64,000 nt of DNA, taken from the NCBI RefSeq assembly GCF_018873765.1, contig NC_057925.1, positions 15,511,568 to 15,575,567 on the forward strand. Direction: 5' to 3'. The notes under the pieces are model-generated. The model ran no database searches. It was not told the DNA's origin and was given only the letters and a program-made list of their open reading frames with translations. Numbering within the stretch: position 1 is the stretch's first letter; the number at the start of each line of letters is the position of its first letter. Source of the stretch: Telopea speciosissima (lineage: Eukaryota; Streptophyta; Magnoliopsida; Proteales; Proteaceae). Made by a program: the position numbers and the translations under genes. This document shows positions 1-64,000 of this stretch, piece after piece.

Positions 1-476
1 GGATGGGAATAGACCTTTATCCCTTGAGGTTCACTAACCGGTATGATTGTGCGGTTCCTCTCATAAGGGGGCTAAAATGACCATTCCACCCCCTGACCGA
101 ACACACTACCCGGGTGAGATCCACCCCCCTTTTATTAGAGACCCTAGGGAACCATATCGGGCAGGGGAACCGCAGGTGATAAAAACACGATTTGTATATT
201 AGGTGTAGTGTACGTAGAATATCTTTTGTATGCATAGAGGGGCAAAATCGTCGGGCTGTCCTACCCTGATTGGTTTTTAAAATTTTGATTTTTGAATTAC
301 CATAGATCCGAGCCCAACAGACCAGACATGTTAATTTGACACCTGCTCCCAACAACTCTCTCTCTCTCTCTCGCGATGTATATATAATGCTCACGTTACA
401 TCATGGAGAGAGAATTGGGAAAGGGTAGAAAGGTAAAAAAAAAAAATTGTCCCAAAATAAAAATAAAGGAGAAAAG
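1..476. other. intergenic, nothing recognised
   Basis: No open frame resembles a known protein. The only structured element is a short CT microsatellite near 357-372. It is probably old repeat-derived intergenic DNA. Confidence 0.4.
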
Positions 477-638
477 TTCCCTACATGGGATGCAGGAGCC
501 ACGTACACCCAGACACATTGAGGAGCGAAAATGACTGCCCCGCCCCAATGAATGGCAGAATTTCTACCCCCTAATGTGCCAGTATGCCCTCTCATTGGTT
601 GCCGCACATACGTGGCCTCTGTGCTCCCATGTAGGGAA
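477..638. mobile_element. foldback MITE with TIRs starting TTCCCTACATGGGA
   Basis: The two ends are inverted copies of each other. The left end reads TTCCCTACATGGGA and continues into a GCCACGTA block. The right end carries the reverse complement, ending in TCCCATGTAGGGAA. The arms are about 30 bp with a few mismatches and enclose about 100 bp without coding capacity. No clear target-site duplication was found, so the superfamily is open. Confidence 0.7.
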
Positions 639-2439
639 TGGTTCTCTAAGAATAAAATAAGAGAAAAGTATTCATACACGAGAGAGTCTCCCATTGATTC
701 CATCTTAAGGGGGAGTTGATGATATTTTTGAATAAAAAATTTCTGATGGGGATTTATGCCCATCTGACTGCACTTAATGTCGGTTGTGTACATGCATGAT
801 AGTGTATAAAACTTTTTACAATAAAATAAAAAGAGCGGTTTTCATGAACCACCGCATAAGATAGGGAGGGATTACGATGAGTCAAATAAAGGTGGCAAAT
901 GGCCATTTCGACCCCAACTGTGAGAGGGGGCAGAACCGTGCAAGCATACACGGCCGTGAACGGAACTTTTACCCATAAAATAATGTATGATGTATCCTAT
1001 ACCTTCATAGATAAGGGGAGGTTTGTTGGACTAAGGCATTATTTGGCTTGTGTATTTGTGACTTCCTTTCTCTTTTTCCCCTTTTGCCCTATTTAGAAGT
1101 TGAGATTCTTAAACCATTAGAGGAATTAATTAGTGAAAACTCCTCATAGTAATTGATCTTAAGATATCTAACACTCAAATTATGAACTATGAACTGATAT
1201 AAATTTTTTTTTTCTTTGGTGGAAAACTGAAACAAGTCAAAAGAATCAACTATCTTATGGCCTTTTTGGTCTGGCCCATGTTTAATGCTTTAATATCAAA
1301 GGTCAGATTGACAAAATAAAATTGAACACCTTTAGGGTTGAATAAGGGCAAATTAAAATATGAGAAATCATTTCAAAACAGTCAATCCAAAAGGAGTTGG
1401 AAGTGGGACCTAAAGAGTAAATGTAGTGCTCATATTCTTATGAAAAATGATGGTGTCTTAGATCACTTTTATTCTTTGAAAGTAAAATCAGGACATGAAA
1501 GTCATGGACAAATTGATTTTAGCACCCCATAAGGGCCCCAATCATCCCAAAACAATGGTTTTATGAAACCCAAAAAAACAAAAACAAAAATGCCTTGGAA
1601 ATTATTCTCTTCATCAGATTTGGTTATCTAATTCTATAGCTAAAAATCAACTACCTTTTCTTCTTTGTTTCCTTGGTTTCAAACTTCTTCTCCTAATTTC
1701 TTGTTATTAGTCTATTTAAACGAAAAAAAAGGGTATTGTTAAGAAGATTTGGTTAACCATAGAAAGACCTTAATTTTCAGTTTTCTCTTTTCTTCATTTT
1801 CTCAAGAGGAATTGATTGAGGAGGACAGAACCTCTCTCATGGAACTAGGGTTGTTAGTGGAAAAGCTTAGAATGGGTAACCCTTCTGCTCTTCTCTTGCC
1901 CATTGTGTGTGACATGTTTAGTAAGAGTTTTATGAACTTTTAACTCAATAATCATTAATCTTCTTCTTCTAGAGATATCTTAGCTGGAACTCACCATTTC
2001 AAACCCATAAAACTTAATTTTTACCTATATAAAGAAGATGAAAAGGTTAAGCGTCACATGTCATATTGTACCAAAATGAATCAAATAAGAGAAGGGGTCA
2101 AGGACGGAAGGTGAAACAAAGTAGAGAAGCATGCTTATAGCTAGCTAATTTTCTTCTTGTCTCAACTATTCTTTCCAAAACCGGGTTTAGATCAGACCGG
2201 CCAACCAGGTTTCTCCCTGGTTATATCAAAAAGTGGGGGGCCAAACTGAAACCAGATCCCTTATTGGTTCGACTTCTAATCAGATTGCTTAAACCAATAG
2301 TTTTAAACCTAAACCATTGTAATTCAACCTTAACCAATGTGTATATTAATATAAAGACTGGTTTTTCTAAATACAGATAGTTTTGACCGGTTTTATATTG
2401 AACCATTTGTTATTGGTGAAGCTTGATCTCAGTCTTAAT
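639..2439. other. intergenic, AT-rich, no gene supported
   Basis: All open frames are short and have no recognisable domain or sensible splice context. The part at 780-985 reads like worn repeat DNA. The part at 2160-2410 is rich in AACCGG-type words. Nothing here supports a gene. Confidence 0.4.
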
Positions 2440-2830
2440 CCAAAAAGTGTTGTGGTGTTCTTTCGACAGACCGTTTCGCCTTCGAAATGCGTGTAAATGG
2501 CCTAAAAGTGCATACAACAGTGTCGTAGGCTTGACTCCTAAAGAGCTCGTCGAGAGCTTCGATTTGATATGTATTTCGCCCTATGTTGATTCAGACAAAA
2601 CCATGTGGATTGTTTAGGGCAGTTTTATACTTTCATGGGCTAGGGTTTTCTTATATATTGTGGTTATCTTTTTGAGATATGAGAGAGGGTTTGTATTTGT
2701 TTCATATAAATAGTGGATTTGTACTACCGCTCGACCTTGGATGTAGTTTTCCTTTTTTAGGGTGAACCACGTAAAATCTTGTCTTATGTGTGTGATGTCT
2801 CTTTCCTTTCGTTTTTCTTCTGTAAAATCG
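2440..2830 (+). mobile_element. Ty1/copia LTR remnant
   Basis: The stretch holds blocks shared, on the opposite strand, with 58030-58440, including TTTCGCCTTCGAAATGCG and a following AAAAGTGCATAC. It runs into a GGTGAACCACGTAA motif of the kind found near the downstream end of many plant copia LTRs. No internal domains are adjacent, so this is a broken, LTR-only fossil. Boundaries are approximate. Confidence 0.5.
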
Positions 2831-4799
2831 TCTGTTGTGTTGTTTTTCCAGCGCCATTACACCGCAGGAAATGACCATGTCATCCTTATTAAAAAAGTGA
2901 CTAAGTTGGGGGGGGGGGGGGGAGTTTCTTTCATTCTTTGTACTACCTTGTCAAAATTGGATCAGAGGATATCTTCAGATGAACCTGGTCTGACCGGATC
3001 TGACCTCCTTTTTCTGGTTTTCAAGGATCATTGCTCTGATTCATTAACAATTCAATATAATTGAGAACCATACACAAACAAATAATTATCAGGACCCATC
3101 CACATCTGGGTCCCAATGAAGTAGGATTTCTACCGTACATTGCCATTATATCAAACACAACCCATCCTAGAATCTTGATTGAGCATTTGAGGGTGTTTGT
3201 TGAAACTTCCAATCTTGCCTAAGTTGCATTGGTGGGCCTCTTGGATATTTGGACCCACCACTTCTGAAAACTGACTTGATCAAGGCATGGTTTTACCGTT
3301 TTAGGAATATCCACTTAGAGGTACAAGTTTTGCCCAGTCGGCCCGAACCCGCCCTGGCCCGCCTTGAGCCCGAACACGGTCTGGGCTGAGATATCCTGGC
3401 CCTAAGGGCGGGTTAGGATCAGGAATTTCTGGCCTTGACTTAGGGCCAGGTCGGGTTAGGTTTGAAGCCTTCGATTGAGCCCGGTCCTGTTCAGCCCGAC
3501 CCTGTCTTCTTCTTCTTCTTTCCGGCCTAGCCCAGCCCAGCCCAGCCCAGCCCCTGCATCTCCCTTCCCTCTTTCCCACCATGCCATGAATAATGTTAGA
3601 GGTTGAGACGGACAAAGAACTATATCATGGGTGTCCACTGTCCAATGGCTTTTAATTTCAACTTCAACTGTTCTTGTTGAGACCTAATATGATATCTGAA
3701 AGCCTATGATGTTTTATACGTATTCCTAGTCCTAAGGATGGGCATGATGTGTGTAGATCTTTTTAACAAATGTTTGAGTGTAAATATTTTTTATTTGTAC
3801 TTGATAAAATCCTTTATTTGAGTTAGCAAATTCTAACCAACGAACCAATCTGGAAGCGTAGTCAGTTCAAATGGGCAAGATTAGTACTCCTCATGCCTAA
3901 GGTTGTTCAATGTCAAGGGCCAATAAGGGAAATTTTTTTAATTTGAAAAATGGGTTTTTGATCCGCTAAATCCATGGATGAGGATGGCTGAGGGTGGAAG
4001 ACCTACAATGTTTTTGAGTTCAGCCAGCTTTGAACGTCAACAAGCTGGATCGATCAAATCCTTAGGGGGGACAACATAGTTATTGAGTACATGGCATCAT
4101 TAAGGCAAAGAATGAATTGCTGGGCAAGCAATTACAATTAGGGTTCCCCCTTTTCCCTTCCCTTTCTTCTTTCTCTTCTTGCTTTTTCTTGGTCAAAGAC
4201 AAGGAACTTACTAGCATCATTGGAACATCAACTACTGCATCAAAATGTGTCATTATGATCACAAAATAGAGTCATTAATGGTAATGGTAGTTACACAGTC
4301 TTAATGGCTTTCACAGATTTGAGGTGTTGGCCAAATAAGCATCATTAGCAATTATTACTAGATGCTTACAAGTGTACGTACTATTAAGTCTTTACAAACC
4401 TAAGAGTAATTAGCTAGGCTATGGTTAATTATCAAAATCGATCAGCATTAAAGAACCTAGAATGACAAATAGTTAATTTCTTTTGCTTCTATTTTTATGT
4501 TTTGTTTTCTTTTATGGTTTGTAAATAAGCCTAGTGATCTGAGTGATTTGATTCAGACTGAAAGATCTAAAAGAGTTAGGGAAAGACCTAAAATGACCCT
4601 AAGAGTATTACGGAGGAAAGACATACATAGTTTAGGTCTAGTCTCACATAGTTTAGGTCTAGTCTCAAGTATAACATCGAATAGAACCGATTGGAAGGCA
4701 ACGATCCAAGTAGCCAACCCCATTTAAGTGGTATATTAATGAGTGTGTTTTTTGTCGATATTGTTGTGTTTTTTTCTTTTTACTATTATCTTAAGGACT
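2831..4799. other. intergenic with a GGCCCGAC-rich patch
   Basis: Between 3310 and 3560 the DNA is dominated by variants of GGCCCGACC and a short CCCAG tandem run (about 3530-3555). Open frames there are compositional and look non-coding. At 4621-4666 a 22-bp unit containing ATAGTTTAGGTCTAGTCTCA is repeated twice. The rest is unremarkable. Confidence 0.4.
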
Positions 4800-4952
4800 A
4801 AGTTTTCCTCCACCCATAGAGGACAGTTCACCCACTATCCTAAGGTTCACAAACCCCTCCTAGGATTTTAGGATGTTCCAAAATACCATCCTGATACCCT
4901 TTTCTGCCCTCTCCCACCCCGCGGTGAATGGGATGGGTGGAGGGAAACTCGA
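4800..4952. mobile_element. foldback MITE with TIR AGTTTTCCTCCACCCAT
   Basis: Left end AGTTTTCCTCCACCCAT and right end ATGGGTGGAGGGAAACT are near-perfect inverted copies. The interior matches a second copy at 57885-58025, so this is a dispersed family of about 150 bp. It has no coding capacity. Confidence 0.65.
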
Positions 4953-5031
4953 TCATATTTTTAATATTTTATCTTTAAGAAGATTCATGTAGTCGACACC
5001 ATTTAATTGAGATAAGACTGAGTTGTTGTTA

Positions 5032-5227
5032 TTGTAAAGTGGGCTTTTTTTTTTGATGAAAGTGTAATCACACAAACCACACACCAATCCCAAAAGATTA
5101 ACCAACTTTTAGTACCGTGGAATGGCGGATACACACAACACACACCACACACACACACCCGATGTGGGATTGGTATGTGGTTTGTGTGATTACTTTCATC
5201 AAAAAAAAAAAAAATTTGTAAAGTGGG
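5032..5227. mobile_element. MITE with about 47-bp TIRs and a 12-bp direct repeat
   Basis: The element, about 5044-5215, has inverted arms that start with a T-run followed by GATGAAAGT, with CACACAAACCACA further in. They match over about 47 bp with only a few differences. Identical TTGTAAAGTGGG sequences flank it at 5032-5043 and 5216-5227. The middle is CA-rich. It has no coding capacity. Confidence 0.8.
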
Positions 5228-6160
5228 TTTTGATCAGTGGTTAATCTCCTTATGAAATTTTGGTTCAGTTTTATACTGGTTTTGCCAACTAAGAACTGCT
5301 AAAAAATTATTAATTTATGTTAAACTCCAGCATATATAGGCCCAAAATTAATGAGCCCTTCTTGTTGATTCGATGATCTTAAAGGTAATAGTACAACTTT
5401 AGAATATAAGGAAAAGATGGTTCAAAATGGTTTCATTGTACAGTAGAGCTGGTCCACTTCTCTGCTAAGAGGATAAGCTGCAGAAGCATGGCTAGAAGGC
5501 TGGGTCATAGCACAAACAACTGTCCACTATTAAAGTGAAAGAGAAACAACAGAGAATCCACAATGAAAACAATCACTCCTTCAAGAGCACTAGTTGAGGG
5601 TAATTAAAGCTCCAACATGTTGAAGAAATATCAAACACTAAAAGAGATTCATGGACCATGTAAAGACCTTACTCATGCCAAACAAAATTCTCCTCTAAAC
5701 CAGAAGGCATAAGAGACTATTCTACAAGCTAAATAACCAAGCTGCCTTTCCACAAATAAACTAAGAAAAGTGAAGTGTTGGAATTCAGATATAAATCTGA
5801 TGTCCAAAACCAGGTTTCGTACAATCCAATAACTATGTTGCTTATGTCTTTTTTTTTTTGGTTTTTGGCTAACGAGGGTGTCCAGAGATTTGGCTCGACT
5901 AGTCCCTAAGCATGCGCATATACCCCTACACACATGCACTGGGTAAGCACCGGATCCTATGAGAACCATAGAAGGCGGAAATGGTTCGGATCGTCCTATC
6001 GGTACACGCACCGGGTAAGCACCGAATAATTAATTCACTTTTCATTTTAGATTCTACTTCTTCCCTTATTTGATGTACACTAGGAGGAAAGATTATTTAG
6101 AATTCAAATCAACAATGGGAGAAAGAGAGTCAGACTCTCACCAGGAATGGGGGCTACATT
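5228..6160. other. intergenic; possible SINE-like repeat at 5849-6025
   Basis: From 5849 a T-run is followed by a GC-richer block that contains two copies of CGGGTAAGCACCG or CTGGGTAAGCACCG. This could be a SINE on the minus strand, but I cannot match it to a tRNA head. The rest is AT-rich with no gene. Confidence 0.3.
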
Positions 6161-6490
6161 GTAATCCCACTATAAAAAGGCCGCGTGCGCAACCCTGGGT
6201 GGCTGTCCTCCCCCTTGGCCGAATTCTCTCTCTCCTCTCTTGCTCTGTTCTCTTGTTCTCTTGCTTCCCACTCTAACATCTTGAGATTTTAGGTTTGATG
6301 AAACCCTGATTTTGAAGATTATGGATTAAAAATCCCTAGGAAGATTGGTGATTGACTTGAAGATCGTTAAGTCCACATGGGCAAATTGATCAGGAACAAC
6401 TTCCTTATGTGTTTGTTTGAGGAAGAACCATTATCTAGAGGAGGGGCAACGTTTAAGGTTCTTCAAGTTAGCAATTTTTTTTTTTTAGCA
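6161..6490 (+). promoter_or_regulatory. promoter-like or LTR-like block with TATA box
   Basis: TATAAAAAGG at 6171 follows a non-coding stretch. It is followed by a GC-richer start region and a CT-rich leader, ending in a T-run near 6475. This layout fits a core promoter, but no convincing coding exon follows. A worn LTR promoter is at least as likely as a host gene promoter. Confidence 0.25.
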
Positions 6491-6660
6491 GTTTTGATAA
6501 TATTAAATTTTATTGGTATTCTTGGGATGTGAAAGGCCCCGAATTGATTTTTCCGATGCGTATTTGGATATGAGATGATTTCCTTTATCATGGAGTGGTA
6601 AAAGAGATATTATGTTTTTCTTGTCTTTGCCCTAATTCTTATGAGAATAAATTGTTATGA

Positions 6661-7271
6661 TCCCACCATCAGGGAGAATTGGGGTGGAAAAGTATTGATG
6701 TGGCACTTCAAAATCCCATCCCAATTTTGTTTGGTTAATCTGGGGTGATGAACTTATAAAAACTAAGGGAACAACATCTGCTTTGTCTGCTAATGTGCCA
6801 CTTGAAAATCACACACATACTCTATCCAAAATCACATCAAATGGTTATTGTTCATGGAATAAGTAAAAATCCTATCCTTGTTCCCAACCTACTTCACTAT
6901 GGGACTCAGTCCCACAATATTCCCATCCACCTTAAACAAATGACCCCTTAGGCCTCGTTTGTTTAGAAGGGACTTAGGTGGGGTGGGAGAATTGAGGTGG
7001 AAAAATGCTGATGTGGCACTTCAAAATCCCACCCCAACCTTGTTTGGTTATCGTGTGGTGGTAAACTTACAAAAGCTCAGGGAACATCATTAAGCGTTTT
7101 GTTTGCTAATGTGGAATTTCAAAATCTCACATCTATTCTATCTTGGTGGGACTTTGATTATTATTCATGGAAAAAGCAACTTTACCTCAATATTTTTATC
7201 CCAAAAAAACCCAATCAATATGTCGATCCTATCTTCCCAACAATCCCACCCCACCTTCCCCTCTAACCAAA
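6661..7271. mobile_element. two adjacent hAT-like MITE copies
   Basis: Two related units of about 290-315 bp lie back to back (about 6661-6951 and 6955-7271). They share GGTGGAAAA, GATGTGGCACTTCAAAATCC, a TTGTTTGGTTA block and an ATTGTTCATGGA/ATTATTCATGGA block. The second begins GGCCTCGTTTGTTT and ends near AACCAAACGGAACTTA, an end style common in plant hAT MITEs. No coding capacity. Confidence 0.6.
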
Positions 7272-8099
7272 CGGAACTTATAGGGTTTGCCTTGTTCTAT
7301 TTATATTCACCATATTGATGTTGATCAATATACATAAAATATCAAACTCAGTTCCGGTAATAGTAAACCCATTTAAGTGGGAGTAGGTTCAGTTTAGTTG
7401 AGTTGACTTGATTTTGCTGTTCATAACCCACAAAGAAAGGAAATTAATTTCATCATTTTAGGATTCCAGCTGTATCCTTTAAAGTTTCTCCAGAAGCTAT
7501 TGGTTGCTTGGTTTGCTATCTAAACATCAGAGCGCACATTAAGGTTAACCTATATCGATAGATCAAGACAATATTTATTAAGGCTTTTTTGCGATCCAGT
7601 TCCAATAATGGTTTTTTGGACGGAGTTTAGGTGGATTCCAATCGGATTTAAATTGGGAATCAGTTGGGACCGAATCTGTCACTGATTCTTGATTTTAAAA
7701 CCCTGACCCTATTGACATCCCCAGTTTTGATGCAGATAACTAACGTAGAACAAGATAATTTCTTTTTGGGCCCACTCCTTTCTTCTCATTATTGATATCA
7801 AAATCATAGGAGGTCAGTGTTCATGCTATTTCATCTTCCATTCTTTTATTGTATCATCTTCTTCATCATTGTAGGTTATGGGTGAAAGTGGGATATTGAA
7901 ATGGTTTAATCAAATCAAAGCTCCCGAGAATCAATGGATTGTTTGATCTGATTGAATTGTGTCAATATCATGTTTTTGATATCATTTTTTATATCAATTA
8001 AAAATTGTTCGTACCAAGTTAGTACGGTATCGGTATTGGAAAGACGGCTTGTGTTTGATATATTACAATTTTAATATCTGCTTTCTATCTTTTGTACCT
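7272..8099. other. intergenic, nothing recognised
   Basis: AT-rich DNA without a supported gene. The leftmost reach of the LINE remnant described at 8100 may extend into it. Confidence 0.4.
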
Positions 8100-8212
8100 G
8101 ATTAACACCTTTTAATTAGTAAGAGCTTTTAATAGTGCACACTGAATTGCTAATGCTTTACCTTAGACAACAGGGCTAAAAACAGTGAGTAAATCAAGTA
8201 GCCTTCAAATGG
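8100..8212 (-). mobile_element. LINE RNase H remnant, downstream half
   Basis: Read on the minus strand, this flank carries GKALAIQCALLKAL, which resembles the helix with the catalytic Glu region of LINE-type RNase H domains. It follows, across the large nested insertion, from the RNase H start at 22047-22190. An in-frame stop and a shift interrupt it, so it is an old dead copy. Confidence 0.45.
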
Positions 8213-8248
8213 CAACCATTCGACTCTTCTACTTTCGCCTGCCCCTAT

Positions 8249-11178
8249 TGTTATACCCGTACCCCGGGATATAATTAAATATCATTTCTTCTCGTGACGT
8301 GTAGATACCGCTGCCATGTATGCTGGTGACCTGTTCTCCATGATGGTCAAACCTAGCTACAAAATCGTTGACCATAGCACGGGTTTGCTTGTGGAGGAAA
8401 GATTCCTCAACCGCCGATGGGGAAAGTTCGTTGACGGCGACTTCGTCGACTACCCTCCAAGTACCAGCCGGAAGCGAGGAGTTCGGGAGAGAGCATCCTA
8501 GACCGTCACCTCGGTTGGATAATTCGTTCGGTGATGAGCTTAGCATTACCGTGGATGAAGCGTTCGGGGTCATGGGTAATAAACCATGACGGGGAAAAGT
8601 AAGTTCTAGCCTCAAGACTTATTAATTATTCTTCCCTTGGTAACCTCGAAGTGCCGGTCCGGGCTTGAACCGCTCGAGCTATTTCATGAGAGAAGGAAAT
8701 AATTTAAGTTCGGGTCCGCGTACCTTTAGGAAGTACATTGGGGACTTATACCCATCTCTTATGAACCCATCTAAGAATGGGCTTTTCCCTAATTAAGGTT
8801 GTGGGCAGGCCCATTTAACCTATTGACCCAATGATGGGTTATTCCATCCACTTACCCACATAGGGCTAATGGGTTGACCCATTAGGCCTCATGACCCATT
8901 TGTCTAGAGGTACCCAAATACCCATTTATTATAAATGAGTCCATGAGGGAGAGAGAGAACATCACTTCTCCTTCATCATTCTCTTCTACCCTAAATCGTG
9001 GAGGAGAGAAAGAGGAGAGAAAGAGGAAGAGGAAGGTGGAGACCCCATCTCTTGGGCCATAAATCGTGGAGCTCTCTCATCTTGGGGGTAGGTAAGCTAT
9101 TGAAGCTTCTTCCTTCTTCTATTTTGGATTTTAAAAGGGTTGGGTAATGGGAGAGATTGACCTAGATCTCTCTTGGAACCTAGGAGTCGATGGAGCATTA
9201 AAGCCCAAGCTATGGTAGAGTTATTTCACTCCATTATGAGCTCTAATGTAAGGGTTCTCATTGCCATTTGAGAGATTTAAGGTTGGACCCTAATGAGCTT
9301 AGGATGGAGTTCCCTAGAAGTTCTTGTGCTTTAAAACCACTTGAAAATGGGGTCCTTGGAGGGAATCCTTCGGATTTTGGACCGAAGGTGTGAGGGTTTA
9401 CATGTGGTTTCGGACCGCAAGAAACCACCCCGAAATTACCTTCCGAGAAGGCCCCCGTGAAGGTCGGATTTATACTCGGTTTCAGTTTTAAAACCACATC
9501 CGCATCCGACCTTGACTAAAATTGTCCCGAGCCCTTGTGAAGGTCGGATTTACACTGGTTTCAGTTTTAAACCACATCCGCATCCGACCTTGACTAAAAT
9601 TGTCCGAGCCCCGTGAAGCTCGGATTTACACTCGGTTTTAGTTTTCGAAACCACATCCGCATCCGACCTTGACTAAAATTGTCCTGAGCCCTCGTAAAGC
9701 TCGGATTTACACTCGATTTCAGTTTTACGAAACCACATCCGCATCCGACCTTGACTAAAACTCGTCCCGAACCCCGGTTTCCTAGGATTTACATGTGGTT
9801 GCGAATTTGGGCATGAAACCACTCCGCAACCACTTTGTTTCGAAACCTTATACTTAAGTGATTATGGGAGACCTTTTGGGATCCTTTCCCTTCGCTCGTT
9901 TAACCTTATTTCACTCTTTGTTTAGGTTAATATATTCATCTTGTGGCTTATTGCTTGATCGAGGCGACAACCGATAATCTTGGTGCTTGGCGTATACGTT
10001 GTGAGTGGGTTTGGTCGTTTGGGCCTTATTATTATTGCATTATATATTATGTAATCATTATAATTAATAAGCATGTTTGCGCATATTGCATACTCTTATA
10101 TACAATTGTTATAATGTTGATCGGTAATGTTGTACCTTGATGGGTCTCGGTCGAACCCCGAACACTATATACATTTATGAAGAAATTATGTTGAATGTCA
10201 TGTTGAATGTATGCGCCGTGCGTCTTGGTAACCGGGCACTAAACCGGATGAAAAGTTGATGCGCCGGATTACCTCTCGGGACGATAGGACTTGCATGTAG
10301 TATATTGTGGCTAGGATTTCACACCCTTATGCTACGACCCTTACCAACGGGGTTAAGGTGTTGGGTAATCGTACCGGATTCGTGGAGGTGGGAGAGGCCA
10401 TCATGGTAGTATTGGTTATCGGGTGCCACCGAGTGGTCTTGGAGGCTTCGATCGGCGTAGGTCCCACGTGACAATTGAGGTTTCATTGTGGCGATAAGTT
10501 AAGTGACCCACAGTGTCTCCCGAGTTGTCACGAGCATATGCCATTGACTTAGTTGTTTGTTAGGTGGAAAAATGGACTTAACATGTGCATGCATCATTGG
10601 ACTATATGAATTGCGTGTTTGTGCATCCCCATCCCCTCATGGCTCAGTGGAGCTAACCCCTCGTGCGCACACTTTTTAGATTATGATGCGGTGACGGATA
10701 TCTCGCGGGACTTGGGGTGCAGCCCTCGGGTACGATGAGATTGGTGAGGAGGAACCGGAGGCCGTGTTTGAGGAACATGGCGACGGTGTCCTTGCGATGA
10801 TTGTGCCTACGGGCCGTGAGGATATTCGGGACTCGATCCCTTTTTGGTTTACTTTTGAGGCTAAGGCCTATGTTGAAATACTTACTATTATACCGTTTTT
10901 TATAGTTATTAGATGGTCATTGGAAATGTAACTAATTCTTGTATTTATCATCTAGCCTTTGAACATCTTGTAACTATTTGATTTATACGCTTCCGCAATA
11001 CTACTGATCCTTGGAATGTAATATTCTCTTTTCTCGCATTCTAATATTATATTGTGTTAATATTGGTTATGATGCGTTGGGACACGTGTCGTTGATCCGG
11101 ACGGTTGAAGAGATGACACACGTCGTCCTAGTCACCCTTTATATGATATTATATTCCTTGTCGGAATAGGGCGTGACG
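8249..11178 (+). repeat. 5' LTR of the Del/Tekay-like fossil
   Basis: About 2.93 kb, matching 18979-21878 along its whole length. A TATA-like TTATAAATGAG lies near 8930. It carries four tandem subrepeats near 9455-9770, against three in the other LTR. Confidence 0.9.
9455..9770 (+). repeat. four about 80-bp tandem subrepeats inside the 5' LTR
   Basis: Each unit contains CGGATTTACACTCGGTTT or a close variant, then CCACATCCGCATCCGACC, then TTGACTAAAA. The 3' LTR has three such units at 20197-20430, so unit number has changed since insertion or during copying. Confidence 0.85.
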
Positions 11179-11200
11179 GCGTGGTTTCGAGCGAGATGCT
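11179..11200 (+). other. primer-binding site region of the fossil
   Basis: Just inside the 5' LTR lies a worn match to TGGTATCAGAGC, the initiator-methionine tRNA primer site used by most plant chromoviruses. Confidence 0.6.
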
Positions 11201-11847
11201 GCACTGACCACGCCTAGCGGATTGTGATTTACTCTCCACAATAGGTTGCTAAGTTAAAAGCTTCCAACAATGCATAATTGGAATGTGTGTGAATGCTAGG
11301 GAGAAGACTAGTTTAGGGACAACAGTGGAAGGAAAGACATGTGTATATAATTATAGATATATTCCTTAATTTCAGCTGTTAATACATTTCCATAAGCCAA
11401 AGGAGTGATTACAAAAATTCATTGAATCAGTAAACTTCAATTTCTTACAACCAAGAAAAAGGAAAAAAAAAAAAATTACTACATGGAAAGACAAACAACT
11501 AAGAGTCCATAAAGAGCATGGTGGGAATGGACGGGAGGTCTCTTGCTCCATCTCATCATCAACTTTTGGGCTCATCCTCGTGCCCTCATCATGGAGGTAG
11601 GAGTGCAAGTCCTCCATCTACTGCTCAAGCTCTCCATGCGTGCCTCGATGCATCGAGCCTAGTGTTCACTCCTTCAAACCCCCGAGCCATGCTGGTGCTC
11701 ATCGGCCCAAAGCGCAAGAATCCTATCGATGTCGACCCACTAGGAGCAAGTGCGGATGAAGAGGCCGCATGCACACCGGCCGAGGAGGAGGCTCATGTAC
11801 GAGGCTCGGGCCCGTGGCCCTCTGCTGGGACCAATGGCTCCCCATCA

Positions 11848-12663
11848 CTATATGCATCCATCGCATTGCATCCTCGCCATCGCATTACGATCTAGAGGTG
11901 GATCTTCGGTTAAGTCTTGATCCTCCTCACTCAAGTCAACTCCAAAATGCTGGAAAATAGTGGTGAGCAACCTCTCATAGGGTAAATCTAAGTTCTTCCT
12001 GGGATTTCGCCCGCATGATCCATGGTCCGCATGATAATGTAGGGGGCAGATGGGAATGCCTTTGTAGAGGTGATAGGCCACATAGCCTACGAAGATGGAA
12101 GGCATGGTGCGGTGACCTGCTATAGGCACGATGTTGTGCTGCACAATCCGGCTCAATATCCTGGGAGAATTAGCAAAAGAAGTCTCGGGCACTTTCTTCT
12201 CGAATGCCCCACGTGTAAGCTCCCCTGTATAATTCCCCGTATGCCTCTCTCCCGAGAAAGGAGTAGGGATTCTTCCATGGTGCGCAGAGGTCTTCTCTCC
12301 CAGATAGCTACATTGAGGATGCCGCCAACTTGTTCCCTGTGAAGGATATGGTGACTCCTTGACATAAGAGATGATCCGATAATCTCGCGTGCCTAGGTTC
12401 TCGGTGAGTTGGCGTAGAAGTGATGAATGAGCTTGGGATAGAATGGCTGGAAGGTTGAGGAGGTTGGACCACCCCGGTGCTTCAAATCTCGGCCCTACTT
12501 TGTAGGCCTTGAGGTCTTCCAAGACTACATCTCTTCCCTCCAAGATACTCTTAAAGCGAAAGTGGTCTTAGTACATCTCTTGTTTCTCTAGGTCTTGGAA
12601 CCATAGTGCATCCAAAGCTGGGCAGCCTGCTCGGCCCGTGCACGCCTTGTTCTAGGAGCCATT
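11848..12663 (-). CDS. antisense ORF inside the gypsy fossil
   Basis: A minus-strand coding-like region lies between the 5' LTR and gag, opposite in direction to gag-pol. Its longest open stretch is 231 codons (12543 down to 11848), and a candidate start, MAPRTRRARAEQ, lies upstream at about 12661. It contains LPYERLLTTIFQHFGVDL, which resembles a plant retroelement-associated domain of unknown function seen next to gypsy elements. Upstream on the same strand a pyrimidine-rich acceptor-like sequence (TTTGGTTGCAG) precedes the start, suggesting a spliced leader. Function is unknown. It is a fossil part and is not claimed to be intact. Antisense ORFs are known in Tat-lineage elements, usually between pol and the 3' LTR, so this position is unusual. 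Confidence 0.55.
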
Positions 12664-14200
12664 TACTTCCCTAACCTGCAACCAAAGAAGGCCAAGGATA
12701 TAGAAACATATTAAGTCAATGCTTGGATATTAAGGCCTAAGCAGATATACAATGAAAAGAGACAAGGAATTAGAACCTAGACCTTGATTCCTACAAATGA
12801 TTAACCAAATTACATGAGGAAATGTACTAGGACAATTTTGTTGTGAATGGTCTAAGGAGTTAGGGAAAAGGGGAATGCATGGCCAACATGTAGATGCAAT
12901 CATAGAGGATAAATGTACATGGCCACATTATGCTTGGAGAGCATTATATTATGCAAGCAATTAGTTCAAACAAAAATTGGACTGAATTGATAAGAAATAT
13001 ACTAAGAAAACCAAAGAGGAAATTTTCAGAATTTGGTTGGAAGTTGAATGGCATAGTAAACAATATACATACATGGCCATATTATACCTAGAACATGGAG
13101 TTTATACCAAATACCTAGTTCAAGCAATATATGGAGCTAACTTGTGGTAAATCATGCTTAGAACTTCAAAGAAAGGAAAAATTCAGATATGGTACATGGA
13201 TTTTAACTCATAGGGACAATTATTCATAGCCATGTTATGCTTGGGATTAAGCCCTCTTATGAAATGATAAATGCAAGCAAACAAGGGGTGCATTCGATCA
13301 TGAGGCATGCTTGAAACTCTAAAAGAAAAAAAAAAATTCAGATGTGGTTCTTGGAGTTCAAATTGCAAGAAGTAAATAGGTAATGGCTTGAGACAACCCC
13401 AAATTACATACACCAAGCCTACCTACCAAAACCGAACTGGATTTGGGCAAAAAGGAAAATAGAATTTTCGGTTAGGGTTTTGGGATTTCTCCAAAATCCA
13501 ACCCAAACCCATGGTGATGGTGCAAAATTGGGGTAAATGCCTCAACTAGGTTGCATATGATGGGAAACGAAGGAGGGATGGACAAAAATCCATCTATATA
13601 GCTAGGAGAAAACGAAAAAAACTCAAACCTAGTAAACCCGAAATGGGTTTTGGGGTTTCTCCATAAGATAAGTCGAAGGGAGAAAGAGATAGATCGATAG
13701 AGAGGGAAGAGGTCATACCTGAACTCGATCGGATTCTGTGGAGGTGGGTTGGAGTGCCAAAAATCCACCTAGAAGGGAAATGGAGCAAGAACGAGTGCGG
13801 TTTGGGTTCTCCGGGCGTAGGGTGTGTTTAGAAATAGGAATTTGGGTTTTGAAAAAGAGTTTCGAGTTAGAAATTCTATTTTTGGGCCATGCGGTTTTAC
13901 ACTCAGGTGCAAAACTTTGAAACCGATGTGAATCCGCGGTTTCTCGAGACCAAACTTTGGTCCTGTGAATCTCGGATTTACACTCGGATGCAGCCTAGTG
14001 AAATCGCACGTAAACCGACCCGGCCAGAAAGGGTTTTTTGACCCTGTTTTGCTTAACCAACTTGTTTCTAATGCTTATTACCCTCATTATTGCTTCCCTT
14101 ACCCCTCGTGTAACCTGTGTTTACCTTTGTAAATCGATTTTTGATTGGTTTGCTTAATATTGCTATTGTGCCTATAACTATGGGTGTTGTTGTAACCAGT
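12664..14200 (-). other. leader region of the antisense unit within the fossil
   Basis: Non-coding DNA between the antisense ORF and gag. On the minus strand it has a CT-rich stretch and a donor-like CAGGTATGACC near 13720. Close to 13890-14010 it has pieces resembling the LTR subrepeat (CGGATTTACACTCGG). It may be the promoter and leader of the antisense ORF. This is inference only. Confidence 0.35.
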
Positions 14201-14329
14201 GTGTGAACCATGGTTAATACAGTCAAATGCCAACTGTTCTCCCGCTAGGGAAGAGGCGGTGAGGCTTCGAATACGGTTTTACCGGTAGCACCGCCGTTAG
14301 TAATAATGCGGATGTCGCGCGTTGTTGAG

Positions 14330-17300
14330 CAATAGGTTGCAATTCATGGAACGAGCATAGGGAGGCGCAACAAGAGCAGCGCCAATTTATGCAAAAACAT
14401 GACCGCTATGTTCCAAGACTTTGTTAGGGAAAGGCAGCGCTGCCTCCTCTGTGCAAGTCAATCCTCCCCACCCCCTGTGGGTTCTGCTGTACCTAGTGTT
14501 CCTCTGGCTCAAGCTCTCGCCGGAATTCCTTTGACACAAGAGGTGCCAGCACCTACTCTACCTCCCACTTCGGTGGCTCCTCCGATCAAGCGGTGGCTCC
14601 GACTTGGGTGGATGCGCTAGGCTATCGGAAAGATTTCGAAACATCGTCCTCCAACCTTCTATAAGATGGCCCATGATTCCTTTTTCCGGCAACATTTATA
14701 AGGGATCTTGAGAGGATCTTTGAAGTGATACAGTGCAATGATACGGACAAGATCCGGTGTGCTACCTACCAGCTCGGGGTGATTCGATGCGTGGTGGCTC
14801 TCCTCTAAAGACCATTTTTGGGCAACTCACCCGAGAGGCAACTTGGGCTCAATTCAAGGAAGTCTTCTTCAAAAATTTCTTCCCTCGAACTTCCGTGATA
14901 GGAAGGAGTCGAGTTTATGAGCTTCTTTCAAGGATCCAAATCGGTCCTTGAGTACCAAAGAAGCTTTTGAGGAGTCGTTTTTACTTCGCCCGGTACACAT
15001 GAAGGCCGAGAATGTGAAGGCTAGGAAGTTTGAGAAGGGGCTTAGACCTAGCATTAGTATCTCGTGGTGCTACACAAGTACCCTACTTATCTTTGAGACG
15101 GTCCAGCCGCTAAGGTGATTGAGGACCACAGAGAGAGAATTACATGGCCATTGGTGGTAAAAGGCCCATGACCTCTCATGAACCTAGGGGATCCACAAAA
15201 TTCCAAAAGAGAGGATCCTACACTCATCGCTTCCGGTCCAGGATCCGGAGGTCGATGCGTGCAAGCACCCGAGGCCTACATCAACTCCTCACTATGGTTC
15301 CCAGACTCTTATATGTTACAATTGCAAGGAGTCCGAGCATATGGTTCGAGGCTGCCCTCATCCTCGGATGATAGGTCCTCCAGTGCGGCTACATAAAAGG
15401 CACCCCAAGCCAAGGCGTTGTGCGTTCTCTTCTTCCTGCTCCGGCCCATAGATCTCAAGGTCGGGTGTATTCGTGACAAATGAAGAGGCCCGTGCCGATC
15501 CCAAGTGTTATTACGGGTAATGCACTCTACTCTTAAGATGTGCATATTAATAGCTTTTGTTTCTATGATTGGTTGTCTTTGCTTGTCGAGTGTCGTTCTT
15601 GTTTGCTCTCATGCTTATGCTTTATTTGATTCGGGGCATCACACTCTTTTGTGTCCCCTAGTTTTGCTAAGAAGATGTCCATTGAACCAAAGCTAATGGC
15701 CCAAAAATTGATAGTCAAGACACCAACGGTAGCAAGGTTGAACTTAACTCGGTTTATGATCCTTGCCCGGTATGTGTGGGTGGTCACGGACTAAGCAAGC
15801 TTAGTAATGCTGGATATGAAAGACTTTGATGTGATTTTGGGAATGGATTGGCTATCAACTCACAAAGCCGATCTAATCTGCTCAAAGAGGAAGGTTCTAT
15901 TCAAACCAGTGAAGGTGAAGAGTTTGTGTTTATGGGTACTAGGCGGGAGAGACCCAAGAAGGTTATCATCTCTGCCTCCAAGTACGAAGTTGTTGGCGAG
16001 GGATGTCGGTGTTATCTAGCATCCGTGATAGACATCGAAGCCAAAGGCGAGCCTTTGGAAGAGTTGTACGTGGTGAAAGACTTTCCGGATGTCTTTCCCG
16101 AGGATCTAACGCGGTTGCCACCGGATCGCGAGACGAGTTCATGATAGATCTCGATTCCTGGTGCAGCCCAAGATCAAGGCACCTTATAGGATGGCCCCAA
16201 CTGAGCTAAAGGAGCTACAAGAGCGAGTTGAATGACTCGTTGAAGAAGGGTTTCATTAGACCTAGTGTATCTCCTTGGGGAGCACTGTGTTGTTTGTGAA
16301 AAAGAAGGACGGTAGTATGCGTCGTGCATTGACTACCGTGAGCTCAACAAATTGACAATCAAGAACCGGTATCCTTTGCCTAGGATCGATGACCTATTCG
16401 ATCAACTACAGTGGTGCTAAGGTGTTCTCGAAAATTGATCTCCGGTCAGGGTACCATCGATTGAAGATCATAAATGGTGATATCAGCAAGACAAAGCATT
16501 CGAGATCTCGCTATGGTCATTATGAGTTCTTGGTCATGTCCTTCGGGCTGACCAATGCCCCGGCGCTTTTATGGAGTTGATGAACCGGGTGTTCCACGAT
16601 GTTCTAGACAAGTATGTCATTGTCTTTATTGATGACATCTTGGTCTATTCCAAGAGCGAGGAGGAGCATGCGGACCATCTCCGCCTAGTATTGCAACGCC
16701 TAAGGGAGAAGCGTTGTACGCCAAATTCAGTAAGTGTGAGTTTTGGCTACAACAGTGGTATTTCAGGACACCTTGTTTTCGGTAAGGGTATAGAGGTTGA
16801 CCCTGGCAAGATGAAGTTAGTAGTTGGTAGGCGATACCCAAGAATGTGGCGGACAATCGTAGTTTCCTGGGACTAGTAGCTATTACGGAGATTTATTGAG
16901 AACTTCTCAAGGCTCTCCGCTCCTATGACAGGACCGACCAAAGGGAGTGAAGTTCGAGTGGTCGATAGTCGTGAAAAGAGCTTCCAAGAGCTCAAGCGGT
17001 AGGTTGGTTTCCGCTCCGGTACTTACCATTCCTAATGGTACTGGAGGGATGGTAGTCTACAGTGATGCATCTAAAATGGGCTTGGGTTGTGTTCTAATGC
17101 AAGATGGGAAGGTAGTGGCCTATACTTCTCGGCAATTGAAGGACTATGAGAAGAACTACCCGACCCTTGATTTGGAGCTTGCGCCGTGGTTTTCGCTCCG
17201 AAGATCCGGAGACATTATTTATATGGTGAGAAGAGCGAAATATACGGTGATCACAAGAGCCTCAAATACTTCTTTACACGAAGGAGCTCAATATGAGGCA

Positions 17301-18960
17301 CGGTGGTTGGAGTTGTTGAAAGATTATGATTGTACTATCCATTACCACCCGTGCAAGGCAAATGTAGTAGCGGATGCGCCGAGCAGAAATCTCAGTCCTT
17401 GTCACTGGCATCACTAGCAATCAGTGAGAAACTCATTGAGGAAGCTAGAAGGATGGACTCGAATTACTGGTTGATGGTGTTACCTTATCTCTATCGCCTT
17501 TATCAGTACAATCCACACTGGTAGGGCGAATTCAATCAGCCCAGGCTTCGATGAGGAGATTCAAAAGGTTATTGAGGCTATCAAGGGGGACACGCAATGG
17601 AACCGGATTTTACTTTAATAGAGAGTGGTGTTCTCATGTTCGGACAACGGCTATGTGTTCCTAGTAACCCTCAGTTGAGGAAGGAAGTGTTAGCGAGGCC
17701 CATGACTCTCCCTATTCTATTCATCCGGGTAGTACGAAGATGTATAGAGATCGAAGGAATATTACGGTGGAGTGGAATGAAGAGGGATGTGGCTGAGTAT
17801 GTGGCAAAATGTCTTACTTGTCGCCGGTGAAGGCGATGACAGACGACCTCATGGCCTCTTACGATATGTGCCTGCTCCAGAGTGGAAGTGGGAGTATGTT
17901 ACCATGGATTTTGTCACCGGGTTGCCCCGCATGCCTAGAGGTGTCGATACCATATGGATTGTCGTTGATGATTGACAAAGACGTCTCACTTCATCCCCAT
18001 GAAGATTACCTATTCGATGGACAAGTGGCTCGCTTGTACATTGATAATGTAGTTCGCCTACACGGAGTTCTGTCGGCATCATCTCCGATCGGGATCCGAT
18101 TTACATCTAAGTTCGGGGATTTTTGAAGGCAATGGGTACACTGTTGAGTTTTAGTACAGCCTTCCACCCTCAAACCGACGGACGATGTCGGAGAGGACTA
18201 TTCGAGACATTGGAAGATATGCTCCGAGCTTGTGCCATTGATATGCGGGGCAGCTGGGACGAGCATCTCTCACTTATTGAGTTTGCTTACAATAACAGAT
18301 TACCAGGCTACTATAGGCATGGCACCGTTTGAGGTTCAGATGGGAAGAAGTGTCGGACACCGTTATATTGGGACGAAGTAGGTGAACGCGTATTCTTGGA
18401 CCCGAGTTGATTCAGCAACATGCGAGAAGGTGGACTTGATTCGTGAGCGGATCAAGGCGGCTCACCCAGAGAAGGGTTATGCAGACTTGAGGCGGAAAAG
18501 ACCTTGAGTTCACTATCGGCGATAAAGTGTTCCTTAAGGTATCACCCTCCAAAGGGGTGATGCGTTTAACAAGAAGGGCAAGCCGAGTCCGAGATTTATA
18601 GGGCCTTTTGAGATCCTTGCACGGATTGGACCCGGTGGCATATCGGTTAGCACTCCCTCCATCTTTAGAAGGTGTGCACGGCGTCTTCCACGTGTCCATG
18701 TTGAGGAAGTATGCCCATGATCCAAGCCATGTATTGACGCATGAACCACCAGAACTTGCGCGACATGTCCTATAAAGAGTCGCTGAAAAGATTTTGGACA
18801 GCAAGGTTGTTCATCTTCGCAACCGCCCATTCATTATGTGAAGATAAAATGGTGCAACCATCCGGAAGAGGAATCTTCTTGGGAGGCAGAGGTAGAGATG
18901 CGGGCGAAATACCCTTTTCTTGCCTATCTACAAGGTACGTCAAATTTCGAGGATGAAATT
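14330..18960 (+). mobile_element. gag-pol region of the Del/Tekay-like fossil
   Basis: Gag-like sequence occupies about 14.3-15.4 kb and protease-like sequence about 15.7-16.1 kb (VILGMDWLSTHKADL). Reverse transcriptase is at about 16.3-16.9 kb ([23 protein letters not shown]). RNase H is at about 16.9-17.4 kb (VYSDASKMGLGCVLMQ). Integrase is at about 17.6-18.4 kb. A chromodomain-type tail lies at about 18.6-18.95 kb (HGVFHVSMLRKYAHDPSH). The order PR-RT-RH-INT is Ty3/gypsy. The region is interrupted many times and cannot be functional. Confidence 0.85.
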
Positions 18961-18966
18961 TCTTAT

Positions 18967-18978
18967 AAGGTGGGGGGA
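18967..18978 (+). other. polypurine tract of the fossil
   Basis: AAGGTGGGGGGA ends directly at the TG that opens the 3' LTR. Confidence 0.8.
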
Positions 18979-21878
18979 TGTTATACCTGCACCGGGATAT
19001 AATTAAATATCATTTCTTCTCGTGACGTGTAGATACCGCTGCCATGTATCTTTGGTGACTGTTCTCCATGATGGTCAAACCTAGCTACAAAATCGTTGAC
19101 CACAAGACGGGTTTGCCTGTGGAGGAAAGATTCCTCAACCGCCGAGGGGAAAGTTCGTTGACGGCGACTTCGTCTACTACCCTCCAAGTACCAGCCCGGG
19201 AAGCGAGGAGTTCGGAGAGAGCATCCTGGACCGTCACCTCGGTTGGATAATTCGTTCGGTGATGAGCTTAGCATTGCGTGGTGGAAGCTGTCGGGTCATG
19301 GGTAATAAACCATGACAGGGGAAAAGTAAGTTCTAGCCTCAAGACTTATTAATTATTCTTCCCTTGGTAACCTCGAAGTGCGGGTCCGGGCTTGAACCGC
19401 TCGAGCTATTTCATGAGAGAAAGGAATAATTTAAGTTCGGGTCCCGCGTACCTTTAGGAAGTACATTGGGGACTTATACGCATCTCTTATGAACCCATCT
19501 AAGAATGGGCTTTTCCTAATTAAGGTTGTGGGCAGGCCCATTTAACCTATTGACCCAATGATGGGTTATTCCATCCACTTACCCACATAGGGCTAATGGG
19601 TTGACCCATTAGGCCTCATGACCCATTGTCTAGAGGTACCCAAATACCCATTTATTATAAATGAGTCCATGAGGGAGAGAGAGAACATCACTTCTCCTTC
19701 ATCATTCTCTTCTACCCTAAATCGTGGAGGAGAGAAAGATGAGAGAAAGAGGAGAGAAAGAGGAAGAGGAAGGTGGAGACCCCATCTCTTGGGCCATAAA
19801 TCGTGGAGCTCTCTCATCTTGGGGGTAGGTAAGCTATTGAAGCTTCTTCCTTCTTCTATTTTGGATTTTAAAAGGGGTTGGGTAATGGGAGAGATTGACC
19901 TAGATCTCTCTTGGAACCTAGGGAGTCGATGGAGCATTAAAGCCCAAGCTATGGTAGAGTTATTTCACTCCATTATGAGCTCTAATGTAAGGGTTCTCAT
20001 TGCCATTTGAGAGATTTAAGGTTGGACCCTAATGAGCTTAGGATGGAGTTCCCTAGAAGTTCTTGTGCTTTAAAACCACTTGAAAATGGGGTCCTTGGAG
20101 GGAATCCTTCGGATTTTGGACCTGAAGGTGTGAGGGTTTACATGTGGTTTCGACACTGCAAGAAACCACCCTGAAATTACCTTCGAGAAGGCCCCTGTGA
20201 AGGTCGGATTTACACTCGGTTTCAGTTTTACGAAACCACATCCGCATCCGACCTTGACTAAAATTGTCCCGAGCCCCGTGAAGGTCGGATTTACACTCGG
20301 TTTCGTTTTCGAAACCACATCCGCATCCGACCTTGACTAAAATTGTCCTGAGCCCTGTGAAGCTCGGATTTACACTCGGTTTCAGTTTTCAAACCACATC
20401 CGCATCCGACCTTGACTAAAAGCGTCCCGAACCCCGGTTTCTAGGATTTACATGTGGTTGCGGAATTTGGGCATGAAACCACTCCTGCAACCACTTTGTT
20501 TCGAAACCTTATACTTAAGTGATTATGGGAGACCTTTGGGATCCTTTCCCTTCCTCGTTTAACCTTATTTCACTCTTTGTTTAGGTTAATATATTCATCT
20601 TGTGGCTTATTGCTTGATCGAGGCGACAACCGATAATCTTGGTGCTTAGCGTATACGTTGTGAGTGGGTTTGGTCGTTTGGGCTGTTATTATTATTGCAT
20701 TATATATTATGTAATCATTATAATTAATAAGCATGTTTTGCGCATATTGCATACTCTTATATACAATTGTTATAATGTTGATCGGTAATGTTGTACCTTG
20801 ATGGGTCTCGGTGCGGTGGGTGCGGTGCAGGAACCCGAATACTATATACATTTATGAAGAAATTATGTTGAATGTCATGTTGAACTGTATGCGCCGTGCC
20901 GTCTGTGCTAGGGCACTAAACCGGATGAAAAGTTGATGCGCCCGGATTACCTCTCGGGACGATAGGACTTGCATGTAGTATATTGTGGCTAGGATTTCAC
21001 ACCCTTATGCTACGACCCTTACCAACAGGGGTTAAGGTGTTGGGTAATCGCATAACCGGATTCTCGTGGAGGTGGGAGAGGCCAGTCATGGTAGTATTGG
21101 TTATCGGGGTCCGCCACTTGAGTGGTCTTGGAGGCTTCGATCGGCGTAGGTCCCACGTGACAATTGAGGTTTCATTGTGGCGATAAGTTAAGTGACCCAC
21201 AGTGTCTCCCGAGTTGTCACAAGAGCATATGCCATTGACTTAGTTGTTTGTTAGGTGGAAAAATGGACTTAACATGTGCATGCATCATTGGACTATATGA
21301 ATTGCGTGTTTGTGCATCCCCATCCCCTCACTCAGCTCGGTGGAGCTAACCCCTCGTGCGCACACTTTTAGATTATGATGCGGTGACGGATATCTCGCGG
21401 GACTTGGGGTGCGGCCCTCGGGTGCGATGAGATTGGTGAGGAGGAACCGGAGGCCGTGTTTGAGGAACATGGCGACGGGTGTCCTTGCGATGATTGTGCC
21501 TACGGGCCGTGAGGATATTCGGGACTCGATCCCTTTTTGATTTACTTTTGAGGCTAAGGCCTATGTTGAAATACTTACTATTATACAGTTTTTTATAATT
21601 ATTAGATGGTCATTGGAAATGTAACTAATTACTGTATTTATCATCTAGCCTTTGAACATCTTGTAACTATTTGATTTATACGCTTCCGCAATACTACTGA
21701 TCCTTGGAATGTAATATTCCTCTTTTCTGCATTCTAATATTATATTGTGTTAATATTGGTTATGACTGTGCGTTGGGACACTGTGTCAGTGATCCGGGCG
21801 GTTTAGTAGGATGACACGCGTCGTCCTAGTCACCCTTTATATGATATTAAATTCCTTGTCTGGAATAGGGGCGTGACA
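18979..21878 (+). repeat. 3' LTR of the Del/Tekay-like fossil
   Basis: About 2.9 kb, from TGTTATACC to TGACA, followed by the target-site duplication CCTAT. It matches the 5' LTR throughout and has three, not four, of the internal subrepeats (20197-20430). Confidence 0.9.
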
Positions 21879-22046
21879 CCTATTGCCGTGTGTGTCCCCC
21901 ACAAAAGTAAGGCGGAATGTACCACCTTACCCCTGCTCGAGTGCCTTGCCCGAGCAGGATAAGAAAGTACTTTTCACCGCACTTGTTTGTGGGGACACAC
22001 GACAGTACTGGGCAGGTGGAAGTATAGGAATCGGATCCCAACCATT

Positions 22047-22190
22047 GTGATCCTTGAAGATAAAACCCAGCTCACCAATTAATTTTCCTTGAGGAAACGC
22101 AAGGTCGCAATTCACCTTAATATATCCTAATGGAGGTGATTTCCATATACCATTCGTTGGACTCAATTTAAGCCACAAGAAGAGCTGGGC
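22047..22190 (-). mobile_element. LINE RNase H remnant, upstream half
   Basis: The minus strand reads WKSPPLGYIKVNCDLAF followed by GELGFIFKDHNG, the first strands and catalytic-Asp region of the RNase H domain at the end of plant L1-type LINE pol proteins. The frame is cut at the CAACCATT site by the MITE and LTR insertions and picks up on the other side near 8212. Confidence 0.65.
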
Positions 22191-23586
22191 TTTGGTAAGG
22201 TAGTAGTTTCCAAATAGAATTCAAGATATTTCTTAGCCACATTCACCTTGCAAATCACCCACCAGTTATATATGAGTGTTAACAGTTTGTTAATGGTTCA
22301 TAAGCGGTTTGTTTAGCGTTCATTAAACGGTTCTAGGGGGAATCACAACTTCTTTCTGTTCACTGTCGACCGGTATTCCTCATCTTACCAGTGATATTAC
22401 CTTTTGAACAAAATGGATTGTTTCGAATTTCGATCATAATGCTTTTTAACAAATTTTTGGTTTGATACGCAACTTCACATTATATGTGTATCGAATTGGA
22501 CCATTTGAGAGTCATGTATGGACGGACTATCGTCAGTTATCCGTTGTTTAAGCAACAAGACTCTATTCAATACTTATTTTGGTTCACATATCTAAGAGGT
22601 CCTTACTGTTGTAATTGGAATTTTTACATTTTGGTGTACCAAAGAGTGATGCCTACGTTATTTATTTGTCGGTGTGCTGGATTCACAATGTCCATCTAGA
22701 AATAAAAGAATGGAAATGATGTTCAAAATGGAACCTATTTCTCAAATAAGGTGAATATTTTGACAGGGTTATTTAACTATAATTTGACGAAATTCCAAGC
22801 TCGGTGATAGTTTTATAAATACTTTACAAACATATTTAAAAATTAGTATTATTTAATAATGATATTTGATACAATTTTTTTGTATGTCAAGTCAATGGCC
22901 TAGATTCTTTAACTAAGTTGTTTTGATGGATTCATTCCATATCTTTCTACATCTGTATCTGTCATGTGATATTATTAAGTGGAAAGATTGAATTATAATT
23001 AATTCTATCAATTAAATTGCCTTTCGATTATGTCATACCGAAGGGTACTAATAAGTAAATAGTTTACTTATTAGTTTAAAATTGTACTTATTAGTAAATA
23101 TTAGTATTTACTAAAGTTACCAAGGCAGATGAATGCAATAGGATCTCACCGCTAAGTTGGGCTATAATTGGGTGGGCTAGGTCCGACCAATTGGTCGGTC
23201 TGGTTGGGCGCCCAATGGGCAAGGACCCCATATCGGAATCGTCTGATTATTAAATGTGTCAGGCTCAAATAATCGGGCAGGCTAGTTCGGGTGCCCAACG
23301 GGCTAGGACTCCACACCAAGACCTTCCGATTATTAAACGTGTCAGACTTAATAATTGGGCCAAGCCGAGCTTGGCTTTAACCAGGCGGGCTCGGTAGGGC
23401 CTGCTGTGCTGGGCCGGGCCTGGAATTGATACCCCTATTTAGAACCTTTTGCCCGAACTCTTGAATTCAGACTGCACCACACTTGAGAGGATAAAAATTA
23501 TAAATCCCTTAAATTCTAGAATGTTCCAAGTTTCCTTTGGTCTAAAAGCGCCTATGCCGGTCCTTCTAGAGTCCTAGGTGGGAAAT
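22191..23586. other. intergenic with a worn copia LTR piece and a tandem pair
   Basis: At about 22480-22875 the DNA resembles the copia LTR copies at 27-29 kb: a GATGCCTA block, CCAAGCTCGG, and an ACTTTACAAA...ATTATTTAATAAT block. At 23205-23370 a unit of about 90-100 bp containing GATTATTAAAYGTGTCAG occurs twice. A GGGCCGGGCC-rich tail ends in AATTGATACCCCT. No gene is supported. Confidence 0.4.
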
Positions 23587-23740
23587 GTATCCTCTCAAGT
23601 GTGGTGCTTTCCAGTGCACCACACTTAAGAATCTAACGGTCCACCCAACACTTGAAAGGATAAAGCAATGCCACTGCCTATGTTTTAATGGTTGGATTCT
23701 TAAGTGTTGTGCACTGCACATTTGAAAGGATGAAAGCGTG
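23587..23740. mobile_element. foldback MITE upstream of CPN10
   Basis: ATCCTCTCAAGTGTGGTGC at the left is the inverted partner of GCACTGCACATTTGAAAGGAT at the right. The inner arms CACTTAAGAATC and GATTCTTAAGTG pair exactly. Related ends at about 23467 and 23770 suggest a larger or composite copy. It lies about 300 bp upstream of the CPN10 start codon, so it may border the promoter. Confidence 0.6.
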
Positions 23741-23960
23741 GGTTTGGTTTGATTGTTCACAAAATTTGAGAGGATGAAAGCGTTTACCAAACATCTAACC
23801 GTAGGGAAAAAATAATCTTTAATATATGAAGTAACAGAAAAAGATCATTTTGTCCAAGAACCTCTTTTCTGAACGGAATCGTTGCCAAACATGGCCTTAG
23901 TGTAAAGAACCCTAACTAGCGAGGGCATTAGAGTAATTTGATCGCCCATAAACCCTCCTT

Positions 23961-23968
23961 AAACCCTA
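23961..23968 (+). promoter_or_regulatory. telo-box in the CPN10 leader or promoter
   Basis: AAACCCTA lies 72 bp upstream of the CPN10 start codon, with a second partial AAACCCT at 23950. Telo-boxes are common near transcription starts of plant housekeeping and translation genes. Presence is seen, role is inferred. Confidence 0.5.
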
Positions 23969-24039
23969 CAAACCAACCAGTACAGGTGAGAAGGTTCCAT
24001 TCATTAGTTGGGGTACACTATCCGTCTGCTGAAGCTCCC

Positions 24040-27000
24040 ATGGCGAAGCGCTTGATCCCATCTCTGAATCGTGTTTTGGTGGAGAAAATCATCCCTCCAT
24101 CGAAAACGAACGCAGGAATTTTACTCCCCGAGAAGACCAACATGGTCAGAATCCCAAGTCTTAACAGTTTCTGCGACTAGATAGTTCTTAGCTTGAATTG
24201 TTTCACTGTTTCTGTTTGTTGTTTTTTTTTTGGAAAATTTCATCTAGGTTTTTAACATTCCACTTTTTTTCCCCCTCCCCATAACGTTAGGATCTCTGAT
24301 AAAATGGAGCTGACTAGAATGAATTCGTTTTAATGCGTGACTTAGCTTCTCTGTTATCCGCATTCTGCAATGTATTAAGTTATTTGAGAACTCCGGGACT
24401 TTTTGTTCTGGATATTGTTTTAATTCACAAATCATTAAATCTGTGTTTGACTTAGTTTCTTCATTTTTTCCCCCTGCTTTTCACCTCTTTTGGATGGATT
24501 TGGTTCAATTCGAGAGTTGTGGATGCTGTTAAATTATGTGGAACTCGGTCTGAAGCTTCCAGACTTTCTTTTTTCTTGGGTCGCTGCCTTGTTTTTGTTA
24601 CTTCTTTGCCATTAAAGTAGTGTTGTAGTTTCTTACTTTGGTTTGGGCGTGTAATTTTGTTGGGAGACACCAATTTGTGTGTGATGATCTATATCTTTTC
24701 CTCTGCTTCAATCAGCTCAACTCTGGTAAAGTTGTTGAAGTGGGTCCTGGAGCTCGCGATCGAGATGGGAAACTTATTCCTGTTAGTTTAAAGGAGGGAG
24801 ACACTGTACTCTTACCTGAATACGGAGGAACAACGGTAAAACTTGATGATAAAGAGTAAGTGTAGCTTTTCCTTCCCAAGTTAAAATTCCCTAGTTTTCT
24901 TGTATTTGTGTTTTCAAGTTTTGATGTATAACTTCAGTATTGTCTTGAATTATACACATTTTGATTTCATTCCTAATTCCTATTTGCACTGTAATGTATT
25001 GGTTAACCATGCATCGACTCATTGCTTCGTCATGAATTTTTGAATTACATTCAGCCTGGAAATTGGCTGACTATTTATTGTATATTGATAGTTACTGTGG
25101 CAGGTTAATTATCAGATAGCAAAAGATGTAAAACCATGTTTTCTTTGGAAGAGGACTTTCTATTATCACTCTGGGTCTGTGTTTGCAATTTATGGATTGC
25201 ATACTTCAGATTGATTTAATGTGATATTCTAATTTGAATGGTCCTTGCAATTAACTAACTATTGATTGTATGTTGGATAGTCATTCAGTTAAAATAACGT
25301 TTGAGTCATATAAGATGTAAAATCATGTTTTCTATGGAAGAAAAGTGTCTATTAGCAATATGGGCTTGCAGTTGCCCCCTGCAATTGGCTAGCACTTTGA
25401 TTATATGTTGGATATTTTGTTACGAGTATATCTAAGAGGGGGGGGGGGAGAGTTACGTGGAAGGTTTTCTATATATTTTATAACTTAAGTAATGAGGGAG
25501 TTTAGAGTGAAGTGGGTCTTTTGGGTTCACGTATTTGTAGGGGTAGTTATCTGTAGGTTTGAATTGGTAGAGTCCAAGTCGTAGCAGCCAACAATTCTGT
25601 TTTTTTTTTTTTTTCAAATATTCAACTGTGTGGGAGCCTCCCACGATTTAACTTTATTTATAATAAGGCCAATGGCCAAATCCTAGTACAAATTAAATCC
25701 TTCCTTCATAAATCGTGGAAGGGAAAGGCTATAATTAAATGTTAATAAGTTAAAATACTGAAAAGACCTAATTGACCCTACTAACTTAAATTAAAAGACA
25801 CTTAGCTAAATCACTTAAATTGAGCCAATTGAACCAATTGGATGCAACCAATTTGAGCCGGTTCAATTAAATAACAGAAAAATAAACTAAGTATGGAATG
25901 CAAAATACTAGAGTGCAATCCTAAACTATGGCTCCCAAACTAAGCCCTAGTGTCAGGACTTCTTCTTCTTCTTCTTCTTCCTACGGGTGTGGGCACTTGG
26001 TGCTGCATCAACTCTCCCCATCTTAAAAGCATTCATCTTCGATGAATGGTTGGAGATCGTGGAATGGTCATCCAAATCAGGGTCAAGCTTCTTAAGAGCA
26101 TCCTCCGCAGATGGCTTAAACTTGTAGGCGGAGAACAGCTCTTTGATGGGTGGGATTGGTAAACAATAAGGATAAATGGTTGAGGAGGCAAGAAGTTCTA
26201 ACTAATTGACAAGGTTTATCCCTAGCTGAGGCTACCTGGGAAGACGTGGAGCAGATGGCAAAACAATTTCCTGATTATGGTCTTGTGAACATGACCAAAA
26301 TTTAATGGGAGAGGAGATTTATGAGTATATCTAAAGGGGAGGAGTTATGTGGAAGGTTTTCTATTTCTTTTATAACTTAAGTAATCAGGGAGTTTAGAGT
26401 GAAGTGGGTCTTTTGGGTTCACGTATTTGTAGGGATAGTTATTTGTAGGTTTGAATTGAAGAGTCCAAGTCATTGTGAGGAGCATATCTTGCTCGTACTT
26501 CTTTGTATTTGAACGTTGGAAGACGTTGGAGAAATTCTATTATTAAGAGAAAAGCCATCAAAGTGGGTAGCATTTGAAACTCAATCAGCACTTATGGGTT
26601 AAGCTGAGGTGTGGTTTCTCAAATCAAAAGAGACCCTCCTCACTACATACGATATTTGTTGTATTAGGACAATAATTAAGTGGCATGAGATGTGAAGCCA
26701 TGCTTACTCTAGAAGAGAGCTGTCTATTAGCATTCTGAAATGGGAATTGGGAATTGAAGATCATATACCATAAATTTATACCATAGTGACGTGAGTGCTC
26801 TTGTATCTTTTGTCTACGGAGAAGTATTGAGGAGTCTTTCGATTGTTTTATGTTACAACCTTTTCTCCTCAGTACGGAGCGATTTAAAAAAAGGCTGATG
26901 AGTGCATTCCAGACACAGATGCGGGTACACTTTAGTTGTGTATTGGACTCGATCATTGGAGAACCTAACATGGTCTATTGTTGGATGTTTAGTGTAAATG

Positions 27001-30000
27001 GTTTCTTATGATAGTGTGTGGTTCTTAGATCTGAGAGGTCTTTATCATTGTAGACCGATATGGTGTTCTTTAGTTATACATAAGGTTGATGCCTATATAT
27101 GACGGGCTATACATCACTATGTTGGGTCCATTGTGTCTGCATATGGACAAAAGTGATGCTTAATAAGGAATTCACTTCCCCTATAGGGAGAATATCTCAA
27201 GAGACAATCTTGAACTTGATTGGATGGAAATTCCGAGCTCAGTGTTTTATTTGTAAAGTGTTTACAAAAGATTTTATAAAATTATTATTATTTAATAATT
27301 ATTTTATAAGTGTTTAATTGCATATCTTGTTAGCCAATCAGTAATTAGGATGCTTTATACTAGTTGTTCAATGGACAAGGGTAGTGACAACAATTAATTC
27401 CATGCCCTGAGGTCCATTGTGAGATGTTGTAAAGTAGAGGGATTTACATGTTATGTTTTTTTTTTTTTTTTTAAATCAATTATGGGTTTTGTGGTTGTTA
27501 CCAAAACTAAAGTGCAATTAATTTAATTATCCGATTGGGTATGACTCAGTGTATGCTACTTTGGTGTACGACCCAATAGGATCACACCACTTGACACTAG
27601 TAATCCTAATAACGGAAGGAATCAAGGTTTGGCTATAAATATAGCCTGAAAAAGGAGAAAAGTTGTGCAATCCATTATTAGTTCATAAATTTTTTGAGAA
27701 AGAGTTTCTTTTAAAATTACAGACTCTCTCTCTCCAAGAGTTCGTAATTTTCATTATTAGAGGAAGGATTTCGCTGCATTCTTTTCCATCAAAGCGTTAA
27801 GTAGAGATCAATTCCTACCTTTGCAGGTTCAGTGTTCAAGTGTTGTGAACCATTGGAGGTGCCTCGCTTATACCCTATATTGTTTGAGGATCGAGTCTTC
27901 ATATTGGATTGGAAAAGTTTCGATTTGGTACTGTTCAACTAGTATAAAGAATCCTGATCATTGATTGGACAACAAAACAACATGATTAAACATTTATTAA
28001 ATAATAGTAATTTTATAAATTCTTTTGTAAACACTTTACAAACCACCGAGCTTAGAATTTTCGTCCAATCAAGTTCACCATTTTCTTTTGAGATATTCTC
28101 CCTATATGGGAAGTGGATTCTTTATTAAGCTTGACTTTCATCCACAAACAGACACAGTGGGCCCAGCATAATGATGTATATCTAGTCATATGTAGGCATC
28201 AACCTTATGTAGACTAAAGTACACCATGTTGGCCTGCAACGATAAAGACTTCTCAGGTCTGGGGACCACACAACTATTACGTGAAACCATTTGAACATAT
28301 ATGGCTATACATCACTATGTTGAGTCCATTGTCTATGCCTGTGGCCGAAAGTTCAACTCAACGCTTTGATGGAATAGAACACAGTGAAATTCTTCCTCTA
28401 ACAATGAAAATCACCAACTCTTGGAGAGAGAGAGAGAGAGGAAAAGGAGAGGGAGTCTGCAATTTTGAGAGAAACTTTTTCTCTCAAAATCTATGGGCTA
28501 ATAATGAATTGCGCAACCTTTCTCCTTATAGCAAAACCATGATTCTTTTCTTTTTTGGGATTACTAGTGTCAAGTGGTGTGATCCTATTTTGGGTCGTAC
28601 ACCAAGGTAGCCTACATAGTCATACCTAATTGGTTAATTAAATTAATTGTACACAAGTACACCTTAGTTTTGGAAATAACCACAAAACTCATAATTGATG
28701 GAAAACATTATGTGTATATCCCTTCACTTTATAGCATCTCACAATGGACCTCAGGGCGTGGAATTAAATTATTGTCATTACCCTTGTCCATTGAACGTGA
28801 TTATACATTTATAAAATAATAAATTTGAAAAATCTTTTTTAAACACTTTACAAATAAAGCACTTAGCTCGGAATTTCAGTCCAATGAAGTTCAGGATTCT
28901 CTCTTTAGATATTCTCCCTACAAGGGAATTAGATTCCTTATTATGCGTTACTTTTGTCCACAGGCAGACACAATGGACCCAATATAGTGATGCATAGTTA
29001 GTCATATGTAGGCATCAACCTTATGTACACTAAAGTACACTGAGGTGGTTTGCAAAGATTAAGATCTCTCAGGTCTGGGGACCACACTACTATCATGAGA
29101 ACCCTTTTACACTAAAACATCCAACAGTAAACCACAATGCGACAACCATGCAACAAAGAGCCCAACTTGTCCTTAGTCGCAAATACTTTGAGGTCATACC
29201 TCTGGACACACAATCACCCATATAAAAGTGATTGCGAATTAATTAAAATAAACCATTTATTTGGATTTGATGGACAATGTATCCAACATGCTTGGAGGTA
29301 AGAGGCTCTCTTTTGAATTACTTAATTTTCAGCTATAATTGTTCCAACTGCAGTGTTTTCTATGCTTCTTCTTGACTATTTGTCTTACCTCCCTGTGATC
29401 TATGGACAGAGTCATGAGTGTCTTGTGTAGGCATGTTGGACACTGCTAACCCCAAATTCCATGGTGTGCTGCTGCGTAAATTTAATGGATCAGTTTACGT
29501 ATATCTCCATGATGTTTCATCCCTAGTTCCTTTCTGGTACTTGATGCTTAGATTGTGGATCTTGTCATCGAGTGGATGTCCTGTTCTGATTCTGTTCCAT
29601 TGAGACTACCACATTTAATTAGGATAGCTAGATATATTGTGGCCAAACGACATCTCTTTTATTTGAAAACCAAGGTCTTACAATTGATTAGTGGGCTTAT
29701 TAGCTGGAGAATGGATGAGAGCAGAGATTTGTTGTAGATAGAGGCACATCTGTTTGAATGAGGTGATGATAGTTGAGGAATTTATTTATGTGTTGTATTT
29801 TGCCTTGTGGATTGTTTTGTATGGCTACATCCTTTATTTGACCAGTGACCTTGTAAAGGTAATCATTATATATCCACAACTAAAGGGGGAGAGGGAGGTT
29901 AACAAGGAGAATAACATAGTTTTTGAGGTGGTATTTTAATTGACGCTGTCGGTGAGATGCAGTTCTATGTTTGAAATCTTAACCAACCATATATAAGAGA

Positions 30001-33000
30001 TGCAGTTTCCTGATCTTATTGAAATTTGTAGCATATAACATGCATTCGACTGGAATTCAGAATATGCTAACTATTGTCAAAATCATAGATGGACCACATA
30101 CCAAGGTTCATGTACTCTGATGACGCTAAAATTGAGCTAGTGGAAGTTTTGTTTACGTCTCATTATTTCAGACCATCTGAATACATGTAGAAATTTTGTG
30201 GTATGTAGATTAGCAGTTGAATTAGTTGTATTTGTTCTTCGGACAGTTTAGTGGTGTATTTGTTTTGGAGTCTTGTATTTGGGGTTAGTTATGGGTTGTT
30301 ATAATGGAGGACCAGTTTGTTTGGTTGGTTTAGGCTGGTTTGCTCCAGATCTGAACCTTTTCGGTTTGATTTAGTTTACTACATAGTTGTCACGACGTCA
30401 CGGCGATCCAAGTCGGTGGGAGGGTGTCACGTCGATATATTGACATGTCGCAACGCCATGGCGAGCATGTCGACCATGTTTAATTTTTTATTTTCTGTAT
30501 TTTTAATGTCATTTAGTATGCTATAATATATGTCCTATAACATCAAAAATCAACATGAAAGTGTACTACACTAGTACTAATATACTATGCCACTATGGTT
30601 TAATTCATGAAAGTGTAACTAATATCCATTAGTGTATATGAAAGTATGAAAATTTGAAAATATAGATTAACCTGTCAAAATATTGACCGATATGCCAACA
30701 TATCGTGGTATGGCGTCCATGGCGACGCCATGGAAGCCATATCGAACGATATATTTACATCCACCATGGCGTAGCTCGATATGCCACCTCTCCCAGTGCC
30801 AGGACGCCATGGCGACGCCATGACAACTATGGTTTACTATAGAACCAGTTTACTGTTAATGTGAAGCAACCACAGGACCAGCCTTGCATGTGTAATTTTC
30901 TGGTTTCTTTAAGAGCAGGATTTGTGAGACTCATTTGAAGAAGTAGTACAGCTTGCCATTGTTGTCAAGGCGTCGCCTAGGCAACTCCTTTGCGTCCAAA
31001 CGCCTTGTTAGTGTTTGTAATGGCCCCCAAACCAGCCTAGGGGTAAGGGTCGTGGTTGGTTACTAGCAGTTGCAGCCTGTTGCTGCACAAAATTCATAAC
31101 AGATGTAAAAGCTCCCATAAAATCCTGTGGAGTAACCCCAGACACAATAGATGGTGGTGGGGGGTAGATTCTCCTCAGCTGGTGGTGGTGGAGGCGGGAG
31201 TTCTCTACTGGGAGGCATTGTACCTGCTCACAACAAGGTACACCTTAGTTCAAAATAACATCTCAACACTCCCACAAAGTTCTAGTGCACAAAAGATCAA
31301 GACAACTACCCTAGTGATAACAGTTCAATCCTAGGTGTAATGTCTCTATGTTCAAAGGATCCTATGTCACCAGTTTCTAGTTCAAAATCTACTCTAAAAC
31401 TTTTCTCTGATAACATCTTATAACGCCCCCCAAACCGGCTTAGGGTTAAGGGTCTTTAAATAAGTCTACAAGACTGCCCAGTTTTAGAAGAACGAACCAG
31501 AAAACTGGTCCGTTAGTCAATCATCACCAAATAACCTCAATAATCCCATCACTAATATCAGAATTATATAGCGGAAGTCTTTAACTGAATTAACCATCTT
31601 CTCCATATTAAGGTGCTGGTGACACCACATGTAAGGGTAAAGTACAGTAATCTCTATTACATCATCCTTAACCCTCAAATAAAATTCAAGTCAAAACCAT
31701 AAAGTTAAACTTCAAATCCATTACACCTTTTTCAAATAAGAAGGAAATAAAGTTCATTAATTGTTTATGCATCTCCCATCTAAGAATCATCTTCTCCAAC
31801 AACTCCAGCGCACTCATCACAACAACAAGGCTCCTGGGTCTCTATTTCTGAAAATAAAAGGAAATAAATTTCATTAATTGTTTATGCATCTCCCATCTGA
31901 GAATCATCTTCTCCAACAACTCCAGCGCACTCATCACAACAACAAGGCTCCTGGGTCTCTATTTCTGAAAATAATAAAGGGGTAAGCTTGGGAAAGCTTA
32001 GTGAACGAAAGGAAACGGAACCATAACATATAGCTGAAAACGTATGAATTTCCAAAACAATAATAATGTTCCAAAATGTGTATATCACGAGTATCTGAAA
32101 ATAACATGAGTTTCATCAAAACATGTCATGAGTTCAAATGTCTATAAAACCAAGCTTCCATATAAAATCACAGTAAGGTCCAATATGTGGCACTACTAAA
32201 GATCAGTATCACATAGTAAATCATAATACAAAATCACTGGGACGAGACTCAGGATCTGGGCTCTCGGATCCAGTAACAGGTTCCTATGGAGGGGAAACCA
32301 CACTCTTAAAGGTGACACTCTTGCCTCACCCCCCGGTCCACATACCCAACCACAATGGAAAAGTGAGCGGAAAGCTCTTGGCTCCCGGAACAGGACCATG
32401 TCCTTAACGTCACGCTCTTGCCTCACTCCTGTGCTCCACAATTCCATCCTAGTCCCTAACCCGTCTGTTGGAAGGGGGTTACAGTCCAATGGTATTCCAT
32501 AATCCAGAAAACAACCCTTTCTAGATTAGGTATCCATTCCCCTCAACAACAGTGTTCAGATTGTAACAGATTCTGTCCAATAAATTAAAACATTAATTAC
32601 TCCATTTTCCCTGGAAACAGGGGTAAGGCTGCGTAGATTTGAGCCTCTGCAGACCCTGCTAAATGCGGGAGCCTTGTGCACTGGGTATGGCCTTTTTAAT
32701 TACTCCATTTTCCGGAAATTTAGAAAACTCCTTAAACTTTATTCAGTACAAAAATCAGATCAAAATTCAAAGTTTAAGGCCTTCTGACACATCCCATTCT
32801 CGGGTACAAAACACTACCCTGACAGTTACCCGTCTATGTACACGAATTTTTAAATAGAAAATAAACTTATAATTTAACGAAATTTTTAGGAGATCATCTA
32901 CACACATATGTGAACTCTCAATTATTTCAACATGAACAAACTTGGACTTCTGTTCTGTCCAACCCAAAAAAAAAATCAGTCAACTTGTGAAAACCCATTT

Positions 33001-35369
33001 TCTCTCTCATCACCTCTCAAATCCGAAATTGGCATGCTTTAAATCCTTATAGTGCACTAATGTACTAGTATTTAGTGACTTTAAACCAATCCTTAATCAT
33101 TACACATCTCTCCAAAAGAAAATAATTATCTACCATGCAACTGCCTTCATGAATCACAATCCTAAGTTAGATGATACAGACCTTGTCGCGATTGTTTGTT
33201 TCAATAGAGTCAATTCCTTCTCTTCCTTGTAGTCTCTTCTCTCACACACAACCTTAAATCAAGTTTCAATCTCTTCTCCTTGATTCAAAATCATAGAGAA
33301 GACCTTGATCAAACAATGGTAGAAAATTTTGCAACCATGGATCAAAATCAACAAAACCTCTTACCTTTTTTTTTTTCCCCCTCTTCTTCTTTCTTGGCTG
33401 ATATAGGGTGAGATGGATCTTCTATCCCTCTCTCACGATTTGGGTAACATATAGCCCCCGTCGATCTCTCTCTCTCTCTCTTCCCTTGTTTCCTAATTGG
33501 ACTCAACCTCCTTTATTTATTTATTATTTTATTTTAGTTTCCTATTTTTTGGATGAAATTGGGGGCTGGGGATCTCGACCAGATCATGGGAGATAGCAAC
33601 CCCCCTTCCCCTCTCCATATTTAGTCCACCCAAACTTCCCTCTTTCTTCCTTATTTCATTCTTTCTCTAGTTCTTCCTTCCTAACTTTCCTATTTTGTCT
33701 CAACCTCCAAGATTCCAGCTTAGGTGGAGTCCTTCCTCACACCTCTCATTCCCAACGTGGGAAGTTCCCATACGTTCCATATATAAATCCTCCTCTCTAT
33801 GGTATTTATCAAGGTGGGCCCACTTATATGCCCAAGGCAAAAAGATATAATAAAATCCCCCCGCCTTTTTTTTATTGCTTCTCTCAAGAATCGTCTTTAT
33901 ACCTCTTTAATTCCATAGGGTCCTAACAACTACGCTAACCCATTTAGGTGCTACTAGGCTTCCAAATAAAAATATTTAATAATAGTAGCATGTAACCATG
34001 CGCAGGGAAAAATACAAGTATGCCTACCCTGCATTAATGTTTAAAAATAAAATACTAGGAAGGTTCTTACCTCAAGTGTGCATTCTAACAACCAAAATTC
34101 CACCTTTCTTGAATGCCGTGATTGTTCCAAAGAACTTTCATGTATGATATGGTGCGGTTCCATTGGACTTGCTCCTTACGATCTAAAATCTGAATAGGGG
34201 TTTCTTCAAATGACAAGCCTTCTTTCAGCTGCAACGGTTCATAATTCAGGGTATGCGATGGGTCTGCAACATACTTCTTGAGCAATGAGATGTGAAAATC
34301 ATCATGAATTCCGACTAACGCTAGGGGTAGTGCAAGTCGGTAAGCCACTGGTCCAACCCTCTGCAACATCTCGAATGGACTGATAAATCTGGGGTTGAGC
34401 TTCCCTTTCTTGCCAAATCTAACTACCTCCCTTCATTTGTGCAATCTGGTGAAACACACCGTCTCCCACCGTGAATTGGAGTTCCTTGTATATGTGTAGC
34501 TTTTCTGTCTATCTTGGGCCGCCTTGATTCTCTTCTAAATTAGCTACACTTTCTCTTAAGCTTCTTGTACCATTTTTGGTCCTATAACTATCCATTTGCC
34601 AACCTCTTACTATACAATGCTTTAGATGGGCCATCCCTATAGTCCTTGAAATCTGTTATTATAAGAAAATTCGACCAAAGGCTGATGTTTTTCCCAGCTT
34701 CCTTTCAAATCCTAGCTCAAGCTCTAAGCATGTCCTCTAAAATCTAAATCACCCTTTCTGATTGTCTGTCTGTCTGTGGGTGAAACATTGTGCTGAACTT
34801 CAGTCTTGTGTGCGTGTGCACTCCTCCTTCCCCCCTCCCCCCCCTCTTTCTTCTTCTTCTACTGATTCTTCTCCACGGTTTCTTCTCTTTCCCGCTGCAA
34901 TTCTCATTTCTTCCTAACTTTTCTTTTCTCCTTTCCGGCCCCCCATTAAAGGCCTGATACAATGTTAAACACAAGAAGAAGAGCCCCAAGACCTATATAA
35001 CCATTAAGGCCTAAACCCTAAAACAAGGTTCCTAACAATTGTAACAAAGCCTGGACTTTTATGAGGGAGATACCTTCCACAAGTTCTTCTGATCCCAAAT
35101 CTGGTTTGCTTCCCTGCATCATTGTTGTTTCAGAAACATTCATATTTATTTCCAGTTTTAATCATCCAACCTGGCAACGTCATACGACTCTTGTGGTTTC
35201 AAATAATTCTGGTGACGCGCTTTGTAGTTGTCCTACTTTGAATTGTCTTGTGTTTGAATGGCCCTTATGTTGTAATTAATGCTAATATCCTTTTTCCCTT
35301 ATTCTTGGAAACTCTTGCAGGTATCAGCTGTATAGAGATGATGATATACTGGGGACACTGCATGATTGA
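24040..35369 (+). CDS. CPN10: 10-kDa chaperonin (GroES-type CPN10)
   Basis: Encodes the heptameric lid co-chaperonin that caps Cpn60 during ATP-driven folding, by family likeness in mitochondria. Three exons are read: 24040-24144, 24716-24855 and 35321-35369. They give 97 residues, the usual family length. All junctions are GT-AG and in phase, and the last joins GA to G across the intron. Visible parts are [17 protein letters not shown], the mobile loop with the Cpn60-binding GILLPE motif (residues 26-31), the core [18 protein letters not shown], and the tail [15 protein letters not shown]. The start is the ATG at 24040; upstream codons in the same frame do not resemble the family. The second intron is about 10.5 kb and packed with mobile elements. 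No separate targeting peptide is seen, which is normal because the N-terminus of plant CPN10 serves as an uncleaved signal. Identification is very secure; the long-range third exon is supported by sequence and phase. Confidence 0.93.
25424..26640 (+). mobile_element. broken chromovirus and LTR fragments in CPN10 intron 2
   Basis: Two direct copies of an LTR start lie at about 25424-25605 and 26323-26500. Each is preceded by a purine-rich tract and carries ACGTGGAAGGTTTTCT or ATGTGGAAGGTTTTCT, then GAAGTGGGTCTTTTGGGTTC. The second is preceded by a chromodomain-like tail, [19 protein letters not shown], on the plus strand. Between them lies a minus-strand LTR-like piece (about 25626-26010) with a purine tract, AAGATGGGGAGAG, at its internal edge. 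This is a nest of at least two broken Ty3/gypsy fossils. Confidence 0.5.
26979..27975 (+). mobile_element. Ty1/copia-type LTR in CPN10 intron 2
   Basis: Starts TGTTGGATGTTTAGTG, a typical copia LTR opening, and runs about 1 kb to a CAACAAAACAACA end. It is read as LTR-only. Inverted relatives of the same family lie directly downstream, and an older relative lies at about 22.5 kb. Fossil. Confidence 0.6.
27990..28345 (-). mobile_element. palindromic copia LTR pieces
   Basis: 28000-28280 repeats the first 300 bp of the LTR at 26979 in reverse orientation. 28290-28345 returns to the forward orientation (GGCTATACATCACTATGTTG). This is a rearranged fossil fragment. Confidence 0.55.
28346..29126 (-). 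mobile_element. inverted copy of the copia LTR
   Basis: On the minus strand this begins TGTTGGATGTTTTAGTG at 29126 and follows the 26979 LTR for about 780 bp. It includes a GA-rich tract and the CCAAGAGTT block. With the forward copy it forms a long imperfect inverted repeat inside the intron. Fossil. Confidence 0.6.
29127..30382. other. CPN10 intron 2, nothing recognised
   Basis: Intron sequence without identifiable coding or repeat structure. Short open frames do not resemble proteins. Confidence 0.4.
30383..30833. mobile_element. foldback MITE with ATAGTTGTCAYGACG ends
   Basis: The left end, near ATAGTTGTCACGACGTCACGG, is the inverted partner of the right end near GGCGACGCCATGACAACTAT. 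The arms contain several CGCCATGGCGA palindromes and enclose an AT-rich core. A related GTTGTCAAGGCGTCGCC lies at 30961. Confidence 0.6.
31741..31974. repeat. 117-bp tandem duplication inside the intronic LTR
   Basis: 31741-31857 and 31858-31974 are almost identical, differing at only a few positions by eye, so the duplication is recent relative to the LTR itself. Confidence 0.9.
32593..32713 (+). mobile_element. truncated Au-like SINE with an 18-bp TSD
   Basis: An insert of about 85 bp (32611-32695) has the Au SINE 3' body: GGGGTAAGGCTGCG, CAGACC, GCGGGAGCCTTGTGCACT, GGGTATGGCC and a short T tail. Identical 18-bp copies of TTAATTACTCCATTTTCC flank it at 32593-32610 and 32696-32713. The tRNA-like head is missing, so the insert is 5'-truncated. 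It sits in the LTR of the intronic gypsy fossil and is therefore younger than it. Confidence 0.85.
34816..35320. other. end of CPN10 intron 2
   Basis: CT-rich tract at 34820-34930, then ordinary intron sequence ending in the acceptor ACTCTTGCAG at 35320. Confidence 0.5.
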
Positions 35370-36620
35370 TGTACCTTATGGATCGTGACTGGGTTAGGAA
35401 ATTTTTTTTTTGTATGGTGGATCCTGTCGGAATGCGGGAGTTTGTAGCATGCAGAACAGTAGTAGAGTTGAATTGGGGGTTGCATTTTATCAAGTAGTGG
35501 TCTGGTAACTCTGGTTTCAATTTTATGAAAACAAATGACAGTCATTATTCCATAAACAACTATTATGTAATTGAAGCATTTCTCTTGGATGCTTTCTTGA
35601 TTCTAATCAAATACTTTTGCATTGATGTTTGATAAGGTAATGTACCAAACATGGAAATACATGTCATAAACTGCAAATTCTGTAATATCTATTTTTTTTT
35701 CTTATATTTTATAAATATTTACCCTGGAGCATTGAGTCTTGGTGTTCCTTTTTTTTTTTTTTTGGGGGGGGAGGGGGGTTGGATTTTCGTTAGTTCAGAA
35801 ACATTAATTTTCATTATGTACTTCTCTTCTCAATTGTGTAAAGCAAGACCTTCCTTTACCTCTTTTTTATTTAGAGAAATAAAAACAAAAAAAAAAAAAA
35901 AACTATTAAGTCGGTGTTCAGTTTTAGCAGTATCTTTGGGGACTGTATGTGGTGAGGAAAAAAATTTTAATTGTTTATGCCATCATGCACAAGCACCAAG
36001 TGATTGCATATCTTCTTTTCCCCTCCCCCACCATCTTTTCTTTTTGGTATACCTTCAATTGAATATCTTTGATACTATCAACTTAACCTACTGAAACCAC
36101 ACTTAACCTCCTGGGGATGTTCCTAATAGGTTGATGGTATTTTGTGTCAAATAACCCCAAAATTTTCATGCTGCCAGTGTATGGGAACCAGATGCATAAA
36201 ACACAGGAAAATCTTCCTTCAACTTGATATGGTTCTTTATTCTATAGACCAGTGTCCATTGTACATTGAGCCTACCCCCTTCAACATCCCCACACCCTCC
36301 TCCCACCAAAAAAAAAAAAATGAAGCCTAAAAGAAAATAAAATTACATGGACTGTAGTCTGCTTAAAAAAATATCTGATCATCAAATGTATTCTGAAAGG
36401 TACAGATTAATGATGCCAACAAATTTCCTTGCCAGCAGTCATAAGAAGTAGCATTGCAAGTGTTCTACTATGTTGATCACACAATTGTTTGATTTTAAGA
36501 CTCTGGGCAACTAGCTATGCATTTGAGACCAGATCCACTGTAATAATGATGGTCCAAGAAGGCATCATTTGGCCCTTTTTATGAAGCAGGCAGGTTCCAT
36601 GCTGATCGTAGTGGAGAAAG
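35370..36620. other. CPN10 3' UTR and flank
   Basis: The sequence after the CPN10 stop is non-coding and probably includes the 3' UTR. No single clear polyadenylation signal stands out. Several long T, A and G runs follow (35690-35780, 35880-35900). Confidence 0.4.
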
Positions 36621-36624
36621 GATG

Positions 36625-37185
36625 TATGATCTTATTTTGGTGGATCATCACTATTGAGTTTGATGAATCAAAGAAAGATTGATTGTCTCGCTAGACAACA
36701 TTTAGATTGAGAAGATGAATCTCATTACTCCATATCTCAGTCAATTGATCTCCAAGATAAACAATTATTTTCTTTCTTTTTCAGATCATGATGGATATAG
36801 CTCTTGAATTGCTCTGTCAAGATTATGGAAGTTTGAATTTATTAGTGAAGTGTTGTATTAGTTTTGTAGAATCATTAAGTCTTTAGTTTCCTAAGTGATT
36901 TATAACTAGAGGCTAATATTTTCCTTTCCAATTGTGATAAAATCTTACCCTTATATATGATTTGGTTTGTGTCGTGGAGAACAGTTGTTTACATGGCTTC
37001 ATTATCTGTTATTTTCATTTATATGATATCATGTGTTGTTCCTCTGCTAATTGAGTGAGGATATGCAAGGAAACTATTGATTCATGGTTCTCTATCTGAG
37101 TCAACAATGGGTGTCTGCCGGTTGGAGCCAATATGAGCTTGCCAGGGGTAGATTCCTGAAACTTACCACCTGGCTATATATCCTT
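36625..37185 (+). repeat. segmental duplication, copy A
   Basis: Shares ordered blocks with 39064-40160: ATGATCTTATTTTGGTGGAT, GAGAAGATGA, CCTCTTGAATT or GCTCTTGAATT, and TTGGAGCC with AGCTTGCCAGG. No coding frame is recognised in either copy. Confidence 0.55.
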
Positions 37186-38507
37186 TCCCCTCTTTTATTT
37201 GCATTTCTGCCTTTTTATTTTTTATTTTTTATGTTAATTAGTAATTTCAGCTCCAGGGTTCTATTTAGATCTGTTTCTGTTAATTTCATAGATCCGATTG
37301 GGATCGACCTTGACATGATAGTTTTAATGATGTGAACATGTCTATGTAGTTTGAGTTTCAACTATGGTGTTATCCTGCCGTCGAATGGTTTCCATTTCTG
37401 CTTCGTAACCCTCTGTGTTTTTTAGTTTTTCCTTCCCTTTGGGTAGGGGTGGCTGGTTTGGTTCCCTCTGAGTTTGGTTTTTCAGATTTCATATGGTATC
37501 TAGTTTATTGGTGTTCTAGACTGTACTGTTTCTCATTTAAACTTTGGTCCTCTGTTATTAGTTGCCTTCTATTCCAAAGGTGAAGCACATACCAAAAGCT
37601 GCTTGAACATTGGAACCCAATGCTTGGTGTTCAATGTAATAATCAATTCCAGTTGCTTTCTGTTATCGTTGGTCAGTTTCAGTTTAAGATTGACACCCCA
37701 CTTCATAGTTTTCAAATAGTTTTCACACCTTCTATAAAGTGCATACCCAGTGCACGAGGCTTCCGCAACAGTGGGGTCTGGGGAAGGTCATAATGTATGC
37801 AGTCGTACCCCTGTTTTTGCAGAGAGGCTATTTTCAGACTCGAACCCTTGACCACTTGGACACAATGGAGCAACCTTTACCGTTACACCAAAGCCTTCCC
37901 TTTTCTTCATACCTTCCATGTAGATGTGAATTTTCAGTTCTTCGCTTTGCCTCATGAAAAATTATTTGTCATTCTTGGTACGTGAGCAGGGGAGCCTTGG
38001 GTTTCACCTGTTCCCCAAGATTAAGGACCCATCCAACATGCTGCATGGCTAAAAAATGGTGGATAATGTAGAGAAGGCTCTCTCAATGGCCACTGAAGGA
38101 AATTAGGCTTCCTCCATCCCCATTTTGGTTCTTCATTGATTGCGTGTCTTTTAATTTTTATTTATTTTTTAATCTGTCTTTCTAGGTATCACAAGAAAAC
38201 CTCCTCTCACCCCTTACCTCCCCCACTTAACCTTCCAGGTGACTTGGGATCTGGGATTTGGTCCCGTGTCTACGCTGTCAACCAGTGGAGACTTTATGGT
38301 TGTTGGCATGGCCATTTCTTTTGATGTTGATGTGTCAACTAATATGTTGATTTTTTATGCCAAATAAACCCAAATTTTCTTTTTGAAAATGAAGTAGATT
38401 CCATTATTTAAATAGTACTACTTCAAATCTGAGGGATACCCAGATCTCCAGGACAGTTCTCAAACCTTACATCACTGAAACCGAAACCAAAACCCAGGTG
38501 CCTTAGG
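37186..38507. other. intergenic with one SINE
   Basis: No gene supported. It contains the Au-like SINE at 37741-37905 and otherwise AT-rich, T-run-rich DNA. Confidence 0.4.
37741..37905 (-). mobile_element. Au-like SINE, near full length
   Basis: On the minus strand the head reads GGCTTTGGTGTAACGG with a pol III B-box-like GGTTCGAGTC. It is followed by the Au body (GAGGCT, GGGGTCTGGG-type sequences in reverse) and ends near CACTGGGTATGC. The head is tRNA-derived as in Au SINEs. Target duplications are unclear. Confidence 0.7.
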
Positions 38508-39030
38508 AAAACTGGGTTTTGACTTGGGTGAGTCACGAGTTGAGTCAAAATTTTGAAAAATCTAGTCAAGAATCGTGTAGATTAGGTCTGGGTAAAAACT
38601 GAAGAGACTGGGTCATAAACCGTCCGAGTCAAATAAGACTTAGTATTTTTACCCGAGTCATGACAAACCCGACGAGTTTAGTCGTTTTTAAAAAAAATCA
38701 TAAAGTCGATTAACTTAGAAACTGAGTTGAGTAAGTTATTAAATCTGTATTCTACAGCAGTAAAAAACCCTCAACTCCTCAACTCCTCAACTCCTCTTGT
38801 TTAATGGTATAAACTAAAAAATGCATTGATATGTGAGTCCTTGGTTTTTTTTTTTTTTTTATTTTCCTATATTTTTTCTGTATTTTTTGATTTATTATTA
38901 ATTTATACATATTTACTGTATTAAAAAATAAAAAAAAAACATGATTCGCTTTGACCGGGGTTGACAAGGCCTAGTCACCAGGTTTTTCTGAAAGACGAGT
39001 CAAATCAGAAAACCTAGTTTTCCAACTATG
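38508..39030. mobile_element. foldback repeat with GGAAAACTRGGTTTT ends
   Basis: GGAAAACTGGGTTTTGACT at the left mirrors AGAAAACCTAGTTTTCC at the right, with GAGTCA-rich arms. The interior is AT-rich with T and A runs. It is inserted in copy B's upstream flank. Confidence 0.5.
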
Positions 39031-39063
39031 GATTCAACATAATGTGTTGGTCATTGAGAAGCG

Positions 39064-40160
39064 TATGATCTTATTTTGGTGGATCATCACTCTTGACTTA
39101 ATCAATCCTATTGTCTGTATGAGGGAAAAACTGGTTATGTGATATGGCTTTAATATCTTGTAAGGCATGGAAGCCACGTGTACATGGTAAGTGGTCCCAC
39201 ATGCAAACTGTTGATTTGGTTGAGAGTCAAAAGCAAACTGTTTGGGGGTGTTGTTGAGAGTCTGAAGGTCCTCTTTGGTTTACTGAGTCTCTCTACTTCA
39301 GTGGAGTGAGATGTGACGAAGTTTGGTTTTAAATTCTCAGACTATTTTCGGGTTGGCTGTTCCTTGGTCCTTACTGAACCCAAGCTATTCTTCTCTTCTC
39401 AGCAACTCACATTTGAAGTCATCCATTGTTTATAGATTTTTTTTCATCAACATAGAGAAGTCAGGAAAAACTCAAGTGGCAAAACCAGATCAAAACCATT
39501 AGAGCTCCAGATGAATCATGAAAGTACCTCTCTTGGCACCATTTTGAATGAGAAGATGAGTTTCAATACTCCTTTTTTTTTTGGTGAAGTTTCAATACTC
39601 CATAGGTTGGTCTCTTATTTCCAAAACAAGTAGTATTTATTCTCTTTCTTTTCATTCAATGACGGACATACCTCTTGAATTCCTCTCCTAAACTCCAATT
39701 TGTTTCCATGTAAAATCATGCAAAAGGAAAATTTGCAGTTAAAATCAATAGGCAAAGTAAGGGATTTAGTAGAAAATTTTATTTTCCTGCATTTTTACCT
39801 ATAAACAATCAGAAAAGTGAAAAACATTCTAATAGGTTTTTGAGACCTGTTCAATCTTTAAGGGTTTCTTTCAGTGATTTGTAACTGGGAAGCCATCCTT
39901 ACTTTGTGATATAACCCACCTATCTAGTATTTTTTAAGGCCATTGTTGAGATGGATAAATCATTTTCGATTTTTTTACCCTATAATTTGATTTGTTGGTA
40001 CTGGGCTGGCTAATTGAGTGATTCAGGGCTCTGAGCCAACAGCAGGAGCTCTTCTATGGTTACCTGTCTGCCGCTTGGAGCCGATATTAGCTTGCCAGGA
40101 ATAGATTGCATGAAACTCACTATAGTTTCATGCTTCGGCACTTGGCTATATTATATATAT
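39064..40160 (+). repeat. segmental duplication, copy B
   Basis: Second copy of the block at 36625-37185, about twice as long because of inserted or diverged sequence. It is clearly older than the TE target duplications because similarity is patchy. Confidence 0.5.
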
Positions 40161-40347
40161 GCTTTCCTTCTTCTGTTTGGCTCGGCCTCTTTTATGCTCT
40201 CTGTTTTTTTTTAATGATCTACCTCATATTTTCAGGTCTTCTGAAGTATTCCCATATTTCCAAATGGGCTCCTTACACAAAGTAGGTTTTGATGTAGAGC
40301 GCACTTGTTTATCTAGTTTGAGTGCTTATAATTTTTTGGGAGAATAT

Positions 40348-40464
40348 TCTCTGTGCCGCAGCGCAGGCTGCGTCCAGGCACATGGGCAGCCTGTGCAGGG
40401 GGCAGGGTGGTCATTGTGCCCACCTCCATATGCCTAGGCGCAACCTGCGCTGCGGCACAGAGAA
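40348..40464. mobile_element. foldback MITE, TTCTCTGTGCCGCAGCGCAG ends
   Basis: Arms TTCTCTGTGCCGCAGCGCAG and CTGCGCTGCGGCACAGAGAA are exact inverted copies, enclosing about 75 bp with a GGTGGTCATTGTGCCC core. A diverged relative is at 57739-57871. Confidence 0.75.
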
Positions 40465-40488
40465 CAGCGTCCCTAATTTTTTAGGAAG

Positions 40489-40645
40489 CAGTTTTCTTTT
40501 TGAGAGTATGGTCTATGCCAGCACTCCCATGTGTCTATCTCTCTCCTCCAAACAACGGGGCAAAGCTTTCTTCTCATATGGGGAGGAGAGAAATAGACTC
40601 ATGGGAGTGCTGTCATAGGCCACACTCCTGGACAGAGTTCTTTTT
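40489..40645. mobile_element. foldback MITE, GTCTATGCCAGCACTCCCATG family
   Basis: Left arm CTATGCCAGCACTCCCATG with CTATCTCTCTCC mirrors the right arm GGAGAGAAATAG, CATGGGAGTGCTGTCATAGG. Another copy is at 58950-59095. Confidence 0.7.
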
Positions 40646-41828
40646 CCCTAATTTTTTAGGGAAAAAAAAACAGTGTCTGGTTGTGTGTAGTTTGTGCCCA
40701 GACAACTCCTTTGAAATGACTGTTCCGCCCATGGTTTGGGATATTGGCATTGGACTACCCGATACGGTCGATATGTATTGGTATTGTTAGTCACTGATCT
40801 TGATACCATGTTGATATTGTATCAATGAAACGGTACGAAAAAGGGTAAAAAAGTAAAAAAAAAAAAAGCTAATTTTTTTTTAAGGAAAATCAAGGGCAAA
40901 CTTGTCCGATACATTCAATCCGTGCCAATATTGTAGCAGATTTAAAGATGACTGATACCATACCCAAAAACAATGGTACTGCCCTATTACAAAATGAAAA
41001 ATCCTCCTAATCCCTTTGTATGCTCCCATTGGTCCCATGTTGGTGTAGGGGCCACGCACTCTGGCAATAACCCCTTGCCCTGATTCTTTACTCTTTTTTT
41101 CTCAAGGAACTATTGAATATATTAAGAGAAAGGTTTATTACATTGAATCCCAATTACCATTCTTTCTCTATTTTTGATGATTTGTATGATTTATGTAAAA
41201 GATGGGAAAAATGATTCTATTCGGGAGCATGGGTTTAGGGCGAAATGACCGACCCAAAATTACACTTCTTTGATGCTCCAACGTGTGCTGCCATTGGCCT
41301 TCACCCTGGTGCAAGAGTCATGCTCTCGGACAGAAAACTCTTCCCCCAAAAAAAATATAGTATTCGCTTATCTATTGCTCTGGTGACACTAAATTTACTG
41401 AGGATATATTTGTGAAGGTGGGTTGAGTATGGTTGGGTATTATGATGGTGATACCTAAAGATGTCAATCGGTACCGTATCTGATATTCGATACGGTACAT
41501 TGCATATATACCTCATACCGAAACCATACCTCATACCAATCATTACAGGTATCTCATATTGATATTGTACCAAATCTATTTGGTATTGTTCGATTAGATA
41601 TGGTGCATTTTCACTACTTTGTCCAGACTGATGCTATAACCGAATCTATTCAGAAACTTGTTTTTTTTTTTTTTTATGAAAATATTCAGAAACTTGTTAC
41701 TCCTGATCATATATTTTGAAAGATTGATAAGAGACACTATCATCATCAGCATCTCTTTCCAAGCAACCCTAGATTGAAGGTTAGAAGATAAGGTTCCCTC
41801 TGTTCATAGAATACAGCACAAAATGAAT
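40646..41828. other. intergenic, downstream flank of the carboxypeptidase gene
   Basis: Holds two GATACCGATAC-rich patches (about 40735-41000 and 41450-41590) that look like old MITE debris. The last roughly 100 bp before 41829 probably include the 3' UTR of the minus-strand carboxypeptidase-like gene. Confidence 0.4.
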
Positions 41829-44629
41829 TTATTCAACAGCTCGGAATTCTTCTGGTACTGGCTTTCCTTCCAAAAATGCATTGAACAACACAAGTGATCT
41901 CTCTGGCTGTGAGAATGGAGCTTTGTGAGATGCTCCTCTAATTGTGGCAAAGGAGAGGATATTTCCATACACTTGTATCCATCCACCAACCTGAAAATAC
42001 AGCTACCAAACTTACTTTGAGGAATAGAATGAAATGTAAGACTTAAAATCAAGTTAATCATTTTCTAAAATGTCAAAATTATATAATCATAATAAGTTGA
42101 TACTAGAGTTGGTGTTCTTAGGTTTTGACTTCATAATGCTTTGAGAATCACTAGCTAAGTTTGATGACAGAAATTGTAAACTCTCTGAATTTTTCATGGT
42201 TTGCAGTAGAAGACTAACCTGTTTCCCCTCAAACCAAGCTCTGTAAGTCGTAGTTGTGTTCAGTCCCAATTTATTTGCCAATCCATGGAGCAATGTACGT
42301 GTCCCAGTTAACGGGATAACAGAGTCTTCATCTCCACTGCAATAGAGATTAAATACAGAATCATTGTTGAAATTGAGTCATGAATGGAATAAGGCTTGAT
42401 TGGTTAGAATAACAAAACTAAGTGAAGCTGACACAATAGCCACTTTCTTAGAGTGATCCTCACTCCTGAGGATTGGCGAATGATATTGGTCTTCAAACCA
42501 GAAAATCATCCTCCAAATCCAGAAAGAAGTTCAGTATTGATTGCTTAAAATTTACCTGTAAATTAAGACTCGAATTCCAGAACTGATGAGTGAGCCGAGG
42601 ACTGGTACTGTCGGTTTCTCTAAGTTGAGCATCTGATAGTGTAGAATACTAGAAGCAATTTGGTATAGAAATGTTAACACAAAATCTTATCTAATGAAAG
42701 CAATGAATTACAAAGAAAATCCAGACAAAATTGGAGGTGGAGGAACCCAAAAGGGTTAATGTAAATTTCTGTAAAAATACAAGTTGCAGAATTGTAAGAA
42801 CTTTTTCTCATATTAGTCATGAGATACCTACTCACTGCAAGAAACCCAACTGTTGACTCCCAAAAGACGAGCGTGGAGAGCCTTCTGTACATCAACCCGG
42901 TTGAAATACTTTGTGGTTTCATCTTCAACACAGACATCTAGTTTCTCTGCAACTTGCTGAAGGATCAAAATACCATAACCAAATAGTAAGTAAAAACAGA
43001 ACTAATGAAATATATATAGTTGGTGAAAGGAGACAAAACCATTGCTTATGTTTACCAGGTGTGTGAGAGCCTTAGATTGTGATAAAATGGATGATAGACA
43101 GACATCAATTGTGACATCATATCTGTCGATAAATATACTAATTTCATTGTTGACTTGGTTCATCACTCCTGAGCAAACAGGGGAAACATAGCCTCTGTAT
43201 GACTCACTCTTGTACCTAGAGTAGTTACAAGCTGAAGTGAAGATCTCATATGTTGAATCTGATATCAACCCATGTGACCAGAAAAATTCTGCCTTTGAAT
43301 TGAAGTCAATAGCGAAATCTAGAAGAGGATTTCCCAGCTGAAATGGAAAAAAAAAAAAAAAACAATTGAGCTCAGGCAATATTGAGATTTCTTTTTGTTG
43401 ATTTTGCCCATGTTGATGTTTTATAGTACTCACAGCTATTCCTTTCAGATTGAATAACTTCTCCTTCTTGTTGAACTCAACCATGAGCTGAGCTAGTTGT
43501 GGAATATAATGACCTGATAACCAAATATACACTCAAAAATTTATCTTTAATATCCCTTTGTTTGTTCAGTTACAATAAAGAGTTGGTAGTGAAGAGTACC
43601 AGCATAGCTCTCCCCTGTGAGAAACAGATCTCTACTTCTATATTTGGGGAATTTGGCAAACCAGAGCTGCATGAAGATGAGATTGTCCCTGGCTGAAGAA
43701 GACAAAGATAATAAACAGGTTTGTGTTTAGGCCAAAACAATAAAATCCCCAATAATGTTGGTAAGGATTACCATTCAGTTCACCAATAACCTAGAACTGT
43801 TGAGATTTTGCCTGGGTTGATTAGTTGTCAGATATTCCAAAGAATTAAAACATTTGATATGGAACTGAATATGTAATCTTGGAAAGAAAAGAGAAATTTA
43901 AGGTTTTTGGAAGATGAAGCATACCAGTCATCTCATCACCCACCCCCTCATAGTAAGAGGTGTTAATAGAATAAGAGAACCCAACTCCTGCTGGTGTCTC
44001 CAAGTACAACATGTTTGCTTCTGTACAACAGAGTTACAAAGAGAAGATTCAACTCTTTTTCTCAAACATCTATCAGAAATATGGTTTTTTTCATTGGATA
44101 CCTTTGTTCCAGCTATATTCATTTTGGACCAATCTGTCTCCACTTGTTCTGAAAGGCCCATTCTCAGAGAAGGCTCCTACTCCAACAGAAGAACAACCAG
44201 GACCTATAAAAAGCAACAAAAAAAAAAAAAATAATGTTTAAATGATTATGTCAAAAACAAAATCTGCTAAAAGAGAAATTTCTTTTTGTTTCCCCTCTTC
44301 CCCTCTTTGTTCAGTCTAAATTTTTGAGGTTCCAGCACCCTTTTGAATGAAGGAAGAAGCTTCACTATACCTCCATTTAACCAGAGAACAAAGGGTTTTG
44401 AATCTGGGTCAATTTCTGCTTCAACAAAGTAATAGAAAAGAGCTCTCTCTTGCTTATCATCCACAGTGATGTATCCTGAAAACTGTTGGAAACTGACCTC
44501 TGGTTGCCCAGGCAACTTGTCGATTCTATCACCATCTGAGAGAGAAGCCTCCATAATCTTAGCTGATAAGCTTATTTGAAGGATACATGCAACAACTGCT
44601 GCGATAGCCTTCCATTGAAGAAAATCCAT
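41829..44629 (-). CDS. serine carboxypeptidase-like protein (S10 family)
   Basis: Resembles plant SCPL45-type peptidase S10 proteins: secreted or vacuolar alpha/beta-hydrolases that remove C-terminal residues or act as acyltransferases. Ten exons are read, from the start: 44629-44371, 44203-44102, 44020-43925, 43692-43600, 43513-43434, 43337-43056, 42956-42836, 42648-42556, 42336-42219, 41990-41829. Total is about 468 residues, the normal length. Residues 1-22 form a signal peptide. Visible motifs are WLNGGPGCSS (83-92), catalytic Ser181 in [15 protein letters not shown] (377-384) carrying the catalytic Asp, and His437 in GASHKAP. All junctions are GT-AG and in phase except the seventh donor. 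There the frame needs AG|TGAGTA, while the available GT would shift the frame into an early stop. This looks like one lost G, real or an assembly error. Numbering assumes the in-frame junction. Confidence 0.88.
42831..42838 (-). other. abnormal splice donor of carboxypeptidase intron 7
   Basis: The minus strand reads TTGCAGTGAGTAGG. Family alignment and the following acceptor (TTCTAG then TATTCTACAC) require the exon to end in TGCAG, leaving TG, not GT, as the intron start. A single missing G from CAGGTGAGT would explain it. Confidence 0.75.
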
Positions 44630-44635
44630 GGCTTC

Positions 44636-44638
<3 letters not shown>

Positions 44639-44671
<33 letters not shown>
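44639..44671. repeat. AG/CT microsatellite in the carboxypeptidase 5' leader
   Basis: An uninterrupted run of about 16 AG units lies 9 nt upstream of the start codon (CT on the coding strand). CT tracts in leaders are common in plants and length-variable. Confidence 0.85.
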
Positions 44672-44674
<3 letters not shown>

Positions 44675-45917
44675 TCTTGTAGATTTCCGTTGTTGGTTGT
44701 CGCTGGTTTTTATACTTATAAAAACCCTTTTTATTTGAGAAGTTACTTTCAAAATTTTGAAGAGAATTGCAGGAGATAATTTTCCCACTTTTAGAGCTTA
44801 TGGGTTTGGAAGTGAAAGAGACATTGGTGGACTCTATCTCATCAAACATAATGGGGACTTTGTCCAATATGTATTAAGAGAATATTAATTAAAGAAGGTA
44901 TTGTTTTCTAAATATCTGGGTTGTTTTAGATGAACTCTTTCCTACTTTCGGGAATTTTTCTATTATTTGATGGGACATCCATCAAATGTTATAAGATGGT
45001 TTTCATTTTGTCTTTGTCTTATAACAACTATTTTTCTAAAGATGTGAGTTGGTAACAAAATTAATAAGACCGAGTGGGTTACCTTATGATCTTAAAAAAT
45101 CAAAGCTGTGTTTTGTATGCATTTTGAAATAGATTTTGGGTCTAGAATGAATTCTGAAATTTAGTCTAGCAAAAACAGGCATGGAAATAGATGTTATGTA
45201 TAATTTATTCTTTTACAAGAGATAACATTGAGAAAGACTATTCAACTCAACTCAATTCAAGTTGCTTGTCTCAATTAAATGGGATCCATTACATGAATCT
45301 TCTTTCGCCAATCAACTCATTACATTGAAAAAGACTATAAGAACAATGGGAAAAAGATTTGCACAAGGCCAGCCTAGAAATGAAATTGCACATCCCCTCA
45401 CATATCAATATTTATGTGAAAAGATGATATGTTATAAATGCCCCTCCTCCTATTGTCAGATTCCAAAAGGGACCGAAACTGCATTTGAGCAGTGTAGGGA
45501 ATCCTCTCCCAAATACAAAATAAATATGCTTTGTGCGAGATTATTAATTATTAATTGAGAAACTATTTAAACTTTCAGAAAATGGATTTTCTTATTCACA
45601 CCTCTCAAGGTGTCAAATAATTTGTAACCTTATCTTTTTGCATTTTTATTATTTGACATAATTTTTTTCAATGAAGGTAAATATTGACCTTTACATAAGT
45701 ACTCGAAATATGTTTATAAGAATGATACCATTTGATTTTTTTAAGGATAAATAAATAACACTTTTTGATAATGACATAATGATGTCAATTTCAAATTATT
45801 TTTGAAAACCATTTAATATCCCTCCTACTTTATAAACTTTTGTGAGTACGACAAAGAACAATTAAAAGGTGTCAAATTCTAAATATAGCTATAGAGGTGT
45901 CATTCAGGTATCCAAAC
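44672..45917. other. carboxypeptidase promoter side and intergenic DNA
   Basis: 44672-44900 should include the promoter of the minus-strand carboxypeptidase gene; no sure TATA box was chosen. At 45240-45310 a piece with CAACTCAACTCAA, AATGGGATCC and ACATGAATCTTCTTTC resembles a dispersed plant repeat. No gene. Confidence 0.4.
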
Positions 45918-46087
45918 CGTCTATGGCCTGCCTGCCCTTAGCGGCCAAAGAGGGGCACTGATAAGGCACGGCACAATGACCACCTTACCCCTACCCAAGC
46001 ACCTTACTCGAGCGGGGGTAAGGCGGTCATTATGCCTCACCTCATTAGTGCACTGCTATGGCCGCTTCGAGCAGCAAGCCATAGACG
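45918..46087. mobile_element. foldback MITE, CGTCTATGGC family
   Basis: Ends CGTCTATGGCCTGC and GCAAGCCATAGACG are inverted copies. The middle (ACCTTACCCCTACCC, then CGAGCGGGGGTAAGGCGGTC) is itself foldback and is shared with the MITEs at 21.9 and 53.7 kb. Confidence 0.75.
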
Positions 46088-46252
46088 ATCACGATCCTTC
46101 ATTCAGACACTCCCTCTACAAAGTCAAGGCTGCACCAAGGTGAAAATGAATCCATGCGCACAAAGTCTGTCCATTTTAAATGCGATCTGAATAGGAAAAG
46201 AGGGTAATGCTATAAGAAGCTGAAAGTTGGATCTGACTTGTTTTATACATGG

Positions 46253-46419
46253 CAGCATTAGTATTTTTTTTTTTTGGGCTTTTGCTAAAGTGGCAGCATT
46301 AGTATTTTTTTTTTTTTTTTTTTGGCTTTTGCTAAAGTGGCAGCATTAGTATTAATATATATAATATTGCACTGTTGCACTGTTGCACTGTTGCACTGTT
46401 GCACTGTTGCACTGTTGCT
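46253..46419 (+). repeat. tandem repeats: TGGCAGCATTAGTATT units and (GCACTGTT)n
   Basis: A unit of GGCTTTTGCTAAAG plus TGGCAGCATTAGTATT with a T-run occurs about three times up to 46355. From 46368 to 46419 an 8-bp unit, GCACTGTT, is repeated about six times without change. Confidence 0.85.
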
Positions 46420-46769
46420 TTTACACAATAATGGACCCCTTTGTGTGTTCCATGACAGACATAAAAGTATAAACATTGAAAATGCATGCGTAAGCTATTT
46501 GAAATTCCTGTTAATGAATTTATATGATCAAATTTGGCCTTTGAAGGGCATTTTTATCATACTTCTTTTGTAGGGAAAGATAGAAGCTGTTTAAAAGGGT
46601 TTTGTAACTGTTAAGAGAGAGGGAATTTGTATATGGGATGGAAGCAAGATATTGGCAGTGTTTGGTATGCATCCAATTTGATTTCGCATTCTCGGATGGT
46701 AAAAACAAAATGCATTCCAAGAATGCATACCAAACACAATCTTTAAAAGGTTGATTTTGCATTAGCTAT
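46420..46769. other. intergenic, nothing recognised
   Basis: AT-rich sequence with no gene. ATGCATACCAAACAC at about 46725 and a related GGTATGCATCCAA at about 46660 hint at a small foldback repeat. Confidence 0.35.
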
Positions 46770-47960
46770 TATCAGATTCATAAAATTCAAGAGGAAGAAG
46801 AAGATTTTATTGGCTCTCTACACAAAATGTGAAGGAGCATTGTGTATATATACTGTATACATTAAAGAGTCCATAGGTATGAGAATACATTCAAGATAAG
46901 AGACAACAGTCCATCCTGATTACAATACATTTCAATCAAAGCACAGTAGACCTCAATCACATGTACAGGTAACCAAATGACACTACATCTCAATCTTTCT
47001 TCATGTGATAACGCAAGTGATGTGGCTCAATACACCCCTCAAGTTGAAGGTTCTCTTGGACAGATCTTTAACTTGTTAGGAATAAACTAAAACCTTGTCG
47101 TTGATACGCCTATTAATTCGTGTTGTGCAACTTTCTCATGCACAAAATGGAAGTCGACCTCCACATATATAGTGCATGCATAAAAGATAAAGTTGGTTGA
47201 GAGATAAGCGGTGTCAATATTGTCACACCATAAAATGAGAGGAAACTGTAATGAGAACCCAATTTTAGTAAAGAGAGACTATAGCCAAGTCAGTTTACCA
47301 GAGAAACATCTATTTGGCGCCTTGTACTCGGACTTAGTTGACGAACGAGCTACAATCTTCTGTTTGTGAGACAACCATGAGATGAGATTTTTTACGAGAT
47401 AGATTGCAAATCCACCAATAGACTTACAATCATCAATAGAACCATCCCCAATCCGCACCTATAAGTGCCTGTAGTTGTAGGGAAGATTACCGCTCAATGA
47501 GAAGATCATAATCTGATGCGTGTTTTAGATAACATAAAATACGCTTGATCAAACCCCAATGATCCTCAATGGGAGCATACATAAACTATAGGTATGATTG
47601 ACACCAAAGGCAACATCCGGTCTAGTGAGTATAATATATTGAAGAGCAACAACCATCGACCGATATTTCGTAGGATCAGAGAACAAGACACCACCTATTT
47701 CAGATGACTTTATAGTAATTGCAATTGGAGCATTGACACTTTCACAGTTTGCCATGCTTGATTTTTGCAGAAAATCAGTGATACAGCGTTGCTAAGAGAG
47801 AACAAAACCACTTGATGGGGGACAACCACTATGCCCAAAAAGAAACTCAGAGGGCCCAAATCCTTCGGTTAAAATTCAGCCTCTAATTGCTTGAGAAGAG
47901 AACTGAGATGGCTAGGAAAATTGTTGGTAAATAGAAAATCATCCATATTTTTTTTATTCT
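46770..47960 (-). mobile_element. Ty1/copia fossil, 3' end with LTR
   Basis: On the minus strand, reverse-transcriptase-end sequence at about 47960-47549 (VLFSDPTKYRSMVVALQYI, LTRPDVAFGVN) leads to RNase H-region debris. A purine tract (CTTGAGGGG) near 47035 is followed by a short LTR of about 260 bp that ends near 46775. The short LTR and the motif style suggest an Ale-like copia. It is broken and truncated at the 5' side. Confidence 0.7.
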
Positions 47961-48134
47961 ACCCCTTCCAACTCTATTGTAGCAAACGAACATGGATTGT
48001 GTCCTTGTACAAGTACAGTCCAATGCCTTCCAGGGCCAATCACATGGAATCCACTCTTCCTATGGGTCCCATGGTAGATTCCAAGTGATTGACCCTCGAG
48101 GACATTAGATGATACTTGTACAAAGATATGATCC

Positions 48135-48283
48135 GGCTTCGTAGCAAATTAGGAATAAGAAACTACTAAAAAATATGAACACGAGACATGATGGGATAAA
48201 AAATTCCAAGGCCTCGTAGCAAATTAGGACTAAGAAACTATTATAAAAAATATGAACACAAGACATGATGGGATTAAGAATTC
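48135..48283. repeat. 75-bp tandem duplication
   Basis: GGCTTCGTAGCAAATTAGG and GGCCTCGTAGCAAATTAGG begin two adjacent copies of about 75 bp (48135-48209 and 48210-48283), about 90 percent alike by eye. It lies 150 bp beyond the sHSP1 stop. Confidence 0.85.
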
Positions 48284-48431
48284 CAATCACACACAATCGG
48301 GAAACCAAACACAACATAGGCTAGAACATGATATTTAAGACAAAAGCTTCGATACAATACAAATGCTTTCCAATCACACTCATAGGGTAAACTAGTACAC
48401 AAATAAATATAGTTTTATTAAGAGAGTCTCT

Positions 48432-48878
48432 TTAACCAGAGATTTCTATGGCCTTGACCTCTGGTTTCTTGACTTCTTCCTTGGGGATGGTGACAGTGAG
48501 AACTCCATTCTCCATGGAAGCTTTCACTTGATCCATCTTGGCATTCTCAGGCAATCTAAACCGGCGAAGGAATTTGTCGCTACTACGATCGATCCGATGC
48601 CACTGATCATTCTTCTCTTCCTGTTCTTTGGTCCTCTCTCCATTGATCTGAAGGACTCTGCCTTCTTCAATCTCGACCTTCACTTCTTCTTTCTTCAGCC
48701 CAGGAAGGTCAGCTTTGAAGATGTGGGCTTCTGGGGTCTCCTTCCAATCTATACGGAAATTGGCAAACGCAGCAGTATCGGTGGAGAACTGAGGGCGAGA
48801 GGTTGTAAGTGAAGAGGAGAATGGGAAATCCTGGACTGGATCCCAAAACCCACCAAGGAAGCTGGGAATGATCGACAT
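48432..48878 (-). CDS. class I small heat-shock protein (sHSP1)
   Basis: An intronless gene for a 148-residue cytosolic class I sHSP, an ATP-independent holdase that forms oligomers and keeps heat-unfolded proteins soluble. The N-terminus [10 protein letters not shown] is the class I signature. The alpha-crystallin domain runs from about [19 protein letters not shown] (residues 43-61) to LTVTIP (about 129-134). It carries consensus II ([20 protein letters not shown]) and consensus I ([19 protein letters not shown]). The tail AIEISG supplies the IxI motif used in oligomer assembly. The start is the first ATG in frame. It is head-to-head with sHSP2, 5.4 kb away. TATA and a worn heat-shock block lie at about 49014-49064, with a solo LTR directly upstream. 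It differs from the other two copies most in the N-terminal arm. Confidence 0.95.
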
Positions 48879-49013
48879 TGTTTGGAGTACTCTTTGATGA
48901 CAGAGACAAATGCAGGTGAACCAAAAAGGGTAAAGATTTAGATCACGAAGTTTGGCTTGGAAACCTAACTAGTTTCTCGATCGCTTCTATGAGAATTGAG
49001 AGGGAGGTGTTCC

Positions 49014-49064
49014 AAAATTTATAGTTGAGTTGTTGAGAGAAAGAGAATTCTAGCAATTTCTCTG
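49014..49064 (-). promoter_or_regulatory. sHSP1 core promoter with worn heat-shock block
   Basis: CTATAAATTTTGG on the minus strand (49024 down) is the TATA box, about 140 bp before the start codon. About 15 bp upstream lies GAGAAATTGCTAGAATTC, aligning with the GAGAAAGTGCTAGAATGTTC block of the other two genes. Its alternating GAA/TTC units are less perfect than theirs. Confidence 0.7.
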
Positions 49065-49074
49065 GTTTTGCTTC

Positions 49075-50323
49075 TGTTGCGTCAAGAAATCGTCGAGCGG
49101 TCCTGCGAGTGCCGTCACCTGCAAGTGGACCAAGGGGTCAACAGAGAGAACCGGTGTGGTTCCGGCCTAGGGCTCTCCGATGCCAAAGTTAGATCTCCTA
49201 GCGCAAATAGATGAATAGTGATTATTCAGTATGAGATTAGATGTCCCTGATGGGGTTGTGTACCTTGCCTTTTATAGTAGCATATGGCGATGTGGAGAGT
49301 CCCAGTTTGATGGCGATTGTGCCGTTGAGTGGATAGAGGCCCTGGGTAACGGGGCTCTATCCTGATTGGCCATCTCCCCGTGGGAGGGAGTGTCCTGGTG
49401 GCATCAGGATCCTTGGTGGATAGATACCCGCGTTTGGTGATAACGTCCTTGGTGCTTGAATCCGTCTGGGTGACGTGACCTCTAAGCGGCGGTCTAGAGT
49501 CCTGGTAGTGACATGTGTCTTAGCGATACGATCGGATCGTAGATGGGTAGCCTCCACCTCACGTGCCCACGATGCTGTGCCTGGGTGCAGGCCGCGCCTG
49601 GGTGAGGCCGCGCATGGATGTGTGGCCGCGCCCGCCTGGATGTGTGGCCGCGCCTAGGTGAGGCCGCGCCTGGGTGAGGCCGCTCCCCGGATGTGTGGCC
49701 GCGCCTGAGGGGTGGCCGTGCCTAGGTGAGGCCGCGCCCTGATGTGTGGCAGCGCCTAAGTGAGGCCGTGCCTGAGGGGTGGCCGCGCCTAGGTGAGGCC
49801 GCGCCTGGGGTGAGACCGCACCTCGGATGTGTGGCCGGCCCTGAGGGGTGGCCGTGCCTAGGTGAGGCCGCTCCCGAGTGGTGGCCGCGCCTGGGTGAGG
49901 CCGCGCCCTGATGTGTGGTCGCGCCTAGGTGAGGCCGCGCCTGAGTGGTGGCCGTGCCTGGGTGAGGCCGCGCCCGAGGGGTGGCCGCGCCCTGATGTGT
50001 GGCCGCGCCTAGGTGAGGCCGCGCCCGAGTGGTGGCCGCGCCTGGGTGAGGCCCCGCCCTGATGTGTGGTTGCGCCTAGGTGAGGCCGCGCCTGAGTGGT
50101 GGCCGTGCCTGGGTGAGGCCACGCCCGAGGGGTGGCCGGGCCCTGATGTGTGGCCGCGCCTAGGTGAGGCCGCGCCCGAGTGGTGGCCGCGCCTGGGTGA
50201 GGCTGCGCCTGGGTGAGGCCGCGCCCGGGTGCTGGGACCCCGGTTTGTTCCCCTTGGCTATGGAGAGGGTCGTCTGTGACACGTGGCGATCGTTGATTGG
50301 CCCGGTGAATATTGGATGTATCA
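49075..50323 (-). mobile_element. solo LTR inserted in the sHSP1 promoter
   Basis: A 1249-bp unit on the minus strand, from TGATACATCC to GACGCAACA, with the 5-bp target duplication GCTTC on both sides (49070-49074 and 50324-50328). No internal retroelement sequence is present, so it is a solo LTR. The GCATCGGAGAGCCCT and CACTTGCAGG words are typical of Ty3/gypsy Tat-type LTRs. A TATA box (TATAAAAGG on the minus strand, 49276-49268) points toward sHSP1. More than half is a GC-rich minisatellite. Confidence 0.8.
49575..50232. repeat. GC-rich minisatellite inside the solo LTR
   Basis: About 650 bp built from short units such as GGCCGCGCCTAGGTGA, GGCCGCGCCTGAGTGGT and GGCCGCGCCCTGATGTGT. The later part shows a higher-order period of 151 bp: GCGCCTAGG following GTGTGGTC or GTGTGGTT recurs at 49921 and 50072. 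Gly-, Arg- and Pro-rich open frames across it are side effects of composition. Confidence 0.9.
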
Positions 50324-50328
50324 GCTTC

Positions 50329-50420
50329 TATTGAGCTACCAGAGAGACCATGAAGCTTCCAGCAAAATAGAGACTAAAGAGAAGATGAATGGGGGGCCAT
50401 CCATCAATCGACCCCATTCT
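50329..50420 (-). promoter_or_regulatory. displaced upstream part of the sHSP1 promoter
   Basis: Beyond the LTR target site the minus strand continues with TTGCTGGAAGCTTCATGG, which contains a GAA/TTC pair in heat-shock-element spacing (50353-50362). Before the LTR inserted, this would have lain about 30 bp upstream of the sHSP1 heat-shock block. Confidence 0.45.
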
Positions 50421-51519
50421 GGAGTATTCGCTTGTGGGGTCACAATTTGGGATAATTCCTCCCCGACCCCATTTTCTCCAATTAGTGTTTGCTTGCATGG
50501 GCTGTGTGTAAAAAATTCATTAGTCGAGTAGTTCATGGTATTGATAGGGGGGATGGATCCAGCTCTTCTCCAGGGAGCTCAACGCCCAAGGGAGTGCCCA
50601 GGGGCATCCAAGGGTTAGGCTGTGCCACACACATCTTGGTGCGTGCTTAGAGATATATACGACACTGCCTAACGGCTGGATACCGCTAGGCATACTAGGC
50701 TCCTTGGAGAGGAGCTCAATCCATTGATAGGTGCAGGTAAGATGGATTTGAATCGGAACCGATCTACTCAATTGTTTATTGGTCCGGTTCTAGATCTATC
50801 AATAAGTTGTTGGTCGGATTTTAGATCTAACAATTAGGAACAGTTGGAACCGGTTATATCGGAACAAATTCTTAAGACTCAAAGCCATGAGAGCTAAGGT
50901 CAGACCCTCAATTTTTTTAGTCTTTCAATTTTGGCTGGTACCATTTGTCTAAGATGCTATTTTCCCAAAGATTTGACTGTAAATTTAAAGGTCTATTTGA
51001 GAATGTTAACTTAAGAACATACCTTAAAATAATCCTAATTTATGAGGGTGGTGATGTTCTTACTTATTACTTAATACAAAACAAGAGGTAATATAGACTA
51101 GTATTGTGATTTGAGAAAAAAAAAAATAAAGCATATCTTATGTGATTGAAATTAGAGTCTTGTTATAATATTATTAAATATATGTAGCATGTGTTAGGAA
51201 ATTTTTTCTTGAAAAAACATTTGGGGTTGCTTAGAATCTTTAATTTTAGGAATCGGAATTGGCCCACCCATTAGTTAATGGTCCTAGATCACAAGTATGG
51301 AACCGATTAGCTTTTTGTCTGGTTCTGATCCTGACCCCTTAAGATCGGAACCGTCAAGGAACTAGACCGATAACCCAGAACCGGACCAATTGACACCCCT
51401 AGTACCCGCACCTCCTTTACATGCCGAGTATGAGTATATTGCAGTCTACCTCATTTGAGGGTGATATAATTTTGTGAAATAACAAGCTCCCCTCCCAAAG
51501 GAGCTTGGATAAGGTTCTT
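50421..51519. other. intergenic, nothing recognised
   Basis: A GC-richer part up to 50800 and an AT-rich part after it. CCGGTT-type words at 50760-50870 and 51290-51400 look like worn repeats. No gene. Confidence 0.4.
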
Positions 51520-51615
51520 GTACGAGATCCATTCTCGTACGTCAGATGCCGCACAGATGGAATCCACTCACTCTCTTGAATTCCATATGTGCGGCATCTG
51601 GCGTACAAGAATGTT
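51520..51615. mobile_element. foldback repeat, CAGATGCCGCACAGATGGAAT arms
   Basis: TACGTCAGATGCCGCACAGA mirrors ATGTGCGGCATCTGGCGTAC, with a 15-20 bp loop, giving a tight hairpin-forming repeat. Confidence 0.65.
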
Positions 51616-51676
51616 TCATGTACGCCTGAACCATTATGCTTCCACAGGTTGAACATGTCCTTTATGGATCTGGCTC

Positions 51677-51857
51677 TCCTCCAGTTGTGGTGGGAGCTAG
51701 AGGGTCCAACACTCGGAAACCACCCCAAAAACAGGGGGGTTGGTCATTTCATAGGTGGGGCGCAGGTGAGACCCACCTTTGAAATGACCAGCCCACCCCT
51801 GTTTTTGCTATCGTTTAGTGGGGTTGGATCCTCTAGCCCCCGCCACAACTGGAAGAT
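51677..51857. mobile_element. foldback MITE, CCAGTTGTGG arms
   Basis: CTCCAGTTGTGGTGGGAGCT with AGAGGGTCCAAC mirrors GTTGGATCCTCTAG with CCGCCACAACTGG. The inner part (ACAGGGGGGTTGGTCATTTC / GAAATGACCAGCCCACCCCT) is also foldback. Confidence 0.7.
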
Positions 51858-51939
51858 ATCCATTTCCATCCTTTATGCACCTTTTTCTAAAACCCACCAA
51901 GCCAAAAATAATGCTCGGAATCGAACTTATCCATCATCT

Positions 51940-52263
51940 ATCTTATAAATAGGGAGGTAAAACACAAGCTAGGTACTTTACATTCAATCTCACACTCAAA
52001 CTCCCTCAAGTTATTGCTTTTTCAGCATCTTTGCTGTTGATCTGAATTTTCATTTAAGCATTGGAGAGTCTTCTAGGGCTGCATGATAGCACTTTTATTT
52101 CTAGGCCATGTTTCTATTTTAGAAATGAATTTTTATATTTCTATTACTAGGACAAATTAATTTCTAGGCAAAAAATAAATAAATAAAAAACAGAAACATG
52201 TTTGTTATGTTCAATCATTTCTGTTTCTAGAACTTCTATAAAGTTTAAAAAATACCAATGAAT
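51940..52263 (+). mobile_element. possible LTR remnant
   Basis: CTTATAAATAGGGAGG (TATA-like, about 51943) is followed at about 52060 by GCATTGGAGAGTCTTC, a word pair like that in the solo LTR and typical of Tat-type gypsy LTRs. Boundaries are not seen. Fossil, low confidence. Confidence 0.35.
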
Positions 52264-52680
52264 TACCAAAAAGTTGGTGGATGTGGAGGTGGTGCCGGTG
52301 GCGAAGATGGTGATGGTGGTAGTTGCGGTGATGGTGATGGTGATGGAGGTGAAGGTGGTGGTGGCGGTGGCGATGGCGAAGGTGGAGGTAGAGATGGTGG
52401 CGGTGGTGGTGGTGGAGATGGTGGCGGTGGAGGTGGCAGTAGTGGTGGAAGAGGTGGTGTCGGTGGTGGTGGTGGTGGTGGAGGTGGTGGTGCAGGTTGT
52501 GGCAATGACAGTAATAGAGGTGGTGATGGTGGCCGTGGAGGTGGTGGTGGTGGTGGTTGCAATAGTGACGAGAGAGGTGGAGGTGGTGGCAGTGGTGGTG
52601 GAAGTGGTGGTGGAAGTGGTGGAGATGGTGGTTGAAGTTACATTGGAGGAGGTGGTAGCGGTGGTGGTTGAAGTTACATT
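52264..52680. repeat. GGT/GAT-rich trinucleotide repeat tract
   Basis: About 415 bp of imperfect GGT, GAT, GGA and GGC triplets. All six frames stay open because of the triplet pattern (poly-Gly, poly-His, poly-Pro, poly-Val). This is a degenerate microsatellite, and none of these frames is called as a gene. Confidence 0.85.
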
Positions 52681-52935
52681 GGATGTGGTGTTTTATTTTG
52701 AACATAAAATTACTATTTTGCCCATCAAATTAACCAATTGCTCAATAAAAAGCAACTCCATCCTTATTGTTTCCTTTTATTTTTGGGATAGAGAAGCTTC
52801 AAATTGGAGCTTCTTTTTCCTATTTCTCAGCAAATTTTTTATCTTGGTTCATTTTCAGTAACAAAAAAATGAATCAGTATTAACAAACCGATTTTTCATA
52901 TTTTTTTTGTTTCCAGGATTAAAAAGAATAGAAAA
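52681..52935. other. intergenic
   Basis: AT-rich DNA between the triplet tract and the LINE end. Nothing recognised. Confidence 0.35.
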
Positions 52936-53276
52936 ATAGTGAAACAAAAATGTTACCATGCAGACCCCTAGAGGCTACTCCAGCCTCTCTGTTGTTCATG
53001 TTTTGATCAACTACAGAGAATTTTTTTTCCACCTTCAAATGATCTTGGAAGATATTCTCATTTTAGCTAGGTCTTTCATGTTAGTTTCCTTTCTTTATGT
53101 TCCAAGGAATGTCAACCACGTTGCAGACACCTTGGCTCGGAAGGCCCTGTCATGTGAATGTTTGACAGAGTGGCCACTATCCACCTCGTGGCTTCAGGAC
53201 TCGTTAAGGCCTGATGCCACTGCTTGTTCACACAGTTTATCTCAATAAATCCTCTATTTACCCAAAAAAAAAAAAC
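52936..53276 (+). mobile_element. L1-type LINE 3' end with poly(A)
   Basis: The frame contains VSFLYVPRNVNHVADTLARKALS, the last helix and His/Asp region of the RNase H domain that ends plant L1 pol proteins, and a stop at 53246. An AATAAA-containing short 3' UTR and an A-run at about 53264-53275 follow. The copy is 5'-truncated, as is usual for LINEs. The N-terminal half of the frame is worn. Confidence 0.7.
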
Positions 53277-53698
53277 AGAGCTTTATCTCGATGGGAGCCC
53301 TTTCTAACCGTTGTTTAAGAATGATTTTTAACAAACTAAATATCTGATATGGAATACTATATGTCAAAGTTAGCATCCAATTTCAACCATATGACTCAGC
53401 ATTTTTAAAGTTTAAAATATGCATTTTCAACTGTTGTTCAACATCAGCTAAAGTTATGTTTCTTAACAAGTTTTAAGATGACCTGACCCAGTTAGTTAAA
53501 TGATGATGTCGACATCTTCATGAAATTTTAGCGATCAACTAAGCTGCCACATAGTAGATGTCTGTGAGACGGACGAATGGAATTCACTCCCAAATGGGTC
53601 CCACATGAGGATTCCATCTGTATGGTTCACAGCCGTTCTCGATCCCAACTCGTAGATGTATATGTACGTCAGGGCAAAGGATGTAATGTTGGGAACTA
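53277..53698. other. intergenic
   Basis: No gene. At 53560-53650 a weak inverted repeat (GATGGAAT/ATTCCATC-like words) suggests an old foldback element. Confidence 0.35.
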
Positions 53699-53872
53699 AT
53701 CCTCTACGGTGTGCTGCTCGTAGCTGCATGTGCGGCGCAGACTAAGCAGTGCACGCAAAGTTCGCCTTACCCCTATTTAAACGCCTTGTCCAAGCGGAAT
53801 TAAGGCGGTCATTGTACACGCGGCACAATCTGCACCGCACAGACCGCTACAGGCAGCTGGGCCATAGAGGAT
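53699..53872. mobile_element. foldback MITE upstream of sHSP2
   Basis: Left end ATCCTCTACGG and right end CCATAGAGGAT pair, with further pairing inside (GTGCGGCGCAGA/TCTGCACCGCAC). Core CGCCTTACCCCT...GGAATTAAGGCGGTCATTGT matches the MITE at 45.9 kb. It ends about 410 bp before the sHSP2 start codon. Confidence 0.7.
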
Positions 53873-54030
53873 CTGTGTTGAGTAATGTAAAGGACCAGAA
53901 CCTCAGGAGATCTATGTTTACTGGCCCGTTTCAATGACAATAAGTATTTGGCTGGCTTGGGTTACGAAGCCGATGCCTAACCCACACCGAGCCCAGATTT
54001 CTGAAAGTTTCTAATGATTGGGAAAGTGCT

Positions 54031-54045
54031 AGAATGTTCATGAAA
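54031..54045 (+). promoter_or_regulatory. heat-shock element of sHSP2
   Basis: AGAATGTTCATGAAA is three perfect alternating 5-bp units (nGAAn nTTCn nGAAn), the binding site for trimeric heat-shock factor. It sits in the AAAGTGCTAGAATGTTCA block also present upstream of sHSP3, about 115 bp upstream of the TATA box. Confidence 0.85.
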
Positions 54046-54118
54046 ATCCATACGAAAACAAAAATCTAGGAAAGTACTCGAAATCCAGATTCTCGCGGAA
54101 ACTTGAAAACAAAGAGAA

Positions 54119-54166
54119 GGAAAAGCCGGGAAAGTACTGGAATCCTCCCTCTCCTGTTCTATAAAT
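54119..54166 (+). promoter_or_regulatory. sHSP2 proximal promoter and TATA box
   Basis: GGAAAGTACTGGAATCC and the CCTGTTCTATAAAT TATA region (TATA at 54159-54166) are shared almost base for base with the sHSP3 promoter. The start codon is 116 bp after the TATA box, leaving a leader of about 85-90 nt. Confidence 0.8.
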
Positions 54167-54281
54167 GCAAGAATATTGTGAAACTCCTCTGCAACGCTAA
54201 GACACAAACTAAGCATTGAGCTATTTGTGAAAAGTTCTCAGCAATTCTTTTCGATTCTAAGCAAAGCTTTAATCAGTAGAA

Positions 54282-54737
54282 ATGTCGCTAATTCCAAGCT
54301 TCTTTGGTGGCCAGCGAAACATCTTCGATCCATTCAACGATTTCCCTTTCTCAGCTTCTCTCTCTCTTCCTCCCTCCCAATTCTTCAATGAAACAGTTGC
54401 ATTCGCTAATGCCCGAATAGATTGGAAGGAGACCCCAGAAGCCCATATATTCAAAGCTGATCTTCCTGGACTCAAGAAAGAAAAAGTGAAGGTTGAAGTG
54501 GAAGAAGGCAGAGTCCTTCAGATCAGCGGAGAGAGGAGCAAAGAGCAAGAAGAGAAGAGTGAGCAGTGGCACAGGGTTGAGCGTAGCAGTGGCAAATTCC
54601 TGCGCAGGTTCAGGTTGCCTGATAATGCCAAGGTGGATCAGATGAAGGCAGCCATGGAGAATGGAGTGCTCACTGTAACAGTACCCAAGGAAGAAGTCAA
54701 GAAACCAGAGTCGAAGGCCATTGAAATCTCTGGCTAG
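54282..54737 (+). CDS. class I small heat-shock protein (sHSP2)
   Basis: An intronless 151-residue cytosolic class I sHSP, an oligomeric holdase. [18 protein letters not shown] is the class I N-terminal arm. The alpha-crystallin domain starts near [19 protein letters not shown] (residues 46-64). It holds consensus II ([20 protein letters not shown]), the [19 protein letters not shown] strand and consensus I ending [11 protein letters not shown]. The IxI tail AIEISG is present. The ATG at 54282 is the first in frame. The promoter has a perfect heat-shock element and a TATA box. It is closest to sHSP3 in sequence and in promoter. Its 3' flank meets the Mutator-like element 218 bp after the stop. 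Confidence 0.96.
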
Positions 54738-54946
54738 AAGTCCTAGTTCTGTTAATGCCTTCTTGTGGCTCTAATAATTAATATATGATAAGATATCTAA
54801 TATTTACTTTGTGCATAGTAAACAAATAAATAGGTTATATAATTTTTGTTTCTTACGAAAAAAAATATATAATTTTTGTTTTATGATTATTATCTTGTCC
54901 AACATTTGATAAAAATTTTAATTATTCATCATTTTTTTTTCTCTCA
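54738..54946. other. sHSP2 3' flank
   Basis: AT-rich likely 3' UTR and flank up to the target duplication of the Mutator-like element. Confidence 0.45.
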
Positions 54947-54955
54947 TTTTTATTA

Positions 54956-55195
54956 GGATAATTTACACGGTTTGACGAAAGTATGATTTTGCCCTCCAGT
55001 TTTGCAAAATTCTACGTACCCCCCTGAGGTTTGCAAATGTTAACAAATAAACTCATTCCGTCAATTCATGACTAACAGTGTTAAAATCAAGGGATAAAAT
55101 TACAAAAATACCCCTTAAAAGGAAAAAAAAAAAACAAAAACCTACAACTCATCTTCCCCAATCAATTTGGGGAAGATGAGTTGCAGGCTATTTCA
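54956..55195 (+). repeat. left TIR of the MULE
   Basis: Inverted partner of 57475-57720. Shared words include TTTGACGAAAGTATGATTTT, CATGACTAACAGTGTTAAAA and a CTCATCTTCCCC hairpin at the inner end. Confidence 0.9.
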
Positions 55196-57474
55196 TGAGC
55201 AACTCGATTGAGGTTTTCAAACATTTAAACTACAATATCACAATTTAATATACAAATATTGATTAACAAGGATTACTATATAAAACACAGAAATACGGAA
55301 AAAAATTATGGTTTAAACAAACTTGCAACTCATCTTTCCTAAAATCGATTGGAGAAGATGAGTCCCAAAATCGATTGACAAAGATGAGTTGTAGGTATGA
55401 GAACACCATGGAAATTGAGACAGTGGCATGGGGAGCGAAGGATCCGGAGCGATTTGTAGAGGAGGCATAGGCAATGGAACTCATGGGAGGAGGGCTCACT
55501 GACAGAGGGTTGGGTTTTGGAGTTCACAACTGGGGTGAGGATGCTGCGGGTAGGGATTGCAAGTGAAATGAGTTTGCTGTGAACGAGAAGAGGGATTGGA
55601 ATTAGATGGTATGGTGAATCGGCGACACAAGGGGCAGAGGTCGCACGCTAATAAGGCAACTGTAATGCTCCTTAAAGGCTAGAAATCCCATTCAAACCTT
55701 TTAAAATGCTTCACAACGCTTTCAAATAGAAGGAAATACAGAATCATAGAACAAGACCCACTTCCATAATAAATTGATGGAATGGCAAGAGGAGCTGCCA
55801 TTGGAGAAGAAATAAAGATGACACAAAAGAAAAAAAGCACAAAGAGAGAAACGGAAATTGCACAGTGCACACACAGAGAGAAGAGGGTTTGGGCTTGACT
55901 GCCTAGGGTTCAATCGTATAAAGAGAGAGAAAGAGAGAAACGGAGATTGCACAGAGAGAGAGAGAGAGAGAGAGGAGGGTTGGGGCCTGACCTTAGTAAG
56001 TTCGGCAACGGCAATTGAATGGGAACGGATATGTACGGCAATTAAATGGATTAGATGGCAATAATATTTTTCAAAAATTCAGCTTAATAAAACATATATG
56101 GCAATAATACGATATGTGTTTAATACGGTCTAGACGGTAATAATACTTTTAAAAAAACGGGCATATATTCATTATGTAACATACATTCATCACCTAATAA
56201 ACAAAATAATATCATGATTTTATGAACTAAAATAAACACAATAATATAATATCCTACATTACATCTCTAGGATTATCATTTAAGATACCAAAATATCAAT
56301 AAAATAGTCTCTAAACATGATGATAATAAGAATTTATCAATAGAGCTGTCGAAATCCACTACACATGATGATAATAAGAATTTACTTCAAAGTCCAGGAA
56401 TCCAATCAAAGGGGGAGGGGGGGGGGAATGTGCTGTTCTTTTCCTCATTTTCATGTAGATCCATTACTTATCAGGAAACAAGGAAATATTGATCAAAGAA
56501 ATTGAGGCTAAACGCTTACAGAATTGCAGCATTGGGTTTATGTGACCTTGAGCAGGAAATGGGAAACCCAAAACATGGGTTTCATCCCCTGCACCCTCTA
56601 CCTTCATTTTCTCCATCTATCTCTCTCTCTCTCTCTGTTAGAGCACAAGTTAAGATAATGTGAAGAAATTGAGTGGTAGAGAGAGATAGATGGAGACAAA
56701 GAGAGTTCTTTTGGAATTCAATTTAATGTAGTCAAAATGGTGTTGCCCCTAATACGAACCACAAACTGTTTAAAAAACACAATTTTGAACAAGTCTTTTG
56801 GAAGCAATTGAGTTTCTTTGATGGGTGAAGCTCTGGTTCCCCTTTCAGGTGTCTCATCGAGAAACAAGAAAGCTCTGGTTCCCCTTTCAGGTGTCTCATC
56901 TTATCTCTGTACAAAATTTAAAACCTTGTACAAATTAGGAAGAACAAACAAGGGAAAAGTACAAACCTGCTGTGTATCTCTCTTGTTTTTGAAGATTGAG
57001 AAAAGAAGAGAACCGTGAGACCTTCAAGATTGAGAAGAGAAGCCGTCGCCGTCGAGGATTTGATGATCGCCGGTGGTTGTTGAACGGAGATGGTGAAGAT
57101 GATTGGAGATTGGGGGCCGGGGGGCAGCTGCTAGGGTTCGAGTTCGACAGTTCGTTGCAGAGAATGGAGAAAGGGAAAGTGAAAGATGTGAAACGATAGA
57201 TCTGTTTGGGTTTTTTTTTTTTTTTTTTTTAACAGTGGGGTTAAAAAGTATAAAACCATATAATACGCTACTTATACGCGTTTAATACTCGAACGTTTAA
57301 AAAATGCGTTTTTTTTGTAAAAATAAGGGAAAATGCGGGGACGAAAGTTTTTTTCATCTAAACATTCGGGTACACGTATTATACGCATACTTACTAAGGG
57401 CCTGACTGCCTGGGGTTCAATCGTATAGAGAGAGAAAGAGAGAAACGGAGATTGCACAGAGAGAGAGGAGGGTG

Positions 57475-57720
57475 TGAAATAGCCTGCAACTCTTCTTCCC
57501 CAATCCATTTGGGGAAGATGAGTTGCAGGGTTTTTTTTTTTTTTTCAAGGGGTATTTTTGTAACTTTATCCTTTGATTTTAACACTGTTAGTCATGAACT
57601 GATGAAATGGGTTTATTTGTTAACGTTTGTAAACCTTAGGGGGGTACGCAGAATTTTTCAAAACTGGGGGCTAAAATCATACTTTCGTCAAACCTTAGGG
57701 GTGGTATGTGTAAATTACCC
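57475..57720 (-). repeat. right TIR of the MULE
   Basis: Inverted partner of 54956-55195, with small differences and a longer T-run. Confidence 0.9.
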
Positions 57721-57738
57721 TTTTTATTATTACAATTT

Positions 57739-57871
57739 TGGGAGAATGTTTTTGGTGCCGGGGGCGCAAGCTATGCCCAGACACATGAGGGCGGGCAAAA
57801 TTACCACCCTACCTCCCTGAATGGCAAACCCATGTGTATGAGCACAGGTTGTGTTGCGGCATAGAGAACAT
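57739..57871. mobile_element. foldback MITE, relative of 40348-40464
   Basis: GGGAGAATGTTTTTGGTGCCG at the left mirrors the GTGTTGCGGCATAGAGAAC region at the right. The core has ATTACCACCCTACC. More diverged than the copy at 40.3 kb. Confidence 0.5.
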
Positions 57872-57884
57872 CAACCCAAAAAGA

Positions 57885-58025
57885 CAAAGTTTTCTTCCAC
57901 TCATAGAGGATAGTTCACCCATCATCCTAGGGTTCACAAATCCCGCTTAGGGTTTAAGTATGTTTCAAAATACCCTCCCAATATCCATTCCCGCCTTCTC
58001 CCGCCCATCGGTGAATGAGATCCCA
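57885..58025. mobile_element. MITE, truncated copy of the 4.8-kb family
   Basis: AAGTTTTCTTCCACTCATAG and AGTTCACCCATCATCCTA match 4800-4952 in order. The expected right arm is missing where the copia LTR begins. Confidence 0.6.
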
Positions 58026-58440
58026 TTCACCGTGTATGTTAGAAAAAAACGAAGATAAAGAGAAGAACAATCACACAAACATACAAGACCAGATTTTACA
58101 TGGTTCACCCTCAAGTAGGTAGCTACATCCACGGTTGGTGAGAGTATGATTTCACTATTTCTTTGAAGCAAAAATTACAGACCCTCAGATATCTTTCACA
58201 CCCTCACAAAGAGATAAGAACTTATACTTTATAAGGAAACTCTATCCCAAAAAAGTACAAAAATGCCTCTAGAAGCCCAAGAGACCCACCTGGACTGGTT
58301 TAGACCTGAACCCAACATATGTCGATATACATAACATTTTGAAAGTCTTGCCGAGCTCTACAGGGGCCAGGCCTATGGCTCGGAGGTATGCACTTTTAAG
58401 CCATTCTGTCGCATTTCGAAGGCGAAATGGCCCGTCGAAG
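58026..58440 (-). mobile_element. Ty1/copia LTR remnant
   Basis: Read on the minus strand it shares TTTCGCCTTCGAAATGCG and AAAAGTGCATAC with the remnant at 2440-2830, and contains a GGGTGAACCATGTAAAAT block of copia LTR type. No internal domains are adjacent. Fossil; boundaries approximate. Confidence 0.55.
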
Positions 58441-58949
58441 AATCACCACAGAACTTTCTGGATTGAGATCAAGCTTCACCAATAACACCGCACTGACAAA
58501 CCTTAAACTAATAAGGAAACTTGGACCCAAAAAAACTAATAAAGAAAACTTCTTTTCTCACGCTTTCCTGTTCTTTTTCTCATGCCTTAGATACTTTCTT
58601 TGCCTCATCAAACATCTTTCTTCTCGTGATCTTACCCTAAGATCAAGATGGGTTCCTTGTCTTCCTTGGAAGAGCTTCCCTTGTTATAGTATCCTTCCTC
58701 TTGAAGGGATGAGTCCATTGTTGATGACTATCAAGACGCTAAAATCTCTAATCCATATCAATGGTACTAATTTTCTTACCACTAGTGGAATTAAGCTAAA
58801 TTTAATCTTCTATATATATATATATATATATAGGAAGAAAGAATGCCACATGGTCACGTGGTTCTTGCGTCTAGACACGGAAAAGTGCCGCACTCCCCCC
58901 ACCCCCAATGAAATAAAAAATGGTAATAAATATATGGAAAAAAAAATTT
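58441..58949. other. intergenic with a TA microsatellite
   Basis: No gene supported; the 194-codon open frame here has no recognisable domain. A (TA)n run spans about 58811-58833. Confidence 0.4.
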
Positions 58950-59095
58950 CTATTTGGGAGTGTGGCCTATGCCAGCACTCCCATGAGTATATCTCTCTCC
59001 TCTCAATATGAAAAGACATATTTCCCCATTGTTTTGAGGTGGAGAGAGATAGACACATGGGAGTGCGGGCATAGGCCACACTCTCAGACAGAAAA
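58950..59095. mobile_element. foldback MITE, second copy of the 40489 family
   Basis: GTGGCCTATGCCAGCACTCC mirrors GGGAGTGCGGGCATAGGCCAC, with inner arms ATATCTCTCTCC/GGAGAGAGATAG. Confidence 0.75.
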
Positions 59096-59685
59096 CTACT
59101 TCCTTAAATATATTTATGCTTTTGTGTGCATTCTCATTGGCCCTGTGCTCATGCAGGCGTTATATGTCCATTTTATTGGGGACTAGAGAACCCTAACTGG
59201 TCATGTAACCCTTGCACATGCACGATAGCCAATAAAAATGTGCATAGAGACATTGGTTTAAATGCAATTTTCCATTTCACTGGGGGCTAGATGACATTTA
59301 CCAAAAAAAAAAAGAAAAAGCAGAGAGGGGCCTGCATAGTCTTCTTGCGGGGGGGCTGAATCATCGTGGTACGCACAAAGGCATTGATTTGTGTCTAGTG
59401 CAGAAGCCAGACTAATCATGTGAGGGGTTAGCATTCTTTTTGCCAAAAACTAAACCTTTTCTTCTCTATAACATTTAAAAGAGAATAGACACTGGAATTG
59501 AAAATGATATCAACAAAATTTCTGTATTTCTATGTCTAACACTCACTCCTCAATGCACAAACTCAAAAGTTACAACACGAAATTTCTAAAAATCATCAGG
59601 GAGACCCCAATCATTATTAGATATCTCTTCATATATCAGTTTTTAGATCCAAAAGTGACATAGGGGTGTAACAGAACGAGAACTT
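59096..59685. other. intergenic and sHSP3 3' flank
   Basis: No gene. The last roughly 200 bp probably include the sHSP3 3' UTR, since sHSP3 reads toward lower coordinates. Confidence 0.4.
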
Positions 59686-60165
59686 CTAGCCAGAGATTTC
59701 AATGGTTTTGACCTCTGCCTTCTTTACTTCTTCCTTGGGTACGGTGACAGTGAGCACTCCATTCTCCATTGCAGCCTTCACCTGATTGATCTCGGCATTC
59801 TCAGGCAACCTGAACCTGCGCAAGAACTTGCCACTGCTACGCTCAACCTGGTGCCACTGCTCACTCTTCTCTTCCTGCTCTTTACTCCTCTCTCCACTGA
59901 TCTGGAGAACTCTGCCTTCCTCCATTTCAACTTTCACTTCTTCCTTCTTGATACCAGGAAGATCAGCTTTGAAGATATGGGCTTCTGGGGTCTCCTTCCA
60001 ATCGATTCGGGCATTGGCAAACGCAGCTGTTTCATTGGAGACTTGGGAGCGAGGAACAGATAAGGAAGTTGAGAAGGGAAAGTTGTCGAATGGATCCCAG
60101 ATATCCATTGAGAATGGATCGGAGATGGTTCGCCGGCCACCAAAGAAACTTGGGATGAGCGACAT
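59686..60165 (-). CDS. class I small heat-shock protein (sHSP3)
   Basis: An intronless 159-residue cytosolic class I sHSP, an oligomeric holdase. The first ATG is at 60165; two codons of open frame upstream start with GTG and are not used. The N-terminus [12 protein letters not shown], then [11 protein letters not shown], is the full-length class I arm, eight residues longer than sHSP2. The alpha-crystallin domain starts near [19 protein letters not shown]. It holds consensus II ([20 protein letters not shown]) and consensus I ending [11 protein letters not shown]. The IxI tail TIEISG is present. It converges with sHSP2, with the MULE between them. The promoter carries TATA and two copies of a heat-shock block. 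Confidence 0.96.
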
Positions 60166-60282
60166 TGCCACTGATTTAGGCTTTGTTTAGGGATTGACAC
60201 GAATTGCAGAGAACTCTTCACAGATTACTTGATGCTTGGTGTAAAACTTACTGAATGTTGTTGGGAAAGGACATGAATCCTA

Positions 60283-60331
60283 TATTTATAGAACAGGGGA
60301 CGGAGGATTCCAGTACTTTCTCGGGTTTTCC
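60283..60331 (-). promoter_or_regulatory. sHSP3 TATA box and proximal block
   Basis: TATAAATA on the minus strand (60290-60283), preceded upstream by CCTGTTC, matches the sHSP2 TATA region. GAGAAAGTACTGGAATCC at 60302-60331 aligns with GGGAAAGTACTGGAATCC of sHSP2. The start codon is about 118 bp downstream of TATA. Confidence 0.8.
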
Positions 60332-60416
60332 TTCACCTGGCTATAAAATTTCCTTGAAATTATTTGGAAAAGAAGACAAGAATCTGATGCTTTCCTTTAT
60401 TTTTCTTTCTTCAGAT

Positions 60417-60431
60417 ATTCCTGAACATTCT
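60417..60431 (-). promoter_or_regulatory. heat-shock element 1 of sHSP3
   Basis: On the minus strand AGAATGTTCAGGAAT: three perfect alternating GAA/TTC units in the same GTGCTAGAATGTTC context as sHSP2. Confidence 0.85.
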
Positions 60432-60554
60432 AGCACTTTCTCAGCCAGTTGAAACTTTTTTATAATCTTGGCCTGGGCTGTTAATGCGTTGGGCCAGGAA
60501 CCCAAGCCACCCAAATAGATTTCTGGTGCTTTACTTGATTCTTCTTTCTTCAGA

Positions 60555-60569
60555 TTTCGTGAACATTCT
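60555..60569 (-). promoter_or_regulatory. heat-shock element 2 of sHSP3
   Basis: On the minus strand AGAATGTTCACGAAA: again three perfect units, on the second copy of the duplicated promoter segment, 138 bp further upstream. Confidence 0.85.
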
Positions 60570-60665
60570 AGCACTTTCTCAGCCATTTGAGACTTTTGGC
60601 AATGTGGGTTCAAATTGTGGGGTGTAAATGCATTGGATTAGGAACAAGAACCACCCAAATATTTC

Positions 60666-61397
60666 TTCACTTAAGTATAACAAACCTAGTTTTTCATTGT
60701 ATAATCTATTATGTATAGTAATAATCAAACAATTATTGTTTATAATCCATAACTTATTGCCATAATTGATTATTTATAAATAGATCATAAATGTAAATAT
60801 AAATTATGCCAAAGAGATAAATTGATAGGTAAAAATTTTGTGGGGATATTGTTCATAGCACTACTTAACTATTTGGTCAACTCAATATACAATTAGTTAA
60901 AATTTGTTGACTAGAAAACAAAAAAACATATACTTAAACGTTAAGAATGATGGGATATATGGTTATGGAATGCCGAATTTGACACATTGCTTGTTCATGT
61001 GGTTTACAATTTATCGTAGAGTCAGTTTATTGAATGTATTTTACCAAAAATTACAGATGAGAAACGCCAATGACAGATCTTTCAGAACCCACTGTCTTCA
61101 CTTTTAAATCTGTTCTTCCCTTTCTTCTTTTTGCTCCTTTTTCCCCTCTTTTTCTTTTCCATATATGATACGTTTCTGTAAGGTATATAATCTACATTAT
61201 TCCTGCAAAAAAAAAAAAAATCCTATTTTATTCTTCGTAATCCAAAAAATTGAAAATTTTACTTCAATTTTGCAGTTCCATTGCCGACAGAATTTCAATA
61301 TATCCATATTTTCGGCTTTTAATTCTTGCATTCATTTACGTGGGGATTCTCTGTTTATCTGGTTTGTTTTTTAATATTCTACTGGCTCTTGATGCAG
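60666..61397. other. intergenic or promoter of the next gene
   Basis: AT-rich to about 61090, then a strongly pyrimidine-rich stretch (61100-61165) that may be the leader of the gene at the right edge. If so, a 5' UTR intron ends at the acceptor TTGATGCAG (61397). Confidence 0.35.
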
Positions 61398-64000
61398 ATA
61401 AGAAGTTCGTGAGAACACATTCTAGGGGTGTTTTTAATGATTGGGTCCCGAATTCATGGGGTTGTAATGACTCCTGTGCAAGGAAACTCGACTTCCCACG
61501 TCCACAATTCTTCAGGTACTTTCGGGTTTTGTCTCCTTCATTTCTTCCTCTTTTGCAGATAGATTTTTTTTTTTTTTTTGGGTATCCTTCAGGGGAAATT
61601 CATAACTAATGCCAACATTTGTTTTCAAATAGAAAGTTATAGCAAAAGATAGATGAATTTTAGGGTGTTGAGGAACCTTGAATTTCCCAATAAAATTATG
61701 TGAAAGGAACAGAGGAAGTGGTGAAGCTAGGTGCAAAACCAAGGTATTAGGAAAAGAATAAACAAGTGGATGAACAAATTAATGCCAAGTGGTTAAAGGA
61801 GGCTGGGGTATGTTGATCATAAATTTGTTGTCGATTGTAGACTAGTTCTTGTGCATCATTTGCTGAAGCACATTCCTCACTGATTTTGCCTGTTTTGGGA
61901 GTTCTTTAATTGGGATTCTAGCTATTTTAGAAAAGTGAGTTAGTTATTGTTGGGAATATAGCGCTCACAATGGCTCAAAAAGCTATTATATCATTGAGAA
62001 AGGTTGCTAAGCAAAGTTGGTAAATTTGAGAAAAAAACAGAGTATGATGGAAACTGAAAGTTATTGGATTTTGGCAGAAAAGTTTGCTTTTATCTGGGTG
62101 AATGATATCTATTCAATCCCCATCCCTCTGGCCAAAAAACAGAAGAGAGGAATTCTCAGGTTGAACTTGATTTTTGTTGTAAGAGTATACAGTTATATAC
62201 TTCACTCCCATCCTTCTGTGATTTCCTTAGTAGTGCGGTATAGAAGGTATCAAAAGGTTTGTTAAGGATTTAACAAAATACAGTGCTGGGACTTGAAGAA
62301 ACTTGTTTAATTGTCATTATGCCATCACTCTGTGTGTAGCTTCTGTTTTGCAAGAATAGAAGGGTGTCATTTGATTGCGTGAGAATCGGATAAATTTAGT
62401 ACCATGTATAGCAAGTAGATTTTACATCTTATGAGTGCCCAAACCTGCTTTGGTATAACGCTTCCTTTTTGTACTTTGCTTCCACCTAATTTATTATGGA
62501 AGTTGAGCTGGTCACGTTAAATTATTTTGAATGTTGTGATTCTGGTTCCACATAATGTGTGCATGATGTGTTTTATTATATTTTTTCCTTGTTAATTAGA
62601 AATCATAAATCAACATATTATTGTTTCTCTTTTTCTACCCAAAATATTTATCTGTACAAGGTCGTTCATTTGATAAGGTCCTCTTTTAGATATTGTCCAT
62701 TGGCCATTCTAGTACTTCCATAGTCATTTTTCTGGCCTCTGAATTTCTCCAGGTTGCTACAAATCAATGATTGATGAAGCATCCGACTGACACATTACTT
62801 CTATCAAAACAAACTCAGATTTAGATGTATATATCATAATTGTTTACTCCATTTACGTTTCATCAACTCAAGAATTTTGAGGACAAATTTTAGAATACCG
62901 TATCCTTGTTTCTTTTCCATCATCTGTTGGGGTCATCATTCATCAATTCATCTTGTTCCTTATCTATCTAGTTTTCCAATGTTTCAAACTTGATTCAACT
63001 TCCTACCTCCTTTTACGCCAGTTCAATTTTTTATATATTGGACATTGTGTGATTCATTTCTTGGGTTATCAAACTTGACCTTCTTTTCATAAGAATGGTT
63101 TTCTTCGTTCATCAACTCATCAGATAGATCTTTCTTTGGCAGCAAGGTTGAAGCATGCAGACAGCTCTTTCATCTTAATTTCTAGTAGAGGAACAATGAC
63201 TTAATCTCTTTTCTTCACTTATTCTCTTCCAAATCATTTCTTGTAAAAAAAAATCAGGATATTTTATTTTTTATTTTTCTTTACTTATCAACTGTCCTAG
63301 CAATCTGCTACTTTCCATTAATATATGCCTATCACTCCTCTAAGAGTGAGAATAATTAGATGATAACTATGAATTGCTAACTGAAAGAATAGATCTTTCA
63401 TTACCAGTCTATTGATTCTTCACATCAGGCTCATAAATTATGTATGCATAAGTGTACTGCTTTTTTGAATTGATATTTCATTACTTGTTGACTAATTCTT
63501 CATATCAGACTCATAAATATATGCAGAAGTGTACTGCTTTTTCTCAATAACATCCATACAAGGTTAGTCTTCCGTGGAATTAATTCATTCCTTAGCCAGT
63601 TTTATTTGTGAAAGCTTATTTCCCATTTATCTCCTTGTAGCCCTACTTGAATTAATCAATTAGCAACCTTTTTCGGTTTAAAAGTATTGGTGGATAGGAA
63701 GATGTTGTTTTTCCATGACTTCCTACTGCTTCACAAATTGTGCCCCAATTAACTTTTAAAGTGGGAATTTCGTGGTGAGCTTTTCTTAAATTGTTTTATT
63801 TTTTATCGTAGGGTCAGGGTCTTCTCTAAGGGACCTCCTGTACTCAGACCCTTCAACAAGTTGGACTTCTGAAGATAGTGAAAACTATTCTGCAGGTAGT
63901 TCTCTGACTGTCTGAAGTTGCTTTAAGTTATATTGAATTATATTTGTCCCTAATACACACTGGAATTTGATTTTTTGTGCAATTAAATTTCTCTTGGGCT
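61398..64000 (+). CDS. probable start of an unidentified gene, cut by the window edge
   Basis: Not recognised. A first coding exon is proposed at 61398-61515: acceptor TTGATGCAG, ATG at 61437 giving MIGSRIHGVVMTPVQGNSTS and six more residues, donor CTTCAG|GTACTT. A second is proposed at 63812-63895: acceptor TTATCGTAG, 84 nt reading SGSSLRDLLYSDPSTSWTSE and on, donor CTGCAG|GTAGTT. Both junctions are phase 1, so the frame carries across, and the second exon is free of stops in that frame. Ser-rich, low-hydrophobicity sequence suggests a disordered N-terminus. Other exons may lie in the 2.3-kb gap. The product cannot be named from this much. Confidence 0.35.
63396..63544. repeat. 80-bp tandem duplication
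   Basis: TTTCATTAC...CTCATAAAT...AAGTGTACTGCTTTT occurs twice (63396-63475 and 63476-63544) with moderate divergence. It lies in a presumed intron. Confidence 0.7.

Follow-up and report, generated by a model that had tools for sequence, protein, structure and literature searches.

Promoters are well known to receive insertions of transposable elements (TEs), with examples in the promoters of fly heat-shock genes and, in grape, a solo LTR at VvMYBA1. At VvMYBA1, alleles with the full Gret1 element (Ty3-gypsy), with a solo LTR and with no LTR are described (PMC10249860). In Drosophila, P elements insert into the proximal promoters of heat-shock genes and disrupt them physically, and the account of these insertions states that inserted DNA of any kind has the same impact (PMC2793543). 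Heat-activated LTRs of ONSEN/COPIA78 have been reported in connection with the heat response of nearby genes (PMC9780303; PMC11656987).

The case described here, in which a solo LTR lies in the promoter of the Telopea speciosissima heat-shock gene sHSP1, is ordinary in kind. Like the VvMYBA1b solo LTR of Gret1, it is a Ty3-gypsy solo LTR lying 5' of a plant gene. The grape gene with its solo LTR is reported to be expressed with a colour phenotype, and several alleles of it are known; at sHSP1 the comparison is one of sequence, made with paralogues and not with alleles. It shares with the P-element insertions the physical disruption of a proximal heat-shock promoter by a TE, whereas the fly case as described concerns a DNA transposon in natural populations and ours the LTR of a retrotransposon next to one of several plant sHSP paralogues (PMC2793543). 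As with ONSEN/COPIA78, an LTR is linked to a heat-shock gene, but ONSEN is described as carrying an HSE, while the LTR at sHSP1 has none and lies between HSE-like sites of the host. A search of the open-licence literature found no paper that treats the sHSP1 locus or reports a solo LTR in the promoter of any plant sHSP gene, which is weak evidence of absence.

Results

Structure and orientation of the solo LTR

Positions are those of the window, the whole 64,000-nucleotide stretch of DNA that was analysed (Table 1). The LTR is 1249 bp long with TG...CA ends. It stands as a single LTR between identical target-site duplications with no internal region on either side, and its flanks are collinear with three empty paralogous sites; the exact GCTTC duplication reported by the first-pass annotation is indeed there. 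Because the PBS of its relatives comes after the LTR end facing sHSP1, the LTR runs in the direction of the gene. The opposite orientation was ruled out by the PBS and the G-rich tract in these relatives.

Table 1. Features at the sHSP1 locus (window coordinates)
Feature	Position	Strand	Remarks
sHSP1 CDS	48432..48878	-	148 aa, open ORF; Pfam HSP20, E 2.7e-30
Hypothetical LTR-initiated leader	48879..49246	-	368 nt, no ATG; putative start ~30 nt below LTR TATA
Native sHSP1 TATA box, TATAAAT	49017..49023	-	Read directly; identical in 4/4 paralogous promoters
Proximal HSE-like module, GAAATTGCTAGAA	49048..49060	-	Beside native TATA; identical in 4/4 paralogous promoters
Target-site duplication GCTTC, sHSP1 side	49070..49074	.	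Read directly
Solo LTR	49075..50323	-	U3 at high-coordinate end, U5 toward sHSP1; ends and duplication read directly, PBS of relatives
LTR TATA box, TATAAAAGG	49268..49276	-	Identical in 38/40 family LTRs including the window copy
GC-rich minisatellite within LTR	49579..50225	.	Period 33, other periods too; GC 0.76
Target-site duplication GCTTC, distal side	50324..50328	.	Read directly
Middle HSE-like module, TGCTGGAAGCTTC	50352..50364	-	Displaced by LTR; 13/13 bases same in 3/4 promoters
Distal HSE-like module, GAATACTCCAGAA	50417..50429	-	Displaced by LTR; identical in 4/4 promoters
MITE-like second insertion	50549..50722	.	174 bp, flanked by ATTGATAGG (9 bp); duplication read directly

HSE-like modules on either side of the LTR

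HSE-like sites were taken as those within one mismatch of GAAnnTTCnnGAA. The LTR sits between such sites, as proposed earlier: the heat-shock block, our proximal module, is on one side and a GAA/TTC pair (GAAGCTTC, inside the middle module) on the other. Block and pair had also been called adjacent before insertion; they do belong to the same LTR-free region, but they are 37 bp apart in the LTR-less flanks and do not abut. Similarly, the native TATA box assigned to 49014-49024 is present, with TATAAAT itself occupying the narrower interval in Table 1. The proximal module is imperfect (GAA-TGC-GAA). In the middle module the core GGAAGCTTC is the same in all four promoters, and one paralogue (L022) has a single base change outside this core. 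Through the LTR, the middle and distal modules have been shifted from ~230-300 bp to ~1.5 kb upstream of the sHSP1 start codon.

Without the LTR, three one-mismatch sites fall within ~128 bp, against an expectation of 0.06 from the shuffled rate (Poisson P = 3.5e-5, a value after the fact because this stretch was chosen for holding the three sites). Across the 64-kb window the motif is mildly in excess, with 38 occurrences vs 30.24 in shuffled sequence, and five of 100 shuffles reach 38. Inside the LTR, no HSE-like site with at most one mismatch was found, and the best three-unit site there matches 6/9 positions; within 300 bp of the ATG, a site of 8/9 or 9/9 occurs in all 21 sHSP genes scored. 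These 21 derive from 87 sHSP matches, of which 30 were made into loci and 23 of these taken for promoters after L042-L045 and L047-L049 had been set aside (five with internal stops, two partial); L031 and L038 were then dropped as the script found no start codon. Promoters of the sHSP1 type score up to 8/9, and 11 of the other 17 scored have a 9/9 site. The proximal module is the best-scoring three-unit site within 300 bp in the window copy (L020) and in L022. A reading of the ONSEN type, in which the LTR imports a heat response, was rejected on the lack of HSE-like sites in the LTR and its best score of 6/9.

LTR-free paralogues

The three close paralogues of sHSP1 (L021, L022 and L023; 93-94% protein identity) lie at C10:12.33-12.39 Mb. 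All three lack the LTR: the distal and proximal flanks abut, and the alignment passes through the insertion point. The first-pass annotation had looked to an LTR-free allele or relative, and such relatives exist as three paralogous promoters, so that the comparison is among paralogues and not among alleles or other species. Each of the four copies adjoins an opposite-strand sHSP2-type gene (L020/L025 in the window, L021/L026, L022/L024 and L023/L027), making four copies of a divergent sHSP pair on one chromosome, with the LTR in one and absent from three.

The 5.4-kb gap between sHSP1 and sHSP2 (48879-54281) contains four insertions, each of which two or more of the three paralogous pairs lack: the LTR, the MITE-like element in Table 1, an A-rich-ended repeat at ~53043-53273 and a further MITE-like element at ~53690-53881 upstream of sHSP2. 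All four are repeated in the genome. In the L021/L026 pair the gap is ~1.5 kb vs 5.4 kb in the window. L089 and L091 lack the first MITE-like element at this position, and L090 has a different sequence there; the element gave at least 59 match rows in the genome, counting its own place and both-strand overlaps, with 40 of 1130 candidates scored. Judging from this one locus, TEs may tend to collect between heat-shock genes. Across 12 fly species, a TE excess is reported in Hsp70 promoters only (PMC2793543).

The LTR family

The genome assembly searched comprises 1287 contigs with a total of 822,943,500 bases. The LTR has at least 46 matches including itself (E<=0.001; 40 of 2580 first-look candidates scored). 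We fetched 39 of the 45 non-self matches, the other six being pieces inside the minisatellite. The fetched copies are the best-scored of the 2580 candidates and no random sample, and the solo, full-length and TATA counts given here describe close relatives only. Compared with the other family LTRs examined (810-1035 bp), the window copy is the longest of the 40. PBS sequence directly follows U5 in 12 of the 39 fetched copies, and a G-rich (polypurine) tract precedes U3 in 15, an arrangement in keeping with Ty3/gypsy elements of the Athila/Tat type. Ten of the 39 are solo LTRs with exact 5-bp duplications on both sides, and in two more the flanking duplications differ at one position.

In one relative with the same LTR (L019), a 4-kb internal piece encodes RVT_1, RT_RNaseH followed by RVT_3/RNase_H, and rve, which gives the order RT - RNase H - second RNase H - integrase. 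Dual RNase H has been described for some plant Athila/Tat elements (PMC9040795). Taken from domain order and not from a tree, the lineage name Athila/Tat type is applied to what we class as a high-copy Ty3/gypsy family with dual RNase H. In the same relative, the one looked at, short tandem repeats (repetitive frames) come after the integrase, at 3035-3716 of L019. On contig C9, another LTR of the family (L034, 171-1029) lies ~470 bp downstream of an sHSP gene and in the same direction; a PBS comes next, so this copy is a 5' LTR and not a solo LTR.

Age of the insertion and divergence of sHSP1

The tree branch of the window LTR is 0.013, tenth of 40 from the shortest, and sets an upper bound on its age among the sampled copies. 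It has four private changes in 649 columns vs a mean of 6.2 in the others, and for five full-length relatives the divergence within the LTR pair is 0.011-0.038 (K2P). Synonymous distances from sHSP1 to its paralogues are 0.15-0.19, and the gene branch has ~0.1 synonymous changes per site as counted by hand. An insertion older than the gene duplication was rejected on these figures. Given the short LTR branch in comparison, the insertion is most likely later than the sHSP duplication, and the paralogues would never have been hit. The LTR is likewise too young for most protein changes, as its branch of 0.013 falls short of the synonymous ~0.1 of the gene branch.

sHSP1 differs from its three paralogues at 22-25 of 444 coding bases, with dN/dS of 0.17, 0.14 and 0.21. 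Residues 15, 79, 97 and 101 of sHSP1 are changed from a state that the other 20 paralogues share (one gap at 15). Pairwise counts by hand place ~8 nonsynonymous and 9 synonymous changes on the sHSP1 branch vs 2 and 11 between L021 and L022; as a sign of relaxed selection on this branch, the nonsynonymous excess is not significant (P 0.12). The four changed residues are a possible sign of relaxed constraint, which would be older than the LTR.

TATA box and leader of a hypothetical LTR transcript

The LTR was earlier noted to carry a TATA box ~390 bp upstream of the sHSP1 start codon, which agrees with TATAAAAGG reading from 49276 to 49268 and the ATG at 48878. A chance TATA was ruled out by its identity in 38 of the 40 copies examined. 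For the whole 368-nt leader, absence of an ATG is seen in 0.4% of mononucleotide shuffles, compared with 9% for the U5 part alone and 7% for the host part alone. The U5 part also has no ATG in 29 of the 39 other copies, so this half of the ATG-free leader is mostly a family trait.

Discussion

We propose that a Ty3/gypsy element with Athila/Tat-type pol entered the sHSP1 promoter ~50 bp upstream of its TATA and was afterwards reduced to a solo LTR. In the ancestral state, still seen in the three paralogues, three HSE-like modules stood within ~130 bp. The LTR leaves one imperfect module near the TATA, with the other two ~1.25 kb further off behind a partly GC-rich, HSE-free block. If the modules bind HSF, as we infer, weaker binding at the promoter would reduce heat induction of sHSP1. 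From the arrangement of the locus, we consider the chance that module separation weakens heat induction to be a little better than even, and physical separation is judged the likeliest effect in view of the fly precedent as described (PMC2793543). As a secondary effect, the LTR TATA may provide a weak additional start upstream, and transcripts with its ATG-free leader could be translated. The two effects differ in odds, since separation follows from anatomy and LTR-driven transcription needs an unsilenced LTR. Two points speak against a role for separation: the retained proximal module and native TATA, the same in four copies, may suffice, and distal HSEs can engage through promoter DNA bending, as has been described (PMC2871787). 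Each of the three modules has one mismatch, and in L022 the middle one is weaker again, so that the middle module may not be needed.

Plant LTRs are commonly silenced, which argues against the LTR being a working alternative promoter, with transcripts that start near 49246, cross U5 and the native promoter and yield partly heat-independent sHSP1 protein. Its sense orientation, widely shared TATA and ATG-free leader speak for such a promoter, yet the missing ATGs in U5 are mostly a family trait. Of the private changes of this copy, 1 of 4 is C>T/G>A, whereas the 39 others pooled have 154 of 241; the difference is not significant (Fisher P 0.14) and hints only weakly at low methylation. Overall this reading seems unlikely. 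A neutral insertion, with the proximal module and native TATA enough for sHSP1 to be induced like its paralogues, would suit the identity of both elements in the four copies, the open frame and the low dN/dS values, but the paralogues keep the displaced modules too, bar one base in L022, and the proximal module reaches 8/9 where many other sHSP promoters scored have a 9/9 site. We regard neutrality as unlikely.

Methylation of the LTR could also spread the ~50 bp to the TATA and silence sHSP1 altogether. The LTR offers 104 CG and 90 CHG methylatable sites, and the four sHSP1-specific residues with their nonsignificant nonsynonymous excess point the same way. Against this, the LTR is too young for most of these protein changes, its private changes include few of the methylation type, and CpG is not depleted in it (observed/expected 0.81 vs 0.40 in host flanks), making complete silencing very improbable.

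Weakened heat induction through module separation, the reading we prefer, might also combine with LTR activity. sHSP1 would then be a two-promoter gene, with basal heat-independent transcripts from the LTR TATA carrying a translatable ATG-free leader and a residual heat response from the weakened native promoter, a combination that we hold to be decidedly doubtful. The LTR-free paralogues provide an internal control for the effect of heat-shock module separation on plant heat induction, and the locus, a clean natural experiment, makes it possible to ask whether a stress gene can come under the control of a sense-oriented solo LTR. If the two-promoter arrangement is true, one copy of a four-copy divergent sHSP pair would have moved toward constitutive expression.
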